Shown here one piece after another: positions 1 through 64,000 of a stretch of 64,000 bases of DNA. How positions within the stretch are numbered: position 1 is the first letter of the stretch; each line of letters begins with the position of its first letter. The notes beneath the pieces are model-generated. The model ran no database searches. It saw only the letters and a program-made list of their open reading frames with translations, and was not told where the DNA came from. Location: contig CAIMRY010000030.1 of NCBI GenBank assembly GCA_903843965.1, positions 1-64,000 on the forward strand, given 5' to 3'. The translations under genes and the position numbers were made by a program. The DNA comes from an uncultured delta proteobacterium. GTDB taxonomy: Bacteria > Desulfobacterota > Desulfovibrionia > Desulfovibrionales > Desulfovibrionaceae.

Positions 1-2
1 AC

Positions 3-137
3 TCAAGCGAGAGAGCCAGCGAGTTGCCCCGCTGGCTCCACGAATACAATCATTTTAGGAATCACAAGTCGTTACAAAGGAAAACGCCCATGAGTCGTAT
101 CGGCGAGAGAGTGAACAACGTCTTGCAACTCCACAGC
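3..137 (+). mobile_element. 3' end of an IS481-type transposase gene (partial)
   Basis: The window opens inside a reading frame that runs without a stop to TAG at 135-137. Its last 44 residues include WLHEYNHFRNHKSL, then KTP, and end in RVNNVLQLHS. This is the usual tail of IS481-family DDE transposases: a YN..R.H..L...TP block after the catalytic Glu and a final NN-L-HS. Only the tail is in view, so the state of the rest of the element is unknown. It lies about 40 bp before a block that is repeated at 2041-2121, which suggests the element took part in rearranging this toxin/membrane-gene cluster. Family assignment is from the tail motif only. Confidence 0.7.
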
Positions 138-174
138 TAGGCTGCCCGGCCAGCCTCTGCCCGCGCCCGTCCAC

Positions 175-258
175 CCCTCCAATATAGCCTCCTTGACATC
201 CCGGCCCGGCCACAGGCACAAGCCAGGGGTGCGGGCATGCCTGCACGGGAGCGCCAAA
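175..258 (+). repeat. Upstream block duplicated at 2041-2121
   Basis: The sequence CAATATAGCCTCCTTGAC here matches CAATATAGCCTTCTTGAC near 2046-2063. The similarity continues patchily through a CCCCGGC-rich stretch to a GGGAG-type ribosome site and the sequence GCCAAAATGAC (versus GCGAAAAGTGAC). Each copy sits directly before a paralogous membrane gene, so promoter, leader and gene were duplicated as a unit. The TTGACA at 193-198 could be a -35 box, but I see no convincing -10. Confidence 0.55.
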
Positions 259-921
259 ATGACCGACGAACACGCACAGCCGGGCGGTCTCAGCCGCTTG
301 CTGGCCCGACTCCTGGCGCGGCTGCGCCGGGCCGAGCCGAAGCGGCCCAGGTGGTGGCATTTTGCGCCGCATGCGCTGTTGGCGGTGGCTCTGGCGGCGC
401 TCCAATTCTTTTACACCTCCTTGCGCAATTCTGGGCAACTGCGACATTTGGATTTGACCGTTTGGACCCTTCTTGTCGTGTTGCCGCTTCTGCTCATTCC
501 CGTATCGCTGCTGCACGCGCTGTGGCGTTGTTTCCGTTCCCGCTCTTTGCGCGGGGCTGTCTGGCTGTTGCGCCCCGCATTGCTTTGCCTGGCCTTGTTT
601 GCCCTTGTCTCCCCACTGCACCAGTGGGGCAAGAGATGGGACTTCGAGCGACATCTCTCTGAGCGTAATGAAGCCGTCCGACTCATCCTAAGCACTCACC
701 ATGAGCCCCTGCCGGAAGGCAAAGCGTTGGTCGTCGAGCTGCCGGAGGGCTTCCGGCACTTGTCTCACGGGGGCAAGGTTGTCCTTGAGGGCGCGTACGA
801 AGCAACCGTCATTTCCTTTGGCCTCATTGACGGCAACTACGAATACTACACCGGCGAATCCAAATGGCGCACCCCAGCCTATGGCTGGTACGACGGGCAC
901 TGGTGCTTGAGCCCAAGGTAG
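259..921 (+). CDS. Small membrane protein, paralog 1 of 3 (putative toxin immunity)
   Basis: A 220-residue protein of unknown function. ATG at 259 is preferred to an earlier start at 193 because a GGGAG site lies just before it and the third paralog starts at the same relative place. Two hydrophobic segments (about residues 35-55 and 70-90) precede the motif LLHALW..F, then RGAVWLLRPALL, which forms a third segment. A soluble tail carries WDFERHLSERNEAV and ends in a tyrosine/tryptophan-rich patch with YDGHW. The next two genes share all of these motifs. Triplication beside an orphan type-44 toxin domain suggests an immunity family, but that is inference; no named family was recognised. Confidence 0.7.
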   Translation: MTDEHAQPGGLSRLLARLLARLRRAEPKRPRWWHFAPHALLAVALAALQFFYTSLRNSGQLRHLDLTVWTLLVVLPLLLIPVSLLHALWRCFRSRSLRGAVWLLRPALLCLALFALVSPLHQWGKRWDFERHLSERNEAVRLILSTHHEPLPEGKALVVELPEGFRHLSHGGKVVLEGAYEATVISFGLIDGNYEYYTGESKWRTPAYGWYDGHWCLSPR

Positions 922-967
922 GCGGGTCACCGCCCATGAAGCGACCTCGACGAAAAGGCGAAACGTG

Positions 968-1615
968 ATGGGAGAAGCCAAGCAGCCAAACATCTATCGG
1001 CACCTGATGGCCTGGAGCGGCGACGGCTTCGTCCGGCCCAGGCTGCGCCAATTCCTGCCGCATCTGCTGGTGTTTCCGGCTGTGGCGCTGGGAGAATTCT
1101 TCCTCGACTCCGTGGTCAACACAACGCATAGCATCGGCCTCTATGAGCTGTATTCGTTGACGGTGGTCTGTCTGTTTGTATTGGGCCTACCCGGCTCCTT
1201 GCTGCACGCGATCTGGAAGTGGTTCTGGTCGGGTACTTGGCGCGGGGCCATTTGGCTGCTGCGCCCGGCTCTGTTGGCCTTGGCTCTGCTCATGCTCTGT
1301 ACCGTCCCCTTTCGAAGCTGGGGCCAAACCAGGGATTTCGAACGCAACCTCGCAGAACGCAACCACATTGTGCAGCAGGTGCTGGAAGCCAACCCCGGCC
1401 CAATGGGCGAACGCGAATGCAAGATCATCGTCCTTCCTGAAGACTCCCGGCGTCTTTCCTGGCACGGCACGGTGGCGCTCAATGGTGAGCGCGGCGGCAA
1501 GTCCGTGGACTTTCAGACCCATAACGGCAGATACGAGTACCACACGGACCTGTCGCTATGGCTGCCTGAAAGATACAAACGCTATGATGATCACTGGTGT
1601 ATTTTCATCTGGTGA
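968..1615 (+). CDS. Small membrane protein, paralog 2 of 3
   Basis: A 215-residue paralog of the preceding gene. Shared landmarks are SLLHAIWKWF, RGAIWLLRPALLALAL, RDFERNLAERNHIV and the terminal YDDHW. Three hydrophobic segments are followed by a soluble C-terminal half. A GTG three bases earlier is an alternative start; ATG at 968 is used here. The last 11 bases overlap, tail to tail, the end of the toxin-44 fragment on the other strand, an arrangement more likely produced by recombination than by design. Function unknown; immunity is possible because of the neighbourhood. Confidence 0.7.
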   Translation: MGEAKQPNIYRHLMAWSGDGFVRPRLRQFLPHLLVFPAVALGEFFLDSVVNTTHSIGLYELYSLTVVCLFVLGLPGSLLHAIWKWFWSGTWRGAIWLLRPALLALALLMLCTVPFRSWGQTRDFERNLAERNHIVQQVLEANPGPMGERECKIIVLPEDSRRLSWHGTVALNGERGGKSVDFQTHNGRYEYHTDLSLWLPERYKRYDDHWCIFIW

Positions 1616-2030
1616 CGCCACCCAGCTCTTTGATTGTTTTCCAACGCCAATAGGCTGCGATGCCGCGCCGGATCATTGCCGCGTCACGTGGGTCGTCTCC
1701 ATAAGGGTAGACCAGCAGATTCGTATACTTGTCCGGCTCATTCCAGTGGTCAAGATACTGTTTGGCCCCGGCAGCGCGCTGTATTTCGTCTTCCGTGAGA
1801 CCAAGTGCCGCGCCGGTGGCCCCGTAGTTGAAGTTGCCGAAGTTTTCAAGACTTCCATCCTTCTTGTATCCCTCAATGTTCTTGTAGTCCCAGGCACCAT
1901 GTGAATCGACCTGATTATAGAACCAAATCAGATTTCCTTTGTGCTCTTCGGCTTCGCGGATGTTGTCATCCACGTTAACGCCTGGCGGAGGTATGGGGTT
2001 GTTTTCCGGCAGCTTTGCGCGGGGGGGGCG
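1605..2030 (-). pseudogene. Orphan C-terminal toxin domain, polymorphic toxin type 44
   Basis: From about 2012 downward the minus strand reads PENNPIPPPGVNVDDNIREA, followed by WFYNQV, WDYKN, ENFGNFNYGATGAALGL, AGAKQ and YGDDPRDAAMIRRGIAAY. The proline linker, the NFGNFNYGATG block and the final YGDDP..D..MI..GI..Y are what I know of the Bacterial toxin 44 domain found at the end of secreted polymorphic toxins. No delivery or repeat region precedes it. The open frame continues to 2360, but that part is antisense to the third membrane paralog and is not toxin. A run of eight G (2021-2028) lies at the break. It is an orphan, probably silent, toxin tip. Confidence 0.65.
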
Positions 2031-2040
2031 TCTTGTCCGC

Positions 2041-2121
2041 CCCGACAATATAGCCTTCTTGACTGCCTGCCCCGGCTCCGGGCATGATCTTCTGCGTAGT
2101 GCATGCAAGGGAGGGCGAAAA
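2041..2121 (+). repeat. Second copy of the upstream block at 175-258
   Basis: This is the matching copy of the 175-258 block, again directly upstream of a membrane paralog. It begins right where the toxin-44 fragment loses its reading sense, so the duplication boundary and the toxin truncation probably coincide near the G8 run at 2021-2028. Confidence 0.5.
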
Positions 2122-2771
2122 GTGACGGAAAAACCAGCACTTTTTCTGTTGATCAGCGCCTTAATGGAGCTGTTCAGGAACGATGCGAAACAGCCAAAAC
2201 TTACGCGATTTAGGGCGCACGCTATTTTTGTGGCACTCGTCGCACTATATTCTTTCTTTTGGGTCAGACTGCTCAATGCTGGACTGCACCCATCTCCAGG
2301 CATTGAAATCTTCCCTGCCGCCATACTGATATTCTCGGCATCCCACTCTCGTTGCTGCACGCGCTTTGGCTCTGGCTCTGGTCCTGTTCCTGGCGCGGAG
2401 CGATCTGGTTGGTTCGCCCGGCACTACTTTGCCTTTCTTTGCTCGCCGTGGGCGCCATGGAACACTATGGCATGATCTGGGACTTTGAGCGTAACCTCGC
2501 CGAACGCGAACAGGCCGTCCAGTATGTGCTCACACACGCGGAACTCCCCACCGAGGGGGGGACGCTGCAGGTGCAGCTCCCTGAAAATTTGCAGCATACG
2601 TCTCCCCACGGGACTTTGTTTCTCTACAACAATGATGGAGTCACAAGGGTGAGCTTCCTCAATACTGGAAGTTTTTACAGCTACTTTCCGAGAGGCAAAG
2701 GGCATACGCGAGAATATGGCTACTGGTATGATGAGCACTGGCTCCTGGAGTCGCGCACAATACGTTTGTGA
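2122..2771 (+). pseudogene. Small membrane protein, paralog 3 of 3, frameshifted
   Basis: Translation would start at GTG 2122 after GGGAGGGCGAAAA, parallel to paralog 1. The first frame gives MTEKPALFLLISALMELF and one hydrophobic segment, then loses similarity near 2330. The family sequence continues in another frame from about 2331: ILGIPLSLLHALW, RGAIWLVRPALLCLSL, WDFERNLAEREQAV and the final YDEHW. One base lost, or two gained, near 2325-2335 explains the break. The halves together match paralogs 1 and 2 in full length, so this is a recently broken gene or a sequencing error. Confidence 0.65.
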
Positions 2772-2927
2772 TTATACCAATTAAATTCCGACATGTTGCG
2801 TGGCTTTATTCTCGGTGGTCCACGCCGCGCCCCAGCCTTGATTCTTCCCGCCGCATTCCCTATCCTCCGCCGACGCCTCCGCCCACGCCAAAGCCGACCC
2901 CGACACCCACGCACAAGGAGCCCCACC

Positions 2928-3968
2928 ATGCCCGAGATCACCCTGGCCGGACGAAAAATCGGACCCGCGCACGCCCCGCTGGTCATCGCGGAGATCGGCA
3001 TCAACCACGAGGGCGACTTCGCCAAGGCCGAGCGCATGGTCCGCGACGCAGCAGCCGTGGGCTGCGAGTGCGTGAAGTTCCAGTGCCACGTGGTGGAGGA
3101 CGAGATGAGCCCGCAGGCCAGAAACGTCATCCCCGGCAACGCCGACGTGTCCATCTACGAGATCATGGAGCGCTGCCAGCTTTCCGAGGCCGACGAGCGC
3201 CGCTTGCAAGCCCTGGTGGAGGGCCTGGGCATGATCTACCTGTCCACGCCGTTTTCCCGCGCCGCAGCGGACCGCCTGGAGGGGATGGACGTGCCCGGCT
3301 ACAAGATCGGCTCTGGGGAGTGCAACAACTATCCGCTGGTGGACCACATCGCGAGCTTCGGCAAGCCGGTGATTCTCTCCACCGGCATGAACAGCATGCA
3401 AAACGTGGCCAAAAGCGTGGAGATTCTGCGCGCGCGCAAGGTGCCCTTCGGGCTCATGCACACCACGAGCATGTACCCCACCCCGCCGGAAAAGGTGCGC
3501 CTGGGGGCCATGGTCGAGCTCATGCAGGCCTTCCCCGACGCCGTTGTCGGCCTGTCCGACCACACGCTGACCATCTACCCCTGCCTGGGCGCGGCGGCGC
3601 TGGGCGCCAGCATGCTGGAGCGGCACTACACCTCGGACAAGTCCTGGCCCGGCCCGGATGTGTCCCTGTCCATGGACCCGCAGGAGATGAAGAGCCTCAT
3701 CGAGGGCTCCCGGCTCATCCACCTGGCGCTGGGCGGCACAAAAGCCATCCTGCCGGAGGAGCAGGTGACCATCGACTTCGCCTACGCCTCCTGCGTCACC
3801 ATCGCGCCCGTCAAGAAGGGCCAGGCCTTTGCCAAGGCCAACCTGTGGGTCAAACGGCCGGGCACGGGCAAAATTTTGGCCGAGCACTACACGGGACTGC
3901 TGGGCAAAGCCGCGGCCTGCGACATCGCGCCGGACACCCAGCTGACCTGGGACATGGTGGTGAAATAG
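2928..3968 (+). CDS. N-acetylneuraminate synthase-family protein (NeuB/PseI/SpsE type)
   Basis: A 346-residue sialic-acid-synthase-type enzyme. These condense a hexosamine-derived sugar with phosphoenolpyruvate to make nonulosonic acids for surface glycans. The start at 2928 follows AAGGAG with good spacing and puts the family opening IAEIGINHEGD near residue 20. A TIM barrel carries VKFQ, STPF, YKIGSGE (near residue 125), ILSTGM and GLSDHT (near residue 210). A C-terminal SAF/antifreeze-like domain begins about residue 285 with RSxxAxxxIxKGQ-like VTIAPVKKGQ. It is convergent with the methyltransferase that follows. No other nonulosonate gene is nearby, so the exact sugar cannot be told. Confidence 0.85.
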   Translation: MPEITLAGRKIGPAHAPLVIAEIGINHEGDFAKAERMVRDAAAVGCECVKFQCHVVEDEMSPQARNVIPGNADVSIYEIMERCQLSEADERRLQALVEGLGMIYLSTPFSRAAADRLEGMDVPGYKIGSGECNNYPLVDHIASFGKPVILSTGMNSMQNVAKSVEILRARKVPFGLMHTTSMYPTPPEKVRLGAMVELMQAFPDAVVGLSDHTLTIYPCLGAAALGASMLERHYTSDKSWPGPDVSLSMDPQEMKSLIEGSRLIHLALGGTKAILPEEQVTIDFAYASCVTIAPVKKGQAFAKANLWVKRPGTGKILAEHYTGLLGKAAACDIAPDTQLTWDMVVK

Positions 3969-3998
3969 GCGCTCCTTGCAGGCCGCTATGGCCCGGGC

Positions 3999-5153
3999 CT
4001 ACTTGTAGGCCGCGATGGCTGTCGACGCGATGAGGCTGCCCGCAGGGCAGAAGTCGAAGAGCACCTCCACCCGCGCAAACCCGGCGATTCGCAGCATGTC
4101 CATGAGGGCGCGGGTGTTGGCCGTCCATTTGCCGAAGCCCTTGTCCGAGAGCATCAGGATCGACGCGGGCTGGGCCGGGCGGGCTGGGTCGGCGGAATCG
4201 GCGGCCGCAAAGGGGTCAAACGGCGCGCAGCGCACGGTGCGGCCCGTGACGATGAGCAGCTCCCTGGTCATGGCGTGCAGCTTGCGCAGGCAGAAGAACG
4301 GGTCGCGCAGGTGGTAGTACAGGCCCAGGCACAGGGTCAGGTCAAAGGGGCCCAGGGCCTCGGCGTCCAGATCCTCCAGCCAGGAAGTCACGTACTTGAC
4401 CTTCGAGTTGTAGCGCCGGTGGGCGAAGTCGTAGCGCTTGAACTCGTCGCGGTCCAGCCAGCCCGGCCCCTCCACGCTCACCACCTCGGCCGCGCCACGG
4501 GCCTCGCACTCAAAGCTGTAAAACCCGTCCGAGGCGGCCAGGTCGAGCACGCGCTTGCCTGTCAGGTCCTTTGGCAGCTTGATCTGGTCCAGGAACTGGC
4601 AGGTCAAGACGCCCTTGACCGAGCGGGCGAACTGCCCCGGCCCCAGGGGCAGGGCGTGGAAAAAGCCGCCCAGCCCCGCCTGCGGCCACTGCGCGGTTCC
4701 GGGCTCCAGGGGCGGCAGCTCCGCGGCCCGGGCCGCCAGGGCCGAAAGCCGCGCCGCATCCTGCCAGTATTCGCGGATGGTGTCGGCCAGGACAAAGGCC
4801 GCACCCGGCCCGAGCTGTTCGGCAAGCCCGGCGCGCATGGCCTGGAAGTGCTCGGAGGAGGTGACGACCACGAGGTCCACGCCCAGGGCCGGGAGCTCCT
4901 CCGGCGCATGGACCTTGAAGCCCTGCTGGCTCAGGCCCTGCTTGGCGGGGTCGCGGTCGGCCAGGCCGACGATTTTGCCGAGCAGCGGGCTTGCGCTTGC
5001 GCGCAGGAAGCCAAGGAAGTAGTCCGCGCCGCTGGCTGCGGGGTAGACCAGGACCCTGCGCGCGCCCAGCAGGCTCTCGATGCCCACGAACTCAACGAAC
5101 TCGATGTGCCGACCCCTGTTCTGTCCCGTGTCCTGTTTCGTGTCCTGTCCCAT
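3999..5153 (-). CDS. Class I SAM-dependent methyltransferase, substrate unknown
   Basis: A 384-residue protein. The N-terminal third (residues 25-135) resembles a Rossmann nucleotide-sugar or oxidoreductase fold, with GARRVLVYPAASGADYFLG and later VDLVVVTSSEHF. The C-terminal half is a methyltransferase with motif I VLDLAASDGFYSFECEARGA near residue 205, an acidic VVSVEG, and a later FDLTLCLGLYYHLRDPF, which resembles the CmoB-like group. The base sequence around the start is repetitive (TGTCCTGT and TGTCCCGT variants, 5117-5155), so the first 15 or so residues are uncertain. It ends 30 bp from the NeuB-like gene, so a role in surface sugar modification is possible but unproven. Confidence 0.75.
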   Translation of the reverse strand: MGQDTKQDTGQNRGRHIEFVEFVGIESLLGARRVLVYPAASGADYFLGFLRASASPLLGKIVGLADRDPAKQGLSQQGFKVHAPEELPALGVDLVVVTSSEHFQAMRAGLAEQLGPGAAFVLADTIREYWQDAARLSALAARAAELPPLEPGTAQWPQAGLGGFFHALPLGPGQFARSVKGVLTCQFLDQIKLPKDLTGKRVLDLAASDGFYSFECEARGAAEVVSVEGPGWLDRDEFKRYDFAHRRYNSKVKYVTSWLEDLDAEALGPFDLTLCLGLYYHLRDPFFCLRKLHAMTRELLIVTGRTVRCAPFDPFAAADSADPARPAQPASILMLSDKGFGKWTANTRALMDMLRIAGFARVEVLFDFCPAGSLIASTAIAAYK

Positions 5154-5307
5154 GCCCCGTCCTCATGTTTCACCGGCTGGCCTGGCCGCGTGGACCAACC
5201 TGATCGTAACGCCTGGCCGCGCATGATAGGCGAGGGGCCTGGCAATGACAATGGCCAGGCGGGGCTGATGCCCGCAAGACAGCCGCCCCGAGCCCTGCAA
5301 ATTCTGT

Positions 5308-5337
5308 TTGCAGGCCGCGCAGCCTTGCAGATAGAGT
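5308..5337 (+). promoter_or_regulatory. Putative promoter of binding-protein gene 1
   Basis: TTGCAG (5308-5313) and TAGAGT (5332-5337) are 18 bp apart. The same arrangement, in a closely similar 40-base stretch, stands before the paralogous gene at 6214. The retained similarity outside the coding region supports a functional promoter. Confidence 0.4.
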
Positions 5338-5360
5338 GGGGGCGACGTGAAGGAGCATTC

Positions 5361-6125
5361 ATGCGCTTGACCACCTGCCTGCTATGTCTGTGCCTCGCCC
5401 TGCCGGTGTGCTCGCCAGGGGCCGAAACGCTGGTGCTCAACACCTCCCACGACCCGCCGCGCTCCCGGCCAGACGGCGGCGGCTACGAGGACCGCATCGT
5501 CGCCGAGGCCTTCCGGCGCATCGGCCTGGGCACACGCCTGGTCCACCTGCCCTCGGAGCGGGCCTTGCAGAACGTCAACCAGGGCATCGACGACGGCAAC
5601 TTCTCCCGCGTCGCCGGGCTCGCGGCCCAGTACCAGAATCTGGTCATGGTGCCCGAACCCGTTGACGAGTTCCTGTTCACCGCGTTCACCAGGGATACGT
5701 CCATCCATGTGCAGCGCTGGGAGGACCTCAAGCCCTTCAACGTGGGCCTCATCACCGGTTGGAAGATCGTGGAGGCCAACACCAGGGACGCGCGCTCCGT
5801 AACCACGGTCAAGGACGAGGAGGCCTTGTTCGCCCTGCTGGACCGTGGCCGCGCCGACGTCGTTGTGGCGGACCTGTATTTCGGGCAGGAGCTGCTCCGC
5901 AGCAAGAGCTACCAGGGCGTGCGCGCCTTAAGCCCGCCCCTGGAACGCCGCAACATGTATCTCTACCTGAACAAGCGCCACGCCGACCTGGCCCCCAGGC
6001 TGGCCGCAGCCCTGCGCGAGATGAAGCGCGACGGAACCATGGAGCGCCTGACCAAGGCCGGACCGGCTCTGGACCGGCGAAAAGAAGAACGGAAGGAAGG
6101 GCGCGCCTCCACGGCGGCGGAGTGA
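5361..6125 (+). CDS. Periplasmic solute-binding protein, family 3 type (paralog 1)
   Basis: A 254-residue exported protein. ATG at 5361 follows AAGGAG. Residues 1-20 form a signal peptide (MRLTTCLLCLCLALPVCSPG). The mature part begins AETLVLNTSHDPPRS and has the two-lobe extracellular binding fold of amino-acid ABC receptors: YEDRIVAEAFRRIG, RALQNVNQGIDDG, LKPFNVGLITGWKIVE and a closing MKRDGTMERL. No ABC permease is present. The gene heads a run binding protein, binding protein, sensor kinase, response regulator, so it probably senses a ligand for the kinase. The C-terminal tail (RRKEERKEGRAS) is unusually basic. Ligand unknown. Confidence 0.8.
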   Translation: MRLTTCLLCLCLALPVCSPGAETLVLNTSHDPPRSRPDGGGYEDRIVAEAFRRIGLGTRLVHLPSERALQNVNQGIDDGNFSRVAGLAAQYQNLVMVPEPVDEFLFTAFTRDTSIHVQRWEDLKPFNVGLITGWKIVEANTRDARSVTTVKDEEALFALLDRGRADVVVADLYFGQELLRSKSYQGVRALSPPLERRNMYLYLNKRHADLAPRLAAALREMKRDGTMERLTKAGPALDRRKEERKEGRASTAAE

Positions 6126-6160
6126 CCCAGGCCAAAGGCGCAGGCGACGGCAAATACTGT

Positions 6161-6190
6161 TTGCGCGCCCTGCTCCCTTGCGGCTATAGT
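6161..6190 (+). promoter_or_regulatory. Putative promoter of binding-protein gene 2
   Basis: TTGCGC (6161-6166) and TATAGT (6185-6190) are 18 bp apart, matching the promoter before the first binding-protein gene. The leader GCAAATACTGTTTGC here and GCAAATTCTGTTTGC near 5298 are nearly identical, so the gene and its promoter were duplicated together. Confidence 0.45.
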
Positions 6191-6213
6191 CGAAGCAACC
6201 TGGAGAACCATCC

Positions 6214-6948
6214 ATGCGCGTGGCGCCGTTCCTGCTGAGTCTGTGCCTCACCCTGCCGGTATGCGCGCACGGAGCCGAGACCTTGGTGCTCAGCACCTCC
6301 TCCCGAGCGCCGCGCTCCCTGGAGAACAGCGCGGGCACCCAGGACCGCATCGTCCTGGAGGCCTTCCGCCGCATAGGCGAGCAGGTCCAGATAGTCCACC
6401 AGCCACCGGAGCGGGCTCTGGTCAACGTAAGCGAGGGCCTCCTCGACGGCGACTGCTGGCGCGTCAGCGGACTTGCGGCGCTGTACCCGAACCTGGTCCA
6501 GGTCCCCCAGCCCGTGGACCAGGTCCAGATCAAGGTCTTCACCAGGAACCCGGCCATGCGCATCTCCTCCTGGGCCGACCTCAAGCCGTACAACGTGGCT
6601 TTCATCAACGGCTGGAAGATCCTGGAGGCCACGGTTCAGGGCACGCGCTCCCTGACCAAGGCCAGGGACATCGACGCACTGTTCGCCCTGCTGGACAAGG
6701 ACCGCGTCGACGCCGCGCTGGTGGACCCGGTCATGGGCCAGGAAGCCCTGCGGCGCAGGCACATCCAGGGCATCCGCATCCTGGAGCCACCCCTGACCCA
6801 GCAGGACATGTACATCTACCTGAACAAGCGCCACGCGGCCCTTGTGCCCAAGCTGGCCCAGGCCCTGCGCGAGATGAAGCGCGACGGCGCCATGGAGCGC
6901 CTGACCAAGGCCGGGCTGACGACCGGGCTGACGGAGGAAGGCAGATGA
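6214..6948 (+). CDS. Periplasmic solute-binding protein, family 3 type (paralog 2)
   Basis: A 244-residue paralog of the preceding gene. Signal peptide MRVAPFLLSLCLTLPVCAHG is followed by AETLVLSTSSRAPRS. Shared motifs include QDRIVLEAFRRIGEQ, LKPYNVAFINGWKILEA and MKRDGAMERLTKAG. Its stop overlaps the kinase start (ATGA at 6945-6948), so the two are translationally coupled. This supports a receptor role for the binding protein in signalling rather than uptake. Ligand unknown; the binding residues differ from paralog 1, so the two may report different compounds. Confidence 0.82.
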   Translation: MRVAPFLLSLCLTLPVCAHGAETLVLSTSSRAPRSLENSAGTQDRIVLEAFRRIGEQVQIVHQPPERALVNVSEGLLDGDCWRVSGLAALYPNLVQVPQPVDQVQIKVFTRNPAMRISSWADLKPYNVAFINGWKILEATVQGTRSLTKARDIDALFALLDKDRVDAALVDPVMGQEALRRRHIQGIRILEPPLTQQDMYIYLNKRHAALVPKLAQALREMKRDGAMERLTKAGLTTGLTEEGR

Positions 6949-9900
6949 ACGGCGCGCTTCTGCGGGTGCAAAAGCCCCTAACCATACGCCTGCTCAAGCG
7001 CGTGCTGCTCTTCAGCGGCGTGCTCATCGTGCTCCTGGCCGGGGCGCGCACCTGGTGGGAGTATCAGGCCACCCTGGACTCCGTGCAGGAGGAGTTCGAG
7101 GTCATTGAAAGCGCCAAGGCCCAAAGCGTGGCCGCCTCGCTCTGAGATTTCGACCGCGAGCAGCTGACCCTGCACACCGAGGGCATCCGCCACTTCCGGC
7201 ACATCTCTTACGCCGCCGTGCGCGACCGTTCCGGCGTCGTGGCCTGGTCCGGGGTGCGCAGGTCAACCGGCGTGCTGGACCGGGAGTTCCCGCTGTTCAT
7301 CGTCTACAACGGCCAGCGCCAGGAACTGGGCGTGCTGGAGGTCCAGGCCGACCTGGCCGCCCTGCGGCGGTTCGCGTGGAGCACGGCCCTGCGCATCCTG
7401 GCCCTGAACGCCGCCCTGGTGCTTCTGGTGGCGGGGCTGGTGTTCTGGCTCACCAGCAGCATGATCTCGCGGCATCTGGCGGCCATCGCCGCGCACCTGA
7501 GCGCCTACAGCCTGGGCGGCGACAACAAGCCCCTGGCCCTGGACAAGAAATCCGCCGGCGACGAGCTGGACGTGCTGGCCAGCGCCCTGAACACCATGCA
7601 GGACGGGCTCTCCGCCTCCTACGGCCAGGTGCTTGCGGCCCAGGCCGAGGTGCGCAGCATGGCCCGCTTCTACCAGGAGGACCCAAGCCCGGTGCTGCGC
7701 GTCGGATCCAGCGGGCAGCTGCTCATGGCCAATCCGGCCAGCGCGGAGCTTTTGGCCCACCTTGGCGTGCAGCTGGGGCAAAAGCTGCCACAGGACTACT
7801 CCGCCGTGGTCTCCCGCTCGCTGGCGAGCGGGGAGGTGCAGCAGTTCGAGATCGGCCTGAGCGCCCAGGCCTTCGCCTTCATTGTCCGGCCGCTGCCCAC
7901 GGAGGGGTTCGTCAACATCTACGGGCTGGACATCTCCAAGCGCAAGGCTGCGGAAATCGCCCTGCGCAAGAGCGAGAAGACCTTCAGGGCCATGGTCGAG
8001 ACCATCCCGCTGGCCATCTATCTGTCCACCGGGGCTGACCAGGTCTCCCACTACGCGAACCTGGCCTTCACAAGGCTGTTCGGCTACACTCTGGACGAGG
8101 TCCCGACCGTTGCGCACTGGTGGCCGCTGGCCTATCCCGACCCGGAATACCGCCGCCAGGTCATGGAGGAATGGACCCGCAGGGTGAGGCTCACCATCGA
8201 GACCCAGGCGCCCCTCGACCCCCTAGAGGTGGTCTGCACCTGCAAAGACGGTTCGGAAAAAGTCATTTCCTGGGGCTACATAACCCTTGACGGCACGAAC
8301 TACGCCTATGGCCTGGACCTGACCCAGCGCAAGCGCGCCGAGGAGGCGCTGAAACGCCAGGTCCTGGCCCTGACCCAGCCGTTGGAGAACCAGGCGGACA
8401 TCCGCTTTGCCGATCTCTTCAACCTGGAGGACATCCAGCGCATCCAGGACACCTTTGCCGAGTCCATGAACGTGGCCTCCATCATCACCAGCCCGGACGG
8501 CACGCCCCTGACCCGTCCGAGCAACTTCTGCCGGCTCTGCCGCGACGTGATCCGCAAGACCGAGAAGGGCCTGGCCAACTGCTGCGCCTCCGACGCGTTG
8601 CTTGGCCGCTACAACCCGGACGGCCCGAGCATCCGGCCCTGCCTGAGCGGGGGGCTGTGGGACGCGGGGGCCAGCATCACCGTGGGCGGCCAGCACATCG
8701 CCAACTGGCTCATCGGCCAGGTGCGCAACGAGGCCCAGGACGAGGCCGCCCTGCTGCGCTATGCCGAAGACATCGGCGCGGACAAGGACGCCTTCCGGGC
8801 CGCCCTGGCCGAGGTCCCGGTCATGCCCCTGGAACAGTTCGAGCGGGTGGCCAAGGCGCTGTACCTCCTGTCCTCCGAGGTCTCGCTGCGGGCCTACCAG
8901 AACGCGCAGCAGGCCCGCTTCATCCACGAGCGCCAAAAGGCCGAGGACGAGGTGCGGCGCAACAACGTCCGGCTGCAGTGCCTGGTGCGCGTGCTGCAGC
9001 ACAGCTCCGCAGCCGTGGCGGAATTCCTCGACTTCAGCCTGACCGAGGCCCTGACCCTGACCGAAAGCCGCTACGGCTACCTCTACCACTACGACGAAGA
9101 GCGCCGGGAATTCACGCTCAACTCCTGGTCCGGCGAGGTCATGCGCGAGTGCGCGGTCAAGGAGCCGACCACGGTGTATGCCCTGGACCATACAGGCCTC
9201 TGGGGCGAGGCCGTGCGCCAGAGAAGGCCCATCATCGTCAACGACTTCCAGGCCGCCAACCCGCTCAAGCGCGGCTACCCCGAAGGCCACGTGGAGCTGG
9301 CCAACTTCATGACCGTGCCCGTGTTCCAGGGCGGACGCATCGTGGCCGTGGCCGGGGTGGGCAACAAGGACGACGGCTATCACGACGCGGACGTGGTCCA
9401 GCTGTCCCTGCTCATGGACGCCTGCTGGCAGGTTGTGGGCCGCCTGAACGCCGAGGACAACGTGCGGCGCGAGCGCCTCTTCGCCGACGCCCTGTTGGAC
9501 AGCGTTCCCGGCCTGGTCTACCTCTACGACGACCAGGGCCTGCTGGTGCGCTGGAACAAGTCGCACGAGGAGATCACGGGCTACTCCCCGGAGGAGCTCT
9601 CGCACATGCGCCTGCTCGACTGGTACCGGGACGACCCCCTCACCATCGAGCGGATCTCCAAGGCCATCGAGCGGATCCACCAGGACGGCGCTGGCGCCGA
9701 GGAAGCCCTGCTGCAAACCAAGGACGGCCGCCGCATCCCCTTCTATTTTTCCGCCGTGTCTATGGAGATCGAGGGCCGCAACTACTTCACGGGCATCGGC
9801 ATCGACATAACCGAGCGCAAGCGGGCCGAGGAAGAGGTGCGCCGCTCCCTGCACGAGAAGGAGATCCTGCTCAAGGAGATCCACCACCGGGTGAAGAACA

Positions 9901-10460
9901 ACCTGCAGATCATCTCCAGCCTGCTCTTTCTCCAGGCCGAGTACATCATTGAGCCCCTGGACCGGGCCATGTTCGACGAGAGTCAGAAGCGCATCTCGGC
10001 CATGGCCCTGGTGCACGAGGAGCTGTACGGCTCCGCCGACCTGTCCAGCGTGGGCATGGGCGACTATGTGTCCCGGCTGGTGGACCGCGTGGCCGCCAGC
10101 GCGGACGTGCCCGTGCGCGTGGAGTTCGATGTGGAGGACATGCGGCTGCCGGTCACCCAGTCCATCCCCTGCGGGCTGATCTTGAACGAGATGGTGATGA
10201 ACGCCGTGAAGCACGCCTTCCGCAACGGGGGCGAAGGCCGCCTGCGCGTGTCCCTGGCCCGCAGGGACGGGCAGGTGGAGTTGTTCGTGGAGGACAACGG
10301 GCCGGGCCTGCCCCAGAGCTTCGACCTGGAGAATCCGGCCACCCTGGGCCTGACCCTGATCACCAGCCTGGCCCGGCAGCTGGCCGGAACCATCACGGCG
10401 CAAAACCTGGAGGGGGGGGCGCGCTTCACCCTGCTCTTTCCTGCGGACGAACGGGGATAA
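6945..10460 (+). pseudogene. Multi-sensor histidine kinase (PAS-PAS-PocR-GAF-PAS-HisKA_2) with in-frame TGA
   Basis: A 1171-residue membrane kinase interrupted once, by TGA at codon 67 (7143-7145). The frame is the same on both sides: AQSVAASL, stop, DFDREQLTLHT. Related sensors have Trp here (SLWDFD), so TGG has become TGA. Order: membrane segment (15-40), short periplasmic loop, second segment (146-172), HAMP-like region, PAS (about 240-330), PAS (342-460), PocR-type ligand domain with a Cys-rich CRLCRD...NCC patch (482-662), GAF (685-832), PAS (846-962), HisKA_2 with EIHHRVKNN (phospho-His near 980) and an ATPase with EDNGPGLP. If the stop is real, only a short N-terminal peptide is made unless translation restarts, for example near 7218. 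Confidence 0.8.
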
Positions 10461-10466
10461 GCGGGG

Positions 10467-10841
10467 ATGAGCGAGGCTTTGACCTTTCTCGTAGTGGAGG
10501 ATGAACGCATCATCTCCCTGGCCATGGGCATGCACATCCGCAACCTGGGGCACAGGGTGGGGGCCAGCGTGTCCACCGGCGAGGACGCCCTGGCGGCGCT
10601 GGCCAGCGTGCAGCCGGATCTGGTGCTCATGGACATCCAGCTGGAGGGCGAACTGGACGGCATTGAGACGGCCCGGCGGATGATGGAGCAGGGCGGCCCG
10701 CCCGTGGCCTACGCCACGGCCTACAACGACGCCGAGACCCGCGCCAGGGCGAGGGCGACCAGGCCCCTGGCCTTTTTAGTCAAGCCCGTGGGCCCAAGCG
10801 AGATCAAGGCCCTGGTGGAGCGCCTGCAGTCCCGCGCCTAA
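10467..10841 (+). CDS. Single-domain response regulator (CheY-like receiver)
   Basis: A 124-residue receiver with no output domain. It shows the acidic pair VVEDE (residues 10-13), the phospho-acceptor Asp56 in LVLMDIQLEGELDGIE, and Lys in FLVKPVGPSEIKALVERL. The LMDIQLEG..DGIETA wording is typical of regulators paired with HisKA_2 (LytS/PdtaS-like) kinases. It starts 6 bp after the kinase gene, so the two form an operon. Without an output domain it may act as a phospho-relay or by protein contact. Confidence 0.88.
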   Translation: MSEALTFLVVEDERIISLAMGMHIRNLGHRVGASVSTGEDALAALASVQPDLVLMDIQLEGELDGIETARRMMEQGGPPVAYATAYNDAETRARARATRPLAFLVKPVGPSEIKALVERLQSRA

Positions 10842-10955
10842 GCCCGCGCCCAGGACTGCGGCCAAGCGTCCAGGCCGGAGCCCAGGCGGCCCGACGCAGC
10901 GGGACTACGCAAAAACGGGCCCCACGGTTGCGCGCCTGGCCTTGATCACGTAATC

Positions 10956-10988
10956 ATGTGCATACGGTTTCACGCCGGGTATGCACAT
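10956..10988. promoter_or_regulatory. Perfect 10-bp inverted repeat, likely operator
   Basis: ATGTGCATAC (10956-10965) and GTATGCACAT (10979-10988) are exact reverse complements separated by 13 bases. The repeat lies 24 bp before the first gene of the symporter-kinase operon, about three helical turns across in total. This fits a dimeric regulator site better than a terminator, as no T-run follows. Confidence 0.45.
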
Positions 10989-11012
10989 CCGCAGGCAAAA
11001 GGGGAGGGAGGA

Positions 11013-11291
11013 ATGAAGCTGCCGTTCGGCAAGCCCGGCCTTTCCCGATTCATCTTCGTGGCCCTGGTGCTGGTCTTCAACTGGCCGCTGCTCTCCATCC
11101 CCACGGGAAAATTTCTGTTCTTTTGGCTCTTCAGCGCCTGGGCTCTGGCCATCGCCATCCTTTTCGCCGCCGCACGCTGGACTGCGGGCCGAGACGCCGC
11201 GTCCCGGGCGAACGCCTCGCCCACAGCAGCGGGCGAGCCAGACCCCGGCGCAGACAGCAGCACCCTCCACGCCGAGGACCGCGATGTATAG
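11013..11291 (+). CDS. Small two-helix membrane protein preceding the symporter-kinase
   Basis: A 92-residue protein. ATG at 11013 follows GGGAGGGAGGA, a strong ribosome site, so the longer frame beginning at 10956 is not used. Two hydrophobic stretches (residues 14-30 and 36-58) are followed by a short Ala/Pro/Asp-rich tail. It overlaps the next start by 8 bases, so translation is coupled. Small membrane proteins often stand before sodium:solute symporters as accessory subunits; that role is inferred from position. No family recognised. Confidence 0.65.
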   Translation: MKLPFGKPGLSRFIFVALVLVFNWPLLSIPTGKFLFFWLFSAWALAIAILFAAARWTAGRDAASRANASPTAAGEPDPGADSSTLHAEDRDV

Positions 11292-14200
11292 CCCGCTTTT
11301 CGTGCTGCTGCTGCTCGCCGTCTACATCAGCGGTCTGTACCTGCTGGCCAGGTGGGCCGAGCGCCGCGCGGAGGCGGGCCGCTCGGTGACGGACAAGCCC
11401 CTGGTCTACGCCCTGTCCCTGGCCACCTACTGCACGAGCTGGACCTTCTACGGCGCAGTGGGCCAGGCCGTGGGCTCGGGCCTGATCTTCCTGGCCATCT
11501 CCATCGGGCCCACCCTGTGCGCGGCCCTGTGGTGGGTTGTCCTGCCCAAGCTGGTGCGCATCAAGGCCAGCTTCCACATCACCAGCATCGCCGACCTCTT
11601 GGCCGCGCGCTACGGCAAGAGCAACCGCATCGCGGCCCTGGCCACGGTGGTGGCCTTTCTGGGCAGCGTGCCCTACGTGGCCCTGCAGCTCAGAAGCGTC
11701 ACCGCCACCTTCTCCCTGGTCACCGGGGGCGAATCGATGCTCCTTGGCGCCATCGGCCCGCTGGTGGCGGTGCTGATGATCGTCTACACCATCCTGCTCG
11801 GCGTGCGGCGCATGGACCCCACGGACCGCCACCCCGGCATGGTCGCCACCATCACGGCCGAGGCCGTGCTCAAGCTGGCGGCCCTGACCTGCGTGGGCCT
11901 GTTCGCGGTGTACGGCCTGCACGGGGGTCTGGCCGACCTCTTCTCCAGCCTGCCGCCCGACCGCCTGGCGTCCATCCTGTCCCTGGGCGGGCCCACTTCG
12001 CCGGCAAGCGCCGCCGGGGGCGGGGCCTACGTGCTCTGGGCCAGCTACCTGCTGCTGGCCATGTCCGCCATCCTGTTTTTGCCCCACCAGTTCCATCTGG
12101 CCGTGGTGGAAAACTCCGCCGAGGACCACATCCGCACGGCCAGCTGGGTCTTTCCGCTCTATCTGCTGGCCATCAACGCGCTGGTGGTGCCCATCGCCGC
12201 CGCAGGCATCTCCGCCGGGCTGGACCCCGCCCGCGGCGACATCTACGTGCTGGGGCTGCCCACCCTGTACGGCAAGGCCGGGCTGGCGCTTCTGGTCTTC
12301 GTGGGCGGCTTCTCCGCCGCCATGAGCATGGTCATGGTCTCGTCCATGACCAACGCGGTGATGCTGACCAACCACGTGCTGCTGCCCATCATCGAACAGC
12401 TGCCGCCCCTGGCTTTTCTGAAGCGCCGCCTGCTGGAGTGCCGCTGGGGCTGCGTGGCCTTCCTCATCCTGACCTCGTACTGGTTCGAGCGCACCGTGGG
12501 CGAGTCCTACATCCTGGTGAACATCGGCATCATCGCCTTCGGGGCGGTCTTGCAGTTCGCCCCGGCCATCCTGGGCGGAATATTCTGGCGCAGCGGCACC
12601 AGGGCCGGGGCCATCGCCGGCCTGGGCGCCGGATTCGCGCTGTGGCTGCACACCATGCTCCTGCCCGCCCTGGCCAAAAGCGGCGGCATCTGGTCCGGTC
12701 CGGTGCGCGAGGGCCTGTTCGGGCTGCGCTTCCTGCGCCCGGAGTCCCTCTTCGGCCTGACCAGCCTGGACCCGGTGTCCCACGCGGTGTTCTGGACCCT
12801 GGCCTTCAACCTGGGCCTGTATGTGCTGGTCTCCCTGCTGACCCGACAGACCCGCGAGGAGCGGCTCGTCCTGGCCGAGTTCACCGGCCAGGCCACCCGG
12901 CGCGAGGGCCAGCCCGGCGGCCTGCAGGTCGAGGCCGACATCGACCTGGCGGACAAGTGTCGGCTCATGGAGGGCACGCTTCTGGAGTACCTGCCCAGGG
13001 CCGAGGTGCAGGAGATCATCCTGGGCAGCATGCGCACCCTTGACCTGTTCGGCCGGGCGCAGATCTCCGTGACCATGCTGGCCGCGCTCTACGCCGAGGT
13101 GGAGAAGGCCTTCTCCGGGGTGGTGGGCGCGGCTGCCGCGCACAAGGCTCTGGGCAAGGCCGGGATCTTCACCTCCGACGACACCAGGATCTTAAGCGAG
13201 GTCTACGGCAGCATGCTGGCCGAGATGCGCGTGACCCCGGACGAGATGGTCCGCCGCATCGACTACCACATCGAGCGCGAGCGCCTGCTGACCCGCCACG
13301 CCGACGAGCTTAGGGAGACCATCCGCCAGCGCGAGCTGGAAATCGTGGAGCGCAGGCGCGTGGAGGAGGCCCTGCGCAAGGCCGAGGAGAATTACCGCGG
13401 CATCTTCTTGAACGCGCCCGAGGGCATCTTCCAGACCTCGCCCGAGGGCCGGGTCCTCGTCGCCAACCCGGCCATGGCCCGCATCCTGGGGTACAACACG
13501 GTCGAGGAGCTGATGGCGCAGGTCACGGACCTGGGCAAGCAGGTCTACGCCTATCCCCTGGGCCGGGCCCGGCTTTTGCGCGTGCTGAACGAGACGGGCT
13601 CGGTCGACCGCATGGAAATGGCCATGCGCAAAAAGGACGGCAGCCTCATCTGGGGCTCGATCATCGCCCGGGGCGTGCGCGATGCCGACGGCAACCTGCT
13701 GCGCATCGACGGGCTTTTGGCCGACGTCACCGAAAAAAAGCACGCCGTGGAGGAGCTGCGAGAGAGCGAGGCGCGCATCCGCGCCCTGTTCAACGCCACC
13801 TCGGACTCGGCCATCCTCATGGACGCCGAGGGCGTCATCCTGGCCATCAACGAACATGGGGCCAAGCGGCGCGGGCTTTCCCCCGAGGACATGACCGGCC
13901 ACTGCATCTACGACCACCTGCCGCCCAACGCGGCCGAAACCCGCCGCATGCAAACCCGCGAGGCCGTGCGCACCAAAAGCCCGCGCACCTTTGAGGAGGA
14001 GCGCGACGGCTCCTTCTACTCCATCACCATCTATCCCATCCTGGACAGCGACGGCACGCCCCGGCAGCTGGCCAGCTTCTCCCGCGACATCACCGCGCGC
14101 AAAAAGGCCCAGGAGCTTATCCAGCGCCTGAACGAAGGCTTGGAGCAGCGCGTGCACGAGCGCACCCTGCAGCTGGAGCAGGCCAACCTGGAGCCCAAGG

Positions 14201-14991
14201 AGACCGTGGAGCAGCTGAACCGCACGCACAAACAACTGGTGGAGTCGGAGAAGATGGCCTCGCTGGGCGGGCTGGTGGCCGGGGTGGCGCACGAGATCAA
14301 CACCCCGGTGGGCATCGGCGTCACCGCAGCCTCGCACCTGGAGGCCAAGACCAGGGCCATGCTGGAGGAATACCGGGCTGGCAGGCTCAAGCGCTCCCGG
14401 CTGGAGGAGTTTCTCGGCCTGTGCGACGAGTCCACGCGCATGATCCTGGTGAACCTGCGCCGCGCCTCGGACTTGATCCGCAGCTTCAAGCAGGTGGCCG
14501 TGGACCGCACCTCCGAGGAGCGCCGCCGGTTCGCCCTGCGCGACTATCTGGAGGAGGTGCTGCTCTCTCTCAAGCCGCACCTGAAGAAGACCGCCATCAG
14601 CGTGGAGCTGGACTGCGATCCCGAGCTTGAGATCGACTCCTATCCCGGCGCCTATTCCCAGATCCTGACCAACCTGGTGATGAACTCCCTGGTGCATGCC
14701 TATGGGCCGGGCCAGGCCGGGCGCATCCGCGTCGTCATCACCCAGGGCGAGGGCCGCCTGCGCATACTCTTCAGCGACGACGGCAAGGGCATCGCGCCGG
14801 AACACCTGGACAAAATTTTCGAGCCATTCTACACTACACAGCGAGGACGGGGAGGAACGGGCCTTGGCCTGCACATTCTCTACAACATCGTGACCCAGAA
14901 GCTTGAGGGCACGGTCCGTTGCGAGAGCCTCCTGGGCCAGGGAACCACTTTCACCCTGGATGTCCCGCTTGAAGGATCGAGGGAACAATGA
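11284..14991 (+). CDS. Sodium/solute symporter-histidine kinase fusion (CbrA-like)
   Basis: A 1235-residue protein in which an SSS-family transporter serves as the input of a sensor kinase. Residues 1 to about 540 hold around 13 membrane helices, with SLATYCTSWTFYGAVGQAVG early and ASFHITSIADLLAARYGKS after the third. A soluble linker leads to PAS domains near 702-825 and 829-945, a coiled coil (EGLEQRVHERTLQLEQANLE), HisKA with phospho-His near 1003 in GVAHEINTPVGIG, and an ATPase with NLVMNSLVHA, DDGKGI and GGTGLGLHI. CbrA-type proteins couple nutrient transport to regulation. Its stop overlaps the next start (ATGA, 14988-14991). The partner is probably the HD-GYP regulator. Confidence 0.9.
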   Translation: MYSPLFVLLLLAVYISGLYLLARWAERRAEAGRSVTDKPLVYALSLATYCTSWTFYGAVGQAVGSGLIFLAISIGPTLCAALWWVVLPKLVRIKASFHITSIADLLAARYGKSNRIAALATVVAFLGSVPYVALQLRSVTATFSLVTGGESMLLGAIGPLVAVLMIVYTILLGVRRMDPTDRHPGMVATITAEAVLKLAALTCVGLFAVYGLHGGLADLFSSLPPDRLASILSLGGPTSPASAAGGGAYVLWASYLLLAMSAILFLPHQFHLAVVENSAEDHIRTASWVFPLYLLAINALVVPIAAAGISAGLDPARGDIYVLGLPTLYGKAGLALLVFVGGFSAAMSMVMVSSMTNAVMLTNHVLLPIIEQLPPLAFLKRRLLECRWGCVAFLILTSYWFERTVGESYILVNIGIIAFGAVLQFAPAILGGIFWRSGTRAGAIAGLGAGFALWLHTMLLPALAKSGGIWSGPVREGLFGLRFLRPESLFGLTSLDPVSHAVFWTLAFNLGLYVLVSLLTRQTREERLVLAEFTGQATRREGQPGGLQVEADIDLADKCRLMEGTLLEYLPRAEVQEIILGSMRTLDLFGRAQISVTMLAALYAEVEKAFSGVVGAAAAHKALGKAGIFTSDDTRILSEVYGSMLAEMRVTPDEMVRRIDYHIERERLLTRHADELRETIRQRELEIVERRRVEEALRKAEENYRGIFLNAPEGIFQTSPEGRVLVANPAMARILGYNTVEELMAQVTDLGKQVYAYPLGRARLLRVLNETGSVDRMEMAMRKKDGSLIWGSIIARGVRDADGNLLRIDGLLADVTEKKHAVEELRESEARIRALFNATSDSAILMDAEGVILAINEHGAKRRGLSPEDMTGHCIYDHLPPNAAETRRMQTREAVRTKSPRTFEEERDGSFYSITIYPILDSDGTPRQLASFSRDITARKKAQELIQRLNEGLEQRVHERTLQLEQANLEPKETVEQLNRTHKQLVESEKMASLGGLVAGVAHEINTPVGIGVTAASHLEAKTRAMLEEYRAGRLKRSRLEEFLGLCDESTRMILVNLRRASDLIRSFKQVAVDRTSEERRRFALRDYLEEVLLSLKPHLKKTAISVELDCDPELEIDSYPGAYSQILTNLVMNSLVHAYGPGQAGRIRVVITQGEGRLRILFSDDGKGIAPEHLDKIFEPFYTTQRGRGGTGLGLHILYNIVTQKLEGTVRCESLLGQGTTFTLDVPLEGSREQ

Positions 14992-16556
14992 GCACGCCTC
15001 CGGACGACGAACTGCTGTTCCAGGACGAGACGCCAAAGCCTGCCGCCCCGGACAGCGACTGCAATCTGGCCCTGTACGGGGCCTGGAAAATCCTGGTGGT
15101 GGACGACGAGGCCGAAGTCCACGACGTGACCCGGCTGGTGCTCTCCGGCTTCAAGTACAAGGACCGGCCGCTGCAGTTTTTGTCCGCCTACACCGGGCAG
15201 GAGGCGCGGGAGCTTCTGGCCGCCAACCCGGACATCGCCGTGATCCTGCTCGATGTGGTCATGGAGGAGAACGACACGGGCTTAAAGCTCGTGCAGTACA
15301 TCCGCGAGGTGATGCAGAACCACTTCGTGCGCATCATCCTGCGCACGGGCCAGCCCGGCCAGGCCCCGGAAGAGCGCGTGATCATCGAATACGACATCAA
15401 CGACTACAAGGAAAAGACCGAGCTCACCGCCCAGAAGCTCATCACCACCATCGTCTCGGCCCTGCGCACCAGCTGCGACATCGCCACCATCGAGGCCAAC
15501 CGCCGGGGCCTGGAGAAGATCATCGAGGCCTCGGAGAACATCTTCGAGCTGCAGTCCCTGGAAAAGTTCTCCACCGGGGTCTTGACCCAGATCTCCTCGC
15601 TTTTGTCCCTGCACAAAAACGCCATCGTCTGCCAGGCCTCGGGCTTCGCCGCCGTAAACCACAAGGGCCAGTTCAATATCCTGGCCGCCACGGGCGAGTT
15701 CCAGCCGCACATCCGCAAGAACGTGGCCGACGTGCTGCCCGCTGATGTGCATGCGCTGTTCGTCAAGGCCGTGCAGAACCGCACCAACCTGTTCTTCGAC
15801 GGCAAGCGCTACATCGGCTATTTCTGCAGCCGCAACGGCTCGGAGAGCGTCATCTACCTGGAGGGCTGCGTGCCGCTCTCGGACCTGGACCGCCAGTTGG
15901 TTGAAATATTCTTCGCCAACGTGTCCATCGCCTTTGACAACCTGCACCTGAACAAGGAAGTCGAGGACACCCAGCGCGAGATCATCCACACCCTTGGCGA
16001 GACCATCGAGTGGCGCTCGCACGAGACCGGCAACCACGTGCGCCGCGTGGCCGAGTACATGTACATCCTGGCCGACAAGTACGGCCTGCCCGAGGCCGAG
16101 TGCCAGCTTTTGCGCCTGGCCGCGCCCATGCATGACGTGGGCAAGCTGGGCATACCCGACAGCGTGCTGAACAAGCCCGGCCTGCTCACGCCCGAGGAGG
16201 TTGTGCTCATCCAGAACCACCCGGCCATCGGCTACGAGATCCTCAAGTCCTCGCAGCGGCCCATGCTCAAGGCCGCGGCCAGCATCTCGCTGATGCACCA
16301 CGAGCGCTATGACGGCACCGGCTATCCTTCGGGCCTCCAGGGCGAGGACATCCACGTCTACGGCCGGCTGGCCGCCGTGGCCGATGTCTTTGACGCGCTC
16401 ATGAGCGACCGCATCTACCGCCCGGCCTGGCCCGTGGACCAGGTGACCACGCACTTCAAGCGCGAGCGGGCCAAGCACTTCGACCCGCGCATGACCGACA
16501 TCCTGCTGGACAACCTGGCGGAGTTCTTGACCATCCGCACCACCTACACGGACTAG
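14988..16556 (+). CDS. Response regulator with DUF3369 and HD-GYP output (cyclic-di-GMP phosphodiesterase)
   Basis: A 522-residue cytoplasmic protein. An N-terminal receiver has ILVVDDEAEVHDVTRLVL and Asp89 in AVILLDVVMEEN. A DUF3369 sensor-like domain occupies about 175-320. The C-terminal HD-GYP domain has ETGNHVRRVAEY, MHDVGKLGIPD (the HD pair) and HHERYDGTGYPSGLQGE (the GYP loop) with all metal ligands I would expect. HD-GYP enzymes break down cyclic di-GMP. It overlaps the symporter-kinase by four bases, so transported solute probably controls the second messenger through this pair. Confidence 0.92.
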   Translation: MSTPPDDELLFQDETPKPAAPDSDCNLALYGAWKILVVDDEAEVHDVTRLVLSGFKYKDRPLQFLSAYTGQEARELLAANPDIAVILLDVVMEENDTGLKLVQYIREVMQNHFVRIILRTGQPGQAPEERVIIEYDINDYKEKTELTAQKLITTIVSALRTSCDIATIEANRRGLEKIIEASENIFELQSLEKFSTGVLTQISSLLSLHKNAIVCQASGFAAVNHKGQFNILAATGEFQPHIRKNVADVLPADVHALFVKAVQNRTNLFFDGKRYIGYFCSRNGSESVIYLEGCVPLSDLDRQLVEIFFANVSIAFDNLHLNKEVEDTQREIIHTLGETIEWRSHETGNHVRRVAEYMYILADKYGLPEAECQLLRLAAPMHDVGKLGIPDSVLNKPGLLTPEEVVLIQNHPAIGYEILKSSQRPMLKAAASISLMHHERYDGTGYPSGLQGEDIHVYGRLAAVADVFDALMSDRIYRPAWPVDQVTTHFKRERAKHFDPRMTDILLDNLAEFLTIRTTYTD

Positions 16557-16627
16557 CCAGCCAGGGCCCGCAGCCGACTTCGGAACCGCAACGGCGGGCC
16601 GCCGCCCAAAGCCAACACCCAGTCCCC

Positions 16628-16656
16628 AAAAAAAGAGGCGGCCCCGCAGAGCCGCC
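16628..16656 (-). terminator. Rho-independent terminator for the AOR operon
   Basis: Read on the minus strand, GGCGGC (16656-16651), an 8-base loop and GCCGCC (16642-16637) are followed, after TC, by a run of T (complement of the A-run 16628-16634). It lies about 100 bp past the AOR stop. It also faces the end of the HD-GYP gene, but the T-run favours the minus direction. Confidence 0.65.
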
Positions 16657-16755
16657 CCGTGTGCCTGTCCAATGCAACGCACCATTGCCCGGCGCAGCCA
16701 GTCGCTGTTGCCCGTCGCGCCTCCGTTCTCCGGCGTTCTCCGCGCCGTGCCCCGG

Positions 16756-18507
16756 CTACAGTCCCTCTTCCCGGCCCAGCTCCAGCAGCCGCGCGGCATA
16801 GGTCCGGCGCAGCTCCTCCATGTAGGCCGTGTCGATGGGGCCCTTCCAGGTCACCACCTCGGTGTAGCGCTTGGGGATCTTGGCGTTCATGGGGTCGCAG
16901 CCGGTGCGCATGCGCAGCCGCCAGCGCAGCTTCTGGATGGCCTCGCCCGCCGCCGGGAGGTTCTCGGCCACGTTCTGAAGGCCCAGGCTGGCCAGGGCGG
17001 CCTTGAGCCGCTCCTCGGTGTACACCCCGCGCGCGAACAGGCAGCCGACCATGCTCGTGAGCACGCAGCGCCCGGCCTCGTCCTTGACAAACCCGGCCAC
17101 GATCTTGGCCGCGTCCTTGTCCTGCTGCTTCTGGTCTGCCGAGTACGCGCTGGAGTCCAGGTGCGAATGCCGGAAGCTCAAGGACTCGGACACGAAGAAG
17201 GTCTCGCCTGTGGCGTAGCCCGCCATTTCCTGGCCCAGCACGCAGGCGAAGTCCTCGCCCTTGTACTGCTTCGCCGCCACCAGGGTGCCCTGGGCCAGCA
17301 GGCGGTAGAACTCGTTGGTTGCCGCGCCCAGGTGGCGGATGGCCGCCTTGTAGCCCTCGGCCTCGCCGAAAGACAGCGGGGTCAGGGTCTCGGCCTCGGT
17401 GATGAGCCCCTTCTCCATGGCCTCCGTGGCCCAGGCCAGGGCCACGCCCGCGCTCATGCAGTCCAGGCCCTCGCGCTCCACCGCGTCCATCAGCCCCAGC
17501 ACCTTGAACCCGTCGCCAAAGCCGAGCATGGACCCCAGCGCGAAGATGGGCTCATAGTCGTAGGCCACCTGCTTGTACAGATAGCGGTTGTCGGCCATGA
17601 ATTTCTCGCGCAGATACCCGATGTGGATGCAGCCCACCGGGCAGCCGGAGCAGGCGGTGTTTCGGAGCAGCATGTCCTGGGCGAACTTCTCGCCGCTGAT
17701 GCCGTCGATGCGCGTGGGGTCGCTGGTGGCCTGGAGGTTGCGCCAGGGCAGGGACTTGAGCGCGTCCAGCGCGGCCACGTTCCCGGCGGTGCCCAGGTCG
17801 TGGTACTTGCTCATCATGGAGGTCTCGGTGATCTGGTCGTAGATCTCGTGGAAGCACTGGGCATACTCCTTGCCCTCGGGCAAGGGGAACGAGGCGTCGC
17901 CCACGATGGCGATGGCCTTCAAGTTCTTGGCCCCCATGACCGCGCCCGAGCCCAGGCGGCCAAAGTGCCGGTACGTGTCCACGTTGATGCAGGCGTAGGC
18001 GCAGCCGTTCTCCCCGGCCGGGCCGATGCGCAAAATGGTGCGCTGGCCGCTGCCCGGCAGCATGTGCCGCAGCATCTTGCCGGTGGTGAAGACATCCTTG
18101 CCCCAGAGAAACGGCGCGTCCTTGATCTCCATGTGCCGCGCGCCAACGGAGAGCACGCAGGGGACGCTGGCCTTGCCGGTGATGACCAGGGCGTCCAAGT
18201 CGGCGAAGCGCAGGGCCAGGGCGCTGCGCCCGCCCGCGTGGCTCTCCGCGTACTGGCCGTGGTAGGGCGACAAAAACCCGCACACGGTCTTGCTCATGAG
18301 CGGGAAGTAGCCGGTCAGCGGCCCGATGGTGAAGATCAGCGGCTGTTTTGGATCGTTCCAGGGGGCCGCCATGTCGCCGTACTTCTCGAACAGCATGGCC
18401 GCCAGACCGGAGCCGCCGAGGTAGGTCTCGCGTCCGGGCAGATCCACGATGTGCGCCTTGCGGGCGGTAAGGTCCACCAGGAGCACGCGGAAATCGCTTC
18501 TGATCAT
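16756..18507 (-). CDS. Tungsten-type aldehyde:ferredoxin oxidoreductase
   Basis: A 583-residue AOR-family enzyme, which oxidises aldehydes to acids, or reverses this, with ferredoxin and a tungsto- or molybdo-pterin next to a [4Fe-4S] cluster. Domains: AOR_N with LLVDLTARKAH and YLGGSGLAA (about 1-200), including GAVMGAKNLKAI; then AOR_C. The cluster Cys are in ACSGCPVGC (near 285) with the fourth in GLDCMSAG. ATG at 18507 follows a full AGGAGGTGG site and overlaps the ferredoxin stop (ATGA), so the two are coupled. Substrate cannot be assigned from sequence; the adjacent ferredoxin is its evident electron partner. Confidence 0.9.
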   Translation of the reverse strand: MIRSDFRVLLVDLTARKAHIVDLPGRETYLGGSGLAAMLFEKYGDMAAPWNDPKQPLIFTIGPLTGYFPLMSKTVCGFLSPYHGQYAESHAGGRSALALRFADLDALVITGKASVPCVLSVGARHMEIKDAPFLWGKDVFTTGKMLRHMLPGSGQRTILRIGPAGENGCAYACINVDTYRHFGRLGSGAVMGAKNLKAIAIVGDASFPLPEGKEYAQCFHEIYDQITETSMMSKYHDLGTAGNVAALDALKSLPWRNLQATSDPTRIDGISGEKFAQDMLLRNTACSGCPVGCIHIGYLREKFMADNRYLYKQVAYDYEPIFALGSMLGFGDGFKVLGLMDAVEREGLDCMSAGVALAWATEAMEKGLITEAETLTPLSFGEAEGYKAAIRHLGAATNEFYRLLAQGTLVAAKQYKGEDFACVLGQEMAGYATGETFFVSESLSFRHSHLDSSAYSADQKQQDKDAAKIVAGFVKDEAGRCVLTSMVGCLFARGVYTEERLKAALASLGLQNVAENLPAAGEAIQKLRWRLRMRTGCDPMNAKIPKRYTEVVTWKGPIDTAYMEELRRTYAARLLELGREEGL

Positions 18508-18938
18508 TCCGCCACCTCCTGCACGAAGTTCGCCTGGCCCTTTTCGGCCAGCTCCAGACAGTTGTGCGGGCAGAAGGAAACGCAGCGCCCGCAGTGGATG
18601 CACATGTAGGGATTGCCCTGCTCGTCCTCCACGATGGCGTTGACCGGGCAGGCGGCCACACACTTGCCGCAGCGGATGCACAGCTTGCGGTCCTGCTTGA
18701 CCCCGCCGTCGCTCTTGCGCGGGACAAGCGAGCCCGTGGGGCAGGCGCTCGCGCACGGGGGCGGGTCGCAGGCCAGGCAGACGCGCGCCTCAAACCCGGT
18801 GGAGATGCCGCCGGAGGAGCCGATGCGGATGCCCGCAGTGTACCAGGACAGGCGCTTGTGCACCAGCCGGGCGCAGGCCAGCGAGCAGCTCTGGCAGCCG
18901 ATGCAGCGGTCCATGCGCGCCGCGAAGAAGGTCTTCAT
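18504..18938 (-). CDS. Four-cluster [4Fe-4S] ferredoxin, electron partner of AOR
   Basis: A 144-residue protein of the FdhB/HycB-like type with four cysteine groups: CIGCQSCSLAC (from residue 12), CLACDPPPCASACP, CIRCGKCVAACP and CIHCGRCVSFCP. These should bind four [4Fe-4S] clusters. No signal peptide or membrane anchor is present, so it is cytoplasmic. It overlaps the AOR gene by four bases and follows the Pat-like gene by 71 bp on the same strand. It probably passes electrons between AOR and the central ferredoxin or NAD pool. Confidence 0.9.
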   Translation of the reverse strand: MKTFFAARMDRCIGCQSCSLACARLVHKRLSWYTAGIRIGSSGGISTGFEARVCLACDPPPCASACPTGSLVPRKSDGGVKQDRKLCIRCGKCVAACPVNAIVEDEQGNPYMCIHCGRCVSFCPHNCLELAEKGQANFVQEVAE

Positions 18939-19009
18939 CTTTGGGGGTGCCTCCAGGGAGTGTGGCTTCGGGGCGCAGGGTCCGTTGGCGGCCCCGCGTC
19001 CTGCGGCTT

Positions 19010-21742
19010 TTATGCGGGCTTGGGCGTAAGGTCCAGCACCATGTCCACCAGCTCCTCGTCGGGATTGACGCTGATCTCGAAGCCGAACTTTCTGGACAGG
19101 CCCTGCATGGCCTTGTTCTCGATCATGGTCTGGCCCTTGATGTGGTGCGTGCCCCGGGCCTTGGTGTAGCTGATCATCTTCTGGAACAGCAGGCTGCCCA
19201 GGCCCGTGCCCTTCTGGTCCGAGCGGACGACAATGGCGAACTCGGCCTCGGAATTGTCCGGCTTGGTGGCCGTGCGCACCACGCCCAGCGTCTCGGGCAG
19301 GCCGCCTTCGCTCACGGCCGTGGCGATGAAGGCCATCTCGCGGTCGTAGTCGATCTGGGTGAAGCGGGCCATGTCCTTGTGGTCAAAGTCGCGCCGGACC
19401 ACGCCGAAGAAGCGCAGCCGCAGGTCCTCGTCCGAGAGCTTGGCTATGAAGTCGCGGTGCGCGGGCTCATCTTCTGGTCGAATGGGGCGCAGGGTGACCT
19501 TGCGGCCGTTCTTCAGCACCGTGCACTCCTCCAGCTCGCGGGGGTAGGGGCGGATGGCCAGCCGCTCCGCTCCGGGCCGCGTTTCCGGCGCCACGCGCAC
19601 CTTGGCCCCCAGCGACAGCACGCCCGCGTCGTCGGCGTAGAGCGGGTTGATGTCCAGCGCCGAGATCTGCGGCACGTCGATGATCAGCTGGGAGATCTGG
19701 ATGATGGTCAGGCAGATGTCGTCGATGTCCGCCGCAGGGTGCTGGGGCGTGCCGTGCAGCAGGTTGAAGATGCGCGTGCGGCTGATGAGCTCCAGCGCCA
19801 GGCTCATGTTCAGCGGCGGCAGGGTCACGGCGCGGTCGCGGATCATCTCCCGCGCCACGCCGCCGTGGCCAAAGGCGATGACCGGCCCGAACACCGGGTC
19901 CAGGTGGGCCGAGACGAAGAGCTCGTGCGCGCCGGTGCGCCGACCCATCTTCTGCACCACGAAGCCCTCCACGTAGGCGTCGGGCCTTTGGCGGGAAACG
20001 CGCGCCAGGATGCTGGCCGCAGCCTCCCAGACCTTGTCCGGGCCCTCCAGGTCCAGGAACACCCCGCCCACCTCCTGGGGCTGGCTGATCTGCGGGCTTT
20101 TCAGCTTCACGGCCACGGGGTAGCCCAGCTCGTCCGCCGCGATGACCGCCTCCCGCGCGGAGGTGACGCTCTGGGTCTCCACCACGGGGATGCCGTAGGC
20201 CGTGAGCACGTCCTTGGCCTCGGCCGGGGTGAGCGCGCTGCGGCCCTCGGCCAGGGCCCGGGCGCAGGTTTCGCGGGCGGTGGTGGTGTCCGGGAAAAAG
20301 TCCGAGGGCAGGGAGTCCGGGGTCTGGATGAGCATTTCCTGGTTCTTCTGGAACTGCACCATGTACAGAAACGCGCGGATGGCCTGCTCCGGGGTCTCGT
20401 AGGTGGGCACCCCGGCGTCGGCGAAGACCGCGCGGGCCTCCTGCGCCAGGTCCGAGCCGAGCCACGAGGTGAGCACCATGCGCTTGGCCTTTTTGGCGGC
20501 CAGGGCCACGGCGTGGGCCGTTTCCACGCCGGTGAGCCCGGCAAAGGGCACATGCAGCAGGAGCACCGCGTCCACGCCGGGGTCGGTGAGCACGGTCTTT
20601 AATATCTCCACCCAATCCATGGGCTTGGCGCCAAAAGGCAGACCCAGGGGGTTGGCCACCTGGCCCCCGGCCAAGAGCTTGTCCAGGGCCAGCGCCGTGT
20701 CTTCGCTGTAGTGGGCCAGCCGCCCGCCGTGGGCCAGGAGCGCATCCGCCGCCATGATGCCCGCCGAGGCCCCGTTGACCATGATGGCCAGGCGGTCGCC
20801 GCGCACGGGCTTGGCCCCGGCCAGGGTCTGGGCGGCGTCGAACAGGCCGTCGATGCTCTCCACCCGCAGCATGCCCGCGCGGCGAAAGGCCACGTCGTAG
20901 ACCTCATCGCTGGTGGCGTTCAGCTCAAGCGGCAGCCCGCCCTGACCATTGGCCCCGGCGGCGCCCTCCATGGCGGCCAGTTCGGCCAGTGCGTTTTGCA
21001 GGGCCTGGCCGGGCCGCAGCGCCAGCACGGGCTTGTTGCGGCTGGCGGCGCGCGCGGCGGAGACAAAGCCCCGCGCGTCCTGGATGGACTCCACGTAGAG
21101 CAGGATGGAGCGCACCTGGGGGTCGGAGCCCAGGTAGTCCATGATGTCGGCGAAGCTGATGTCGATCTGCGCGCCAAGGGAGATCATGTGCGAAAAGCCG
21201 ATGCCGTGGCTCTTGGCCCAGTCCAGAACCGTGGTGAACAGGCTGTCGGACTGGGACAAGAAGGCCGTCTTGCCGGGCAGGCTGGCGGTGTGGGCCAGGC
21301 TGGCGTTCAGGTTCAGGGAGGGCACGATGATGCCCATGCACTTGGGCCCCAGGATGCGCAGGGCCGGGGTCTGGGCGGCCTCCAGCAGCTCGGCCTTGAG
21401 CCGTGCGCGGCTCTTCTCGTCCAGCCGGGCGTAGCCCGGGCCCATGAGCACCACGGAACGGGCGCCGCGCTTGCGCAGGGCCTCCACGATGGCCGGGGCC
21501 TTGTTCAGCGCCTTGCAGACAATGGCCAGGTCCGGCGCCTTGGGCAGGTCGGCCACGGTGGAGTAGGTCAGCACCCCGGCGATGGCCTCGGCCTCGAAGC
21601 TCACGGGCATCACCGGGCCGGAGAAGCCACCGGCCATGAGGTTCTTCATGACCAGGTAGCCGATGTTGCCGGGTTCGTTGGTCGCGCCAACGACCGCCAC
21701 GGCCTTGGGACTGAAGAGGGAGTCAAGATTGGTCAGGCTCAT
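19010..21742 (-). CDS. CoA-ligase-like/GNAT fusion, Pat-type protein lysine acetyltransferase
   Basis: A 910-residue fusion: CoA-binding domain (VAVVGATNEPGNIG near residue 14), succinyl-CoA-ligase-like domain (to about 290), ATP-grasp (about 500-720) and a C-terminal GNAT domain (from about 747) with DQKGTGLGSLL, the acetyl-CoA loop. ADP-forming acyl-CoA synthetases have a catalytic His in a SHTG-like motif before the segment ..DAAFRRAG; here that stretch reads ALAELAAMEGAAGANGQGG with no His. This matches Pat proteins, which acetylate lysines, notably the active-site Lys of AcsA. acsA lies 2.5 kb away. An acyl-CoA synthetase role in the AOR operon remains the alternative. The start was chosen at MSLTNLDSLFSP. 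Confidence 0.82.
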   Translation of the reverse strand: MSLTNLDSLFSPKAVAVVGATNEPGNIGYLVMKNLMAGGFSGPVMPVSFEAEAIAGVLTYSTVADLPKAPDLAIVCKALNKAPAIVEALRKRGARSVVLMGPGYARLDEKSRARLKAELLEAAQTPALRILGPKCMGIIVPSLNLNASLAHTASLPGKTAFLSQSDSLFTTVLDWAKSHGIGFSHMISLGAQIDISFADIMDYLGSDPQVRSILLYVESIQDARGFVSAARAASRNKPVLALRPGQALQNALAELAAMEGAAGANGQGGLPLELNATSDEVYDVAFRRAGMLRVESIDGLFDAAQTLAGAKPVRGDRLAIMVNGASAGIMAADALLAHGGRLAHYSEDTALALDKLLAGGQVANPLGLPFGAKPMDWVEILKTVLTDPGVDAVLLLHVPFAGLTGVETAHAVALAAKKAKRMVLTSWLGSDLAQEARAVFADAGVPTYETPEQAIRAFLYMVQFQKNQEMLIQTPDSLPSDFFPDTTTARETCARALAEGRSALTPAEAKDVLTAYGIPVVETQSVTSAREAVIAADELGYPVAVKLKSPQISQPQEVGGVFLDLEGPDKVWEAAASILARVSRQRPDAYVEGFVVQKMGRRTGAHELFVSAHLDPVFGPVIAFGHGGVAREMIRDRAVTLPPLNMSLALELISRTRIFNLLHGTPQHPAADIDDICLTIIQISQLIIDVPQISALDINPLYADDAGVLSLGAKVRVAPETRPGAERLAIRPYPRELEECTVLKNGRKVTLRPIRPEDEPAHRDFIAKLSDEDLRLRFFGVVRRDFDHKDMARFTQIDYDREMAFIATAVSEGGLPETLGVVRTATKPDNSEAEFAIVVRSDQKGTGLGSLLFQKMISYTKARGTHHIKGQTMIENKAMQGLSRKFGFEISVNPDEELVDMVLDLTPKPA

Positions 21743-21943
21743 GCGGCCCCCGCGGTGCGCGCCCTTGGCGGTCGGGATTTCAGGATGTGTCCGGTACTGT
21801 GCCCGTGATAGCCCAAAGGGGCCAGTGGTGGCAACCGTATTGCGGGCGGGGCGAGGCCGCGCTTTTGGGGCTAAAGTTGTCCCGCCTGTGTGCCGATAAA
21901 GTGTTTGAATTTTCATCGTCGATCCGCAGCAAAGGAGCGCGGT

Positions 21944-22420
21944 ATGAATCTGACCACAACAGTCACAGCGGCAACGGCCACAACGTCAACCACAACGACG
22001 GGCAGCATCTCCGGGGCCGCCACCCTCGGAGCATCTTCCAACAAACTGCAGGGCAGCCTGAACCTCGACGGCGCTGCCGCCTCCAGCGGCTCTGGCGACA
22101 CCTCCAGCATCTCCGCGGCCGCCAAGAGCCAGTCCGCCGCGTCCGGGTCTTCCGCCTCGGGCTCGTCCAGCGCCGCCCAGACCACCGCGCAAAAGATCCA
22201 GAAGATGATCAAGGACCTGCAGCAGAAGATCAAGGAGATCCAGAGCGACCCCACCTTGACCCCAAGCGTGCGCCGGACAAAGGTCCAGCTGCTCCAGTCC
22301 CAGCTGATGATCCTGCAGGGCGAACTGCTGGACGCCCAGGCCAAGAGTTCCGGCAGCACCGTCACCGGCGGCACCCCGGCCAAGGGCATGGCCCAGAGCC
22401 TGTCCAAGAGTCCGGTCTGA
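21944..22420 (+). CDS. Small Ser/Thr-rich protein with a coiled coil (FlxA-like)
   Basis: A 158-residue protein. ATG at 21944 follows AAAGGAG. The first 80 residues are almost only Thr, Ser, Ala and Gly, then a short coiled coil (QKIQKMIKDLQQKIKEIQSD) and a second helix (VQLLQSQLMILQGELLDAQ). This layout resembles FlxA-like proteins, whose role is unclear. No signal peptide. It is divergent from the Pat-like gene. Assignment to FlxA is by layout only. Confidence 0.6.
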   Translation: MNLTTTVTAATATTSTTTTGSISGAATLGASSNKLQGSLNLDGAAASSGSGDTSSISAAAKSQSAASGSSASGSSSAAQTTAQKIQKMIKDLQQKIKEIQSDPTLTPSVRRTKVQLLQSQLMILQGELLDAQAKSSGSTVTGGTPAKGMAQSLSKSPV

Positions 22421-22546
22421 GCCACGGCCTTGCCGCTGCTCTGGCCCGCGGTCCAGACTGGGCTCTGGCCAGTGTTCTGAACTGGGGCGGAGTTGCGCCC
22501 GCACGGCTCCGGGTGTACATGCTCGGCATACCCCAAGGAGCCGCCC

Positions 22547-23665
22547 ATGAGCACGCTGTTCGACCCCCTCACCCTTGGCCCCCTGACCCTGGAGAACCGC
22601 ATCGTCGTTCCGCCCATGTGCCAGTACTCGGCCACCGGCGGGCAGGCGAACGACTGGCACCTGGTGCACCTGGGCGGCCTGGCCCTGTCCGGCGCGGGCC
22701 TGCTCCTCATCGAGGCCACGTCCGTGGAGCCGGAGGGCGGCATCACCGCCTCGGACCTGGGCCTGTGGTCCGACGGATGCGAAACCGCCCTGGCCCGCGT
22801 GCTCGGCTTCATCCGCGCGCACTCGCCCATCCGCGTGGGCGTGCAGCTGGCCCATGCGGGCCGCAAGGCCTCCTGCGACCTGCCCTGGAAGGGCGGGGCC
22901 AGCATCCCCTCGGGCAAGCCCGGCGGCTGGCGCACCTCCGCGCCCTCGCCCGTGGTCTTTTCTTCCGGCGACGAGCCGCCCCTTGAGCTGGACCAGGCCG
23001 GGCTTGCGCGCGTGCGCCAGGCCTTTTCCAGCGCCGCCGCCCGGGCCGCGCGCCTGGGCGTGGACTGCGTGGAGCTGCACTGCGCCCACGGCTACCTGCT
23101 GCACGAGTTCCTCTCGCCCCTGTCCAACCAGCGCACGGACGACTACGGCGGCAGCCTGGAGAACCGCATGCGCCTGCCGCTGGAGGTCTTCCAGGCCATG
23201 CGCGCGGCGCTGCCCGCGAACATCCCGCTGGGGGTGCGCATCTCGGCCACGGACTGGGTGCCCAAGGAGATGAACGGCTGGGACGAGGAGCAGAGCGTGG
23301 CCTTCTCGCGCGCGCTGGGCGGGCTTGGCGTGGCGTACATCCACGTGTCCAGCGGCGGGCTTTCGCCCTTGCAGAAGATTCCGCTGGGGCCGGGCTACCA
23401 GGCGCCGCTGGCCCGGCGCATCAAGGACGACACGGGCCTGCCGGTCATCGCCGTGGGGCTCATCACCGAGCCGCGCCAGGCCGACGAGATCATCCAAAGC
23501 GGCCAGGCCGACCTGGTGGCGCTCGGTCGGGCCATGCTCTACAACCCGCGCTGGCCCTGGCACGCTGCGGCGGAGCTGGGCGCGCAGGTGGCCGCGCCGC
23601 CGCAGTACCTGCGCTGCCAGCCCCACGGGCTGAAGCAGCTGTTCCGGGAGCCGGGCCAGGGCTGA
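22547..23665 (+). CDS. NADH:flavin oxidoreductase, old yellow enzyme family (YqjM-like)
   Basis: A 372-residue FMN ene-reductase. ATG at 22547 follows AAGGAG. YqjM-type features: PPMCQYSA near residue 23, where the Cys tunes FMN, then DWHLVHLG, GVQLAHAGRKAS, the substrate-binding His pair in HCAHGYLLHEFLSPLSNQR near 180, DDYGGSLENR, and IAVGLITEP and DLVALGRAML for phosphate binding. It reduces activated C=C bonds with NAD(P)H. No clear operon partner; the physiological substrate is unknown. Confidence 0.9.
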   Translation: MSTLFDPLTLGPLTLENRIVVPPMCQYSATGGQANDWHLVHLGGLALSGAGLLLIEATSVEPEGGITASDLGLWSDGCETALARVLGFIRAHSPIRVGVQLAHAGRKASCDLPWKGGASIPSGKPGGWRTSAPSPVVFSSGDEPPLELDQAGLARVRQAFSSAAARAARLGVDCVELHCAHGYLLHEFLSPLSNQRTDDYGGSLENRMRLPLEVFQAMRAALPANIPLGVRISATDWVPKEMNGWDEEQSVAFSRALGGLGVAYIHVSSGGLSPLQKIPLGPGYQAPLARRIKDDTGLPVIAVGLITEPRQADEIIQSGQADLVALGRAMLYNPRWPWHAAAELGAQVAAPPQYLRCQPHGLKQLFREPGQG

Positions 23666-24268
23666 AGCCGGGCCCGTCTAGAGCCGATGCGGCGCGCGAG
23701 ATCGAACGCAGACGGCGCACCGCGCACGCCGCCCGAATGCCGCGCCGCTCCAGTCCTCCGGTTCGCCGGGACCGCACGGGGCCAATGCCTTTGCCCCGGC
23801 AGCCCCTTGTTTCTCGTTCTTCAACGACCGCGCCGCCCGGCGCGGTCCGTTCGTCCGGCGGGCCGCCTGGCCCGCCGTGTGTGTGGGGGGGAGGGATGAA
23901 GCGCCCGGCCTCGGCGTCACAAGTCCTTTGGCATGGCCCGCCGGGCCCTGGCGCAACGCCCATGAAACCAGCGCGGCGGGCGGGCGGCGCGGCCTGCGCA
24001 CACTGGCCGCCAGTGACGGGAGGAACCGGCGGGCGGCCCCTGTTCTCGTGAATTTTCGCACATATCCTGCGCCTGCGGGCCGCTTTTTCGCCGCACCCGC
24101 CCCTTTCTGCCGTTCACTCCGCAATTTTCACCGTTTACCTAAAAATGCGCGCCAGGGGCTTGATTCCGCATGTACGACCGGGGCACGGAAACACACCGCG
24201 CCCCCGGCAGCCCCGCCAAAGGGCCATGTGCCGGGACAGGCACAAAAACGCAAAGGCAGGAGTGAGGC
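23666..24268. other. 603-bp intergenic region before acsA, with two GC hairpins
   Basis: No gene is supported here; the open frames lack family features. Two perfect stem-loops with tetraloops stand close together: CCGCGCC-GCCC-GGCGCGG (23828-23845) and GGCGGGCC-GCCT-GGCCCGCC (23857-23876). Neither is followed by a T-run; a GTGTGTGTGGGGGGG stretch follows the second. The acsA promoter and leader must lie in the right half, but I could not identify -35/-10 or -24/-12 boxes with confidence. AGGAG before 24269 is the acsA ribosome site. Confidence 0.5.
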
Positions 24269-26260
<1,992 letters not shown>

Positions 26261-26286
26261 CGCCGACTCAGGAATCATCCGGGGTT

Positions 26287-26318
26287 GCGGGGGCGGATCG
26301 GCCGCCCCCGCTTTTCCG
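26287..26318 (+). terminator. Rho-independent terminator of acsA
   Basis: A perfect 10-bp stem, GCGGGGGCGG (26287-26296) and CCGCCCCCGC (26302-26311), with a 5-base loop, is followed by TTTTCCGTTTTTT. It ends 27-58 bp after the acsA stop. Confidence 0.88.
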
Positions 26319-26339
26319 TTTTTTGGGGGGAGAAGAGAA

Positions 26340-26385
26340 TATGCCTCCGGCGGCCAAAGGGACTCGTCCCTTTGGAATCCCAACA
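26340..26385. repeat. Intergenic palindrome of a Desulfovibrionaceae-type repeat
   Basis: GCCTCCGGCGGCC is followed by CCAAAGGGAC-TC-GTCCCTTTGG (26354-26375), an exact palindrome, then AATCCC. I recall GCCTCCGGCGGCC plus a variable palindrome plus CCC as a frequent intergenic repeat in Desulfovibrio genomes. Only one copy was noticed in this window, so the family claim rests on memory and not on sequence here. Confidence 0.45.
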
Positions 26386-26581
26386 AGGAATTTGGTCGGG
26401 TGGGACAAGCGTCCTGCCCGGCTTTTTCGCGTGCGCCTAAATCCTGTCAACCCGCTCTTTTTGTCCTTTTACCGGCCAAAAACAGGGTAATTTTGTCCGG
26501 GCCAAAAACCCCATGGTACGCTTCTCCAATTTGCGTTCGGCGTTGTGCCGGACTCATAAACCCCTTGGGAGGAAGTGTACC
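26386..26581 (+). promoter_or_regulatory. Leader of the Rhs gene
   Basis: The region holds an imperfect direct repeat, CCGGCCAAAAACAGGG (from 26471) and CCGGGCCAAAAACCCC (from 26498), and a possible promoter, TTGCGT (26531-26536) with CATAAA (26555-26560) 18 bp on. GGGAGGAAG then precedes ATG 26582 by about 6 bases. The ribosome site argues that the short Rhs protein is really made from this start. Confidence 0.4.
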
Positions 26582-27900
26582 ATGCCGACATCACAAAACA
26601 ACCCGTCCCCGTCCCTCTCCCTCAAACGCGACCCGCAGGGCCGCATTGCCGAACGCGTTCTCCATCTGAATGGCCGCCTGGGCGACAGCCTTGAAACCCG
26701 GTGCTACGCCTACGACTCCGCCGGGCGCTTGTCCCGCGTCACGGACGAACGCGGCAACCTGTGCGAGTCCTACCAGTACGACCACCAGGGCCGCCGACTG
26801 GCCGAGATCAACCCCCTGCGCTTTCGCGGCGAACGGCGCTATACTTACTTGGCGAACAACCGCCTGGGCCAGGCGGGTCAAGCCCAGTACGGCCACGACA
26901 GGGCGGGCTTCCGCAACCTCAAGCTGGAAGGCGACGCCGAGACGCACTACCGCTACGAGCCCTCGGGCCTGCTGCTGACGGTGAATTTGCCGGATGGCCG
27001 CCGTATCGACTACGCGTACGACGAAAACGGCCTGCGCACCGCGAAGCGCGTGGACGGGCGCGTGGTCGAGGCCTTTCGCTGGCTCGACCCGCTGCGGCTG
27101 GAGGAATTCCACGACGGGCGCGAGTGGTGGCTGTTCGCCTACTCGGAAGGCCGCACGCCCGTGGGCCTGACCAATGGCAGGGACGCCTACCTGCTGCTCT
27201 GCGACCAGCTCGGCACGCCGCTGGCCCTTGCCACCACGGATGGCCATGTTGTACAGGCCATGCAATACGATTCGTTCGGCAACCTGCTCTCGGTCCGAGG
27301 CAACGTGGTGCGGCTGCCGCTGGGCTTCGCGGGCGGCCTGTACGACGCGGACACGGGCCTGACGCGCTTCCCCTGGCGCGACTACGACGCGGACACCGGG
27401 CGGTTCACGGCGCTCGACCCGCTGCGGGAGAAGGGCGGCGACAAGGACTGGTACGGGGCTACTGCGTTGATGATCCGGTCAATCGGGTGGATGTGTGGGG
27501 GTTGAGCGCGATACCCATGCCGGGACCGTTTCCGATTCTGGTGCCCCCGGTGGCCATCCCCGGCACACCGGAAAATGATGACTTCACCAAGGGAACTGTC
27601 GATATCCTCAACGGCATTGGGGATTTCTTTGGTGGACTGTTCGGCGGCGATGAAGCCCCGATCGACCCAAACACATATGAAACAGAACACACAAAGAACT
27701 CACGCCCGTCGACCGAAGAAGCTCACGAAAACGGGCAGGCCAGAAAACAGAAGGACCAAGGAAAGGAAAAGAAGGAGATTAATGGCAGATACAAAGTTAA
27801 TCCCAACAAACGAAGGAAACAACAAAGTGACCTTGGCTTCCCTGACGACTATGGCATAGCGGCGTTTGACACAAGAGACGATGACGAGGAGGCTGCATAA
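26582..27900 (+). pseudogene. Short Rhs-core protein with frameshifted C-terminal toxin tip
   Basis: The start frame (26582-27505) gives 307 residues of YD repeats (CYAYDSAGRLSRVTDERGN and CESYQYDHQGRRLAEI) and the Rhs core end: SFGNLLSVRG, PLGFAGGLYDADTGLTRF and PWRDYDADTGRFTALDPL. Normal Rhs proteins exceed 1,000 residues and carry a delivery domain; here there is none. In the core end, TACGGGGCTACTGC (27456-27469) has two extra G compared with TACGGCTACTGC in every other copy, so translation leaves frame just before CVDDPVNRVDVWGL. The out-of-frame tip continues to 27900: a Pro-rich linker, then HTKNSRPSTEEAHENGQARK and a Lys-rich basic end. Toxin type not recognised. Confidence 0.78.
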
Positions 27901-28484
27901 TGGGACCGTTTGACAAGATGCTGCGGCATGGCCTGCAACACGAGAATGCTGTGAGCGTCCACTATGACAAGAGCGACTACACTGCCGTGTTTTGCGGCTA
28001 CATCGACAGCCTCAACGAGCACGAGTGCAGACTGCGCATGCACAGACGATATGGCATGGCGGACGGCTGGCGCGCTTTCCGCCTAGAGGATGTCATATTT
28101 CTTGAAATCAACGGGCAATATGAACACCGGCTTGCCTACTTCGCCTCCCTTGGAGACCACCAGTTTCCCTTTCCGCAGCTAGGCCAGATCAAGGATGGTT
28201 CCATCATCCAAGGCACACTGCGCCAAGCCAAGGAACTCGGTCTGTTTGTCTCCATCCGGATGGATGCGGACAATTACCAGCTCAACGGCTTCGTGCAGTC
28301 CATCTCCGATGAGACCGTCACAATCATGGACCACGACCCCTTCGGCCTGCCAACGGGTGAGGCTGTTGTCCCTCTTGACGAGGTGTTTTACGTCATCTGC
28401 GGGTCCATGGAGTGCCAACGCACCCAGCATCTCGTCGAACACCAGCAGGAATTCCTGGAATTCCGCAAGCAGCAGACCCAGTAG
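27900..28484 (+). CDS. Putative immunity protein of the Rhs main-gene tip
   Basis: A 194-residue soluble protein. Its ATG overlaps the toxin stop (TAATG, 27898-27902), the usual coupling of toxin and immunity genes. Two similar halves, VHYDKSDYTAVFCGYIDSLN (about 19-38) and SIRMDADNYQLNGFVQSISD (about 117-136), each followed by a short strand region (EDVIFLEING and LDEVFYVICG), suggest a repeated small-beta-barrel fold (Sm/Hfq-like or ribosome-maturation-like). No family recognised; the immunity role rests on position. Confidence 0.65.
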   Translation: MGPFDKMLRHGLQHENAVSVHYDKSDYTAVFCGYIDSLNEHECRLRMHRRYGMADGWRAFRLEDVIFLEINGQYEHRLAYFASLGDHQFPFPQLGQIKDGSIIQGTLRQAKELGLFVSIRMDADNYQLNGFVQSISDETVTIMDHDPFGLPTGEAVVPLDEVFYVICGSMECQRTQHLVEHQQEFLEFRKQQTQ

Positions 28485-28523
28485 CACCGCCCATTCGCAA
28501 ACGAGCCCCGGCCTGGCCCCACC

Positions 28524-28937
28524 ACCGGCCTGACGCGCTTCCCCTGGCGCGACTACGACGCCGACACCGGGCGCTTCACCGCACTCGACCCCTTGCGGGA
28601 GAAAGGCGGCGACACGGACTGGTACGGCTACTGCGTCGATGATCCGGTCAACCGGGTGGACGTGTTGGGGCTATTCTCGTGGAACGACGTCAAGTCCGCC
28701 GTCGATCCCACCACCATTGGGAATATCATCTCCAATGGAGCCACTGCGGTGACCAAGCTGGTGGCGGACAAGGGCCTCATTGGCCCACTTGTCTCCAAGG
28801 GTCTAGGCTGGATCACTGCACCGCTGGGTGACTTTATCTCCCCGGACAACGCCAGCGGCGTATATGAAGAGACAAAGGAATACTGGGACAAGCGTAACAG
28901 CCGAAGCGAACCTGATGACCTGAGAGACCAGCATTGA
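28524..28937 (+). CDS. Orphan Rhs C-terminal tip, cassette 2 (type A)
   Basis: The frame opens inside the Rhs core end (TGLTRFPWRDYDADTGRFTA to DPVNRVDVLGL) with no start codon of its own before ATG 28593. The unique tip is about 85 residues: FSWNDVKSAVDPTTIGNIIS, a hydrophobic middle (LIGPLVSKGLGWITAPLGD) and KEYWDKRNSRSEPDDLRDQH. The same tip, frameshifted, recurs at 32654-33019. The hydrophobic helix and its membrane-protein partner suggest action on membranes; inference. Probably silent unless recombined onto the Rhs gene. Confidence 0.62.
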   Translation, partial: TGLTRFPWRDYDADTGRFTALDPLREKGGDTDWYGYCVDDPVNRVDVLGLFSWNDVKSAVDPTTIGNIISNGATAVTKLVADKGLIGPLVSKGLGWITAPLGDFISPDNASGVYEETKEYWDKRNSRSEPDDLRDQH

Positions 28938-28973
28938 GGCTGGGAAACTGGCTACTTTAAATCGGAGGTATCA

Positions 28974-29300
28974 ATGGCATGGACCTTTGGTGACTTTGCC
29001 CGACTGGGGGCTCTGCTCGCAATAGTCCTTGCAGCCGTCGCGATCACCGAGCGTAGCAGGGCTGCGAGCAAACTCCCCACACGCGAATATTCCTTCCGCG
29101 CCGTGTGGAAGATGCTCGGATGCGGCATCCTGGTCGCAACCACCTTGACAGGCCTCATCTATGTCTGGACCGATTCCGCTGACACCGCCATCTGCCTTGG
29201 CGGGATCATGATCGGAATCATGCTCGTTGGTAGTCTGCGCGAGTTCTTCTATGCATATCAACGTAAACGAGACGGGGCCATTAACCTCGACAAGCAGTAA
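28974..29300 (+). CDS. Putative membrane immunity protein, cassette 2 (type A)
   Basis: A 108-residue protein with three membrane segments (about 8-26, 45-66 and 71-93). GGAGGTATC precedes the ATG. A close paralog is at 33054, in both cases directly after the same toxin tip (shared: YSFRAVWxxxGxxxLVA, LGGIMIG, LVGSLR). The constant pairing of tip and membrane gene in two cassettes is good evidence for toxin/immunity partners. It is followed by a GCCCCGGC...GCCGGGGC hairpin (29309-29340) that runs straight into the next Rhs fragment. Confidence 0.68.
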   Translation: MAWTFGDFARLGALLAIVLAAVAITERSRAASKLPTREYSFRAVWKMLGCGILVATTLTGLIYVWTDSADTAICLGGIMIGIMLVGSLREFFYAYQRKRDGAINLDKQ

Positions 29301-29341
29301 CCACAAAGCGCCCCGGCTCGGCCCCACCACCGGGCCGGGGC

Positions 29342-29848
29342 TTCCCCTGGCGCGACTATGACGCCGACACCGGGCGCTTCACGGCGCTGGATCCGCTGGG
29401 CAAGAAGGGCGGGGACAAGGACTGGTACGGCTACTGCGTTGATGATCCGGTCAATCGGGTGGACGTGTGGGGGTTGTTTCACTTTGAGGAGCGTCCACTC
29501 GACGGGCCAGGCGGAGTGCAGATCGAGGTTTCGAGCCAGATACTTGAAAACGCCAATTTAGAAGGGAAGCATGTACAAGGGTACTACGATGACGAGAGTG
29601 GCGACAATATCGGATTTTTCCCGGATGGCCTGCACTCGGATGAGAAGCACCCCCGAAGCGACTACACGGCAAGTGGTCCGACATATCCTGACGAGATTGC
29701 ACGCGAAGCTGAACGGATTCTCACGCGTGACGGCGTCGGAGAATATGGCTGTTTTTCGAACAATTGCCAGGACTTTAAAAGCAAAATGAAGGACGAGATG
29801 TACGACCTGGGCCGATTCTTTCGCGGCTCCAAACTTGACCCCCGATAG
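29342..29848 (+). CDS. Orphan Rhs C-terminal tip, cassette 3 (possible papain-like fold)
   Basis: The frame enters at FPWRDYDADTGRFTALDPLG, continues through DPVNRVDVWGL and adds a unique tip of about 125 residues. GTG at 29459 is the only late start. The tip has IGFFPDGLHSDEKHPRSDY in the middle and ends YGCFSNNCQDFKSKMKDEMY. NNCQDF with an upstream His recalls permuted papain-like (NlpC/LRAT/PPPDE) domains, where the Cys is nucleophile. This is a motif-level suggestion only. Base composition is noticeably lower in GC than the flanking core repeat. Confidence 0.6.
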   Translation, partial: FPWRDYDADTGRFTALDPLGKKGGDKDWYGYCVDDPVNRVDVWGLFHFEERPLDGPGGVQIEVSSQILENANLEGKHVQGYYDDESGDNIGFFPDGLHSDEKHPRSDYTASGPTYPDEIAREAERILTRDGVGEYGCFSNNCQDFKSKMKDEMYDLGRFFRGSKLDPR

Positions 29849-29903
29849 TAACCACCTACACTGCGGGCGGCTTAGGCCGCCCGCATACATGCAGGGAGGC
29901 GCC

Positions 29904-30440
29904 ATGAAATCATTTCTTCGATGCGTGCTTGTCACGACAGCATCCTTTGGACTCCTCCTCGCCACCTGCCTTGCATATGTTTATTCGGTCCACATCTCTC
30001 CAGAAACAATTGCGTTTATTAACGCCATCTTCAATAGAGGAATCAGCGATACTCTTTCTGATGACTATACATTTGACATATGGAAATTTGGCAACAAGTT
30101 GGAAATCCCATTTGATGTCGGCTATACCCGCGAAGTCGCTGTTGTGCTAACCTTTAAGGACAACTTTCCGACAAGCGGAATGCATTATTCCGGACGATTG
30201 TTGATACAATATTATCAAGGAAACAGACTTGTTCAATCAAAACTGTACTCGCGGCTCAATTCCTCTGCCGCGTATTCAGGAAGTACGACAACATCCATCA
30301 CCATCGACAACCAAGTGCTTCCGCTTCATGGGGGATCGACGAAGCACTCTGTTATAATAGAAGTGCTTGAGGCAGACCCCAGATTTGAAAAATATAAGGA
30401 CGTCATGAAAGTGCAGGTCCAAGGGGCCTTCAGTTGGTAG
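29904..30440 (+). CDS. Putative immunity protein, cassette 3
   Basis: A 178-residue protein. ATG at 29904 follows AGGGAGG. An N-terminal hydrophobic segment (residues 4-27, possibly a signal anchor) precedes a predicted beta-rich domain with IPFDVGYTREVAVVLTF and SYSxxx-like Ser/Thr strands. The gene is markedly AT-richer than the rest of the window, a sign of separate origin. Periplasmic placement would suit a toxin acting on the cell wall. Immunity role from position only. Confidence 0.62.
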   Translation: MKSFLRCVLVTTASFGLLLATCLAYVYSVHISPETIAFINAIFNRGISDTLSDDYTFDIWKFGNKLEIPFDVGYTREVAVVLTFKDNFPTSGMHYSGRLLIQYYQGNRLVQSKLYSRLNSSAAYSGSTTTSITIDNQVLPLHGGSTKHSVIIEVLEADPRFEKYKDVMKVQVQGAFSW

Positions 30441-30459
30441 CCGACTCCTGCTTGTCGGT

Positions 30460-30957
30460 TTGCCGTTGAGGCAGAACCCGGACGCCGGCCTGACGCGCTT
30501 CCCCTGGCGCGACTATGACGCCGACACCGGGCGCTTCACCGCGCTGGACCCGCTCGGCGCACAGGGTGGCGACACGGACTGGTACGGCTACTGCGTTGAT
30601 GATCCGGTCAACCGGGTGGACGTGTGGGGGTTGGAGGTGCAGCTCTGCAAGCGTCCTGTGAATCAGCGGCTTGTTGGAACGGTTCTTGACCACCACTGGC
30701 TCAAGACGGATTCAACCGAAGCAGGCTTGAAAAAGGAAACGGATGGCGGTCTCTTCTCCCCTTCGAGTTGGGAAGACCACACGGGCCAGTCGGAACAATC
30801 CAACGCTGAATGCTGGACTGTTCCAAACGTGGATGAAGGTTGCGTGGACAAGTTGATACGTCCTGGAACCGACATTGGAACTTACTTCCCTGGCGCAAAT
30901 GACTGTCAGACTAACGTAAGAGAAGTGCTGGACTACTGCCGTACGGATGTAGAGTAG
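30460..30957 (+). CDS. Orphan Rhs C-terminal tip, cassette 4 (possible papain-like fold)
   Basis: The frame opens at TTG 30460, crosses a full core end (30490-30633) and adds a 105-residue tip. The tip shows VLDHHWLKTDSTEAGL, WEDHTGQ, CWTVPNVDEGCVDKLI and YFPGANDCQTNVREVLDYC. An early His and a late NDCQ-like Cys resemble cassette 3 and the NlpC/LRAT-type permuted papain fold. No known family matched with certainty. The TTG has no ribosome site, so the fragment is likely silent. Confidence 0.6.
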   Translation: MPLRQNPDAGLTRFPWRDYDADTGRFTALDPLGAQGGDTDWYGYCVDDPVNRVDVWGLEVQLCKRPVNQRLVGTVLDHHWLKTDSTEAGLKKETDGGLFSPSSWEDHTGQSEQSNAECWTVPNVDEGCVDKLIRPGTDIGTYFPGANDCQTNVREVLDYCRTDVE

Positions 30958-30983
30958 ATGTTAGAAGCCAGCAGGGAGGGCAC

Positions 30984-31448
30984 ATGAAGCGATGGTTGCC
31001 GATAGCGTTCTTGGGCTTGTCCCTGCTGGCCAATACTATTTCTTTCGTCCTGTACATTCACTTTCTGCAAACGTGGACTCCTTCGTCAATGTTTACAAGT
31101 ACACAGCCACTCGGGTTGTTTGCGCTGTTTTCAGTCCCGGTCGGGTTGTTTTACTTGTGGCGCACGTGGGGTCCGGGTGAAGAGCGCATCGCTGCCCTCG
31201 GCCGCGCAAGGCGGCGTTGCGGAAATGCACTGCTCGCCATTTCGTTCGTTGCGTGGTTCTACTTTCTTGTCGACTCCATAGTTTGCGCCTGGGTTGCCGC
31301 CACCCCCACTCCCGACCCCCTCAAGTGGCTTCGGATTAGTTTTCAAAAAGACATCATCTCCACCCTCTCGCTGGTCATAGGCGGTCCCGTCGCCCTCTGG
31401 CTCAAGGGCATCCACCTGCCGCCACGTAACGGCGACAAGGATAAGTGA
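30984..31448 (+). CDS. Putative membrane immunity protein, cassette 4
   Basis: A 154-residue protein with four hydrophobic segments (about 6-27, 41-60, 83-105 and 125-145). AGGGAGG precedes ATG 30984. Its stop overlaps GTG 31445, the first codon of the next tip frame (GTGA), which would couple the next toxin to it. No family recognised. Confidence 0.62.
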   Translation: MKRWLPIAFLGLSLLANTISFVLYIHFLQTWTPSSMFTSTQPLGLFALFSVPVGLFYLWRTWGPGEERIAALGRARRRCGNALLAISFVAWFYFLVDSIVCAWVAATPTPDPLKWLRISFQKDIISTLSLVIGGPVALWLKGIHLPPRNGDKDK

Positions 31449-32005
31449 TTCCAGCGTCCCCTGGCGTGACTCCAACGCCGCCCCCTTCGGGGTATCAGAC
31501 CGGGCGCTTCACTGCGCCCCGTCCTGTCGGCGACCCGCTGGGCGCACAGGGCGGCGACATGGACTGGTACGGCTACTGCGTTGATGATCCGGTCAACCGG
31601 GTGGATGTGTGGGGGTTGGAAGGCTTCTTGGACGGCGTTCAGAAAATTACTGCTGGCTTTGGCCAGCTCTGGGACACGGCTCCCGACGGGATAGCCCAGG
31701 CTGTGTCCGAAGGAGCCCAGGGCGCAGGGGAAGCGCTGGGCAAAACTGCGGAGGCGTATGCCACAAACGAGGATTTGCGGAACTACACTGCGACTGCGCT
31801 CGGTGCGGGAGCTGTTCCCATTGCCGCCGCAGCTGGTGTGGAGGCGCTGCCAGCCATTGCCGCCGTTGCGGCGCGCAATCCGGACAAGATTGAGAATGCC
31901 TTTGATTTCCTGTCCGGCGCTTTTGTGCCGGGTCCGCCGCCCATGACAACGGCTGGCCAAGCGGGAGGAATAGGAAGCTGGATGTATAATGAATGGGGTA
32001 AATAA
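31445..32005 (+). CDS. Orphan Rhs C-terminal tip, cassette 5
   Basis: The core-end copy is scrambled: bases matching PWRD are out of frame with those encoding TGRFTA, and a short stretch (CCCCCTTCGGGG) is inserted. From DPLGAQGGDMDWYGYCVDDP onward it is normal. The tip (about 130 residues) is Ala/Gly-rich and hydrophobic, with GFGQLWDTAPDGIAQAVSEG, GAGAVPIAAAAGVEALPAIA and NAFDFLSGAFVPGPPP, and ends WMYNEWGK. It resembles the hydrophobic linker before many toxin domains, with little room for a catalytic domain, so it may be a pore former or a truncated toxin. Its stop overlaps the next ATG. Confidence 0.58.
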   Translation: MIPASPGVTPTPPPSGYQTGRFTAPRPVGDPLGAQGGDMDWYGYCVDDPVNRVDVWGLEGFLDGVQKITAGFGQLWDTAPDGIAQAVSEGAQGAGEALGKTAEAYATNEDLRNYTATALGAGAVPIAAAAGVEALPAIAAVAARNPDKIENAFDFLSGAFVPGPPPMTTAGQAGGIGSWMYNEWGK

Positions 32006-32211
32006 TGAGAGTGACGTTTGGGGAAATATACTGGGGGCAAGTTCTTGTTTTCATGGGGTCATTACAGCTTGGCGAGGGAAAAGCGCAGTTTCGAGGTTTC
32101 CCAGTGCCTCTGTGGACTTCATACGTCCTTATTGCCATTGGACTGGTCATGCCCTTGCTCGCGTGGTACCTGAGAAGGCCTTCGCAACAGACTGAAAGCC
32201 ATAACGACTAA
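32005..32211 (+). CDS. Small putative immunity protein, cassette 5 (type B)
   Basis: A 68-residue protein starting inside the toxin stop (TAATG, 32003-32007). Hydrophobic segments lie at about 12-20 and 36-56. A paralog at 32393 shares MRVT..EIYWG, G.LQ, P.PLW..YVL and LPLLAWY. The tight overlap and duplication support an immunity role. Confidence 0.6.
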   Translation: MRVTFGEIYWGQVLVFMGSLQLGEGKAQFRGFPVPLWTSYVLIAIGLVMPLLAWYLRRPSQQTESHND

Positions 32212-32305
32212 CCCAAGAAGGCGACCGTGCTCTTCGCATGGTCGCCTTGTTTCTCTCGGTAGCGCACTCCTGTCACCAACGCTGGCAGGGGGGGGCAACG
32301 AAAAC

Positions 32306-32337
32306 GGCTCCTGCGTGGATGATCCGGTGAACCGGCC
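32306..32337 (+). repeat. Rhs core-end fragment, cassette 6 remnant
   Basis: About 32 bases encoding SCVDDPVNR are all that is left of the core end. They are joined directly to GCCTGACGCG, which matches the other end of the repeat (LTRF), so an internal deletion removed the whole toxin tip and left the immunity gene at 32393. Confidence 0.65.
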
Positions 32338-32392
32338 TGACGCGTTTGATCGGGCGCGCCGCCGCCGCCGACACTTGGCAATTGAGGAGTAC

Positions 32393-32602
32393 ATGATGAG
32401 AGTGACTTTGGCGGAAATATATTGGGGACATATTCTTGTTGGCTTGGGGTCCTTGCAAATTGGCGCATACAAGGGGCATATGCAATTGTATCTCATGCCC
32501 TTATGGGCGGCATACGTTCTTCTTGCTGGCGGAGCGGCCCTCCCCCTGCTCGCCTGGTACATAAGAAGTCCTTTTCAAGAGATTGAGATCAAGAAACCCT
32601 GA
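32393..32602 (+). CDS. Small putative immunity protein, cassette 6 (type B paralog)
   Basis: A 68- or 69-residue paralog of the gene at 32005. ATG codons at 32393 and 32396 are both possible; TGAGGAG lies just upstream. The family motifs MRVTLAEIYWG, LPLLAWY and two hydrophobic segments are intact, while the toxin half of its cassette is gone. An immunity gene kept without its toxin fits protection against relatives. Confidence 0.6.
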   Translation: MMRVTLAEIYWGHILVGLGSLQIGAYKGHMQLYLMPLWAAYVLLAGGAALPLLAWYIRSPFQEIEIKKP

Positions 32603-32653
32603 CACAACAAGCCGACCTTGATACTCGCAAGGTCGCCGATCTTGTATCAGACC

Positions 32654-33019
32654 GCGCTTCCCCTGGCGCGACTATGACGCCGACACCGGGCGCTTCACCG
32701 CGCTGGACCCCTTGCGGGACAAGGGCGGCGACATGGACTGGTACGGCTACTGCGTTGATGATCCGGTCAACCGGATGGACGTGTGGGGGTTGTGGTCCTG
32801 GGGAGATACGGTTTCCACCGCGACGACGTTTGCGACAACAATGGCCGAGCGAGCAGCCCTCATCGGTTCAGGATTGGCGACAGGACTTGGTCTGTTACTG
32901 CGCCGCTGGGCGACCTGATTTCCCCGGACAGCGCGAGTGATGTGGAGCAGGAAACAAAGGAATACTGGGACAAACGGAATGCACCCTATGAACCAGAGGA
33001 CATGAGAGACCGGCATTAG
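32654..33019 (+). pseudogene. Orphan Rhs C-terminal tip, cassette 7 (type A, frameshifted)
   Basis: A full core end (to NRMDVWGL at 32792) is followed by WSWGDTVSTATTFATTMAER and LIGSGLATGLG in one frame, which stops at 32918. The rest of the type A tip continues in another frame: VTAPLGDLISPDSASDVEQE and KEYWDKRNAPYEPEDMRDRH, ending 33019. Compared with cassette 2, the break lies near 32885, and several residues are missing around it. The toxin is therefore dead while its partner gene at 33054 is complete. Confidence 0.68.
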
Positions 33020-33053
33020 GGAGTCTCGCGCAATGCCTTAAGAGGAGAAATCA

Positions 33054-33380
33054 TTGACATGGACTATTGGTGACTTTGGCCGGTTGGGACTCAGCATCGT
33101 AATGCTCCTGGCAGTAGTCACATTCATTGAGCGCAGAAGGGCCGCGGGCAAGCTTCCGCAGCCCGAGTATTCCTTCCGCGCAGTTTGGCACGTGATCGGG
33201 GGAAGCATGCTCGTCGCAGCGGCCATTTCGGGCCTTGTCTATGCCTGGACGGGTTCTTCGGAGCATGCCCTTGGCCTGGGTGGCATCATGATCGGGGTCA
33301 TACTCGTTGGCAGCCTGCGTGGCTTCTTTAATGAGTATCAGCTGAAAAAGCGCGGGGCCAGAAACATCGACAAACCGTAA
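33054..33380 (+). CDS. Putative membrane immunity protein, cassette 7 (type A paralog)
   Basis: A 108-residue paralog of the gene at 28974 with the same three membrane segments and motifs (TIGDFGRLG, YSFRAVW, GLGGIMIGVILVGSLRGFF). The start is TTG at 33054, aligned exactly with ATG in the sister gene and preceded by AGAGGAGAAA, so expression is probably reduced but kept. A GCCCCGGC-type hairpin followed by TTTT (33389-33424) ends the unit. Confidence 0.65.
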   Translation: MTWTIGDFGRLGLSIVMLLAVVTFIERRRAAGKLPQPEYSFRAVWHVIGGSMLVAAAISGLVYAWTGSSEHALGLGGIMIGVILVGSLRGFFNEYQLKKRGARNIDKP

Positions 33381-33421
33381 CCTCGAACCGCCCCGGCCCG
33401 GCCCAACCACGGGCTGGGGCT

Positions 33422-33466
33422 TTTCCCTGGCGCGACTATGACGCCGACACCGGGCGCTTCACTGCC
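33422..33466 (+). repeat. Rhs core-end fragment closing the array
   Basis: A 45-base piece encodes FPWRDYDADTGRFTA and then stops (TGA). No toxin or immunity gene follows; the terminator of the ligase operon begins about 45 bp on. It marks the right boundary of the Rhs array. Confidence 0.65.
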
Positions 33467-33507
33467 CCCTGATGGGGATCTAGGATAGTCGGCCCGCACC
33501 GAAACAA

Positions 33508-33546
33508 ATGGCTCCGCCCGACGCACTGCCGGACGGAGCCTTTCTC
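33508..33546. terminator. Stem-loop between the Rhs array and the ligase operon
   Basis: GGCTCCG (33510-33516) pairs with CGGAGCC (33534-33540), with extra CCG/CGG pairing inside. On the plus strand TTTCT follows; on the minus strand ATTTGTTTC follows. It can serve both directions and lies 30 bp past the ligase stop at 33571. Confidence 0.6.
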
Positions 33547-33570
33547 TTGGCCGGGGAAAGCCCCGCACTG

Positions 33571-35238
33571 CTACATATTCATGCGCTCCAGGTCGCGGGC
33601 GCGGATCTCGGCGCGCTTGATCTTGCCGCTGATGGTCTTGGGCAGCTCAGCCACGTACTCGATGATGCGCGGGTACTTGTACGGCGCGGTCACGGTCTTC
33701 ACGTGGTCCTGCAAGGTCTTGGTCATCGCGTCGCCGGGGGTGAAGCCGGGGGCCAGCACCACCGTGGCCTTCACCGCCATGCCGCGCACCGGGTCGGGCA
33801 CGCCGGTGACGGCGGCCTCGATGACCGCCTCGTGGCTGACCAGCGCGCTCTCCACCTCAAAGGGCCCAATGCGGTAGCCGGAGCTCTTGATCAGGTCATC
33901 GGTGCGGCCCAGGAACCAGAAGTAGCCGTCCTCGTCCACCCAGGCCTTGTCGCCGGTGTGGTAGAAGCCGCCGTAGACCACCTTGTCCGTGCGCTCCTGC
34001 TCGTCCAGGTAGCCGGAAAACAGCCCCGGAATGCCCGCTGTGGACTTTTCGCTCTGCAGGCGGATGCAGATCTCCCCTTCCTCGCCCGGGGGGCACACCT
34101 GGTCCTCGGCGTTCAAAAGCACGATGTCCCAGCCGGGCATGGGCTTGCCGATGGAGCCGGGCTTGGGTTTCATGAACGGCAGGGTGGCCAGCTGCAGCGT
34201 GGTCTCGGTCTGGCCGTAGCCCTCGTAGATGGGCAGGCCCAGGGCCTTTTGCCAGTCCAGGAACACGGAGTCGTTCAACAGCTCGCCCGCAGTGGTGCAG
34301 TGCCGCAAGGACGAGAGGTCGAACTCCTTCAGGTCCTCGCGCACCAGGAAGCGGTACACCGTGGGCGGCGCGCAGAAGGTGGTCACCTTGTGCACGGAAA
34401 GGATGCGCAACAGCTCGCGCGGCTCGAACTTGCCCCGGAAGTCCCAGACAAAGACCACGGCCCCGGCCATCCACTGGCCGTAGAACTTGCCCCACACGCT
34501 CTTGGCCCAGCCCGTGTCGGACAAGGTCAGGTGCAGGTCGCCGGGCTCCAGGTCGTGCCAGTGGGCCCCGGTGACCACGTGGCCAAAGGGATAGGTGTGG
34601 GTGTGCAGCACCATCTTGGGCATGCCCGTGGTGCCGGAGGAGAAGAAGATGACCATGGGCTCCTCGCCGCAGGCCGTTTGCGCCGTGCGCGGGAACTCCT
34701 CCGCGCCGGAGGACTTGAGCGTCTCGTAGTCCTGCCAACCGGCCGGGGCGGCGGAGTGGCCCATGCCGGAGGGGATGTCCACCAGGAGCTTGAGGTCCGG
34801 GCACCTGGTCTTGGCCGCCTCCACGCGCGCGGTGATGGAGTCCTCGCAGATGATGCAGGAGACATGGGCGAAGTTCACGCGGAACTCGATGTCGTGCGGG
34901 GTCAAAAGCGAGGGCGAGGGAATGGGCAGCGCGCCGATGCGGCACAGGGCCAGCATGGTCACCCAGTACTCCATGCGCCGGTAGAGGATGACCATGACCC
35001 GGTCGCCCTTGGAAACGCCCTGGGCCGAAAGGGCGCTGGCCAGTTTGGCCGACTCCTGCTGGAAGAAGCCGAAGCTGTACTCGCGGCGGGACCCGGCGTC
35101 GTCCACGTGGACCATGGCCAGGGTTTCCGGGTGGGGGTGGGCGTCCAGGAAGTCGTAGACGAAGTTGTAGTTTGCCGGAATGTCGTGCTTGAAGTCCGCC
35201 ATGAAGTCGCGGTAGCTGGTGGTGCGCAGTTTTTCCAT
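33571..35238 (-). CDS. AMP-forming acyl-CoA synthetase, MACS-like
   Basis: A 555-residue adenylate-forming ligase that makes an acyl-CoA from a carboxylate, ATP and CoA. Motifs: VIFFSSGTTGMPKMVLHTHT (near 195), YEGYGQTETT, GDKAWVDEDGYFWFLGRTDD, SGYRIGPFEVES and the Lys in PKTISGKIKRAEIR. It is closest in wording to medium-chain or benzoate-type ligases; the acid cannot be told. It is last of a four-gene minus-strand operon, 22 bp after an XRE-cupin regulator. Full length and intact. Confidence 0.88.
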   Translation of the reverse strand: MEKLRTTSYRDFMADFKHDIPANYNFVYDFLDAHPHPETLAMVHVDDAGSRREYSFGFFQQESAKLASALSAQGVSKGDRVMVILYRRMEYWVTMLALCRIGALPIPSPSLLTPHDIEFRVNFAHVSCIICEDSITARVEAAKTRCPDLKLLVDIPSGMGHSAAPAGWQDYETLKSSGAEEFPRTAQTACGEEPMVIFFSSGTTGMPKMVLHTHTYPFGHVVTGAHWHDLEPGDLHLTLSDTGWAKSVWGKFYGQWMAGAVVFVWDFRGKFEPRELLRILSVHKVTTFCAPPTVYRFLVREDLKEFDLSSLRHCTTAGELLNDSVFLDWQKALGLPIYEGYGQTETTLQLATLPFMKPKPGSIGKPMPGWDIVLLNAEDQVCPPGEEGEICIRLQSEKSTAGIPGLFSGYLDEQERTDKVVYGGFYHTGDKAWVDEDGYFWFLGRTDDLIKSSGYRIGPFEVESALVSHEAVIEAAVTGVPDPVRGMAVKATVVLAPGFTPGDAMTKTLQDHVKTVTAPYKYPRIIEYVAELPKTISGKIKRAEIRARDLERMNM

Positions 35239-35260
35239 ATCACGAAGCTCCCAGGGGGCG

Positions 35261-35812
35261 TTAGAGGATCACGTCCAGGAACACGGCCGGTGCGCCGTCC
35301 AGGCCGCGCAGGGCGTGCGGGCTCTGGGAGTCGAAGTACAGGCTGTCGCCGGGGTTGAGCTCCAGCACCTCCTCGCCCAGGCGCAGCTCCAGGCGGCCCT
35401 GCAGCACATGGACGAACTCCTGGCCGGAGTGCGACACCTGGGTCATGTCCGCAGGCTCCTTGGGCGGCACGGTGATCAGGAAGGGCTCCATCTTCCGACC
35501 GGAAAAGCGGTAGGCCAGGGACTTGTAGTCGTAGTCCTTGCGGCGCTCCACGCTGAGGCCCTCGCCCTTGCGCACCAGGGAATAGCCCGTGAGGTGCGGC
35601 TCGATGCCGCTGATCAAAACGGTCAGGTCCACGTGGCAGCAGTGGGCGACCTTCATCAGAAAGCCCACGGGTATCTCCACGCTGCCGGACTCGTAGCTGC
35701 GGACCAGGGCCGCGTCCACGCCGACCTTTGCGGCCAGCTCCTCCACGGTCAGGTCGAGCGCGTCGCGCAGGCCGCGCAGGCGCGGGGCGATGTCCTTGTA
35801 AGCCTGTTCCAT
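35261..35812 (-). CDS. XRE-cupin transcriptional regulator
   Basis: A 183-residue protein with an N-terminal helix-turn-helix (LTVEELAAKVGVDAALVRSYESGS, in two pieces about 19-42) and a C-terminal cupin_2 barrel (about 110-180) with HSGQEFVHVLQGRLEL, LNPGDSLYFDSQSPHAL. Such regulators bind small ligands in the cupin. It sits 13 bp after one ligase and 22 bp before another, so it probably responds to an acid or CoA ester handled by them. Confidence 0.87.
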   Translation of the reverse strand: MEQAYKDIAPRLRGLRDALDLTVEELAAKVGVDAALVRSYESGSVEIPVGFLMKVAHCCHVDLTVLISGIEPHLTGYSLVRKGEGLSVERRKDYDYKSLAYRFSGRKMEPFLITVPPKEPADMTQVSHSGQEFVHVLQGRLELRLGEEVLELNPGDSLYFDSQSPHALRGLDGAPAVFLDVIL

Positions 35813-35825
35813 GTTGCGTTCTCCT

Positions 35826-37496
35826 TTAAGCCTTGGGGGCTTCCTGCATGGCCTGGGGGAAAAGCTGGGCCGCCAGCTCGCGCAGCTTGAACTTCTGGAT
35901 CTTGCCGCTGGCGGTCATGGGGTAGGAATCCACAAAAGCGATGTACTTCGGAATCTTGTAGCGCGATATCTGGCCCCGGCAGAAGTCCTGCACATCCTCG
36001 GGCTCCATGCCCACATCGGGCTTGAGGATGATGAAGGCGCCGACCTCCTCGCCGTACTTGCGGCTGGGCACGCCCGCCACCTGCACGTCCATGATGCCGC
36101 CCATGCGGTAGAGGAACTCCTCGATCTCGCGCGGGTACACGTTCTCCCCGCCGCGGATGATCATGTCCTTGAGCCTGCCGGTGACGGCCACGTAGCCGTC
36201 CTGGTCCATGGTGCCCAGGTCGCCGGAGTGCAGCCAGCCGTCCATGTCGATGGCCGCGGCCGTGCCCTCGGGGTTGTTGTAGTAGCCCTTCATGACGTTG
36301 TAGCCCCGGCAGCAGATCTCGCCGATGACGCCGCGCGGGCACTCCTGGTTGGTCTCGGGATCGATGATGCGCACCTCGATCTCGGGCATCTCGCGGCCCA
36401 CGGTTTCGGTCATCTGCTTCAGCGAATCGCCCACGCGGGTCTGGGTCATCACCGGGGAGCCCTCGGTCAGGCCGTAGCAGATGGTGATCTCGCGCATGTG
36501 CATCTCGTCGATGGCGCGCTTCATGAACTCGATGGGGCAGGGCGACCCGGCCATGATGCCGGTGCGCAGGGTCGAGAGGTCGAAACGCGAAAAGAGCTTG
36601 TGCTCCAGCATGGCGATGAACATGGTCGGCACGCCGTACACGGCCGTGCACTTCTCCACCTCCACGCTGGTCAGGGCCAGCACCGGCTCGAAGTTCTCCA
36701 GGATGACCATGGCCGTGCCGTGGCTGACGGCGGCCAGAACGCCCAGCACGCAGCCGAAGCAGTGGAACAGCGGCACGGTCAGGCAGAGCCGGTCGAGTTC
36801 GGTGAAGCGCTGGTTCTCGCCGATCCAGTAGCCGTTGTTGCCGATGTTGTAGTGGGTCAGCTGCACGCCCTTGGGAAAGCCGGTGGTGCCGCTGGTGTAC
36901 TGCATGTTCACCACGTCGTGCGGGGACAGGCTTTGCTGGCGCGCCTCATACTCTTCGGGCGTGGTCATGACGGACAGCGCCTGGATCTCGGGCAGGGTGT
37001 ACATGCCGCGGTGCTTCTCCGCGCCGAGGAAGAGCACGCGCTTCAAATGCGGGAAGTTCGCGGTCTTGAGCCGGCCGCGCTCGCTGGTCTTGAGCTCGGG
37101 CACGAGGTCGTAGACCGTGGCCACGTAGTCGATGTCGCGGAAGCCGTCCATGATGAAGATGTTTTCGCACTCGGACTGCCCCAGCAGGTATTCCAGCTCC
37201 GCGCGGCGGTAGTGGGTGTTCACGGTCAAGAGCACCGCGCCGATGCGCGCGGTGGCGAACTGCAGCACCACCCAGTAGGGCACGTTGTTGGCCCACAGGG
37301 CCACCTTCTCCCCGCGCTGCACGCCCAGGGCCATGAGGCCCATGGCCACCTCGTCCACCAGGTCTGAAAACTGCCGCCAGGACAGGCGTAAGGAACGGTC
37401 CACGTAGACCACGGCGTCGCGGTTGGGCCACTGGTCCACGGTTTCGGCCAGCATCTGGCCCAGGGTGATCTCGCGTAAGGCTGTGTCGCGCCCCAT
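35826..37496 (-). CDS. AMP-forming acyl-CoA synthetase, FadD-like
   Basis: A 556-residue ligase with MQYTSGTTGFPKGVQLTHYN (near 192), CYGLTEGSPV, GDLGTMDQDGYVAVTGRLKD, RGGENVYPREIEEFLYR and the Lys in MTASGKIQKFKLRE. The RGGENVYPREIEE hinge and overall order are those of medium- and long-chain fatty acyl-CoA ligases. It starts 3 bp after the first XRE-cupin gene and so is co-expressed with it. Substrate not determinable; distinct from the other ligase in the operon. Confidence 0.88.
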   Translation of the reverse strand: MGRDTALREITLGQMLAETVDQWPNRDAVVYVDRSLRLSWRQFSDLVDEVAMGLMALGVQRGEKVALWANNVPYWVVLQFATARIGAVLLTVNTHYRRAELEYLLGQSECENIFIMDGFRDIDYVATVYDLVPELKTSERGRLKTANFPHLKRVLFLGAEKHRGMYTLPEIQALSVMTTPEEYEARQQSLSPHDVVNMQYTSGTTGFPKGVQLTHYNIGNNGYWIGENQRFTELDRLCLTVPLFHCFGCVLGVLAAVSHGTAMVILENFEPVLALTSVEVEKCTAVYGVPTMFIAMLEHKLFSRFDLSTLRTGIMAGSPCPIEFMKRAIDEMHMREITICYGLTEGSPVMTQTRVGDSLKQMTETVGREMPEIEVRIIDPETNQECPRGVIGEICCRGYNVMKGYYNNPEGTAAAIDMDGWLHSGDLGTMDQDGYVAVTGRLKDMIIRGGENVYPREIEEFLYRMGGIMDVQVAGVPSRKYGEEVGAFIILKPDVGMEPEDVQDFCRGQISRYKIPKYIAFVDSYPMTASGKIQKFKLRELAAQLFPQAMQEAPKA

Positions 37497-37499
37497 GGC

Positions 37500-38063
37500 C
37501 TACTCCGGGAAGTAGAGCACGGCGTAGATGGACGCCGGCCCGCCCGTGGCCGAGACATTGTGCGGCACCACGGAGTTGAAATAGATGCTGTCGCCGGGGC
37601 CGAGGATGCTCGTCTCCCGCCCGAAAACCAGCTTGAGCTGGCCGCTGACCACCACGATGAACTCCTCGCCCTCGTGGGAGGACAGGGTCTGGTCCTCCTC
37701 GGGCTCGGGCAGCATCTCGATGAAGAAGGGCTCCATGTGCCGGTCGGTCTTGCCCCGGCCCAGGGAGTGGTACGTGTGGCTGGCGGGCGTGTCGCCGTGC
37801 TGGTGCATGGCCAGCTCCTGGGAGCGCTCGTCCAGGCGCACGATGAGCGGGTCGCGGCTCACCTGGTCGTCCAGGAAGGTGCCCAGGCGCAGGCCCAGGG
37901 CGCGGGCGATCTTGAGCAGCGGCCCCAGGGAGGGGTAGCGGTCCTCGGTCTCCACCGCGTTCAGGAAGGTCTCGTCCAGGCCCGTGCGCTCAGAGAGATC
38001 GGCCAGGCTCAAATTCTGCTTTTCGCGAAAGGCGCGTATGCGCTCACCCACCCTCTTGTCCAT
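37500..38063 (-). CDS. XRE-cupin transcriptional regulator, first gene of the ligase operon
   Basis: A 187-residue paralog-like regulator: helix-turn-helix NLSLADLSERTGLDETFLNA (about 17-36) and a C-terminal cupin with HEGEEFIVVVSGQLKLVFG and LGPGDSIYFNSVVPHNVSA. The AGGTGGCAGC before ATG 38063 is its ribosome site. It heads the operon regulator, ligase, regulator, ligase, and likely controls it from the 269-bp divergent region shared with the TPR gene. Similarity to the second XRE-cupin gene suggests the two-gene module was duplicated. Confidence 0.87.
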   Translation of the reverse strand: MDKRVGERIRAFREKQNLSLADLSERTGLDETFLNAVETEDRYPSLGPLLKIARALGLRLGTFLDDQVSRDPLIVRLDERSQELAMHQHGDTPASHTYHSLGRGKTDRHMEPFFIEMLPEPEEDQTLSSHEGEEFIVVVSGQLKLVFGRETSILGPGDSIYFNSVVPHNVSATGGPASIYAVLYFPE

Positions 38064-38332
38064 GCTGCCACCTCAATCCTGCGCTGACGTTCACTATTTG
38101 CACGCATGCGGCACAGGTCCGACGCCCGGACCAGAGCCACAGTCCCCACAATGCGCTCCGCCTTACCTGAAACCCCCGTTTTTGTCGACCACTGCGAAGT
38201 GTTTACTCACTTTTTCAGGGCTCCTTTTCCGCCCCCCGAGTCACCGCCGCGCAGCTTGCCAGTCCTCGGCCATGGGTGCTATGCTTTTTCGGCATACGTC
38301 TTCCGGCACCTGCAACCGACCGAGCCCGCACC

Positions 38333-39106
38333 ATGGACACCAAACACAAACAGGAACAGCACGCCACGGTGCACCGCCCAGAGGGCGGCAGGCTGATCAA
38401 GGGCCTGTTCTCCACCCAGACCGTGGAGAAAGTCGGCACCGGAACCACCCAGCGCAAGACCATCAGCAAGATGTTCTGGTTCTGCACGCAGACCGAGCCG
38501 GACGCGGTCCAGGTCCAGGCCCTGAACAAGAACATGGTCCCCTCCGGCGCCATCACGGCCGTGCCTCTGGACGATTTTCTGGCCAGGTACAACCCAGAGC
38601 CGGAGATGTACCTGAAGAGCGTGTACCCGAAGATGCAGGAGCTTTCTTCCACGGTGCAGCGCGCAGAGGAGCAGCGCCAGCGCGGGGCGCTGTACAGCGC
38701 CCAGTTCGAGTACGAGAACGCGCTGACCGTGGACGAGGAGAACGTGCGCGCCAACTTCGGCCTGGGACTGACCTACGTGGAGCGCGGCGAAACCGTGAAG
38801 GCCAAGGACATCCTGGGCCGCATCGTGGGGCTGGACGCGGCCTTTGCGCCGGAACACAAGCATTTGTTCAACGAGTTCGGCATCAGCCTGCGCAAAAGCC
38901 GCATGGTGGACCAGTCCATCGAGTACTACTCCCGCGCCCTGACCATGACCGAGACCGACGAGAACCTGCACTACAACGCAGCACGCGCCTATTACGACAA
39001 GGGCGACCTGGCCAAGTGCCGCGAGCACCTGCAGCAGGCCCTGGCCATCAATCCCAAGCACGAAGAAGTGCTCAAGTTCATCGAGTTTCTGAACAAGAAG
39101 AAGTAG
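38333..39106 (+). CDS. Tetratricopeptide repeat protein
   Basis: A 257-residue cytoplasmic protein. The N-terminal 100 residues are without known fold (FSTQTVEKVGTGTTQRKTIS). From about 110 three to four TPR units follow: RGALYSAQFEYENALTVDEE, ANFGLGLTYVERGETVKAKD, FGISLRKSRMVDQSIEYYSR and NAARAYYDKGDLAKCREHLQ. The start at 38333 is favoured because the earlier in-frame region is non-coding in character. It is followed 11 bp later by the FetA-like gene. A scaffolding role is likely; partner unknown. Confidence 0.82.
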   Translation: MDTKHKQEQHATVHRPEGGRLIKGLFSTQTVEKVGTGTTQRKTISKMFWFCTQTEPDAVQVQALNKNMVPSGAITAVPLDDFLARYNPEPEMYLKSVYPKMQELSSTVQRAEEQRQRGALYSAQFEYENALTVDEENVRANFGLGLTYVERGETVKAKDILGRIVGLDAAFAPEHKHLFNEFGISLRKSRMVDQSIEYYSRALTMTETDENLHYNAARAYYDKGDLAKCREHLQQALAINPKHEEVLKFIEFLNKKK

Positions 39107-39117
39107 GCCGCGCCGCC

Positions 39118-39810
39118 ATGTCCCACCTGGCCCTGGCCCGCGTCGGCTTCGCCCATCCCAAAGCCCCCGGAACCTCCGGCGCTGGCCGCGCCATCCTGGA
39201 CCAGGCGGACCTGGACGTGCCGCGCGGGGCCTTTGTGCTGCTCACCGGCCCCTCTGGCGCGGGCAAAAGCACCCTGCTGCGGCTCTTCTGCCGCCTGGAG
39301 GAGCCGCAAACCGGCCAGGTGCTGCTGGACGGCCAGGACGTGGCCGCCCTGGCCCCGGCCCAGTTGCGCCGTCGGGTGAGCTACCTCCAGCAGACCCCCA
39401 CCGTGATCCCCGGCAGCGTGCGCGCAAACCTTCTTTTGCCCTTCTCCTTCAAGGCCGCGCACGGCCAGACCCCGCCGGACGACACGGCCCTGGCCACCCT
39501 GCTGGACAGCCTGGCGGCGGGCGACATCCCGCTCTCCCAGGAGGCTTCCACCCTCTCCGTGGGCCAGCGCCAGCGCCTGTGCCTGGCCCGGGCGCTCCTG
39601 ACCCGGCCCGAGGTGCTGCTGCTGGACGAACCCACCAGCGCGCTGGACCCGGAAAGCGCCCAGGCCGTGCTCAGGGCGGCGGAGTCCTTCTGCCTGGACC
39701 AGGGCGGCACGGTCATCCTGGTCAGCCACGCCGAGTTCGCGCCCGCACGGGTCACGCCCGCGCCCTATGTACTCTGCGGCGGAACGCTTTGCCGCGCGGG
39801 GGCCGCATGA
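39118..39810 (+). CDS. ABC exporter ATPase, FetA (YbbL) type
   Basis: A 230-residue ATPase with Walker A GPSGAGKST (near 43), signature LSVGQRQRLCLARAL and Walker B VLLLDEPTSALDP, plus a Q-loop in SYLQQTPTVIPGSVRANL. The TPTVIPGSV wording and the partner gene are typical of FetA, which in E. coli forms the FetAB iron-efflux pump. It overlaps the permease by four bases (ATGA at 39807). Metal specificity here is inferred from the family. Confidence 0.85.
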   Translation: MSHLALARVGFAHPKAPGTSGAGRAILDQADLDVPRGAFVLLTGPSGAGKSTLLRLFCRLEEPQTGQVLLDGQDVAALAPAQLRRRVSYLQQTPTVIPGSVRANLLLPFSFKAAHGQTPPDDTALATLLDSLAAGDIPLSQEASTLSVGQRQRLCLARALLTRPEVLLLDEPTSALDPESAQAVLRAAESFCLDQGGTVILVSHAEFAPARVTPAPYVLCGGTLCRAGAA

Positions 39811-40589
39811 CCGCTGGCGTCCTCGACATCAGCCTCTGGCGGCTGTGCCTGGCCCTGGTCTTCTCGCTGCTGGCCGGGGGCTGCTCCCTTGCGCTCAAGC
39901 TGGGCCTGGGGCGCGACATCGCCATCGGCACGGTGCGCACCTTTGCCCAGCTCTTCCTCATGGGCTGGGTGCTGGGCCTGGTCTTTGCCGTGGATTCGCC
40001 CTGGCTGGTGCTGGCGCTGTTCCTGGTCATGGCCGGGGCTGCGGCGCACACGGCGCGCGGGCGCATACACGAGAAGGCCGTGGGCTTCGCCTGGCCCATG
40101 TATGCCTCCATGGCCTGCGTGTACCTCGTGGTCACCATCACGGTCACCGGGGCCATCGTCCACGCCGAGCCCTGGTGGAAGCCGCAGTACTTCCTGCCCA
40201 TCGGCGGCATGGTCTTGGGCAATTCCATGAACTCCGTGGCCGTGGCCCTGGACCGGCTCTTCTCCGACCTGCGGGCCCGCGCCGCCGTGGTGGAGATGCA
40301 GCTCTGCCTCGGGGCCGACGCGGCCGAGGCCAGCGCCGACGTGGTGCGCACGGCCATCCGCGCGGGCATGATCCCGTCCATCAACTCCATGATGGCCGTG
40401 GGCCTGGTCTCCATCCCCGGCATGATGACCGGCCAGATCCTGGGCGGCAGCGACCCTTCCCAGGCCATCCGCTACCAGATCGTGGTCATGCTCATGATCG
40501 TGGGCGCAACGGCTCTGGGCAGCACGGTGCTGACCCTGGTCATCCGCCGCCGCTGCTTCGCCCCGGGCGACCGCCCGCTGCTGCGCTGA
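39807..40589 (+). CDS. ABC exporter permease, FetB (YbbM) type
   Basis: A 260-residue inner-membrane protein of the UPF0014/FetB family with about seven hydrophobic helices. Family signatures are seen in RTFAQLFLMGWVLGLVF, QYFLPIGGMVLGNSMNSVAV, ALDRLFSDL, and AIRAGMIPSINSMMAVGLVS leading to GMMTGQILGGSDPxxAIRYQ. Coupled to the ATPase gene, it should form a FetAB-like exporter for iron or another metal. Confidence 0.9.
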   Translation: MTAGVLDISLWRLCLALVFSLLAGGCSLALKLGLGRDIAIGTVRTFAQLFLMGWVLGLVFAVDSPWLVLALFLVMAGAAAHTARGRIHEKAVGFAWPMYASMACVYLVVTITVTGAIVHAEPWWKPQYFLPIGGMVLGNSMNSVAVALDRLFSDLRARAAVVEMQLCLGADAAEASADVVRTAIRAGMIPSINSMMAVGLVSIPGMMTGQILGGSDPSQAIRYQIVVMLMIVGATALGSTVLTLVIRRRCFAPGDRPLLR

Positions 40590-40704
40590 CAGCTCCTTTC
40601 CGTGGCCGTCTATGGCGCATCGGTTTATCCGTTGCGTTCGGCTTGCGCTGCGGATAGACTTCGCTTCAGCATCGGCGATGAGCGCCCTTGCCCAAGGAGT
40701 CTCC

Positions 40705-42147
40705 ATGGTTCTGGACCGCCACCACATGCTCAGCCTGCACAACGTGCTTGAGGGGCTCCGGCTTGGCCTGTGCGACTTCTCCGGCCCCTCGCGCGTGGCG
40801 CTCATCTATGCCCAGGACCCCGGCGACCCCCTGCGCGTGGTCGACCCCCAGGGACTGCTGGCCGGGCACGAGCCCAGGCTGCGCGAATACTACCTGGACT
40901 CCGACGAGTGGCGCCAGGGCCTGCCCGACCCGGCCCACGTGACCTTCTTCGACCAGGCCAGGTCCAAGCGCGTCGGCCTTGCGGGCATTGTCAGCCTGGG
41001 CGGGCGCTCGCCAGGGGTGAGCTACCAGATGTGGTTCACCGACCGGCACGTGAACCTGTGCTCGCCCGGGCCCACGCGGCGCTGGCTGGAGCTGGCGCTT
41101 TTGCAGTTCTCGCACAACCTGGCGGCGCGCGACCTCTTCGCGCTCGACTCCGCCGCGCTCATGCTCCAGGAAATGGCCCCCCACGCGGTGCACGACTACA
41201 TCATGGACGAGCGCTCGCACAACCACGGGCCAGACACGCGGCTGCGCGTGTACAACATCCTCGGGGCCATCATGCAGATCAGCAAGACCCCGGAGGAAGG
41301 GGCCTGGGCGCGCGGGCACCTGGCCTTTGTGGAGCCCGCGCGGCTGCCGCGCCTGCACTATCTGATGCGCTTCCCCAAGGCCGAGCGCCCGCGCCTGGAC
41401 AACAGCAAGCACGTGCGCAAGATGCTTCAGTCCGTGGAGCGCAGCAGGCGGCTGCTCGTGTCCGACGGCGAGCACATCATCGGCATCGCCGCGGGCGAGC
41501 TGCCGCCCTCCAGCCTGTGCGCCCTGTTCAACGGCCGCCACGGCATGCTCTTCATGGACGACAAGCTGGTGTGCAGCTTTTCCGACGGCGCCTTCCAGTC
41601 CACCAACCGCAAGCCCAGCCTGGTGAACCTGGAGGAGGCCCTGCTGGAGTGGCCGCTGGACACGGACCAGCGCGACGCCCTGTTCGGCTCGGTGTCGCGC
41701 ATCGTGGCCTTTGCCGGTGAGCAGAAATACGGTTGCTCGCTCATCGTGGACCCGTACACCCCGCTCTTGCCGGTTTCCGGCCACACCCTGGAGACCCCGC
41801 TGCCCCTGGAAATCGACGAGCACCTGACCCTGGCCGCAGCCCTGGCCAAGGTCGACGGCGCGCTGCACCTCTCGGCCACCAGCAACCAGCTCTGCGGCTT
41901 CGCCTGCCTCATGGACGGGCCCTGCTTCCCCGGCGAGGACCGCTCGCGCGGGGCGCGCTACAACTCGGCCCTGCGCTTCACGTACTCCCACCCGGAGCTC
42001 ATTGTGGTGGTGGTCTCTTCCGACCGTCCTGTCTCGGTGATGCAGAAGGGCGCGGACATCTCGCGGCCGCCGGTGTGGCCGGCGGTGCCCAGCCTGCTGC
42101 GCCCGCCAGCGACCCTGGCGCACTGGCTGGACACCGGCCAGAGCTGA
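40705..42147 (+). CDS. Protein with a divergent diadenylate-cyclase-like (DisA_N) C-terminal domain
   Basis: A 480-residue protein. ATG at 40705 follows AAGGAG with 6-base spacing; an upstream frame from 40612 lacks a site. Residues 1 to about 340 match nothing I know. The C-terminal part carries KVDGALHLSATSNQLCGFAC (near 382) and, 30 residues on, RSRGARYNSALRFTYSHPEL leading to IVVVVSSDRPVSVMQKG. Diadenylate cyclases have DGA and GTRHR motifs in this order and spacing; here RHR is RYN. Cyclic di-AMP synthesis is therefore possible but the altered motif leaves it open. No membrane segment. Confidence 0.6.
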   Translation: MVLDRHHMLSLHNVLEGLRLGLCDFSGPSRVALIYAQDPGDPLRVVDPQGLLAGHEPRLREYYLDSDEWRQGLPDPAHVTFFDQARSKRVGLAGIVSLGGRSPGVSYQMWFTDRHVNLCSPGPTRRWLELALLQFSHNLAARDLFALDSAALMLQEMAPHAVHDYIMDERSHNHGPDTRLRVYNILGAIMQISKTPEEGAWARGHLAFVEPARLPRLHYLMRFPKAERPRLDNSKHVRKMLQSVERSRRLLVSDGEHIIGIAAGELPPSSLCALFNGRHGMLFMDDKLVCSFSDGAFQSTNRKPSLVNLEEALLEWPLDTDQRDALFGSVSRIVAFAGEQKYGCSLIVDPYTPLLPVSGHTLETPLPLEIDEHLTLAAALAKVDGALHLSATSNQLCGFACLMDGPCFPGEDRSRGARYNSALRFTYSHPELIVVVVSSDRPVSVMQKGADISRPPVWPAVPSLLRPPATLAHWLDTGQS

Positions 42148-42203
42148 CCCGGACCGGATTACGGGCCACCGACTGGAACACGCTCGCGGGATCACGCCCG
42201 GAA

Positions 42204-42252
42204 GCTGCGGCCCGATCGCTGCGGCCCGATCGCTGCGGCCCGATCGCTGCGG
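42204..42252. repeat. 14-bp tandem repeat
   Basis: The unit GCTGCGGCCCGATC occurs three times in full (42204-42245) and once in part (42246-42252). It lies between two convergent genes, past the stop at 42147 and before the hybrid-kinase stop at 42303. Each unit contains CGATCG at its junction. Likely prone to copy-number change; no function seen. Confidence 0.85.
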
Positions 42253-42302
42253 TCAGAAAGAAGGGCCGCAAGCCGGGGCGCTCGGCCTCAGCTGGCCGGA
42301 TT

Positions 42303-46718
<4,416 letters not shown>

Positions 46719-46873
46719 GACGGCTGGAAGGCTACTGTATCGTATGTCACAACCGCGTGGCCGTGGCAAGGGAGGCCGGGGGAAGCGCTGCGGGCTGCGG
46801 CAAGGTTGTCGCGGTTGGGGCGGGGCCTTTGGGCCGGGCGCACTGTGGGCTAAAGAGAAGGCCAAAGGGCGAC

Positions 46874-47287
46874 TCAAAGCGGCTGAAGCGACAGCTCCTG
46901 AGCGATGCGCTCCATGATCCGCTCCACGTCCGGCGCCTGGATGGGTTTGACCAGATAGGCGAAGGCGCTGCAACAGCAATAGGCCCGCACGACATCCTGG
47001 GAGTCGCTGGTGGCCGTGGCCATGACGGCCAGGACGCCGCGCGGAATACGGTGCGCGTTGTACAGCTCGAACTCGCGGATGCGCTCCAGGGCGTCCAGCC
47101 CGTTCATCTCCGGCATCATGATGTCCATGAAGATGAGGTCAAAGGGGGCGGACTCCTCCACGGCCAGGCAATAGGCCTGCACGGCCTCCTTGCCGTTGAC
47201 GGCCATGACGCACTGGCCAAACGGCTCCAGGATGGAGCGCAGGTACTTCATGCCGAGAAGGTCGTCCTCAACAATCAGGATGCGCAT
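46874..47287 (-). CDS. Single-domain response regulator
   Basis: A 137-residue receiver: acidic pair in LIVEDDLLGMKYLRSIL (residues 3-7), phospho-acceptor Asp in LIFMDIMMPEMNGLDAL, Lys in YLVKPIQAPDVERIM. No output domain. It stands directly upstream of the hybrid kinase on the same strand, so it is likely in the same operon and phosphorylated by that kinase. An unusual CCCSAFA stretch lies before the conserved Lys. Confidence 0.87.
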   Translation of the reverse strand: MRILIVEDDLLGMKYLRSILEPFGQCVMAVNGKEAVQAYCLAVEESAPFDLIFMDIMMPEMNGLDALERIREFELYNAHRIPRGVLAVMATATSDSQDVVRAYCCCSAFAYLVKPIQAPDVERIMERIAQELSLQPL

Positions 47288-47476
47288 GGCGCCTCTCCGG
47301 GAACAGGGCCGGGTCTAGCCGCCACCCGAAGGCTGCAACGATGCCCTGTTCAGCCCTGGATGCCACAATCCGGGCGGCGGCGCAATCGCTTCCGGGTTGC
47401 CGGGCCTGCTGCGGACGCAGCCGGGGCCAAAGGCCTGCGCGGCCCGGCAGGCCTCATGCCCCGCTCCCGGCAGGCC

Positions 47477-48790
47477 TCACGATCCTCCGATGATCCCGAG
47501 CATGCGGTCGCGGTCGACCATGCCCGCCAGCCGGCCCTCTGCGTCGAGCACCACCAGGCGCTTGCCGCCGGTCTCCAGCATGCGCCGCAGCACGTCGGAA
47601 AGCGGGGTGTCCTGCCGCACGCTGTACACGTCCGGCTCCATGGCCTCGCGCACCAGCGCGCCAAAGGGCTTGGCCTCGCCCTTGCCCGGCGTCAGCAAAT
47701 TGGCCAGGGCCCGCAGCAGGCCCGGCTTTTCGCGCTGGCTGTAGCGTTTGAGCAGTTCGCGGTCGAGCACGATGCCCAGCACCCGGCCCGTTTCATCCAC
47801 CACCACCACGCGGCGCAGGGGCGAGGCCACGAGCTTGTCCAGGGCCTGCTCCAGGGGGGCCTCCGGCCCGACTGTGGGCACCTCGCGCAGCATGACATCG
47901 CCCGCCGTGAGGTTCAGGCCCTGGGGCAGCTGCGGGGGCACAGGCCCGGCGCCCGCCGGGGTCATGTACGCGGCGTCCGCAGGGGCAAAAGACGCGGCAG
48001 GGGTCATGGACGCGGCAGGGGTCATGGACGCGGCGGTGGAGATGGTGCGCAGGATGTCGATGCGGCTGACGATGCCGACCAGGTCGCCCGCGTCGTCCAC
48101 CACGACCAGGCGCTTGAGCTTGCGCGCGGCCATGAGCGCCGCAGCCTCAGGCACGCTGGCCCGGATGTTCACCGTGACCAGCTGGCCGCTCATGACGTCC
48201 AGGGCGGTCTTGCCCTGCACGGTGAGCCTGCGGGCCTCCTCGCCGCGCATCTCGGCCGGCAGCTCCGCATACAGGCTCAGGCGAAAGGCCATGCCCGCGC
48301 GCGCCAGCAGGTCCCCGCCGGTGATCATGCCCACGGCCTTGCCGCCCTCGGCCACGACCACGGACTTGATCCCGCGCGAGAGCAGCAGGTCCAGCACCTG
48401 GGGCAGGGGCGTGGCCGGGGCCACGGTGAACACGTCGTGGGTCATGACATCGCGCACGCGCATGGAGCAGTGGAAGGTGGCCGCCACCGCGTGCCGGGTG
48501 ATGACGCCCTCGCGCACCATCTCTTCCACGAGGGGCAGAAAGGCCTGGATGCGCTCCGGCCTGTCCACGATCTCCACCACCACGGGCAGGTCCTCGGACA
48601 GGCGCAGAATCTTGGCCGTGTGCACCAGGCTGCCCGCGCCAAAGCCCAGCAGCCCCCGCGTGACCGTGGCTCCGGCCAGGCCGCGCCGGTGGGCCTGCTC
48701 CACGATGGCCTCGTACACAAGCTTGCCCTCGGCGTGGTCGCTTTCGCCCACGTAGATGCGCAGAACTTCCGCTTCGGTCCGGATCTTCAT
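47477..48790 (-). CDS. DUF190 protein with four CBS domains
   Basis: A 437-residue cytoplasmic protein. DUF190 occupies about 1-100 (EVLRIYVGESDHAEGKLVYE, GLAGATVTRGLLGFG), then CBS domains near 105-165, 193-250, 297-355 and 380-437, each with a DVM-like start and GI.....DLL/RD end. DUF190 genes are commonly found beside crcB, as here. CBS domains bind adenosine nucleotides, so the protein may sense energy state or c-di-AMP. The linker before CBS3 holds a tandem MTPAAS repeat (18-bp units, 47991-48026). The start at MKIRTEAEV (48790) follows GGGGGAACACC. Confidence 0.85.
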   Translation of the reverse strand: MKIRTEAEVLRIYVGESDHAEGKLVYEAIVEQAHRRGLAGATVTRGLLGFGAGSLVHTAKILRLSEDLPVVVEIVDRPERIQAFLPLVEEMVREGVITRHAVAATFHCSMRVRDVMTHDVFTVAPATPLPQVLDLLLSRGIKSVVVAEGGKAVGMITGGDLLARAGMAFRLSLYAELPAEMRGEEARRLTVQGKTALDVMSGQLVTVNIRASVPEAAALMAARKLKRLVVVDDAGDLVGIVSRIDILRTISTAASMTPAASMTPAASFAPADAAYMTPAGAGPVPPQLPQGLNLTAGDVMLREVPTVGPEAPLEQALDKLVASPLRRVVVVDETGRVLGIVLDRELLKRYSQREKPGLLRALANLLTPGKGEAKPFGALVREAMEPDVYSVRQDTPLSDVLRRMLETGGKRLVVLDAEGRLAGMVDRDRMLGIIGGS

Positions 48791-48902
48791 GGTGTTCCCC
48801 CGTGTCTGTGCCATGGTTCAGCCGCTTCGTCTGGCCGATTCGTCTGAGAGTTGTTGTGGCCGCGCCCGGAAACGCGCCTGCGCCCACGGCAAAAGGCCCG
48901 GC

Positions 48903-49295
48903 TCAGAGCACCCGGCCCAGGGCCGCGCCCAGGGCGAAGGCCGCGAAGCCCAGCGCGTTCTGCCCGATCAGGTTGAGCCCCGCGTAAACCCACTGGGAGC
49001 CGCGCATAAGCTCGCCGGTTTCAAAGATGAGCGAAGAGAAGGTGGTGAAAGCGCCCATGAAGCCCACCAGGATGACCACGCGCAGCTCGGCGCGGATGAG
49101 CTGGCGCTCGTCGGCCAGAACCCAGACCAGGCCGAAGAGCAGGCAGCCCAAGAGGTTCACGGCGGCGGTGCCCCAGGGAAAGTCCCGGCCCATGAGGTCG
49201 TGGACCGCGCCGGAAAGCCAGTACCGGGAAAGGGTGCCGCAGGTTCCGGCCAGGGCCAGCAGCAGGATCTTGTGCAGCATGGGGCTGGTGTTCAT
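48903..49295 (-). CDS. crcB: Fluoride channel CrcB (Fluc)
   Basis: A 130-residue protein with four membrane helices that exports fluoride as an antiparallel dimer. Signatures: GGTCGTLSRYW-like AGTCGTLSRYWLSG (near 17), GTAAVNLLGCLLFGL with the pore Asn, and GFMGAFTTFSSLIFET, the Phe-box region. MLHKIL, 15 bases later, is an alternative start. It is 112 bp upstream of the DUF190-CBS gene in the same direction. I looked for a fluoride riboswitch in the leader and did not find one. Confidence 0.93.
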   Translation of the reverse strand: MNTSPMLHKILLLALAGTCGTLSRYWLSGAVHDLMGRDFPWGTAAVNLLGCLLFGLVWVLADERQLIRAELRVVILVGFMGAFTTFSSLIFETGELMRGSQWVYAGLNLIGQNALGFAAFALGAALGRVL

Positions 49296-49403
49296 TGTGG
49301 TTGGGCTCCCGTTGTGGCTGTAGCCTGAAATGGGCCCGGAGCACAACCGCCGCGTTCCGGCCCGGTCCAGGGGCCTTGCGGCGCGCGCCTGCATCGAGAA
49401 CGA

Positions 49404-49490
49404 CCATTTGACATCGGGCATTTGCCACCGGGCATTTGCCACGGGCCATTTCCCACGGCCAATTGCTCTGGGCCAATTGACACTGGCCGG
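49404..49490. repeat. Degenerate 13-14 bp tandem repeat in the crcB leader
   Basis: Six to seven imperfect units follow each other: CATTTGACATC, GGGCATTTGCCACC, GGGCATTTGCCAC, GGGCCATTTCCCAC, GGCCAATTGCTCT, GGGCCAATTGACAC. Individual units are near-palindromic (GGCCAATTG, GGGCATTTGCC). The region lies between divergent crcB and the MORN lipoprotein gene, so it could be a multi-site operator; it could equally be a plain microsatellite. Confidence 0.6.
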
Positions 49491-49632
49491 ATGATGTGCC
49501 AGCACAGAGCCTTTGCAAAAGCGCTGCAACCCGCCAGGAGATCATGACAATACCGCTCTGCGCCGGTCTTGTCCAAACTCCCGGCCGCTTTTCCGCCGCG
49601 CCAGCACCCTCCAACCTTGCGGAGTCCCTGTC

Positions 49633-51102
49633 ATGCAGCGCCTGCTCCTTCCCGCCGCCCTCGCCTTCACCCTGCTGCTCTGCTCCTGCGTCGAGATGAC
49701 CCCGCCGCCCAAGGACTGCGAGGTCCGGGACAAGGACGTCAACTTCGCCTACACCGGCGGCTGCAAGGACGGCTACGCCGAGGGCTACGGCGTGGCCAAG
49801 GGCGAGAGCAAAATAGTCGCCGGGCTTGCGGAGTTCGACGAATACCGGGGGATGTTCCACAACGGCATTGAGCACGGCAAGGGCCTGTACATCTGGGCTC
49901 CCGGCAGCACACAGTACGATGGCGACTGGGTGGAGGGCCACAGGACCGGCAAGGGCACGTTCACCCGGTATGACTTCGTGTACGAGGGCGACTGGGTGAA
50001 TGGCAAATGGGACGGTGTGGGCACCTTGCGCTACAACGCCGGGCCATACTACATAGGCGACTGGAAGAACGGCAAGCGCAACGGTTTCGGCACCGGCACG
50101 GAATTCCGGGATACAAGCAAAAAAATTGGCCTCTGGAAGGAGGATGCGTTCGTCCGCGCCTGCGCCGACGCCTATGCCTGCGGTGCTCGCAAGACCAACG
50201 GCCCCTGCCAGGTGGTGGACCAGGACATCGCCGTGGACTACGCCGGGCAGTGCAAGGACGGCTTCGCCAGCGGCGCGGGCGTGGCCAAGGGCCGGGACCA
50301 GTACCGGGGAACCCTGGCCGGGGGCCTGCCCAACGGCAAGGGCACGTACACCTGGGCCAGCGGCACCCGATATGCGGGCGGGTTCAACGCCGGAGCGCGC
50401 AGCGGCTTTGGCATCCTGAGCGTTCCGCGCGCGGTCTACAACCCCAAGACCATGGCCAAGCACGGCGGGCAGTGGACGGGCGACACCTACGTCGTGGCCG
50501 GCATCTGGGACGGGTTCGAAGTGCAGACCCTGTGCCCCAGCGAGGCCGCCTGCGCCGCGCAAAAGGCGCGGGAGGAAAAACTGCGCCAGGAACGGGAGAC
50601 CCAGGCCCGGCTTGAGCGCGAGGCCCAGGAGCGGCGCGACCGCGTGGCCCAGGAGGCCAGAAGAAAGCAGGAGGAGGCGCAGGCGCGCAGAGACGCCCGT
50701 CGGCCCAGAACCTCCGGCTCCAGCTCCAGCTCCGGCTCCAGCTCCAGCTCCGGCTCCAGCTCCGGCTCCGACAGCGGGCCAACCCAGGTCGACTACATCA
50801 TGGTCACGGCGGACATCCAGGCCTGGGGCAACTACGACATCGCCCTGCGCATCGACAACTACAACGGCTCCCCCGACGGGGAAAGCCCCGGCTACATCAG
50901 CGACAAGAGCGAGTGGTGGCACTCCAAGACCATCGGCAAGGGCTACAACGGCCGCATCGGGGGCCGGTACAAGTTCGAGGTCAAGTTTCGCAACGTGCGC
51001 AACGTCGTCTGCACCGGCACCTTTTCCCCGGACAGCAGCAAGAGGACGTTCAAGATACAGCTGCACGAGGACTGCACCGACGCCGGAAGCAACGCGTACT
51101 GA
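49633..51102 (+). CDS. MORN-repeat lipoprotein with Ser/Gly linker
   Basis: A 489-residue exported protein. ATG at 49633 starts a lipoprotein-like signal (MQRLLLPAALAFTLLLCSC). About eight MORN repeats fill residues 40-270, for example YDGDWVEGHRTGKGTFTRYD and YIGDWKNGKRNGFGTGTEF. A charged helix rich in Arg, Glu and Gln (about 308-358) leads to a (Ser-rich)Gly linker encoded by repeated AGCTCC (50719-50772), then a compact C-terminal domain (381-489) with DIALRIDNYNGSPDGES and RNVVCTGTF. An earlier frame start at 49513 lacks a signal peptide. Function unknown; MORN arrays usually bind lipid or protein. Confidence 0.8.
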   Translation: MQRLLLPAALAFTLLLCSCVEMTPPPKDCEVRDKDVNFAYTGGCKDGYAEGYGVAKGESKIVAGLAEFDEYRGMFHNGIEHGKGLYIWAPGSTQYDGDWVEGHRTGKGTFTRYDFVYEGDWVNGKWDGVGTLRYNAGPYYIGDWKNGKRNGFGTGTEFRDTSKKIGLWKEDAFVRACADAYACGARKTNGPCQVVDQDIAVDYAGQCKDGFASGAGVAKGRDQYRGTLAGGLPNGKGTYTWASGTRYAGGFNAGARSGFGILSVPRAVYNPKTMAKHGGQWTGDTYVVAGIWDGFEVQTLCPSEAACAAQKAREEKLRQERETQARLEREAQERRDRVAQEARRKQEEAQARRDARRPRTSGSSSSSGSSSSSGSSSGSDSGPTQVDYIMVTADIQAWGNYDIALRIDNYNGSPDGESPGYISDKSEWWHSKTIGKGYNGRIGGRYKFEVKFRNVRNVVCTGTFSPDSSKRTFKIQLHEDCTDAGSNAY

Positions 51103-51220
51103 CCCGCCGGGCGCTGGGCCTGCCCTTGGCCCTTGCCGCCGGGACATTCGCGCCGTAGATTCGGCCCACTGCGTGCGTGCTGCGCCGCGCCGCCATAAAC
51201 CACGCGGACCAAAGGACGCC

Positions 51221-52201
51221 ATGACGCCACCCGCCAGCCCATCTCCGACCGCCCAGGCCCCGGTCGCGCTTTCCGTGCTGGTGGCCACCTGCGACCGCCT
51301 GGAGCAGCTCAAGTGCGCGGTGGACTCCATCCTTGGCGGGGTGCGCCTGCCCCTGGAGCTCATCGTGGTGGACGGCGGCTCCACCGACGGCACCGTGGAG
51401 TACCTGCTGAACACGCCCGGCGTGACCCCGGTGCTCCAGGGCCGCAAGCTGGGCCCGGCCAGAAGCTACAACGAGGCCTGGGCCCAGGCCTGCGGCGAGT
51501 ATACCTGCTGGCTGTCGGACGACACCGAGCTGGTGCCCGGCGCGCTGGACGCCGCCGTTACGATCCTGAAGACCGATCCGGGCATCGGCATGGTCGGGCT
51601 GAAAACGCGGGACACACTGGGGCCCTGGGTCCAGGAGCCCTATGTCGGCGGCATCAGCGAATACGGCGTCCTCAACTGCAACCACGGAGTGCTGCGGCTG
51701 GACCTCTTGCGCGCCGTAGGCTGCTTCACCGAGGCCTACAAGTTCTACTTCATCGACCCGGACCTTACGGCCAAGATCTTGTGCGCGGGCCGCCGCGTGG
51801 TCATGACCCGGCAGGTCTCGGTGCTGCACCACCGGGCCTGGAGCGAGACCCAGGGCGTGGTCCAGCGGGCCGAGAGCGTGTCCGGCGGGGTGGACAACGC
51901 AGCCCTGTACCGGGAGTTTTTTCGCTTTCTTGCCACAGCGCAGGGACGCAAGGCACGCCTGCGCTCCCTCACGCCCGGCATCCTGGACCGGCTGTACCGG
52001 GGCAGGCCCCCGGCCTGGACGGACTGGACCCGCCTGGGTCTGAACCGGCGCGACGTGAACAATCTCCTGAACACCTGGTTCATCAGCCCGCTGGACCCGC
52101 TCCTGAGCCTGGGCAGGCCCTACCATCTGGCCCAGACCCTGCCGCAGGAGCTGCTGGCCCACCCGGACAACCCCCTCCGCGCGCTGGCCTGCGGACAGTA
52201 G
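51221..52201 (+). CDS. Family 2 glycosyltransferase
   Basis: A 326-residue GT-A enzyme. The nucleotide-binding start SVLVATCDRLEQLKCAVDSI (about 19-38) is followed by LELIVVDGGSTDGTVEYL and a DxD-like SDDTEL near 103. Acceptor region: NCNHGVLRLDLLRAVGCFTE, FIDPDLTAKI. No membrane helix. ATG at 51221 follows AAAGGA. It starts 118 bp after the MORN gene; no other polysaccharide genes are next to it, so the product is unknown. Confidence 0.85.
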   Translation: MTPPASPSPTAQAPVALSVLVATCDRLEQLKCAVDSILGGVRLPLELIVVDGGSTDGTVEYLLNTPGVTPVLQGRKLGPARSYNEAWAQACGEYTCWLSDDTELVPGALDAAVTILKTDPGIGMVGLKTRDTLGPWVQEPYVGGISEYGVLNCNHGVLRLDLLRAVGCFTEAYKFYFIDPDLTAKILCAGRRVVMTRQVSVLHHRAWSETQGVVQRAESVSGGVDNAALYREFFRFLATAQGRKARLRSLTPGILDRLYRGRPPAWTDWTRLGLNRRDVNNLLNTWFISPLDPLLSLGRPYHLAQTLPQELLAHPDNPLRALACGQ

Positions 52202-52545
52202 CTCGGACGGACGCCTTAGTCCGCAGCCTCGCGGCGACGTGGCCCTAGTCCAGCTGCCACCGGAGGCGCGCATCCTGGCCGTGCCCGGCTGGGGTCTCAG
52301 CTGCCCTGGTCTCGTCCGCCTGGCCACTTCCGTCTAGCCTTCCGCATGGTCTTCCGCGTGGCCGGGCAGGTCCTCCACCGCGCAGCGGAAGGCTCCACGC
52401 GCGTGGAACACGGCCAAAGAGCGTTCACCCCCGCCCACTTGCCAGACGCCAACCATCTGTTCGGACACGAATATGTTCCAATAGGCTCCTTCCGGCCAAA
52501 AACCGCCGACAGGGGCCCAGCGTATTTTTTCTGTTGCGACACACC
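52202..52545. other. Intergenic region before the efflux operon
   Basis: No gene or clear terminator is seen in these 344 bases. The GC-rich left part ends sharply near 52525, where an AT-rich island (52525-52620) with the TetR promoter and operator begins. A stretch TTCCGCATGGTCTTCCGCGTGG (22 bases; near 52339) is a short imperfect direct repeat. Confidence 0.4.
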
Positions 52546-52583
52546 TTGACATTCTTTAAATTCAAATTTAAATGAAATTTGAA
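52546..52583 (+). promoter_or_regulatory. Promoter with overlapping palindromic operator for the TetR-RND operon
   Basis: TTGACA (52546-52551) and TAAATG (52569-52574) are 17 bp apart. Across the -10 lies a perfect inverted repeat, TTCAAATTT (52561-52569) and AAATTTGAA (52575-52583), with a 5-base centre. A TetR dimer bound here would block RNA polymerase, so the regulator at 52622 probably represses itself and the pump. The position 38 bp before the gene fits. Confidence 0.68.
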
Positions 52584-52621
52584 ATCGAATTTACATCCGA
52601 ACGTTTTTTCCTGGAGTCGCC

Positions 52622-53278
52622 ATGAAAATACTCAGCCCGCACTGCACAAAAGCTCGCCTGCTCCAAGCCGGCCGTCAGGTGTTCGTCCAGCATGGCCTGA
52701 AAAATGCTACGGTTCGCGAGATCTGCGATCTTGCCGGTGCCAACGTGGCCGCCGTGAGCTATCATTTCGGGAGCAAGGAAAAGCTGTACATGTGCATCCT
52801 GGAGAACCACCTCGTGGAAGGGGAGCTGCTGTATCCCCTGGACCAGGGCATCACCCCGCAGAGTTCGCCGGAGGACCGCCTGCGCGCCCATGTGCACGGC
52901 TTCCTGCAGCAGACCCTGGGCGACGGCAACCCGGAGACCGAGCGCCTGGGCAAGCTGTTGATCCAGGAGATCATTGAGCCGTCTCAATATTTTGGCGAAC
53001 TCTTTGAAAAACACTGCCGACCCAGGCACGATCGTCTGCTCTCCATCGTGCGCGCGCTGCTGCCCGGACTGGATGAGCTCTCCGTGGCCCGCTGCGCGTC
53101 CAGCATCGCCGGGCAGTGCGTGTTGTTCGACTTCGCCCGGGAGACCATGGCCCGCATGGCCCCGGAGCTGGTGCTCAAGTCCAGCAACATCGACAGCATC
53201 GCCGACTTCATCTTCGAATTCTCCATGGGCGGCATCGAGCGGCTGCTGGCGCGGACCAAGGCCCCGGCCACGGCCTGA
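52622..53278 (+). CDS. TetR-family regulator of the RND efflux operon
   Basis: A 218-residue repressor. The N-terminal helix-turn-helix is KNATVREICDLAGANVAAVS followed by YHFGSKEKLY (about 26-56), the classic TetR motif. The C-terminal ligand domain resembles the CecR/DUF1956 group (LIQEIIEPSQYFGELFEKHC). CTGGAGTCGCC before ATG gives a weak site. It is followed 50 bp on by the membrane-fusion gene and preceded by a matching palindrome, so it is the likely local repressor. Inducer unknown. Confidence 0.9.
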   Translation: MKILSPHCTKARLLQAGRQVFVQHGLKNATVREICDLAGANVAAVSYHFGSKEKLYMCILENHLVEGELLYPLDQGITPQSSPEDRLRAHVHGFLQQTLGDGNPETERLGKLLIQEIIEPSQYFGELFEKHCRPRHDRLLSIVRALLPGLDELSVARCASSIAGQCVLFDFARETMARMAPELVLKSSNIDSIADFIFEFSMGGIERLLARTKAPATA

Positions 53279-53328
53279 TTCCCCCCTGTGTTCGTCAACA
53301 TCCAACTCAACACGGACTAGGACAGTAC

Positions 53329-54909
53329 ATGCGCACGCACCCTCATTTCGCAGTGTCGATCCTTATTGCCGCCGCCCTGGCGACCCTTGCCGGGTGCGGT
53401 CAGAGCACGCAGGCGAGCGCGCCCCCGGCCAGCGAACCGGAAGTCGCCGTGGCCACCATGGCCCTGGAAAAAACGACCCTGACCACGGTGCTGCCCGGCC
53501 GCACCTCCGCCTTTCTCGTGGCCGAGGTGCGCCCCCAGGTGGGCGGCATCATCCAGAAGCGCCTGTTCGTCGAAGGCTCCGACGTGAAGGCGGGCCAGGT
53601 GCTCTACCAGATCGACCCGGCCACCTACCAGGCCGCCTACGACAACGCCAGGGCGGCCCTGGCCAAGGCCGAGGCCAACGCCCAGCCCGCGCGGCTCAAG
53701 GGCGAGCGCTACGCCAGCCTGTCCAAGGTGCGCGCCGTGAGCCAGCAGGACAACGACGACGCCCAGGCCGCCAACCGCCAGGCCCAGGCCGAGGTCCTCT
53801 CGGCCAAGGCCGCGCTGGAGTCCGCGCACATCAACCTGGCCTACACCCGCGTGACCGCGCCCATCTCCGGGCGCATCGGCAAGTCCGCGGTCACGCCCGG
53901 AGCCCTGGTCACGGCCAGCCAGGCCGCGCCCCTGGCCACCATCCAGCAGACCGACCAGATTTACGTGGACGTGACCCAGTCCAGCAGCGAGGTCATGCGC
54001 CTGCGCCGCGACATGGCCAGCGGCAGGCTCAAGAAGGCCGGGGCCGACGCGGCCAAGGCCACGCTGCTCTTTGACGACGGCACGGCCTATGCGAAGGAGG
54101 GCGTGCTGCAGTTCTCGGACATCACCGTGGACCCCAGCACCGGGGTCATCACCCTGCGCGCCGTGTTTCCCAATCCGGGCCGCGAGCTGATGCCCGGCCT
54201 GTACGTGCGCGCCGTGCTGGAGGAAGGCACCGACGACCAGGCCATCCTGGTGCCCCAGCAGGCCGTGAGCCGCGACTCCAAGGGCGCGCCCCTGGTCATG
54301 CTGGTCAAGCCCGACAACAGCGTGGAGGCCCGGCCCATCGAGGTCAGCCGCGTGGTGGGCGACAAGTGGCTGGTGTCCGGCGGCCTGGCCACAGGCGATC
54401 GGGTCATCGTGGAGGGGCTGCAAAAGGCCCGGCCCGGAGCCAAGGTCAAGCCTGTGGAAACCGCGCCCGTGGCCGCCAAGCCCGCCGACGCACAACCCGG
54501 CGACGCCAAGCCTGTCGGCTCCGCTTCCCCGTCCGGCCAGACCCAGGCCGCACCCATGTCCGCAGCCCCGGCCAAGACTCCGGCCATGTCTTCGGACAAG
54601 GCTCCGGCCGCCGCACCGGCGGCCAAGGCCGGAGCGGCGGACCTGCCGCCTGCCACGGCTGCAGCCCCGGCCCCGGCTTCCGCCTTTGGCAAAGCCGCCG
54701 CCTCGGCCAAGACCGCTGCCCAGGCCCAGGCCATGCCGGTCAAGACCGCGCCAGTCAAATCCGAGAAGAAGGCTGCCCCGGTCAAGCCGGAACCGGCCAA
54801 GACCGACACGCCCGCGCGCGGCGTGTACTCCCCGCCCAAGGGCGAGCCCTGGCCCACGTCGGGCCAGAGCCCGGAGCCCAAGACCGAACACGCAGCCGAC
54901 CAGCAGTAG
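53329..54909 (+). CDS. RND efflux periplasmic adaptor (AcrA-like) with a long Ala/Pro/Lys tail
   Basis: A 526-residue lipoprotein; Cys23 lies in TLAGCGQS. The adaptor core has [20 protein letters not shown], a biotinyl-lipoyl-like [20 protein letters not shown], the alpha-hairpin with [19 protein letters not shown], then [20 protein letters not shown] and [11 protein letters not shown]. After about residue 372 comes roughly 155 residues of low complexity (Ala, Pro, Lys, Ser), ending [14 protein letters not shown]. Typical AcrA homologs end near 390, so the tail is an addition. It joins the pump gene 17 bp on. Confidence 0.92.
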
Positions 54910-54926
54910 GGAGCCGAGCACACACC

Positions 54927-57900
54927 ATGGCCAAGTTCTTCATCGACCGCCCGGTCTTCGCCTGGGTCATCGCCATCATCATCATGCTTGCGGGCGCGCT
55001 GTCCATCATGCGCCTGCCCATCTCCCAGTATCCGCGCATCGCGCCCACAACCATCAGCATCACCGCCGCCTACCCCGGCGCCTCGCCCAAGACCCTGGAA
55101 GACACCGTCACCCAGGTCATTGAGCAGAAGATGAACGGCCTGGACAACTTGAGCTACATGTCGTCCACCAGCGACACCACGGGCGCGGCCATCATCACCC
55201 TGACCTTCGACTCCAACACCGACCCGGACATCGCCCAGGTGCAGGTGCAGAACAAGCTGGCCCTGGCCACCCCGCTTTTGCCCCAGGAGGTCCAGCGCCA
55301 GGGCATCACCGTGGCCAAGAGCGTGAAGAACTTCCTGGTGGTCCTGGGCTTCGTGTCCGACGACGGCAGCATGAACGGCGGCGATTTGACCGACTACGTC
55401 TCGACCTACATCATGGACGCCATCAGCCGCGTCAACGGCGTGGGCGAGGCCAACGTCTTCGGCGCGCAGTACGCCATGCGCATCTGGCTCGACCCGGACA
55501 AGCTGTTCACCTACAGGCTCACCCCAGCCGACGTGAAGGCCGCCATCCAGGCCCAGAACAGCCAGATCTCCGCTGGCCAGGTGGGCGGCACCCCGTCGGT
55601 CAAGGGCCAGCAGATGAACTTCACCATCCTCTCGCAGTCCCGGCTGGAAAGCGCGGCCCAGTTTGAGAACGTGCTTCTGCGCGTAAACACCGACGGCTCC
55701 GCCGTAAGGCTGAAGGACGTGGCCCGCTGCGAGCTGGGCAGCGAGAGCTACGACCGGCTCTCCCGCTTCAACGGCAAACCCGCCGCTGGCCTGGCTGTGA
55801 AGCTGGCCACCGGGGCCAATGCGCTGGACACGGTGAACGCCGTGCACAAGGCCGTGGACGCCCTTTCCAAGACCATGCCCCAGGGCATGCGCGTGGTCTA
55901 CCCGTACGACACCACGCCCTTTGTGCGCGCCTCCCTGGAGGAGGTGGTCAAGACCCTGCTGGAGGCCGTGCTCCTGGTCTTCCTGGTCATGTACCTGTTT
56001 TTGCAGAACATGCGCGCCACCATCATCCCGACCATCGCCGTGCCCGTGGTGCTTCTTGGCACCTTCGGGGCCATGGCCGCCTTCGGCTTCTCCATCAACA
56101 CCCTGACCATGTTCGGCGTGGTCCTGGCCATCGGGCTGCTTGTGGACGACGCCATCGTGGTGGTCGAAAACGTGGAGCGCATCATGACCGAGGAGGGCCT
56201 CTCGCCCAAGGAGGCCACCAAGAAATCCATGGGCCAGATCACCGGGGCGCTGGTGGGCATCGCGCTGGTGCTCTCCGCCGTGTTCATCCCCATGGCCTTC
56301 ATCAGCGGCTCCTCCGGCGTCATCTACCGCCAGTTCTCGCTGACCATCGTCTCGGCCATGCTGCTCTCGGTGGTGGTGGCCCTGGTGCTCACCCCGGCCT
56401 TGTGCGCCACCTTCCTCAAGCCCGCGCACAAGGGCGGGCACATGGCCCAGCACGGCTTCTTCGGGGTCTTCAACCGCCTGTTCGACGCCAGCAGCAAAAA
56501 GTACCGCAACAACGTCTCCGGCCTGCTCAAGCGGCACAAGCGCGTGCTTCTGGCCTACGTGTTCATCCTCGCGGGCCTGGTCGTCTTGTTCATGCGCCTG
56601 CCTTCATCCTTTTTGCCCGAGGAAGACCAGGGCATCCTCTTCTCCATGGTCCAGCTGCCCACGGGCGCCACCCAGGAAAGCACCCTGGAGGTGCTCAAGA
56701 CCATCGAGCACCACTTCCTGGTGGAGGAGAAGGACTCGGTCAAGTCCATGTTCACCGTGGCCGGGTTCAGCTTCGCGGGCAGCGGCCAGAACGCGGGCCT
56801 GGCCTTTGTGCAGCTCAAGGACTGGGGCGAGCGCAAGGGCGCGGGCAACAGCGCCCAGGCCATCGCCGGGCGGGCCATGAAGAGCTTCGCCCAGATCAAG
56901 AGCGCCATGGGCTTCGCCTTCACCCCGCCTGCGGTGATGGAGCTGGGCAACGCCTCCGGCTTTGACCTGTACCTGCTGGACCGCGCCGGGCTGGGCCACG
57001 CGGCGCTGATGCAGGCGCGCAACCAGCTCCTGGGCATGGCGGCCAAGAGCCCGGTGCTCATGGCCGTGCGCCCCAACGGCCAGGAGGACACCCCCCAGTA
57101 CCAGATCGACATCGACCAGGCCAAGTCCGGGGCCTTTGGCCTGTCCACCGCCGACATCAACGACACCCTGTCCACGGCCCTGGGCGGCAGCTACGTCAAC
57201 GACTTCCTGGACCGCGGCCGCGTGAAGAAGGTCTTTGTCCAGGGCGACGCGCCCTTCCGCATGATGCCCGAGGACATCAACCGCTGGCACGTGCGCAACA
57301 GCCAGGGCGGCATGACGCCCTTCTCGGCCTTTGCCACGGGCCGCTGGACCTACGGCTCGCCGCGTCTGGAGCGCTACAACGGCTTTCCCGCCGTGGAGAT
57401 CCTGGGCATGCCCGCTCCGGGCAAGAGCTCGGGCGAGGCCATGCGCACCCTGGAAAGCATGGCCGCGCAGCTGCCCCCGGGCATCGCCCTGGAATGGACC
57501 GGCCTGTCGCACCAGGAGCGCGTGAGCGGCTCCCAGGCCCCGGCCCTGTACGCCATCTCCATCCTGGTGGTCTTTTTGTGCCTGGCCGCACTGTATGAAA
57601 GCTGGTCCGTGCCCACGGCGGTCATCCTGGTGGTGCCGCTGGGCATCGTGGGCGCGGTGCTGGCCACCTTTGGCCGGGGCCTGACCAACGACGTGTACTT
57701 CCAGGTGGGCCTCTTGACCACCATCGGCCTGGCGGCCAAGAACGCCATCCTCATCGTGGAGTTCGCCAAGGCCCAGGTGGAGATGGGCCACGAGCTCCTG
57801 GCCGCCACCATGGAGGCCGCGCGCCTGCGCCTGCGGCCCATCCTCATGACCTCGCTGGCCTTCATCCTGGGCGTTTTGCCCCTGGCCATCAGCACCGGCG

Positions 57901-58151
57901 CGGGCTCCGGCAGCCAGAAGGCCATCGGCACCGGCGTCATCGGCGGCATGCTTACGGCCACGGTGCTTGGCATCTACTTTGTGCCGGTGTTCTTCGTGCT
58001 GGTCTACAGCTTTGCCGCACGCAGGAAGAAGCCGCAGCCTCCCCAGACCGAGGCCGGGCCGCAGGACCCTTCCGCCGCGCCCAAGGCCCCGGCGCAGGAG
58101 TCCCTGCCCGGCAACCTGGCCGCCGCCACGGCCCATGAGGTGCACGCATGA
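54927..58151 (+). CDS. RND multidrug efflux pump, HAE1 family (AcrB-like)
   Basis: A 1074-residue inner-membrane proton antiporter. [20 protein letters not shown] is the usual first helix; [20 protein letters not shown] and [17 protein letters not shown] open the porter domain. The proton-relay Asp pair is in [16 protein letters not shown] near 410; [18 protein letters not shown] and [17 protein letters not shown] are family signatures. Length matches AcrB plus a Pro/Ala-rich end of about 45 residues. It is co-transcribed with the adaptor and overlaps the outer-membrane gene by four bases. Confidence 0.96.
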
Positions 58152-59584
58152 ACCGCGCCCTGAAATCCCAGTGCGGCGCCGGGCTGGCCCTGTGCCTGGC
58201 CCTGTGCCTCATCCTGGCCCTCGTCGGCTGCTCCATGGCCCCCAAGTACGAGCGGCCCTCGCCGCAGCTGCCCCTTGACTGGGCCACCGGCGGAGCGTCC
58301 CGGTCCCAGGCCAACGCCACCATGCCGGACTGGCGGCAGGTCATTGTCGACGAGCCCATGCGCCGCGTGGTGGAACTGGCCCTGGCAGGCAACCGCGACC
58401 TGCGCGTGGCCGCCCTGAACATCGAAAAGGCCCAGGCCCAGTACCAGATCCAGCGCGCGGACCTGCTGCCCAAGATCAACGCCACCACAGGGGCGGACAT
58501 GCACCGCACCCCGGCCAGGCTCTCGGGCACGGGCTCGCCGGTGACCACGCGCACGTACAGCGTGGGCCTGGGCTTCAGCAGCTTTGAGCTGGACTTCTTC
58601 GGCCGCATCCAGAGCCTGAAGGACGCGGCCCTGGAGCAGTTCCTGGCCACGGAGTCCGCGCGCCGCAGCGTGGAGCTGAGCCTCGTGGCCGAGGTGGCCA
58701 CGGCCTACATGACCCTGGCCGCAGACCGCGAGCAGCTGGCCCTGGCCCGGGAGATCCTGGCCACGGAGCAGACAAGCCGCGAGCTCATCCAGCAGCGCTT
58801 CGACTTCGGCGTGGACAACGAGCTGGACTTGAGCCGAGCCCAGACCACGGTGGACACGGCCAGGGTGCAGGCGGCCCGGTACGCCGCCCAGGTCACGGCG
58901 GACGAGAACCTGCTGGCCCTGCTCGTGGGCGCGCCCCTTGCGCCGGAGCTGCTCCCGGCCAAAACTTTGGCCGAGGTGGCCCCGCTTGCGCCCGTGCCCG
59001 CCGGGCTGCCCTCCGAGGTGCTGACCCGCAGACCCGACGTGCAAAGCGCCGAGCACCAGCTGAAAAGCGCCAACGCCAACATCGGCGCGGCCAGGGCCAG
59101 GCACTTCCCGTCCATCAGCATCACCGGCATCCTCGGCAGCTCCAGCAACGAGATCAACGGGCTGTTCAAGACCGGGTCTGGCCTGTGGTCCTTTGCCCCG
59201 CAGGTGACCCTGCCCATCTTCCAGGGCGGGGCCATCACCGCCGGGGTTAAAATGGCCGAGGCCGACCGCGACATCCTGGTGGCACAGTACGAGAAAGCCG
59301 TGCAGACGGCCTTCCGCGAGGTCTCGGACTGCCTGGCCCAGGGCGCGTCCCTGACCGAGCAGACCGAGGCCCAGGCCTCCCTGGCCAAGGCTGCGGGCAC
59401 GGGCTTTGAACTCTCCACCCTGCGCTACGAGGCCGGGGTGGACGGCTACCTCTCCAAGCTGGACGCGCAGCGAACCTATGCCGTGGCGCGGCAGAGCCTC
59501 ATCTCGGTCCGCCTGGCGCGCAGGAGCAACACCCTGACCCTGTACAAGACCCTGGGCGGCGGCTGGAAGGCCGAGGCCGAGTAG
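58148..59584 (+). CDS. Outer-membrane efflux lipoprotein, NodT/OprM family
   Basis: A 478-residue TolC-like channel. Cys28 in LALVGCSM is the lipid site. Family landmarks: [93 protein letters not shown] and [20 protein letters not shown]. Its ATG overlaps the pump stop (ATGA, 58148-58151). With the two preceding genes it completes a tripartite efflux system. Confidence 0.94.
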
Positions 59585-59758
59585 TCCGGCCGTCCACGAC
59601 ACGCCGCACGGCATCGCAGTGGACAGCGAACAACAAGCAGGCGCTCATCCTCGCTTTACCCCGTGCGGGCGAGGGCGGTTCATTCGGTCGTGAGGCGGGC
59701 AACACGACAGGGGTGCGACGATCCGTCCGCGGCCTCCTGTGCGCCCGTCGACCTGGCG

Positions 59759-59842
59759 TCACACCTCCGCAACCGGACGCCCGGCCTCCGCCTGCTTGAG
59801 AAACCCGAGGAGCTGCTCCCCGCTCAATCTGCCCTTGCTCAT
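59759..59842 (-). mobile_element. IS3-family transposase OrfA, N-terminal remnant
   Basis: The minus strand reads MSKGRLSGEQLLGFLKQAEA followed by GRPVAEV and a stop. This matches the start of IS3-family OrfA proteins (KKSRFTEEQIxxFLKQAEAG.PVAEV), including the first helix of the DNA-binding domain. The frame ends where CRKHGIS would follow, so the element is cut off there. GAAGGAGACC lies upstream as a ribosome site. It is an old insertion scar. Confidence 0.68.
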
Positions 59843-59893
59843 ATCCGTGGTCTCCTTCGCCGGAGTCACAAACGCAGAGCTGGAATGCGAAAC

Positions 59894-59943
59894 GGGGGGA
59901 CGGTCAGTCCCCCCGGTCGTCGCGGCTTCGGACGACCGGGGGG
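59894..59943. other. Two overlapping, mutually exclusive stem-loops
   Basis: GGGGGGAC (59894-59901) pairs with GTCCCCCC (59907-59914) over a 5-base loop. The same CCCCCC also starts CCCCCCGGTCGTC (59909-59921), which pairs perfectly with GACGACCGGGGGG (59931-59943) over a 9-base loop. Only one can form at a time. Neither is followed by a T-run. The site lies about 50 bp behind the IS3 OrfA start, so it may be part of the element's end. Confidence 0.6.
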
Positions 59944-60128
59944 CAATCATCTCCCCGCGTGGGGTTTGGCCAAGGGGCTGCTCCAGACAGGGAGGAGATG
60001 CGCCCGGCGGAACCTATGCACCGTGGGCGGCAAGGACGATACCTTCCTTGTGGCCCGATTCCGGCTGCCTGCACCTGCGCATCTTCCAGAATTCGCGCTG
60101 GCGCGATCCCTGCTCGGGCGCCATCATC

Positions 60129-61577
60129 TCACGGTATGAGCGGCAGACCGTTGAACGCATACCATGGGGCCATGATCGCGATGTCGAAGATGATCGCGAT
60201 GGTCATTGTCCCCAGCCCGACCAGGGCATAGTCCTTCATGCTGAATGCGCCGGAGGAGTATGCCAACACTCCGACCGTGACCTGGGTGGGGATCAGGAAG
60301 GCGAAGGTGTCCACGTCGCACACGAGCATGGTGAAGGGGATCGGGTTGTACCCGTAGTTGCTGGCCAGGTCGGCCATGACCGGGGCCAGAAAGGCGATGG
60401 CCGTTACATTGGAGAGCATGCCGATGCGAATGACGTGTGTGGCCAGCATGAGGATCAACAGGGCGACGGCCCAGTGCTGATCCATGGCCAGGGGCTGGGC
60501 CAGCCCGGCCAGGTATTTGGCCAGTCCGGTCTTGCTCATGGCCACGGAGAGCGACATGGCCCCGGCCAGAAACAGGAACGTTCCCCAGGTGGTGTTCTTC
60601 TGGATCAGGTTCCATTTCCAGGGGAGCAGGCCGGGGATGAAGATGATGCTGAGCATGACGATGGTCATGGCTCCTACATCCAGCCCGAAGAGAGGCTTGG
60701 ACGTGGCCCAGGCCACTGCCGTGAGACAGAAGAAGCCGAGCAGCATCCGTTCAATCGGCGTGCTCTTGCCCATCTCCTTGCGCATGCGCCCGATGCGCTC
60801 CACGCCGCCATCGATGTGCACGTCCTTTGTCTTGAAGAACCACCGCGTCCAATAATAGATGAGCACCCACAAGATGAGCATGGGGGCGTGCAGCCAGAAC
60901 CATTGCAAGTACCCTATGGAATAGCCGAACTTCTTTTCGAAGAGATTGACCATGATGATGTTCGGCATGTGCGCGGTCATGACCACCACGCCGCAGATCA
61001 TGGTCGCGTACACCATGCTCTGGATGACGATGGCGCTTTTGGCCCTGCGTTCTTCCGGGGTGTCGCCGAAGACCTCGACAAGCCCCTTCACGATCGGCAA
61101 CAGTGTGGTTCCCCGCGCCGCCGTGGCCGGGATGAGCAGGGACAGGATGAAATTGGTGACGAACATGCCCTTGATAAGCTCATCAGCCTTTTTCACCTTG
61201 AACACATTCAGCACGGCCACGGCGATACGCTTGTCCAGACCGCTCAGTTGCATAAGCGAAGCGAAGATGAACGCCCCGAGGCACAAATAGGTCGTTCCGG
61301 CCACATAGCCCGCAAAGGCGTCCTCCATCTTCGGCAGAGCCCCGGTGACAAGCAGAAGCATGGGGATGACCAGTCCGGTCACGCCCACGGGAACCGCCTC
61401 GGTCACCCAGATGATGACCGACCACAACACTACGGCCAGCGTGCACAATGCCTGGGGTGAGAGCCCCTTCGGCACGGGCGCGGCCATGACCGCGAAGAAG
61501 ATCCCCCAGGCCCCTAAAAAACCGAGCATATTTTTCCGGCTCGGCTTGGTCCACGCCAATCCCTGATTCATTTCCAT
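60129..61577 (-). CDS. DASS-family (SLC13) sodium/anion symporter
   Basis: A 482-residue transporter with about 12 membrane segments. Family features: LWSVIIWVTEAVPVGVTGLV, an SNT-like LIPATAARGTTLLPIVKGL in the first half, HMPNIIMVNL, and in the second half the matching GMLSNVTAIAFLAPVMADLA. Family members carry dicarboxylates, citrate or sulfate with sodium. The gene follows a sulfotransferase by 72 bp in the same direction, so sulfate or an organic sulfate is a possible substrate, but dicarboxylate is equally usual. Not resolvable from sequence. Confidence 0.88.
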   Translation of the reverse strand: MEMNQGLAWTKPSRKNMLGFLGAWGIFFAVMAAPVPKGLSPQALCTLAVVLWSVIIWVTEAVPVGVTGLVIPMLLLVTGALPKMEDAFAGYVAGTTYLCLGAFIFASLMQLSGLDKRIAVAVLNVFKVKKADELIKGMFVTNFILSLLIPATAARGTTLLPIVKGLVEVFGDTPEERRAKSAIVIQSMVYATMICGVVVMTAHMPNIIMVNLFEKKFGYSIGYLQWFWLHAPMLILWVLIYYWTRWFFKTKDVHIDGGVERIGRMRKEMGKSTPIERMLLGFFCLTAVAWATSKPLFGLDVGAMTIVMLSIIFIPGLLPWKWNLIQKNTTWGTFLFLAGAMSLSVAMSKTGLAKYLAGLAQPLAMDQHWAVALLILMLATHVIRIGMLSNVTAIAFLAPVMADLASNYGYNPIPFTMLVCDVDTFAFLIPTQVTVGVLAYSSGAFSMKDYALVGLGTMTIAIIFDIAIMAPWYAFNGLPLIP

Positions 61578-61649
61578 TGCGCATCCCCTCGCTGATTAAT
61601 TGAAGTCCGTTGCTTCCGCCTGACGTCGCATTTCCCTGGCGCTGCGCTG

Positions 61650-62792
61650 CTACGTGATGAACCTGTGCTTGATGCTGAAGTGTTCCCGAAAGCGCCTGGG
61701 GCTGCGGTAGCCGACGATGGTCTCCTCGTCCGGGTCGCCCACCGGGAATTCCCTGGGGTCGTCCTCCGCCTTCCAGATGCCGCGAAGTCTGCGCTCCTCG
61801 CGCTGGGCGGCCAGCCAGTCCCGGTAGCTCTCGAACACGATGTGCCCGCCGGGACCGTCGAGCCGGGCCGCGCGGAACCGGCCGTCCCATTCCGAGAGAA
61901 TGGCCAGCTCCGCCGGGGCGATGTCGATGGGGCCGTGGTCCAGCCCATAGCCGTAGGCCGTGTGGGTGGCCCCGGCCAGGGTGGCGAAGATTTCCTGTTC
62001 GTAGACGCTCAGATGTCTCTTGTAGATGCCGATCTCCTTTTCCGAGACCGGCGTGCCCAGGGGCGCGTGGTCGCGCTGCTTGCCGCGCGCCAGGCCGATG
62101 GGGCTCTTGTAGAAGTCGAGCATCCCCGACTCATAGGACTCGCCCAGGAACGCGCACACGCCCTGCAGCACCTCCACCGGATTGCGGCACAGCTCCTCGT
62201 ACTTCACGTCGTGCCAGACATCAGGTCCGAGCGTTTCCCGGAACGGCCGGACAAAGGCGTTGGCCTTGTGCCAAGTTGAGGCTGCGCCCACGATGTTGCC
62301 CGCGCCAAAGGCCGAGGACAGCGACGTGACCGAGGCGTCGCGGCCGTCGCGGACGATGAAGATGAATTGCGCGTTGGGAAAGCATTGCCTGATCTGCGGC
62401 ACGAAATAGAGGTTGTTGGGCGTCTTTTGGCCCCACCGGGGTTTGTTGCCGTTTTCCATGAGAAACCGCCGGTGCATGGTCTCGTAGACCCCCTCGAAGC
62501 TTCGCTGCGTCGCCATGTCCGCGATTTCGTCCACCGCAGTGGCCGGGTTGAGCTTCAGGCCCCAAAACGGCTTGTTCAGGCCGAAGAGCATCTCCTCCAC
62601 CAGAACCCGGAAATTTGCCTTGACCGACAGATCCCCATAGGTATGCCGCCAGGGGTATATCCTAGGGAACAGCCAGCCCACCTCGGGTATTCCGATGCGC
62701 GAATGGCATCCAAGCATGGCCATGAGAAGCGTCGTCCCCGAACGTTCGTAACCGATGATGAATACTGGTCTCTCTTCTGGTTCAATAGGCAT
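61650..62792 (-). CDS. PAPS-dependent sulfotransferase-family protein
   Basis: A 380-residue protein. The 5'-phosphosulfate loop FIIGYERSGTTLLMAML starts at about residue 11, and the 3'-phosphate motif FIFIVRDGRDASVTSLSSAF is near 150. WGQKTPNNLYFVPQI and YEELCRNPVEVLQGVCAFLG are typical of the Sulfotransfer_1/3 group, which moves sulfate from PAPS to sugars, lipids or peptides. The start at MPIEPEERPV follows GGAGGTGAC. It is upstream of the DASS transporter in the same direction. Acceptor unknown. Confidence 0.86.
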   Translation of the reverse strand: MPIEPEERPVFIIGYERSGTTLLMAMLGCHSRIGIPEVGWLFPRIYPWRHTYGDLSVKANFRVLVEEMLFGLNKPFWGLKLNPATAVDEIADMATQRSFEGVYETMHRRFLMENGNKPRWGQKTPNNLYFVPQIRQCFPNAQFIFIVRDGRDASVTSLSSAFGAGNIVGAASTWHKANAFVRPFRETLGPDVWHDVKYEELCRNPVEVLQGVCAFLGESYESGMLDFYKSPIGLARGKQRDHAPLGTPVSEKEIGIYKRHLSVYEQEIFATLAGATHTAYGYGLDHGPIDIAPAELAILSEWDGRFRAARLDGPGGHIVFESYRDWLAAQREERRLRGIWKAEDDPREFPVGDPDEETIVGYRSPRRFREHFSIKHRFIT

Positions 62793-63166
62793 GACCGTCA
62801 CCTCCGCATGATGTGGTTGATGCCGCATCATGCCAGAAGCGAAGAGAGAGTCTGTCCCCGGCCCCACCAGGTGGGTGTGCCTTTGGCGACCGGGTTCATG
62901 TCGTCTGGAGGACATTGGGGGACATCAAGGGAAGAGGGCGCAGCACAGCGGGCTGCAGGTCATGGCAACCCGGAGCGGTCTTTGCTGCTGTCAGGTCTAA
63001 GGCTAGTTTCTAAAAGCGTCTTTTGCCCCTTGGACATCGTCGCGCGCCTATTCGGGATCATCGCGAGCAGATTCGGGTCCAGGGCTGTATCGCATAAGCA
63101 CACCCCTGGCCCCCCAATTGGCGCTCTCCTCGCCAGGGAACAGAATCCATCTGTTGGGAACAGACC
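62793..63166. other. Intergenic region between Crp/Fnr gene and sulfotransferase
   Basis: No gene is supported in these 374 bases. AGTCTGTCCCC near 62850 and GGGAACAGACCC near 63157 form a loose inverted pair about 300 bp apart, which may mark an old element. I searched by eye for a TTGA-TCAA type Fnr/Crp site and found none convincing. Confidence 0.4.
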
Positions 63167-63856
63167 CTAATGCGCGGCGAATTCGCGCAGCTTCTCGAAA
63201 TCGAGGATCATAATTTTCCCATCGATGTATTCGATGTACTTCAACTCTTTATAATCGTTAATGATTTCCGTGACAGTGGTCCGCGTGGCCCCGATCATGC
63301 TTGCCAGTTCCTGGTGGGTGAGCTTGTCGTTGATCAACGCCCCTCCCTCAACCTTGCAGCTCATTTCGACGAGCTTCAAGAGCAGGCAGGCCAACCGGGA
63401 ATTGGTGTCCTGGATGGCCAGGCTTTGGATCGCCCGGTGGGCCTGGCGCAACCGGCCTCCCAGGACCTTCAGCACGAACAGCGCCACGCCGTGATTGGCG
63501 CGCAACAGTTTGAGGAAGTCTTCGCGCTCCAGGCACCAGGTGTGCGTGTCCTCAACCGCCTCGGCGAACACCTCGCGCCGGTCCTCCCCGCAGATTTCCG
63601 CCAGCCCGAAAAAGGTGTTCCTGCCGCAAAAGCGGTAGATCACCTCTTTGCCTGATGCCGAGAGGTTGGAAATCTTGATCTTGCCGCTTACAATGTAATT
63701 GACGTGGTACACCCGGTCGCCGGGGGAATGGATGATCGAATTCTTGCGATAAAACTTCTGGTATGATTTCTGCTCGACAAAGCGTTTCTGCTCCTCGGTG
63801 AGAAGCGATAGAAATTCCGTTTCGTCGAAATCCAACCGGTCGAACCCATCAGCCAT
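63167..63856 (-). CDS. Crp/Fnr-family transcriptional regulator
   Basis: A 229-residue regulator: an N-terminal cyclic-nucleotide-binding fold (about 20-135: NSIIHSPGDRVYHVNYIVSG, FCGRNTFFGLAEI), a dimer helix and a C-terminal winged helix with LTHQELASMIGATRTTVTEI. The Cys pattern is not that of Fnr, so no oxygen-sensing cluster is evident. ATG at 63856 follows GGGAGGGGGC; an earlier ATG at 63892 lacks a site. It precedes the sulfotransferase-transporter pair on the same strand and may regulate it. Confidence 0.88.
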   Translation of the reverse strand: MADGFDRLDFDETEFLSLLTEEQKRFVEQKSYQKFYRKNSIIHSPGDRVYHVNYIVSGKIKISNLSASGKEVIYRFCGRNTFFGLAEICGEDRREVFAEAVEDTHTWCLEREDFLKLLRANHGVALFVLKVLGGRLRQAHRAIQSLAIQDTNSRLACLLLKLVEMSCKVEGGALINDKLTHQELASMIGATRTTVTEIINDYKELKYIEYIDGKIMILDFEKLREFAAH

Positions 63857-64000
63857 GCCCGCCCCCTCCCGCAACCATCGATTGTCTCGCATGGATACCG
63901 AGAAACCGACATCGCGGCAAGCCTGCGGAATAAGTGGAGCCGGGGCCTTTCACCAGCTCTAAAAGGCGTTCTGTATGGGTTCGCAAGGACGGATCGTTCA
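63857..64000. other. Right end of window, upstream of the Crp/Fnr gene
   Basis: These 144 bases should contain the promoter of the Crp/Fnr gene on the minus strand. I could not point to clear boxes. No gene is supported. Confidence 0.3.

Follow-up and report, generated by a model that had tools for sequence, protein, structure and literature searches.

A sensor histidine kinase gene in the window (the whole stretch of 64,000 nucleotides that was analysed, from a genome of sulfate-reducer type) is interrupted at codon 67 by an in-frame TGA, at a position where relatives carry a conserved Trp, with the rest of the gene open and no recoding signals in what was searched. The best reading, to which we give a probability of roughly 0.56, is a recent nonsense mutation that leaves a 66-residue fragment, with a base-call error as its main rival. 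From the sequence and its relatives we infer that the base is real, that the change is recent and that the function of the kinase would be lost.

The interrupted kinase gene

The locus comprises the following features, all on the forward strand of the window.

6214-6948, +, intact gene, probably for a substrate-binding protein, overlapping the kinase start (ATGA)
6945-10460, +, interrupted sensor histidine kinase gene (translation, and Pfam on the read-through frame)
6945-7142, +, 66-codon fragment 5′ of the stop, holding the first membrane helix (by eye) and the start of CHASE5
7062-7361, +, periplasmic CHASE5 domain, interrupted by the TGA (50.4 bits in the family-genome search, cut-off 27, one stop inside)
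7143-7145, +, in-frame TGA at codon 67, Trp in relatives (translation and alignments)
10467-10841, +, intact single-domain response regulator (Pfam 65.1 bits, cut-off 30.2)

On translation the kinase frame runs from ATG 6945, which has a ribosome site of the GGAGG type before it (duplex energy -9.5 kcal/mol), to TAA 10458-10460 with a single interruption. The initial annotation had described a TGA as codon 67 within SL-stop-DFDREQ in an otherwise open gene, and this was confirmed, with the TGA lying at 7143-7145 in frame with the start (residue context AASL-stop-DFDREQ) and followed by 1,104 open codons up to the TAA, such that read-through gives one protein of 1,171 residues. Pfam analysis of the read-through frame identified CHASE5 (40-139, spanning the stop) and, downstream of the stop, PocR, GAF, PAS, HisKA_2 and HATPase_c domains, with CHASE5, HisKA_2 and HATPase_c all over the Pfam cut-offs (45.4 vs 27, 90.1 vs 22.3 and 42.5 vs 26.4 bits, respectively) and the HisKA_2 and ATPase motifs judged by eye to be intact. 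That these domains are all in the same frame indicates one gene rather than two. A further PAS-type domain is likely between CHASE5 and PocR; PAS_8 (Pfam) and TIGR00229 (NCBIfam) each match two stretches of the kinase. The openness of the frame is in itself weak evidence, since the DNA is GC-rich and an antisense ORF of 776 codons overlies the same gene, and it is on the evidence of domains and relatives that the claim of an interrupted gene appears solid.

No second copy of the kinase was found, the genome having one CHASE5 match and no near-identical DNA elsewhere. Searching a plasmid collection with the kinase gene gave two records, each matching no more than 2% of the gene, and a search of the whole window against Rfam at gathering scores gave no match.

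Conservation of the locus and of the Trp codon

That Trp is the residue to be expected at codon 67, as had been proposed from the sequence of the window, is borne out by the relatives. Trp is aligned with codon 67 in all 12 same-genus loci examined, the sample covering 12 of the 14 further members of the genus among 59 genomes (all but G007 and G014) and the 12 relative loci (L039-L050) comprising clear orthologues together with more distant copies. In a wider CHASE5 search of 119 family genomes, its own included, 30 matches were obtained in 28 genomes and the codon-67 column was W in 25, Y in four and a stop in one, with seven of the 30 rows in this count under Pfam's cut-off. The only match with a stop inside CHASE5 was the window's kinase. 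A scan of named genomes, which may omit records very near the window's own, found one same-genus kinase and one distant match.

The domain content (CHASE5, PAS, HisKA_2 and HATPase_c) is that of CHASE5-type HisKA_2 sensor kinases, and the gene neighbourhood is also of a kind seen in relatives. Upstream of the kinase, nine of the 12 relative loci have homologues of the 6214-6948 gene (substrate-binding type), and eight of the 12 have a response regulator homologue close to the kinase. The label given to the 6214-6948 gene is a weak one, with no Pfam match and a single NCBIfam match of 22 bits against a cut-off of 312. In the nine loci the homologues are present as one to three tandem genes, as far as the flanks reach, and the ORF at 4275-6125 of the window has a C-terminal module homologous to the 6214-6948 gene. 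What sets the window's kinase apart from CHASE5-type kinases is that its CHASE5 domain is split by a stop and that its middle of PocR, GAF and PAS modules is absent from shorter relatives. This middle is variable among relatives, with both ends of the protein (CHASE5 and kinase) being kept, and eight aligned kinases ranged in length from 549 to 1,242 residues, gap filler being included in the longest.

Two relatives show apparent changes of frame. In the G005 orthologue (L040) the frame changes at codon ~204, at a run of seven A that by eye lies ~30 codons past the second membrane helix; the change may reflect slippage, a genuine frameshift or an error in the homopolymer. The apparent frameshift in G003, the nearest relative, falls at a run of 23 N and for this reason was not counted as damage.

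Rates of change in the kinase gene were compared over 483 of its 1,171 residues, in a single alignment whose join in G005 is imperfect. Residues unique to a lineage numbered 33 for the window's own and 26 for G003 (483 columns), and at columns invariant across five outgroup genes departures numbered 12 of 232 for the window's own lineage and six of 232 for G003. As judged from this comparison there is no clear sign of long decay; the figure of 12/232 vs 6/232 would be slightly over expectation for a very recent event, the difference being small.

In-frame stops elsewhere in the genome

A codon-based scan for stops was made over 464 kb, consisting of the window plus 20 further stretches of 20 kb each. 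The scan demands 40 open codons on each side of a stop together with good scores and is therefore blind to frameshifts of any kind and to stops close to the ends of genes. It returned 20 stops with coding-like flanks, most of which, judged by eye and not by homology, are the end of one gene followed by the next. Besides the stop at 7143, one was clearly intragenic, a TAA at codon 233 of a Peripla_BP_6 protein in the same genome.

G000 contig C7, 46306-47469 (L154 6306-7469), minus strand, periplasmic binding protein gene with an in-frame TAA (stop scan)

A full-length copy of this gene, 83-94% identical, is present in 12 of the 14 other genus members, with Tyr at the position of codon 233 in all 12 of these copies. 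The presence of a second conserved gene bearing a nonsense change indicates that one-base nonsense changes occur in this genome and are not peculiar to the kinase or to TGA; such changes may be real losses or wrong bases. A third row of the scan, at 28482 of the window, lies beside RHS-like sequence. In this region (26513-29100) an RHS-repeat ORF at 26513-27505 is succeeded by an unrelated-looking ORF ending at TAG 28482-28484, after which there is by eye an RHS-like end fragment.

Alternative explanations for the stop

The initial annotation had offered four readings of the TGA, namely a recent nonsense mutation, a sequencing error, read-through and a restart of translation, and among these the nonsense mutation is the best supported. 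A base-call or consensus error in the draft assembly of 46 contigs, with the gene intact in the organism, is a possible explanation at well short of even odds. The TGA is one substitution from the conserved codon, the remaining gene is open and well kept, and the second nonsense change also affects a strongly conserved gene by one base. In addition a search of the assembly gave no 16S rRNA, as would fit a metagenome bin, which is a weak point given that five of 14 control genomes were also without a match. However, substitution errors are rare in consensus sequence, and a single stop in the 400 kb taken blindly would, on a rough and uncomputed estimate, need tens of wrong bases there, in an assembly with a completeness of 100 and a contamination of 0.06.

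A genome with selenocysteine machinery and in-frame TGAs in its fdhA genes invites a recoding story, but the tests of hairpin, tRNAs and relatives point away from it. Both SelB (388.8 bits, cut-off 242.25) and tRNA-Sec (82.9, cut-off 47) are present, and an in-frame TGA occurs in two of the three formate dehydrogenase genes (fdhA) over the cut-off, in each case with a strong hairpin of nine pairs after it (42-base folds of -13.4 and -14.7 kcal/mol). The kinase resembles these selenoprotein genes in having an in-frame TGA in an open frame, but in a test with these two fdhA genes as positive controls no Sec-type hairpin (bSECIS) was found after the kinase TGA (-7.2 kcal/mol), and the folds of four stretches after it were no better than those of shuffled sequence (z-scores -0.30 to 0.33). 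Likewise the kinase relatives have Trp or Tyr rather than Cys, with no Cys at the stop column among the 29 other CHASE5 matches. Selenocysteine was rejected on the lack of a hairpin of the fdhA type, and that the TGA encodes it is extremely improbable. TGA is the stop codon most often misread as Trp, in keeping with the suggestion that it is read through at a useful level, either by mispairing of tRNA-Trp or by a suppressor. Against this, an ARAGORN scan of the stretches around 44 tRNA matches and of the tRNA-Sec stretch found, within an incomplete tRNA set, a single tRNA-Trp with anticodon CCA and a sole TCA anticodon, that of tRNA-Sec, with no tRNA-Trp having a UCA anticodon. The set found is without, for example, tRNA-Ile GAT, in line with the missing 16S rRNA, so that a suppressor may have been missed. 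An altered code or suppressor tRNA was rejected, with no sign of either among the tRNAs of this incomplete set, and a Trp-reading suppressor is unlikely. A stop was present in none of the 29 other CHASE5 matches, and useful read-through, which gained no positive support from the tRNAs or the hairpin search, is very improbable.

The remaining reading is that translation restarts at codon 239 or 250, before PocR, to give a soluble kinase uncoupled from periplasmic sensing. The best candidates for such a restart are as follows.

7659-7694, +, ATG 7659 (codon 239) and GTG 7692 (codon 250), with a Shine-Dalgarno (SD)-like stretch before each

The PocR, GAF, PAS and kinase domains are all downstream of both candidate starts, and the SD-like stretches have energies of -7.2 kcal/mol before ATG 7659 and -10.3 kcal/mol before GTG 7692, the latter ranking at the 1st percentile among 2,000 positions drawn at random from the gene. 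Twenty in-frame starts were scored for ribosome sites, such that one at the 1st percentile is unsurprising. The nine in-frame starts at codons 92-173 scored -1.5 to -5.3 kcal/mol, the true start having -9.5, on a measure that separates poorly given that six control gene starts ranged from -2.2 to -9.5. The SD-like stretches were also compared in nine of the 12 relative loci, all without the stop (L039, which has a gap there, L048 and L050 being left out). At the codon-239 site the nine relatives gave -2.5 to -10.3 kcal/mol, with five of the nine at -7.2 or stronger, and at the codon-250 site -1.0 to -9.5 kcal/mol, with eight of the nine at -5.9 or stronger, making the window's own codon-250 stretch the strongest of the ten compared. 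A start codon (ATG) is present at the codon-239 site in one of the nine and GTG at the codon-250 site in eight. Since SD-like stretches are common to most relatives that have no stop, they mostly predate it. Both candidate sites are more than 500 bases beyond the stop, and a sigma-70-type scan of 7100-7800 found no promoter-like site. The strong codon-250 stretch apart, a restart gained no support specific to this genome, and we regard it as unlikely. Slightly less probable again is the suggestion that the stop is a tolerated switch, in which periplasmic sensing is shed and a soluble PocR/GAF/PAS kinase made from codon 239 or 250 feeds the response regulator.

Expected consequences of the proposed nonsense mutation

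In the preferred reading, a single-base nonsense mutation would have turned the conserved Trp codon of CHASE5 into TGA, recently in the lineage or in the sequenced clone. Translation from ATG 6945 would then end at 66 residues, covering one membrane helix and the beginning of CHASE5, such that the cell would have no kinase or only the traces that an occasional read-through or restart might yield. The flanking upstream gene and the downstream response regulator are both still open. The gene is similar to known nonsense-interrupted bacterial genes (pseudogenes) in being single-copy and open apart from a single in-frame stop at which relatives have a sense codon, and nothing was found to set it apart from them, with little other decay visible. 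On the sequence evidence it is most likely an ordinary loss of function, or a wrongly called base, and not a novel reading of the code. Literature searches on the matter returned no papers, which is not evidence that none has been published.

The main value of the interrupted kinase is as a caution. Should the TGA be genuine, this strain has probably lost a conserved sensing system, and otherwise the assembly contains errors in conserved genes.
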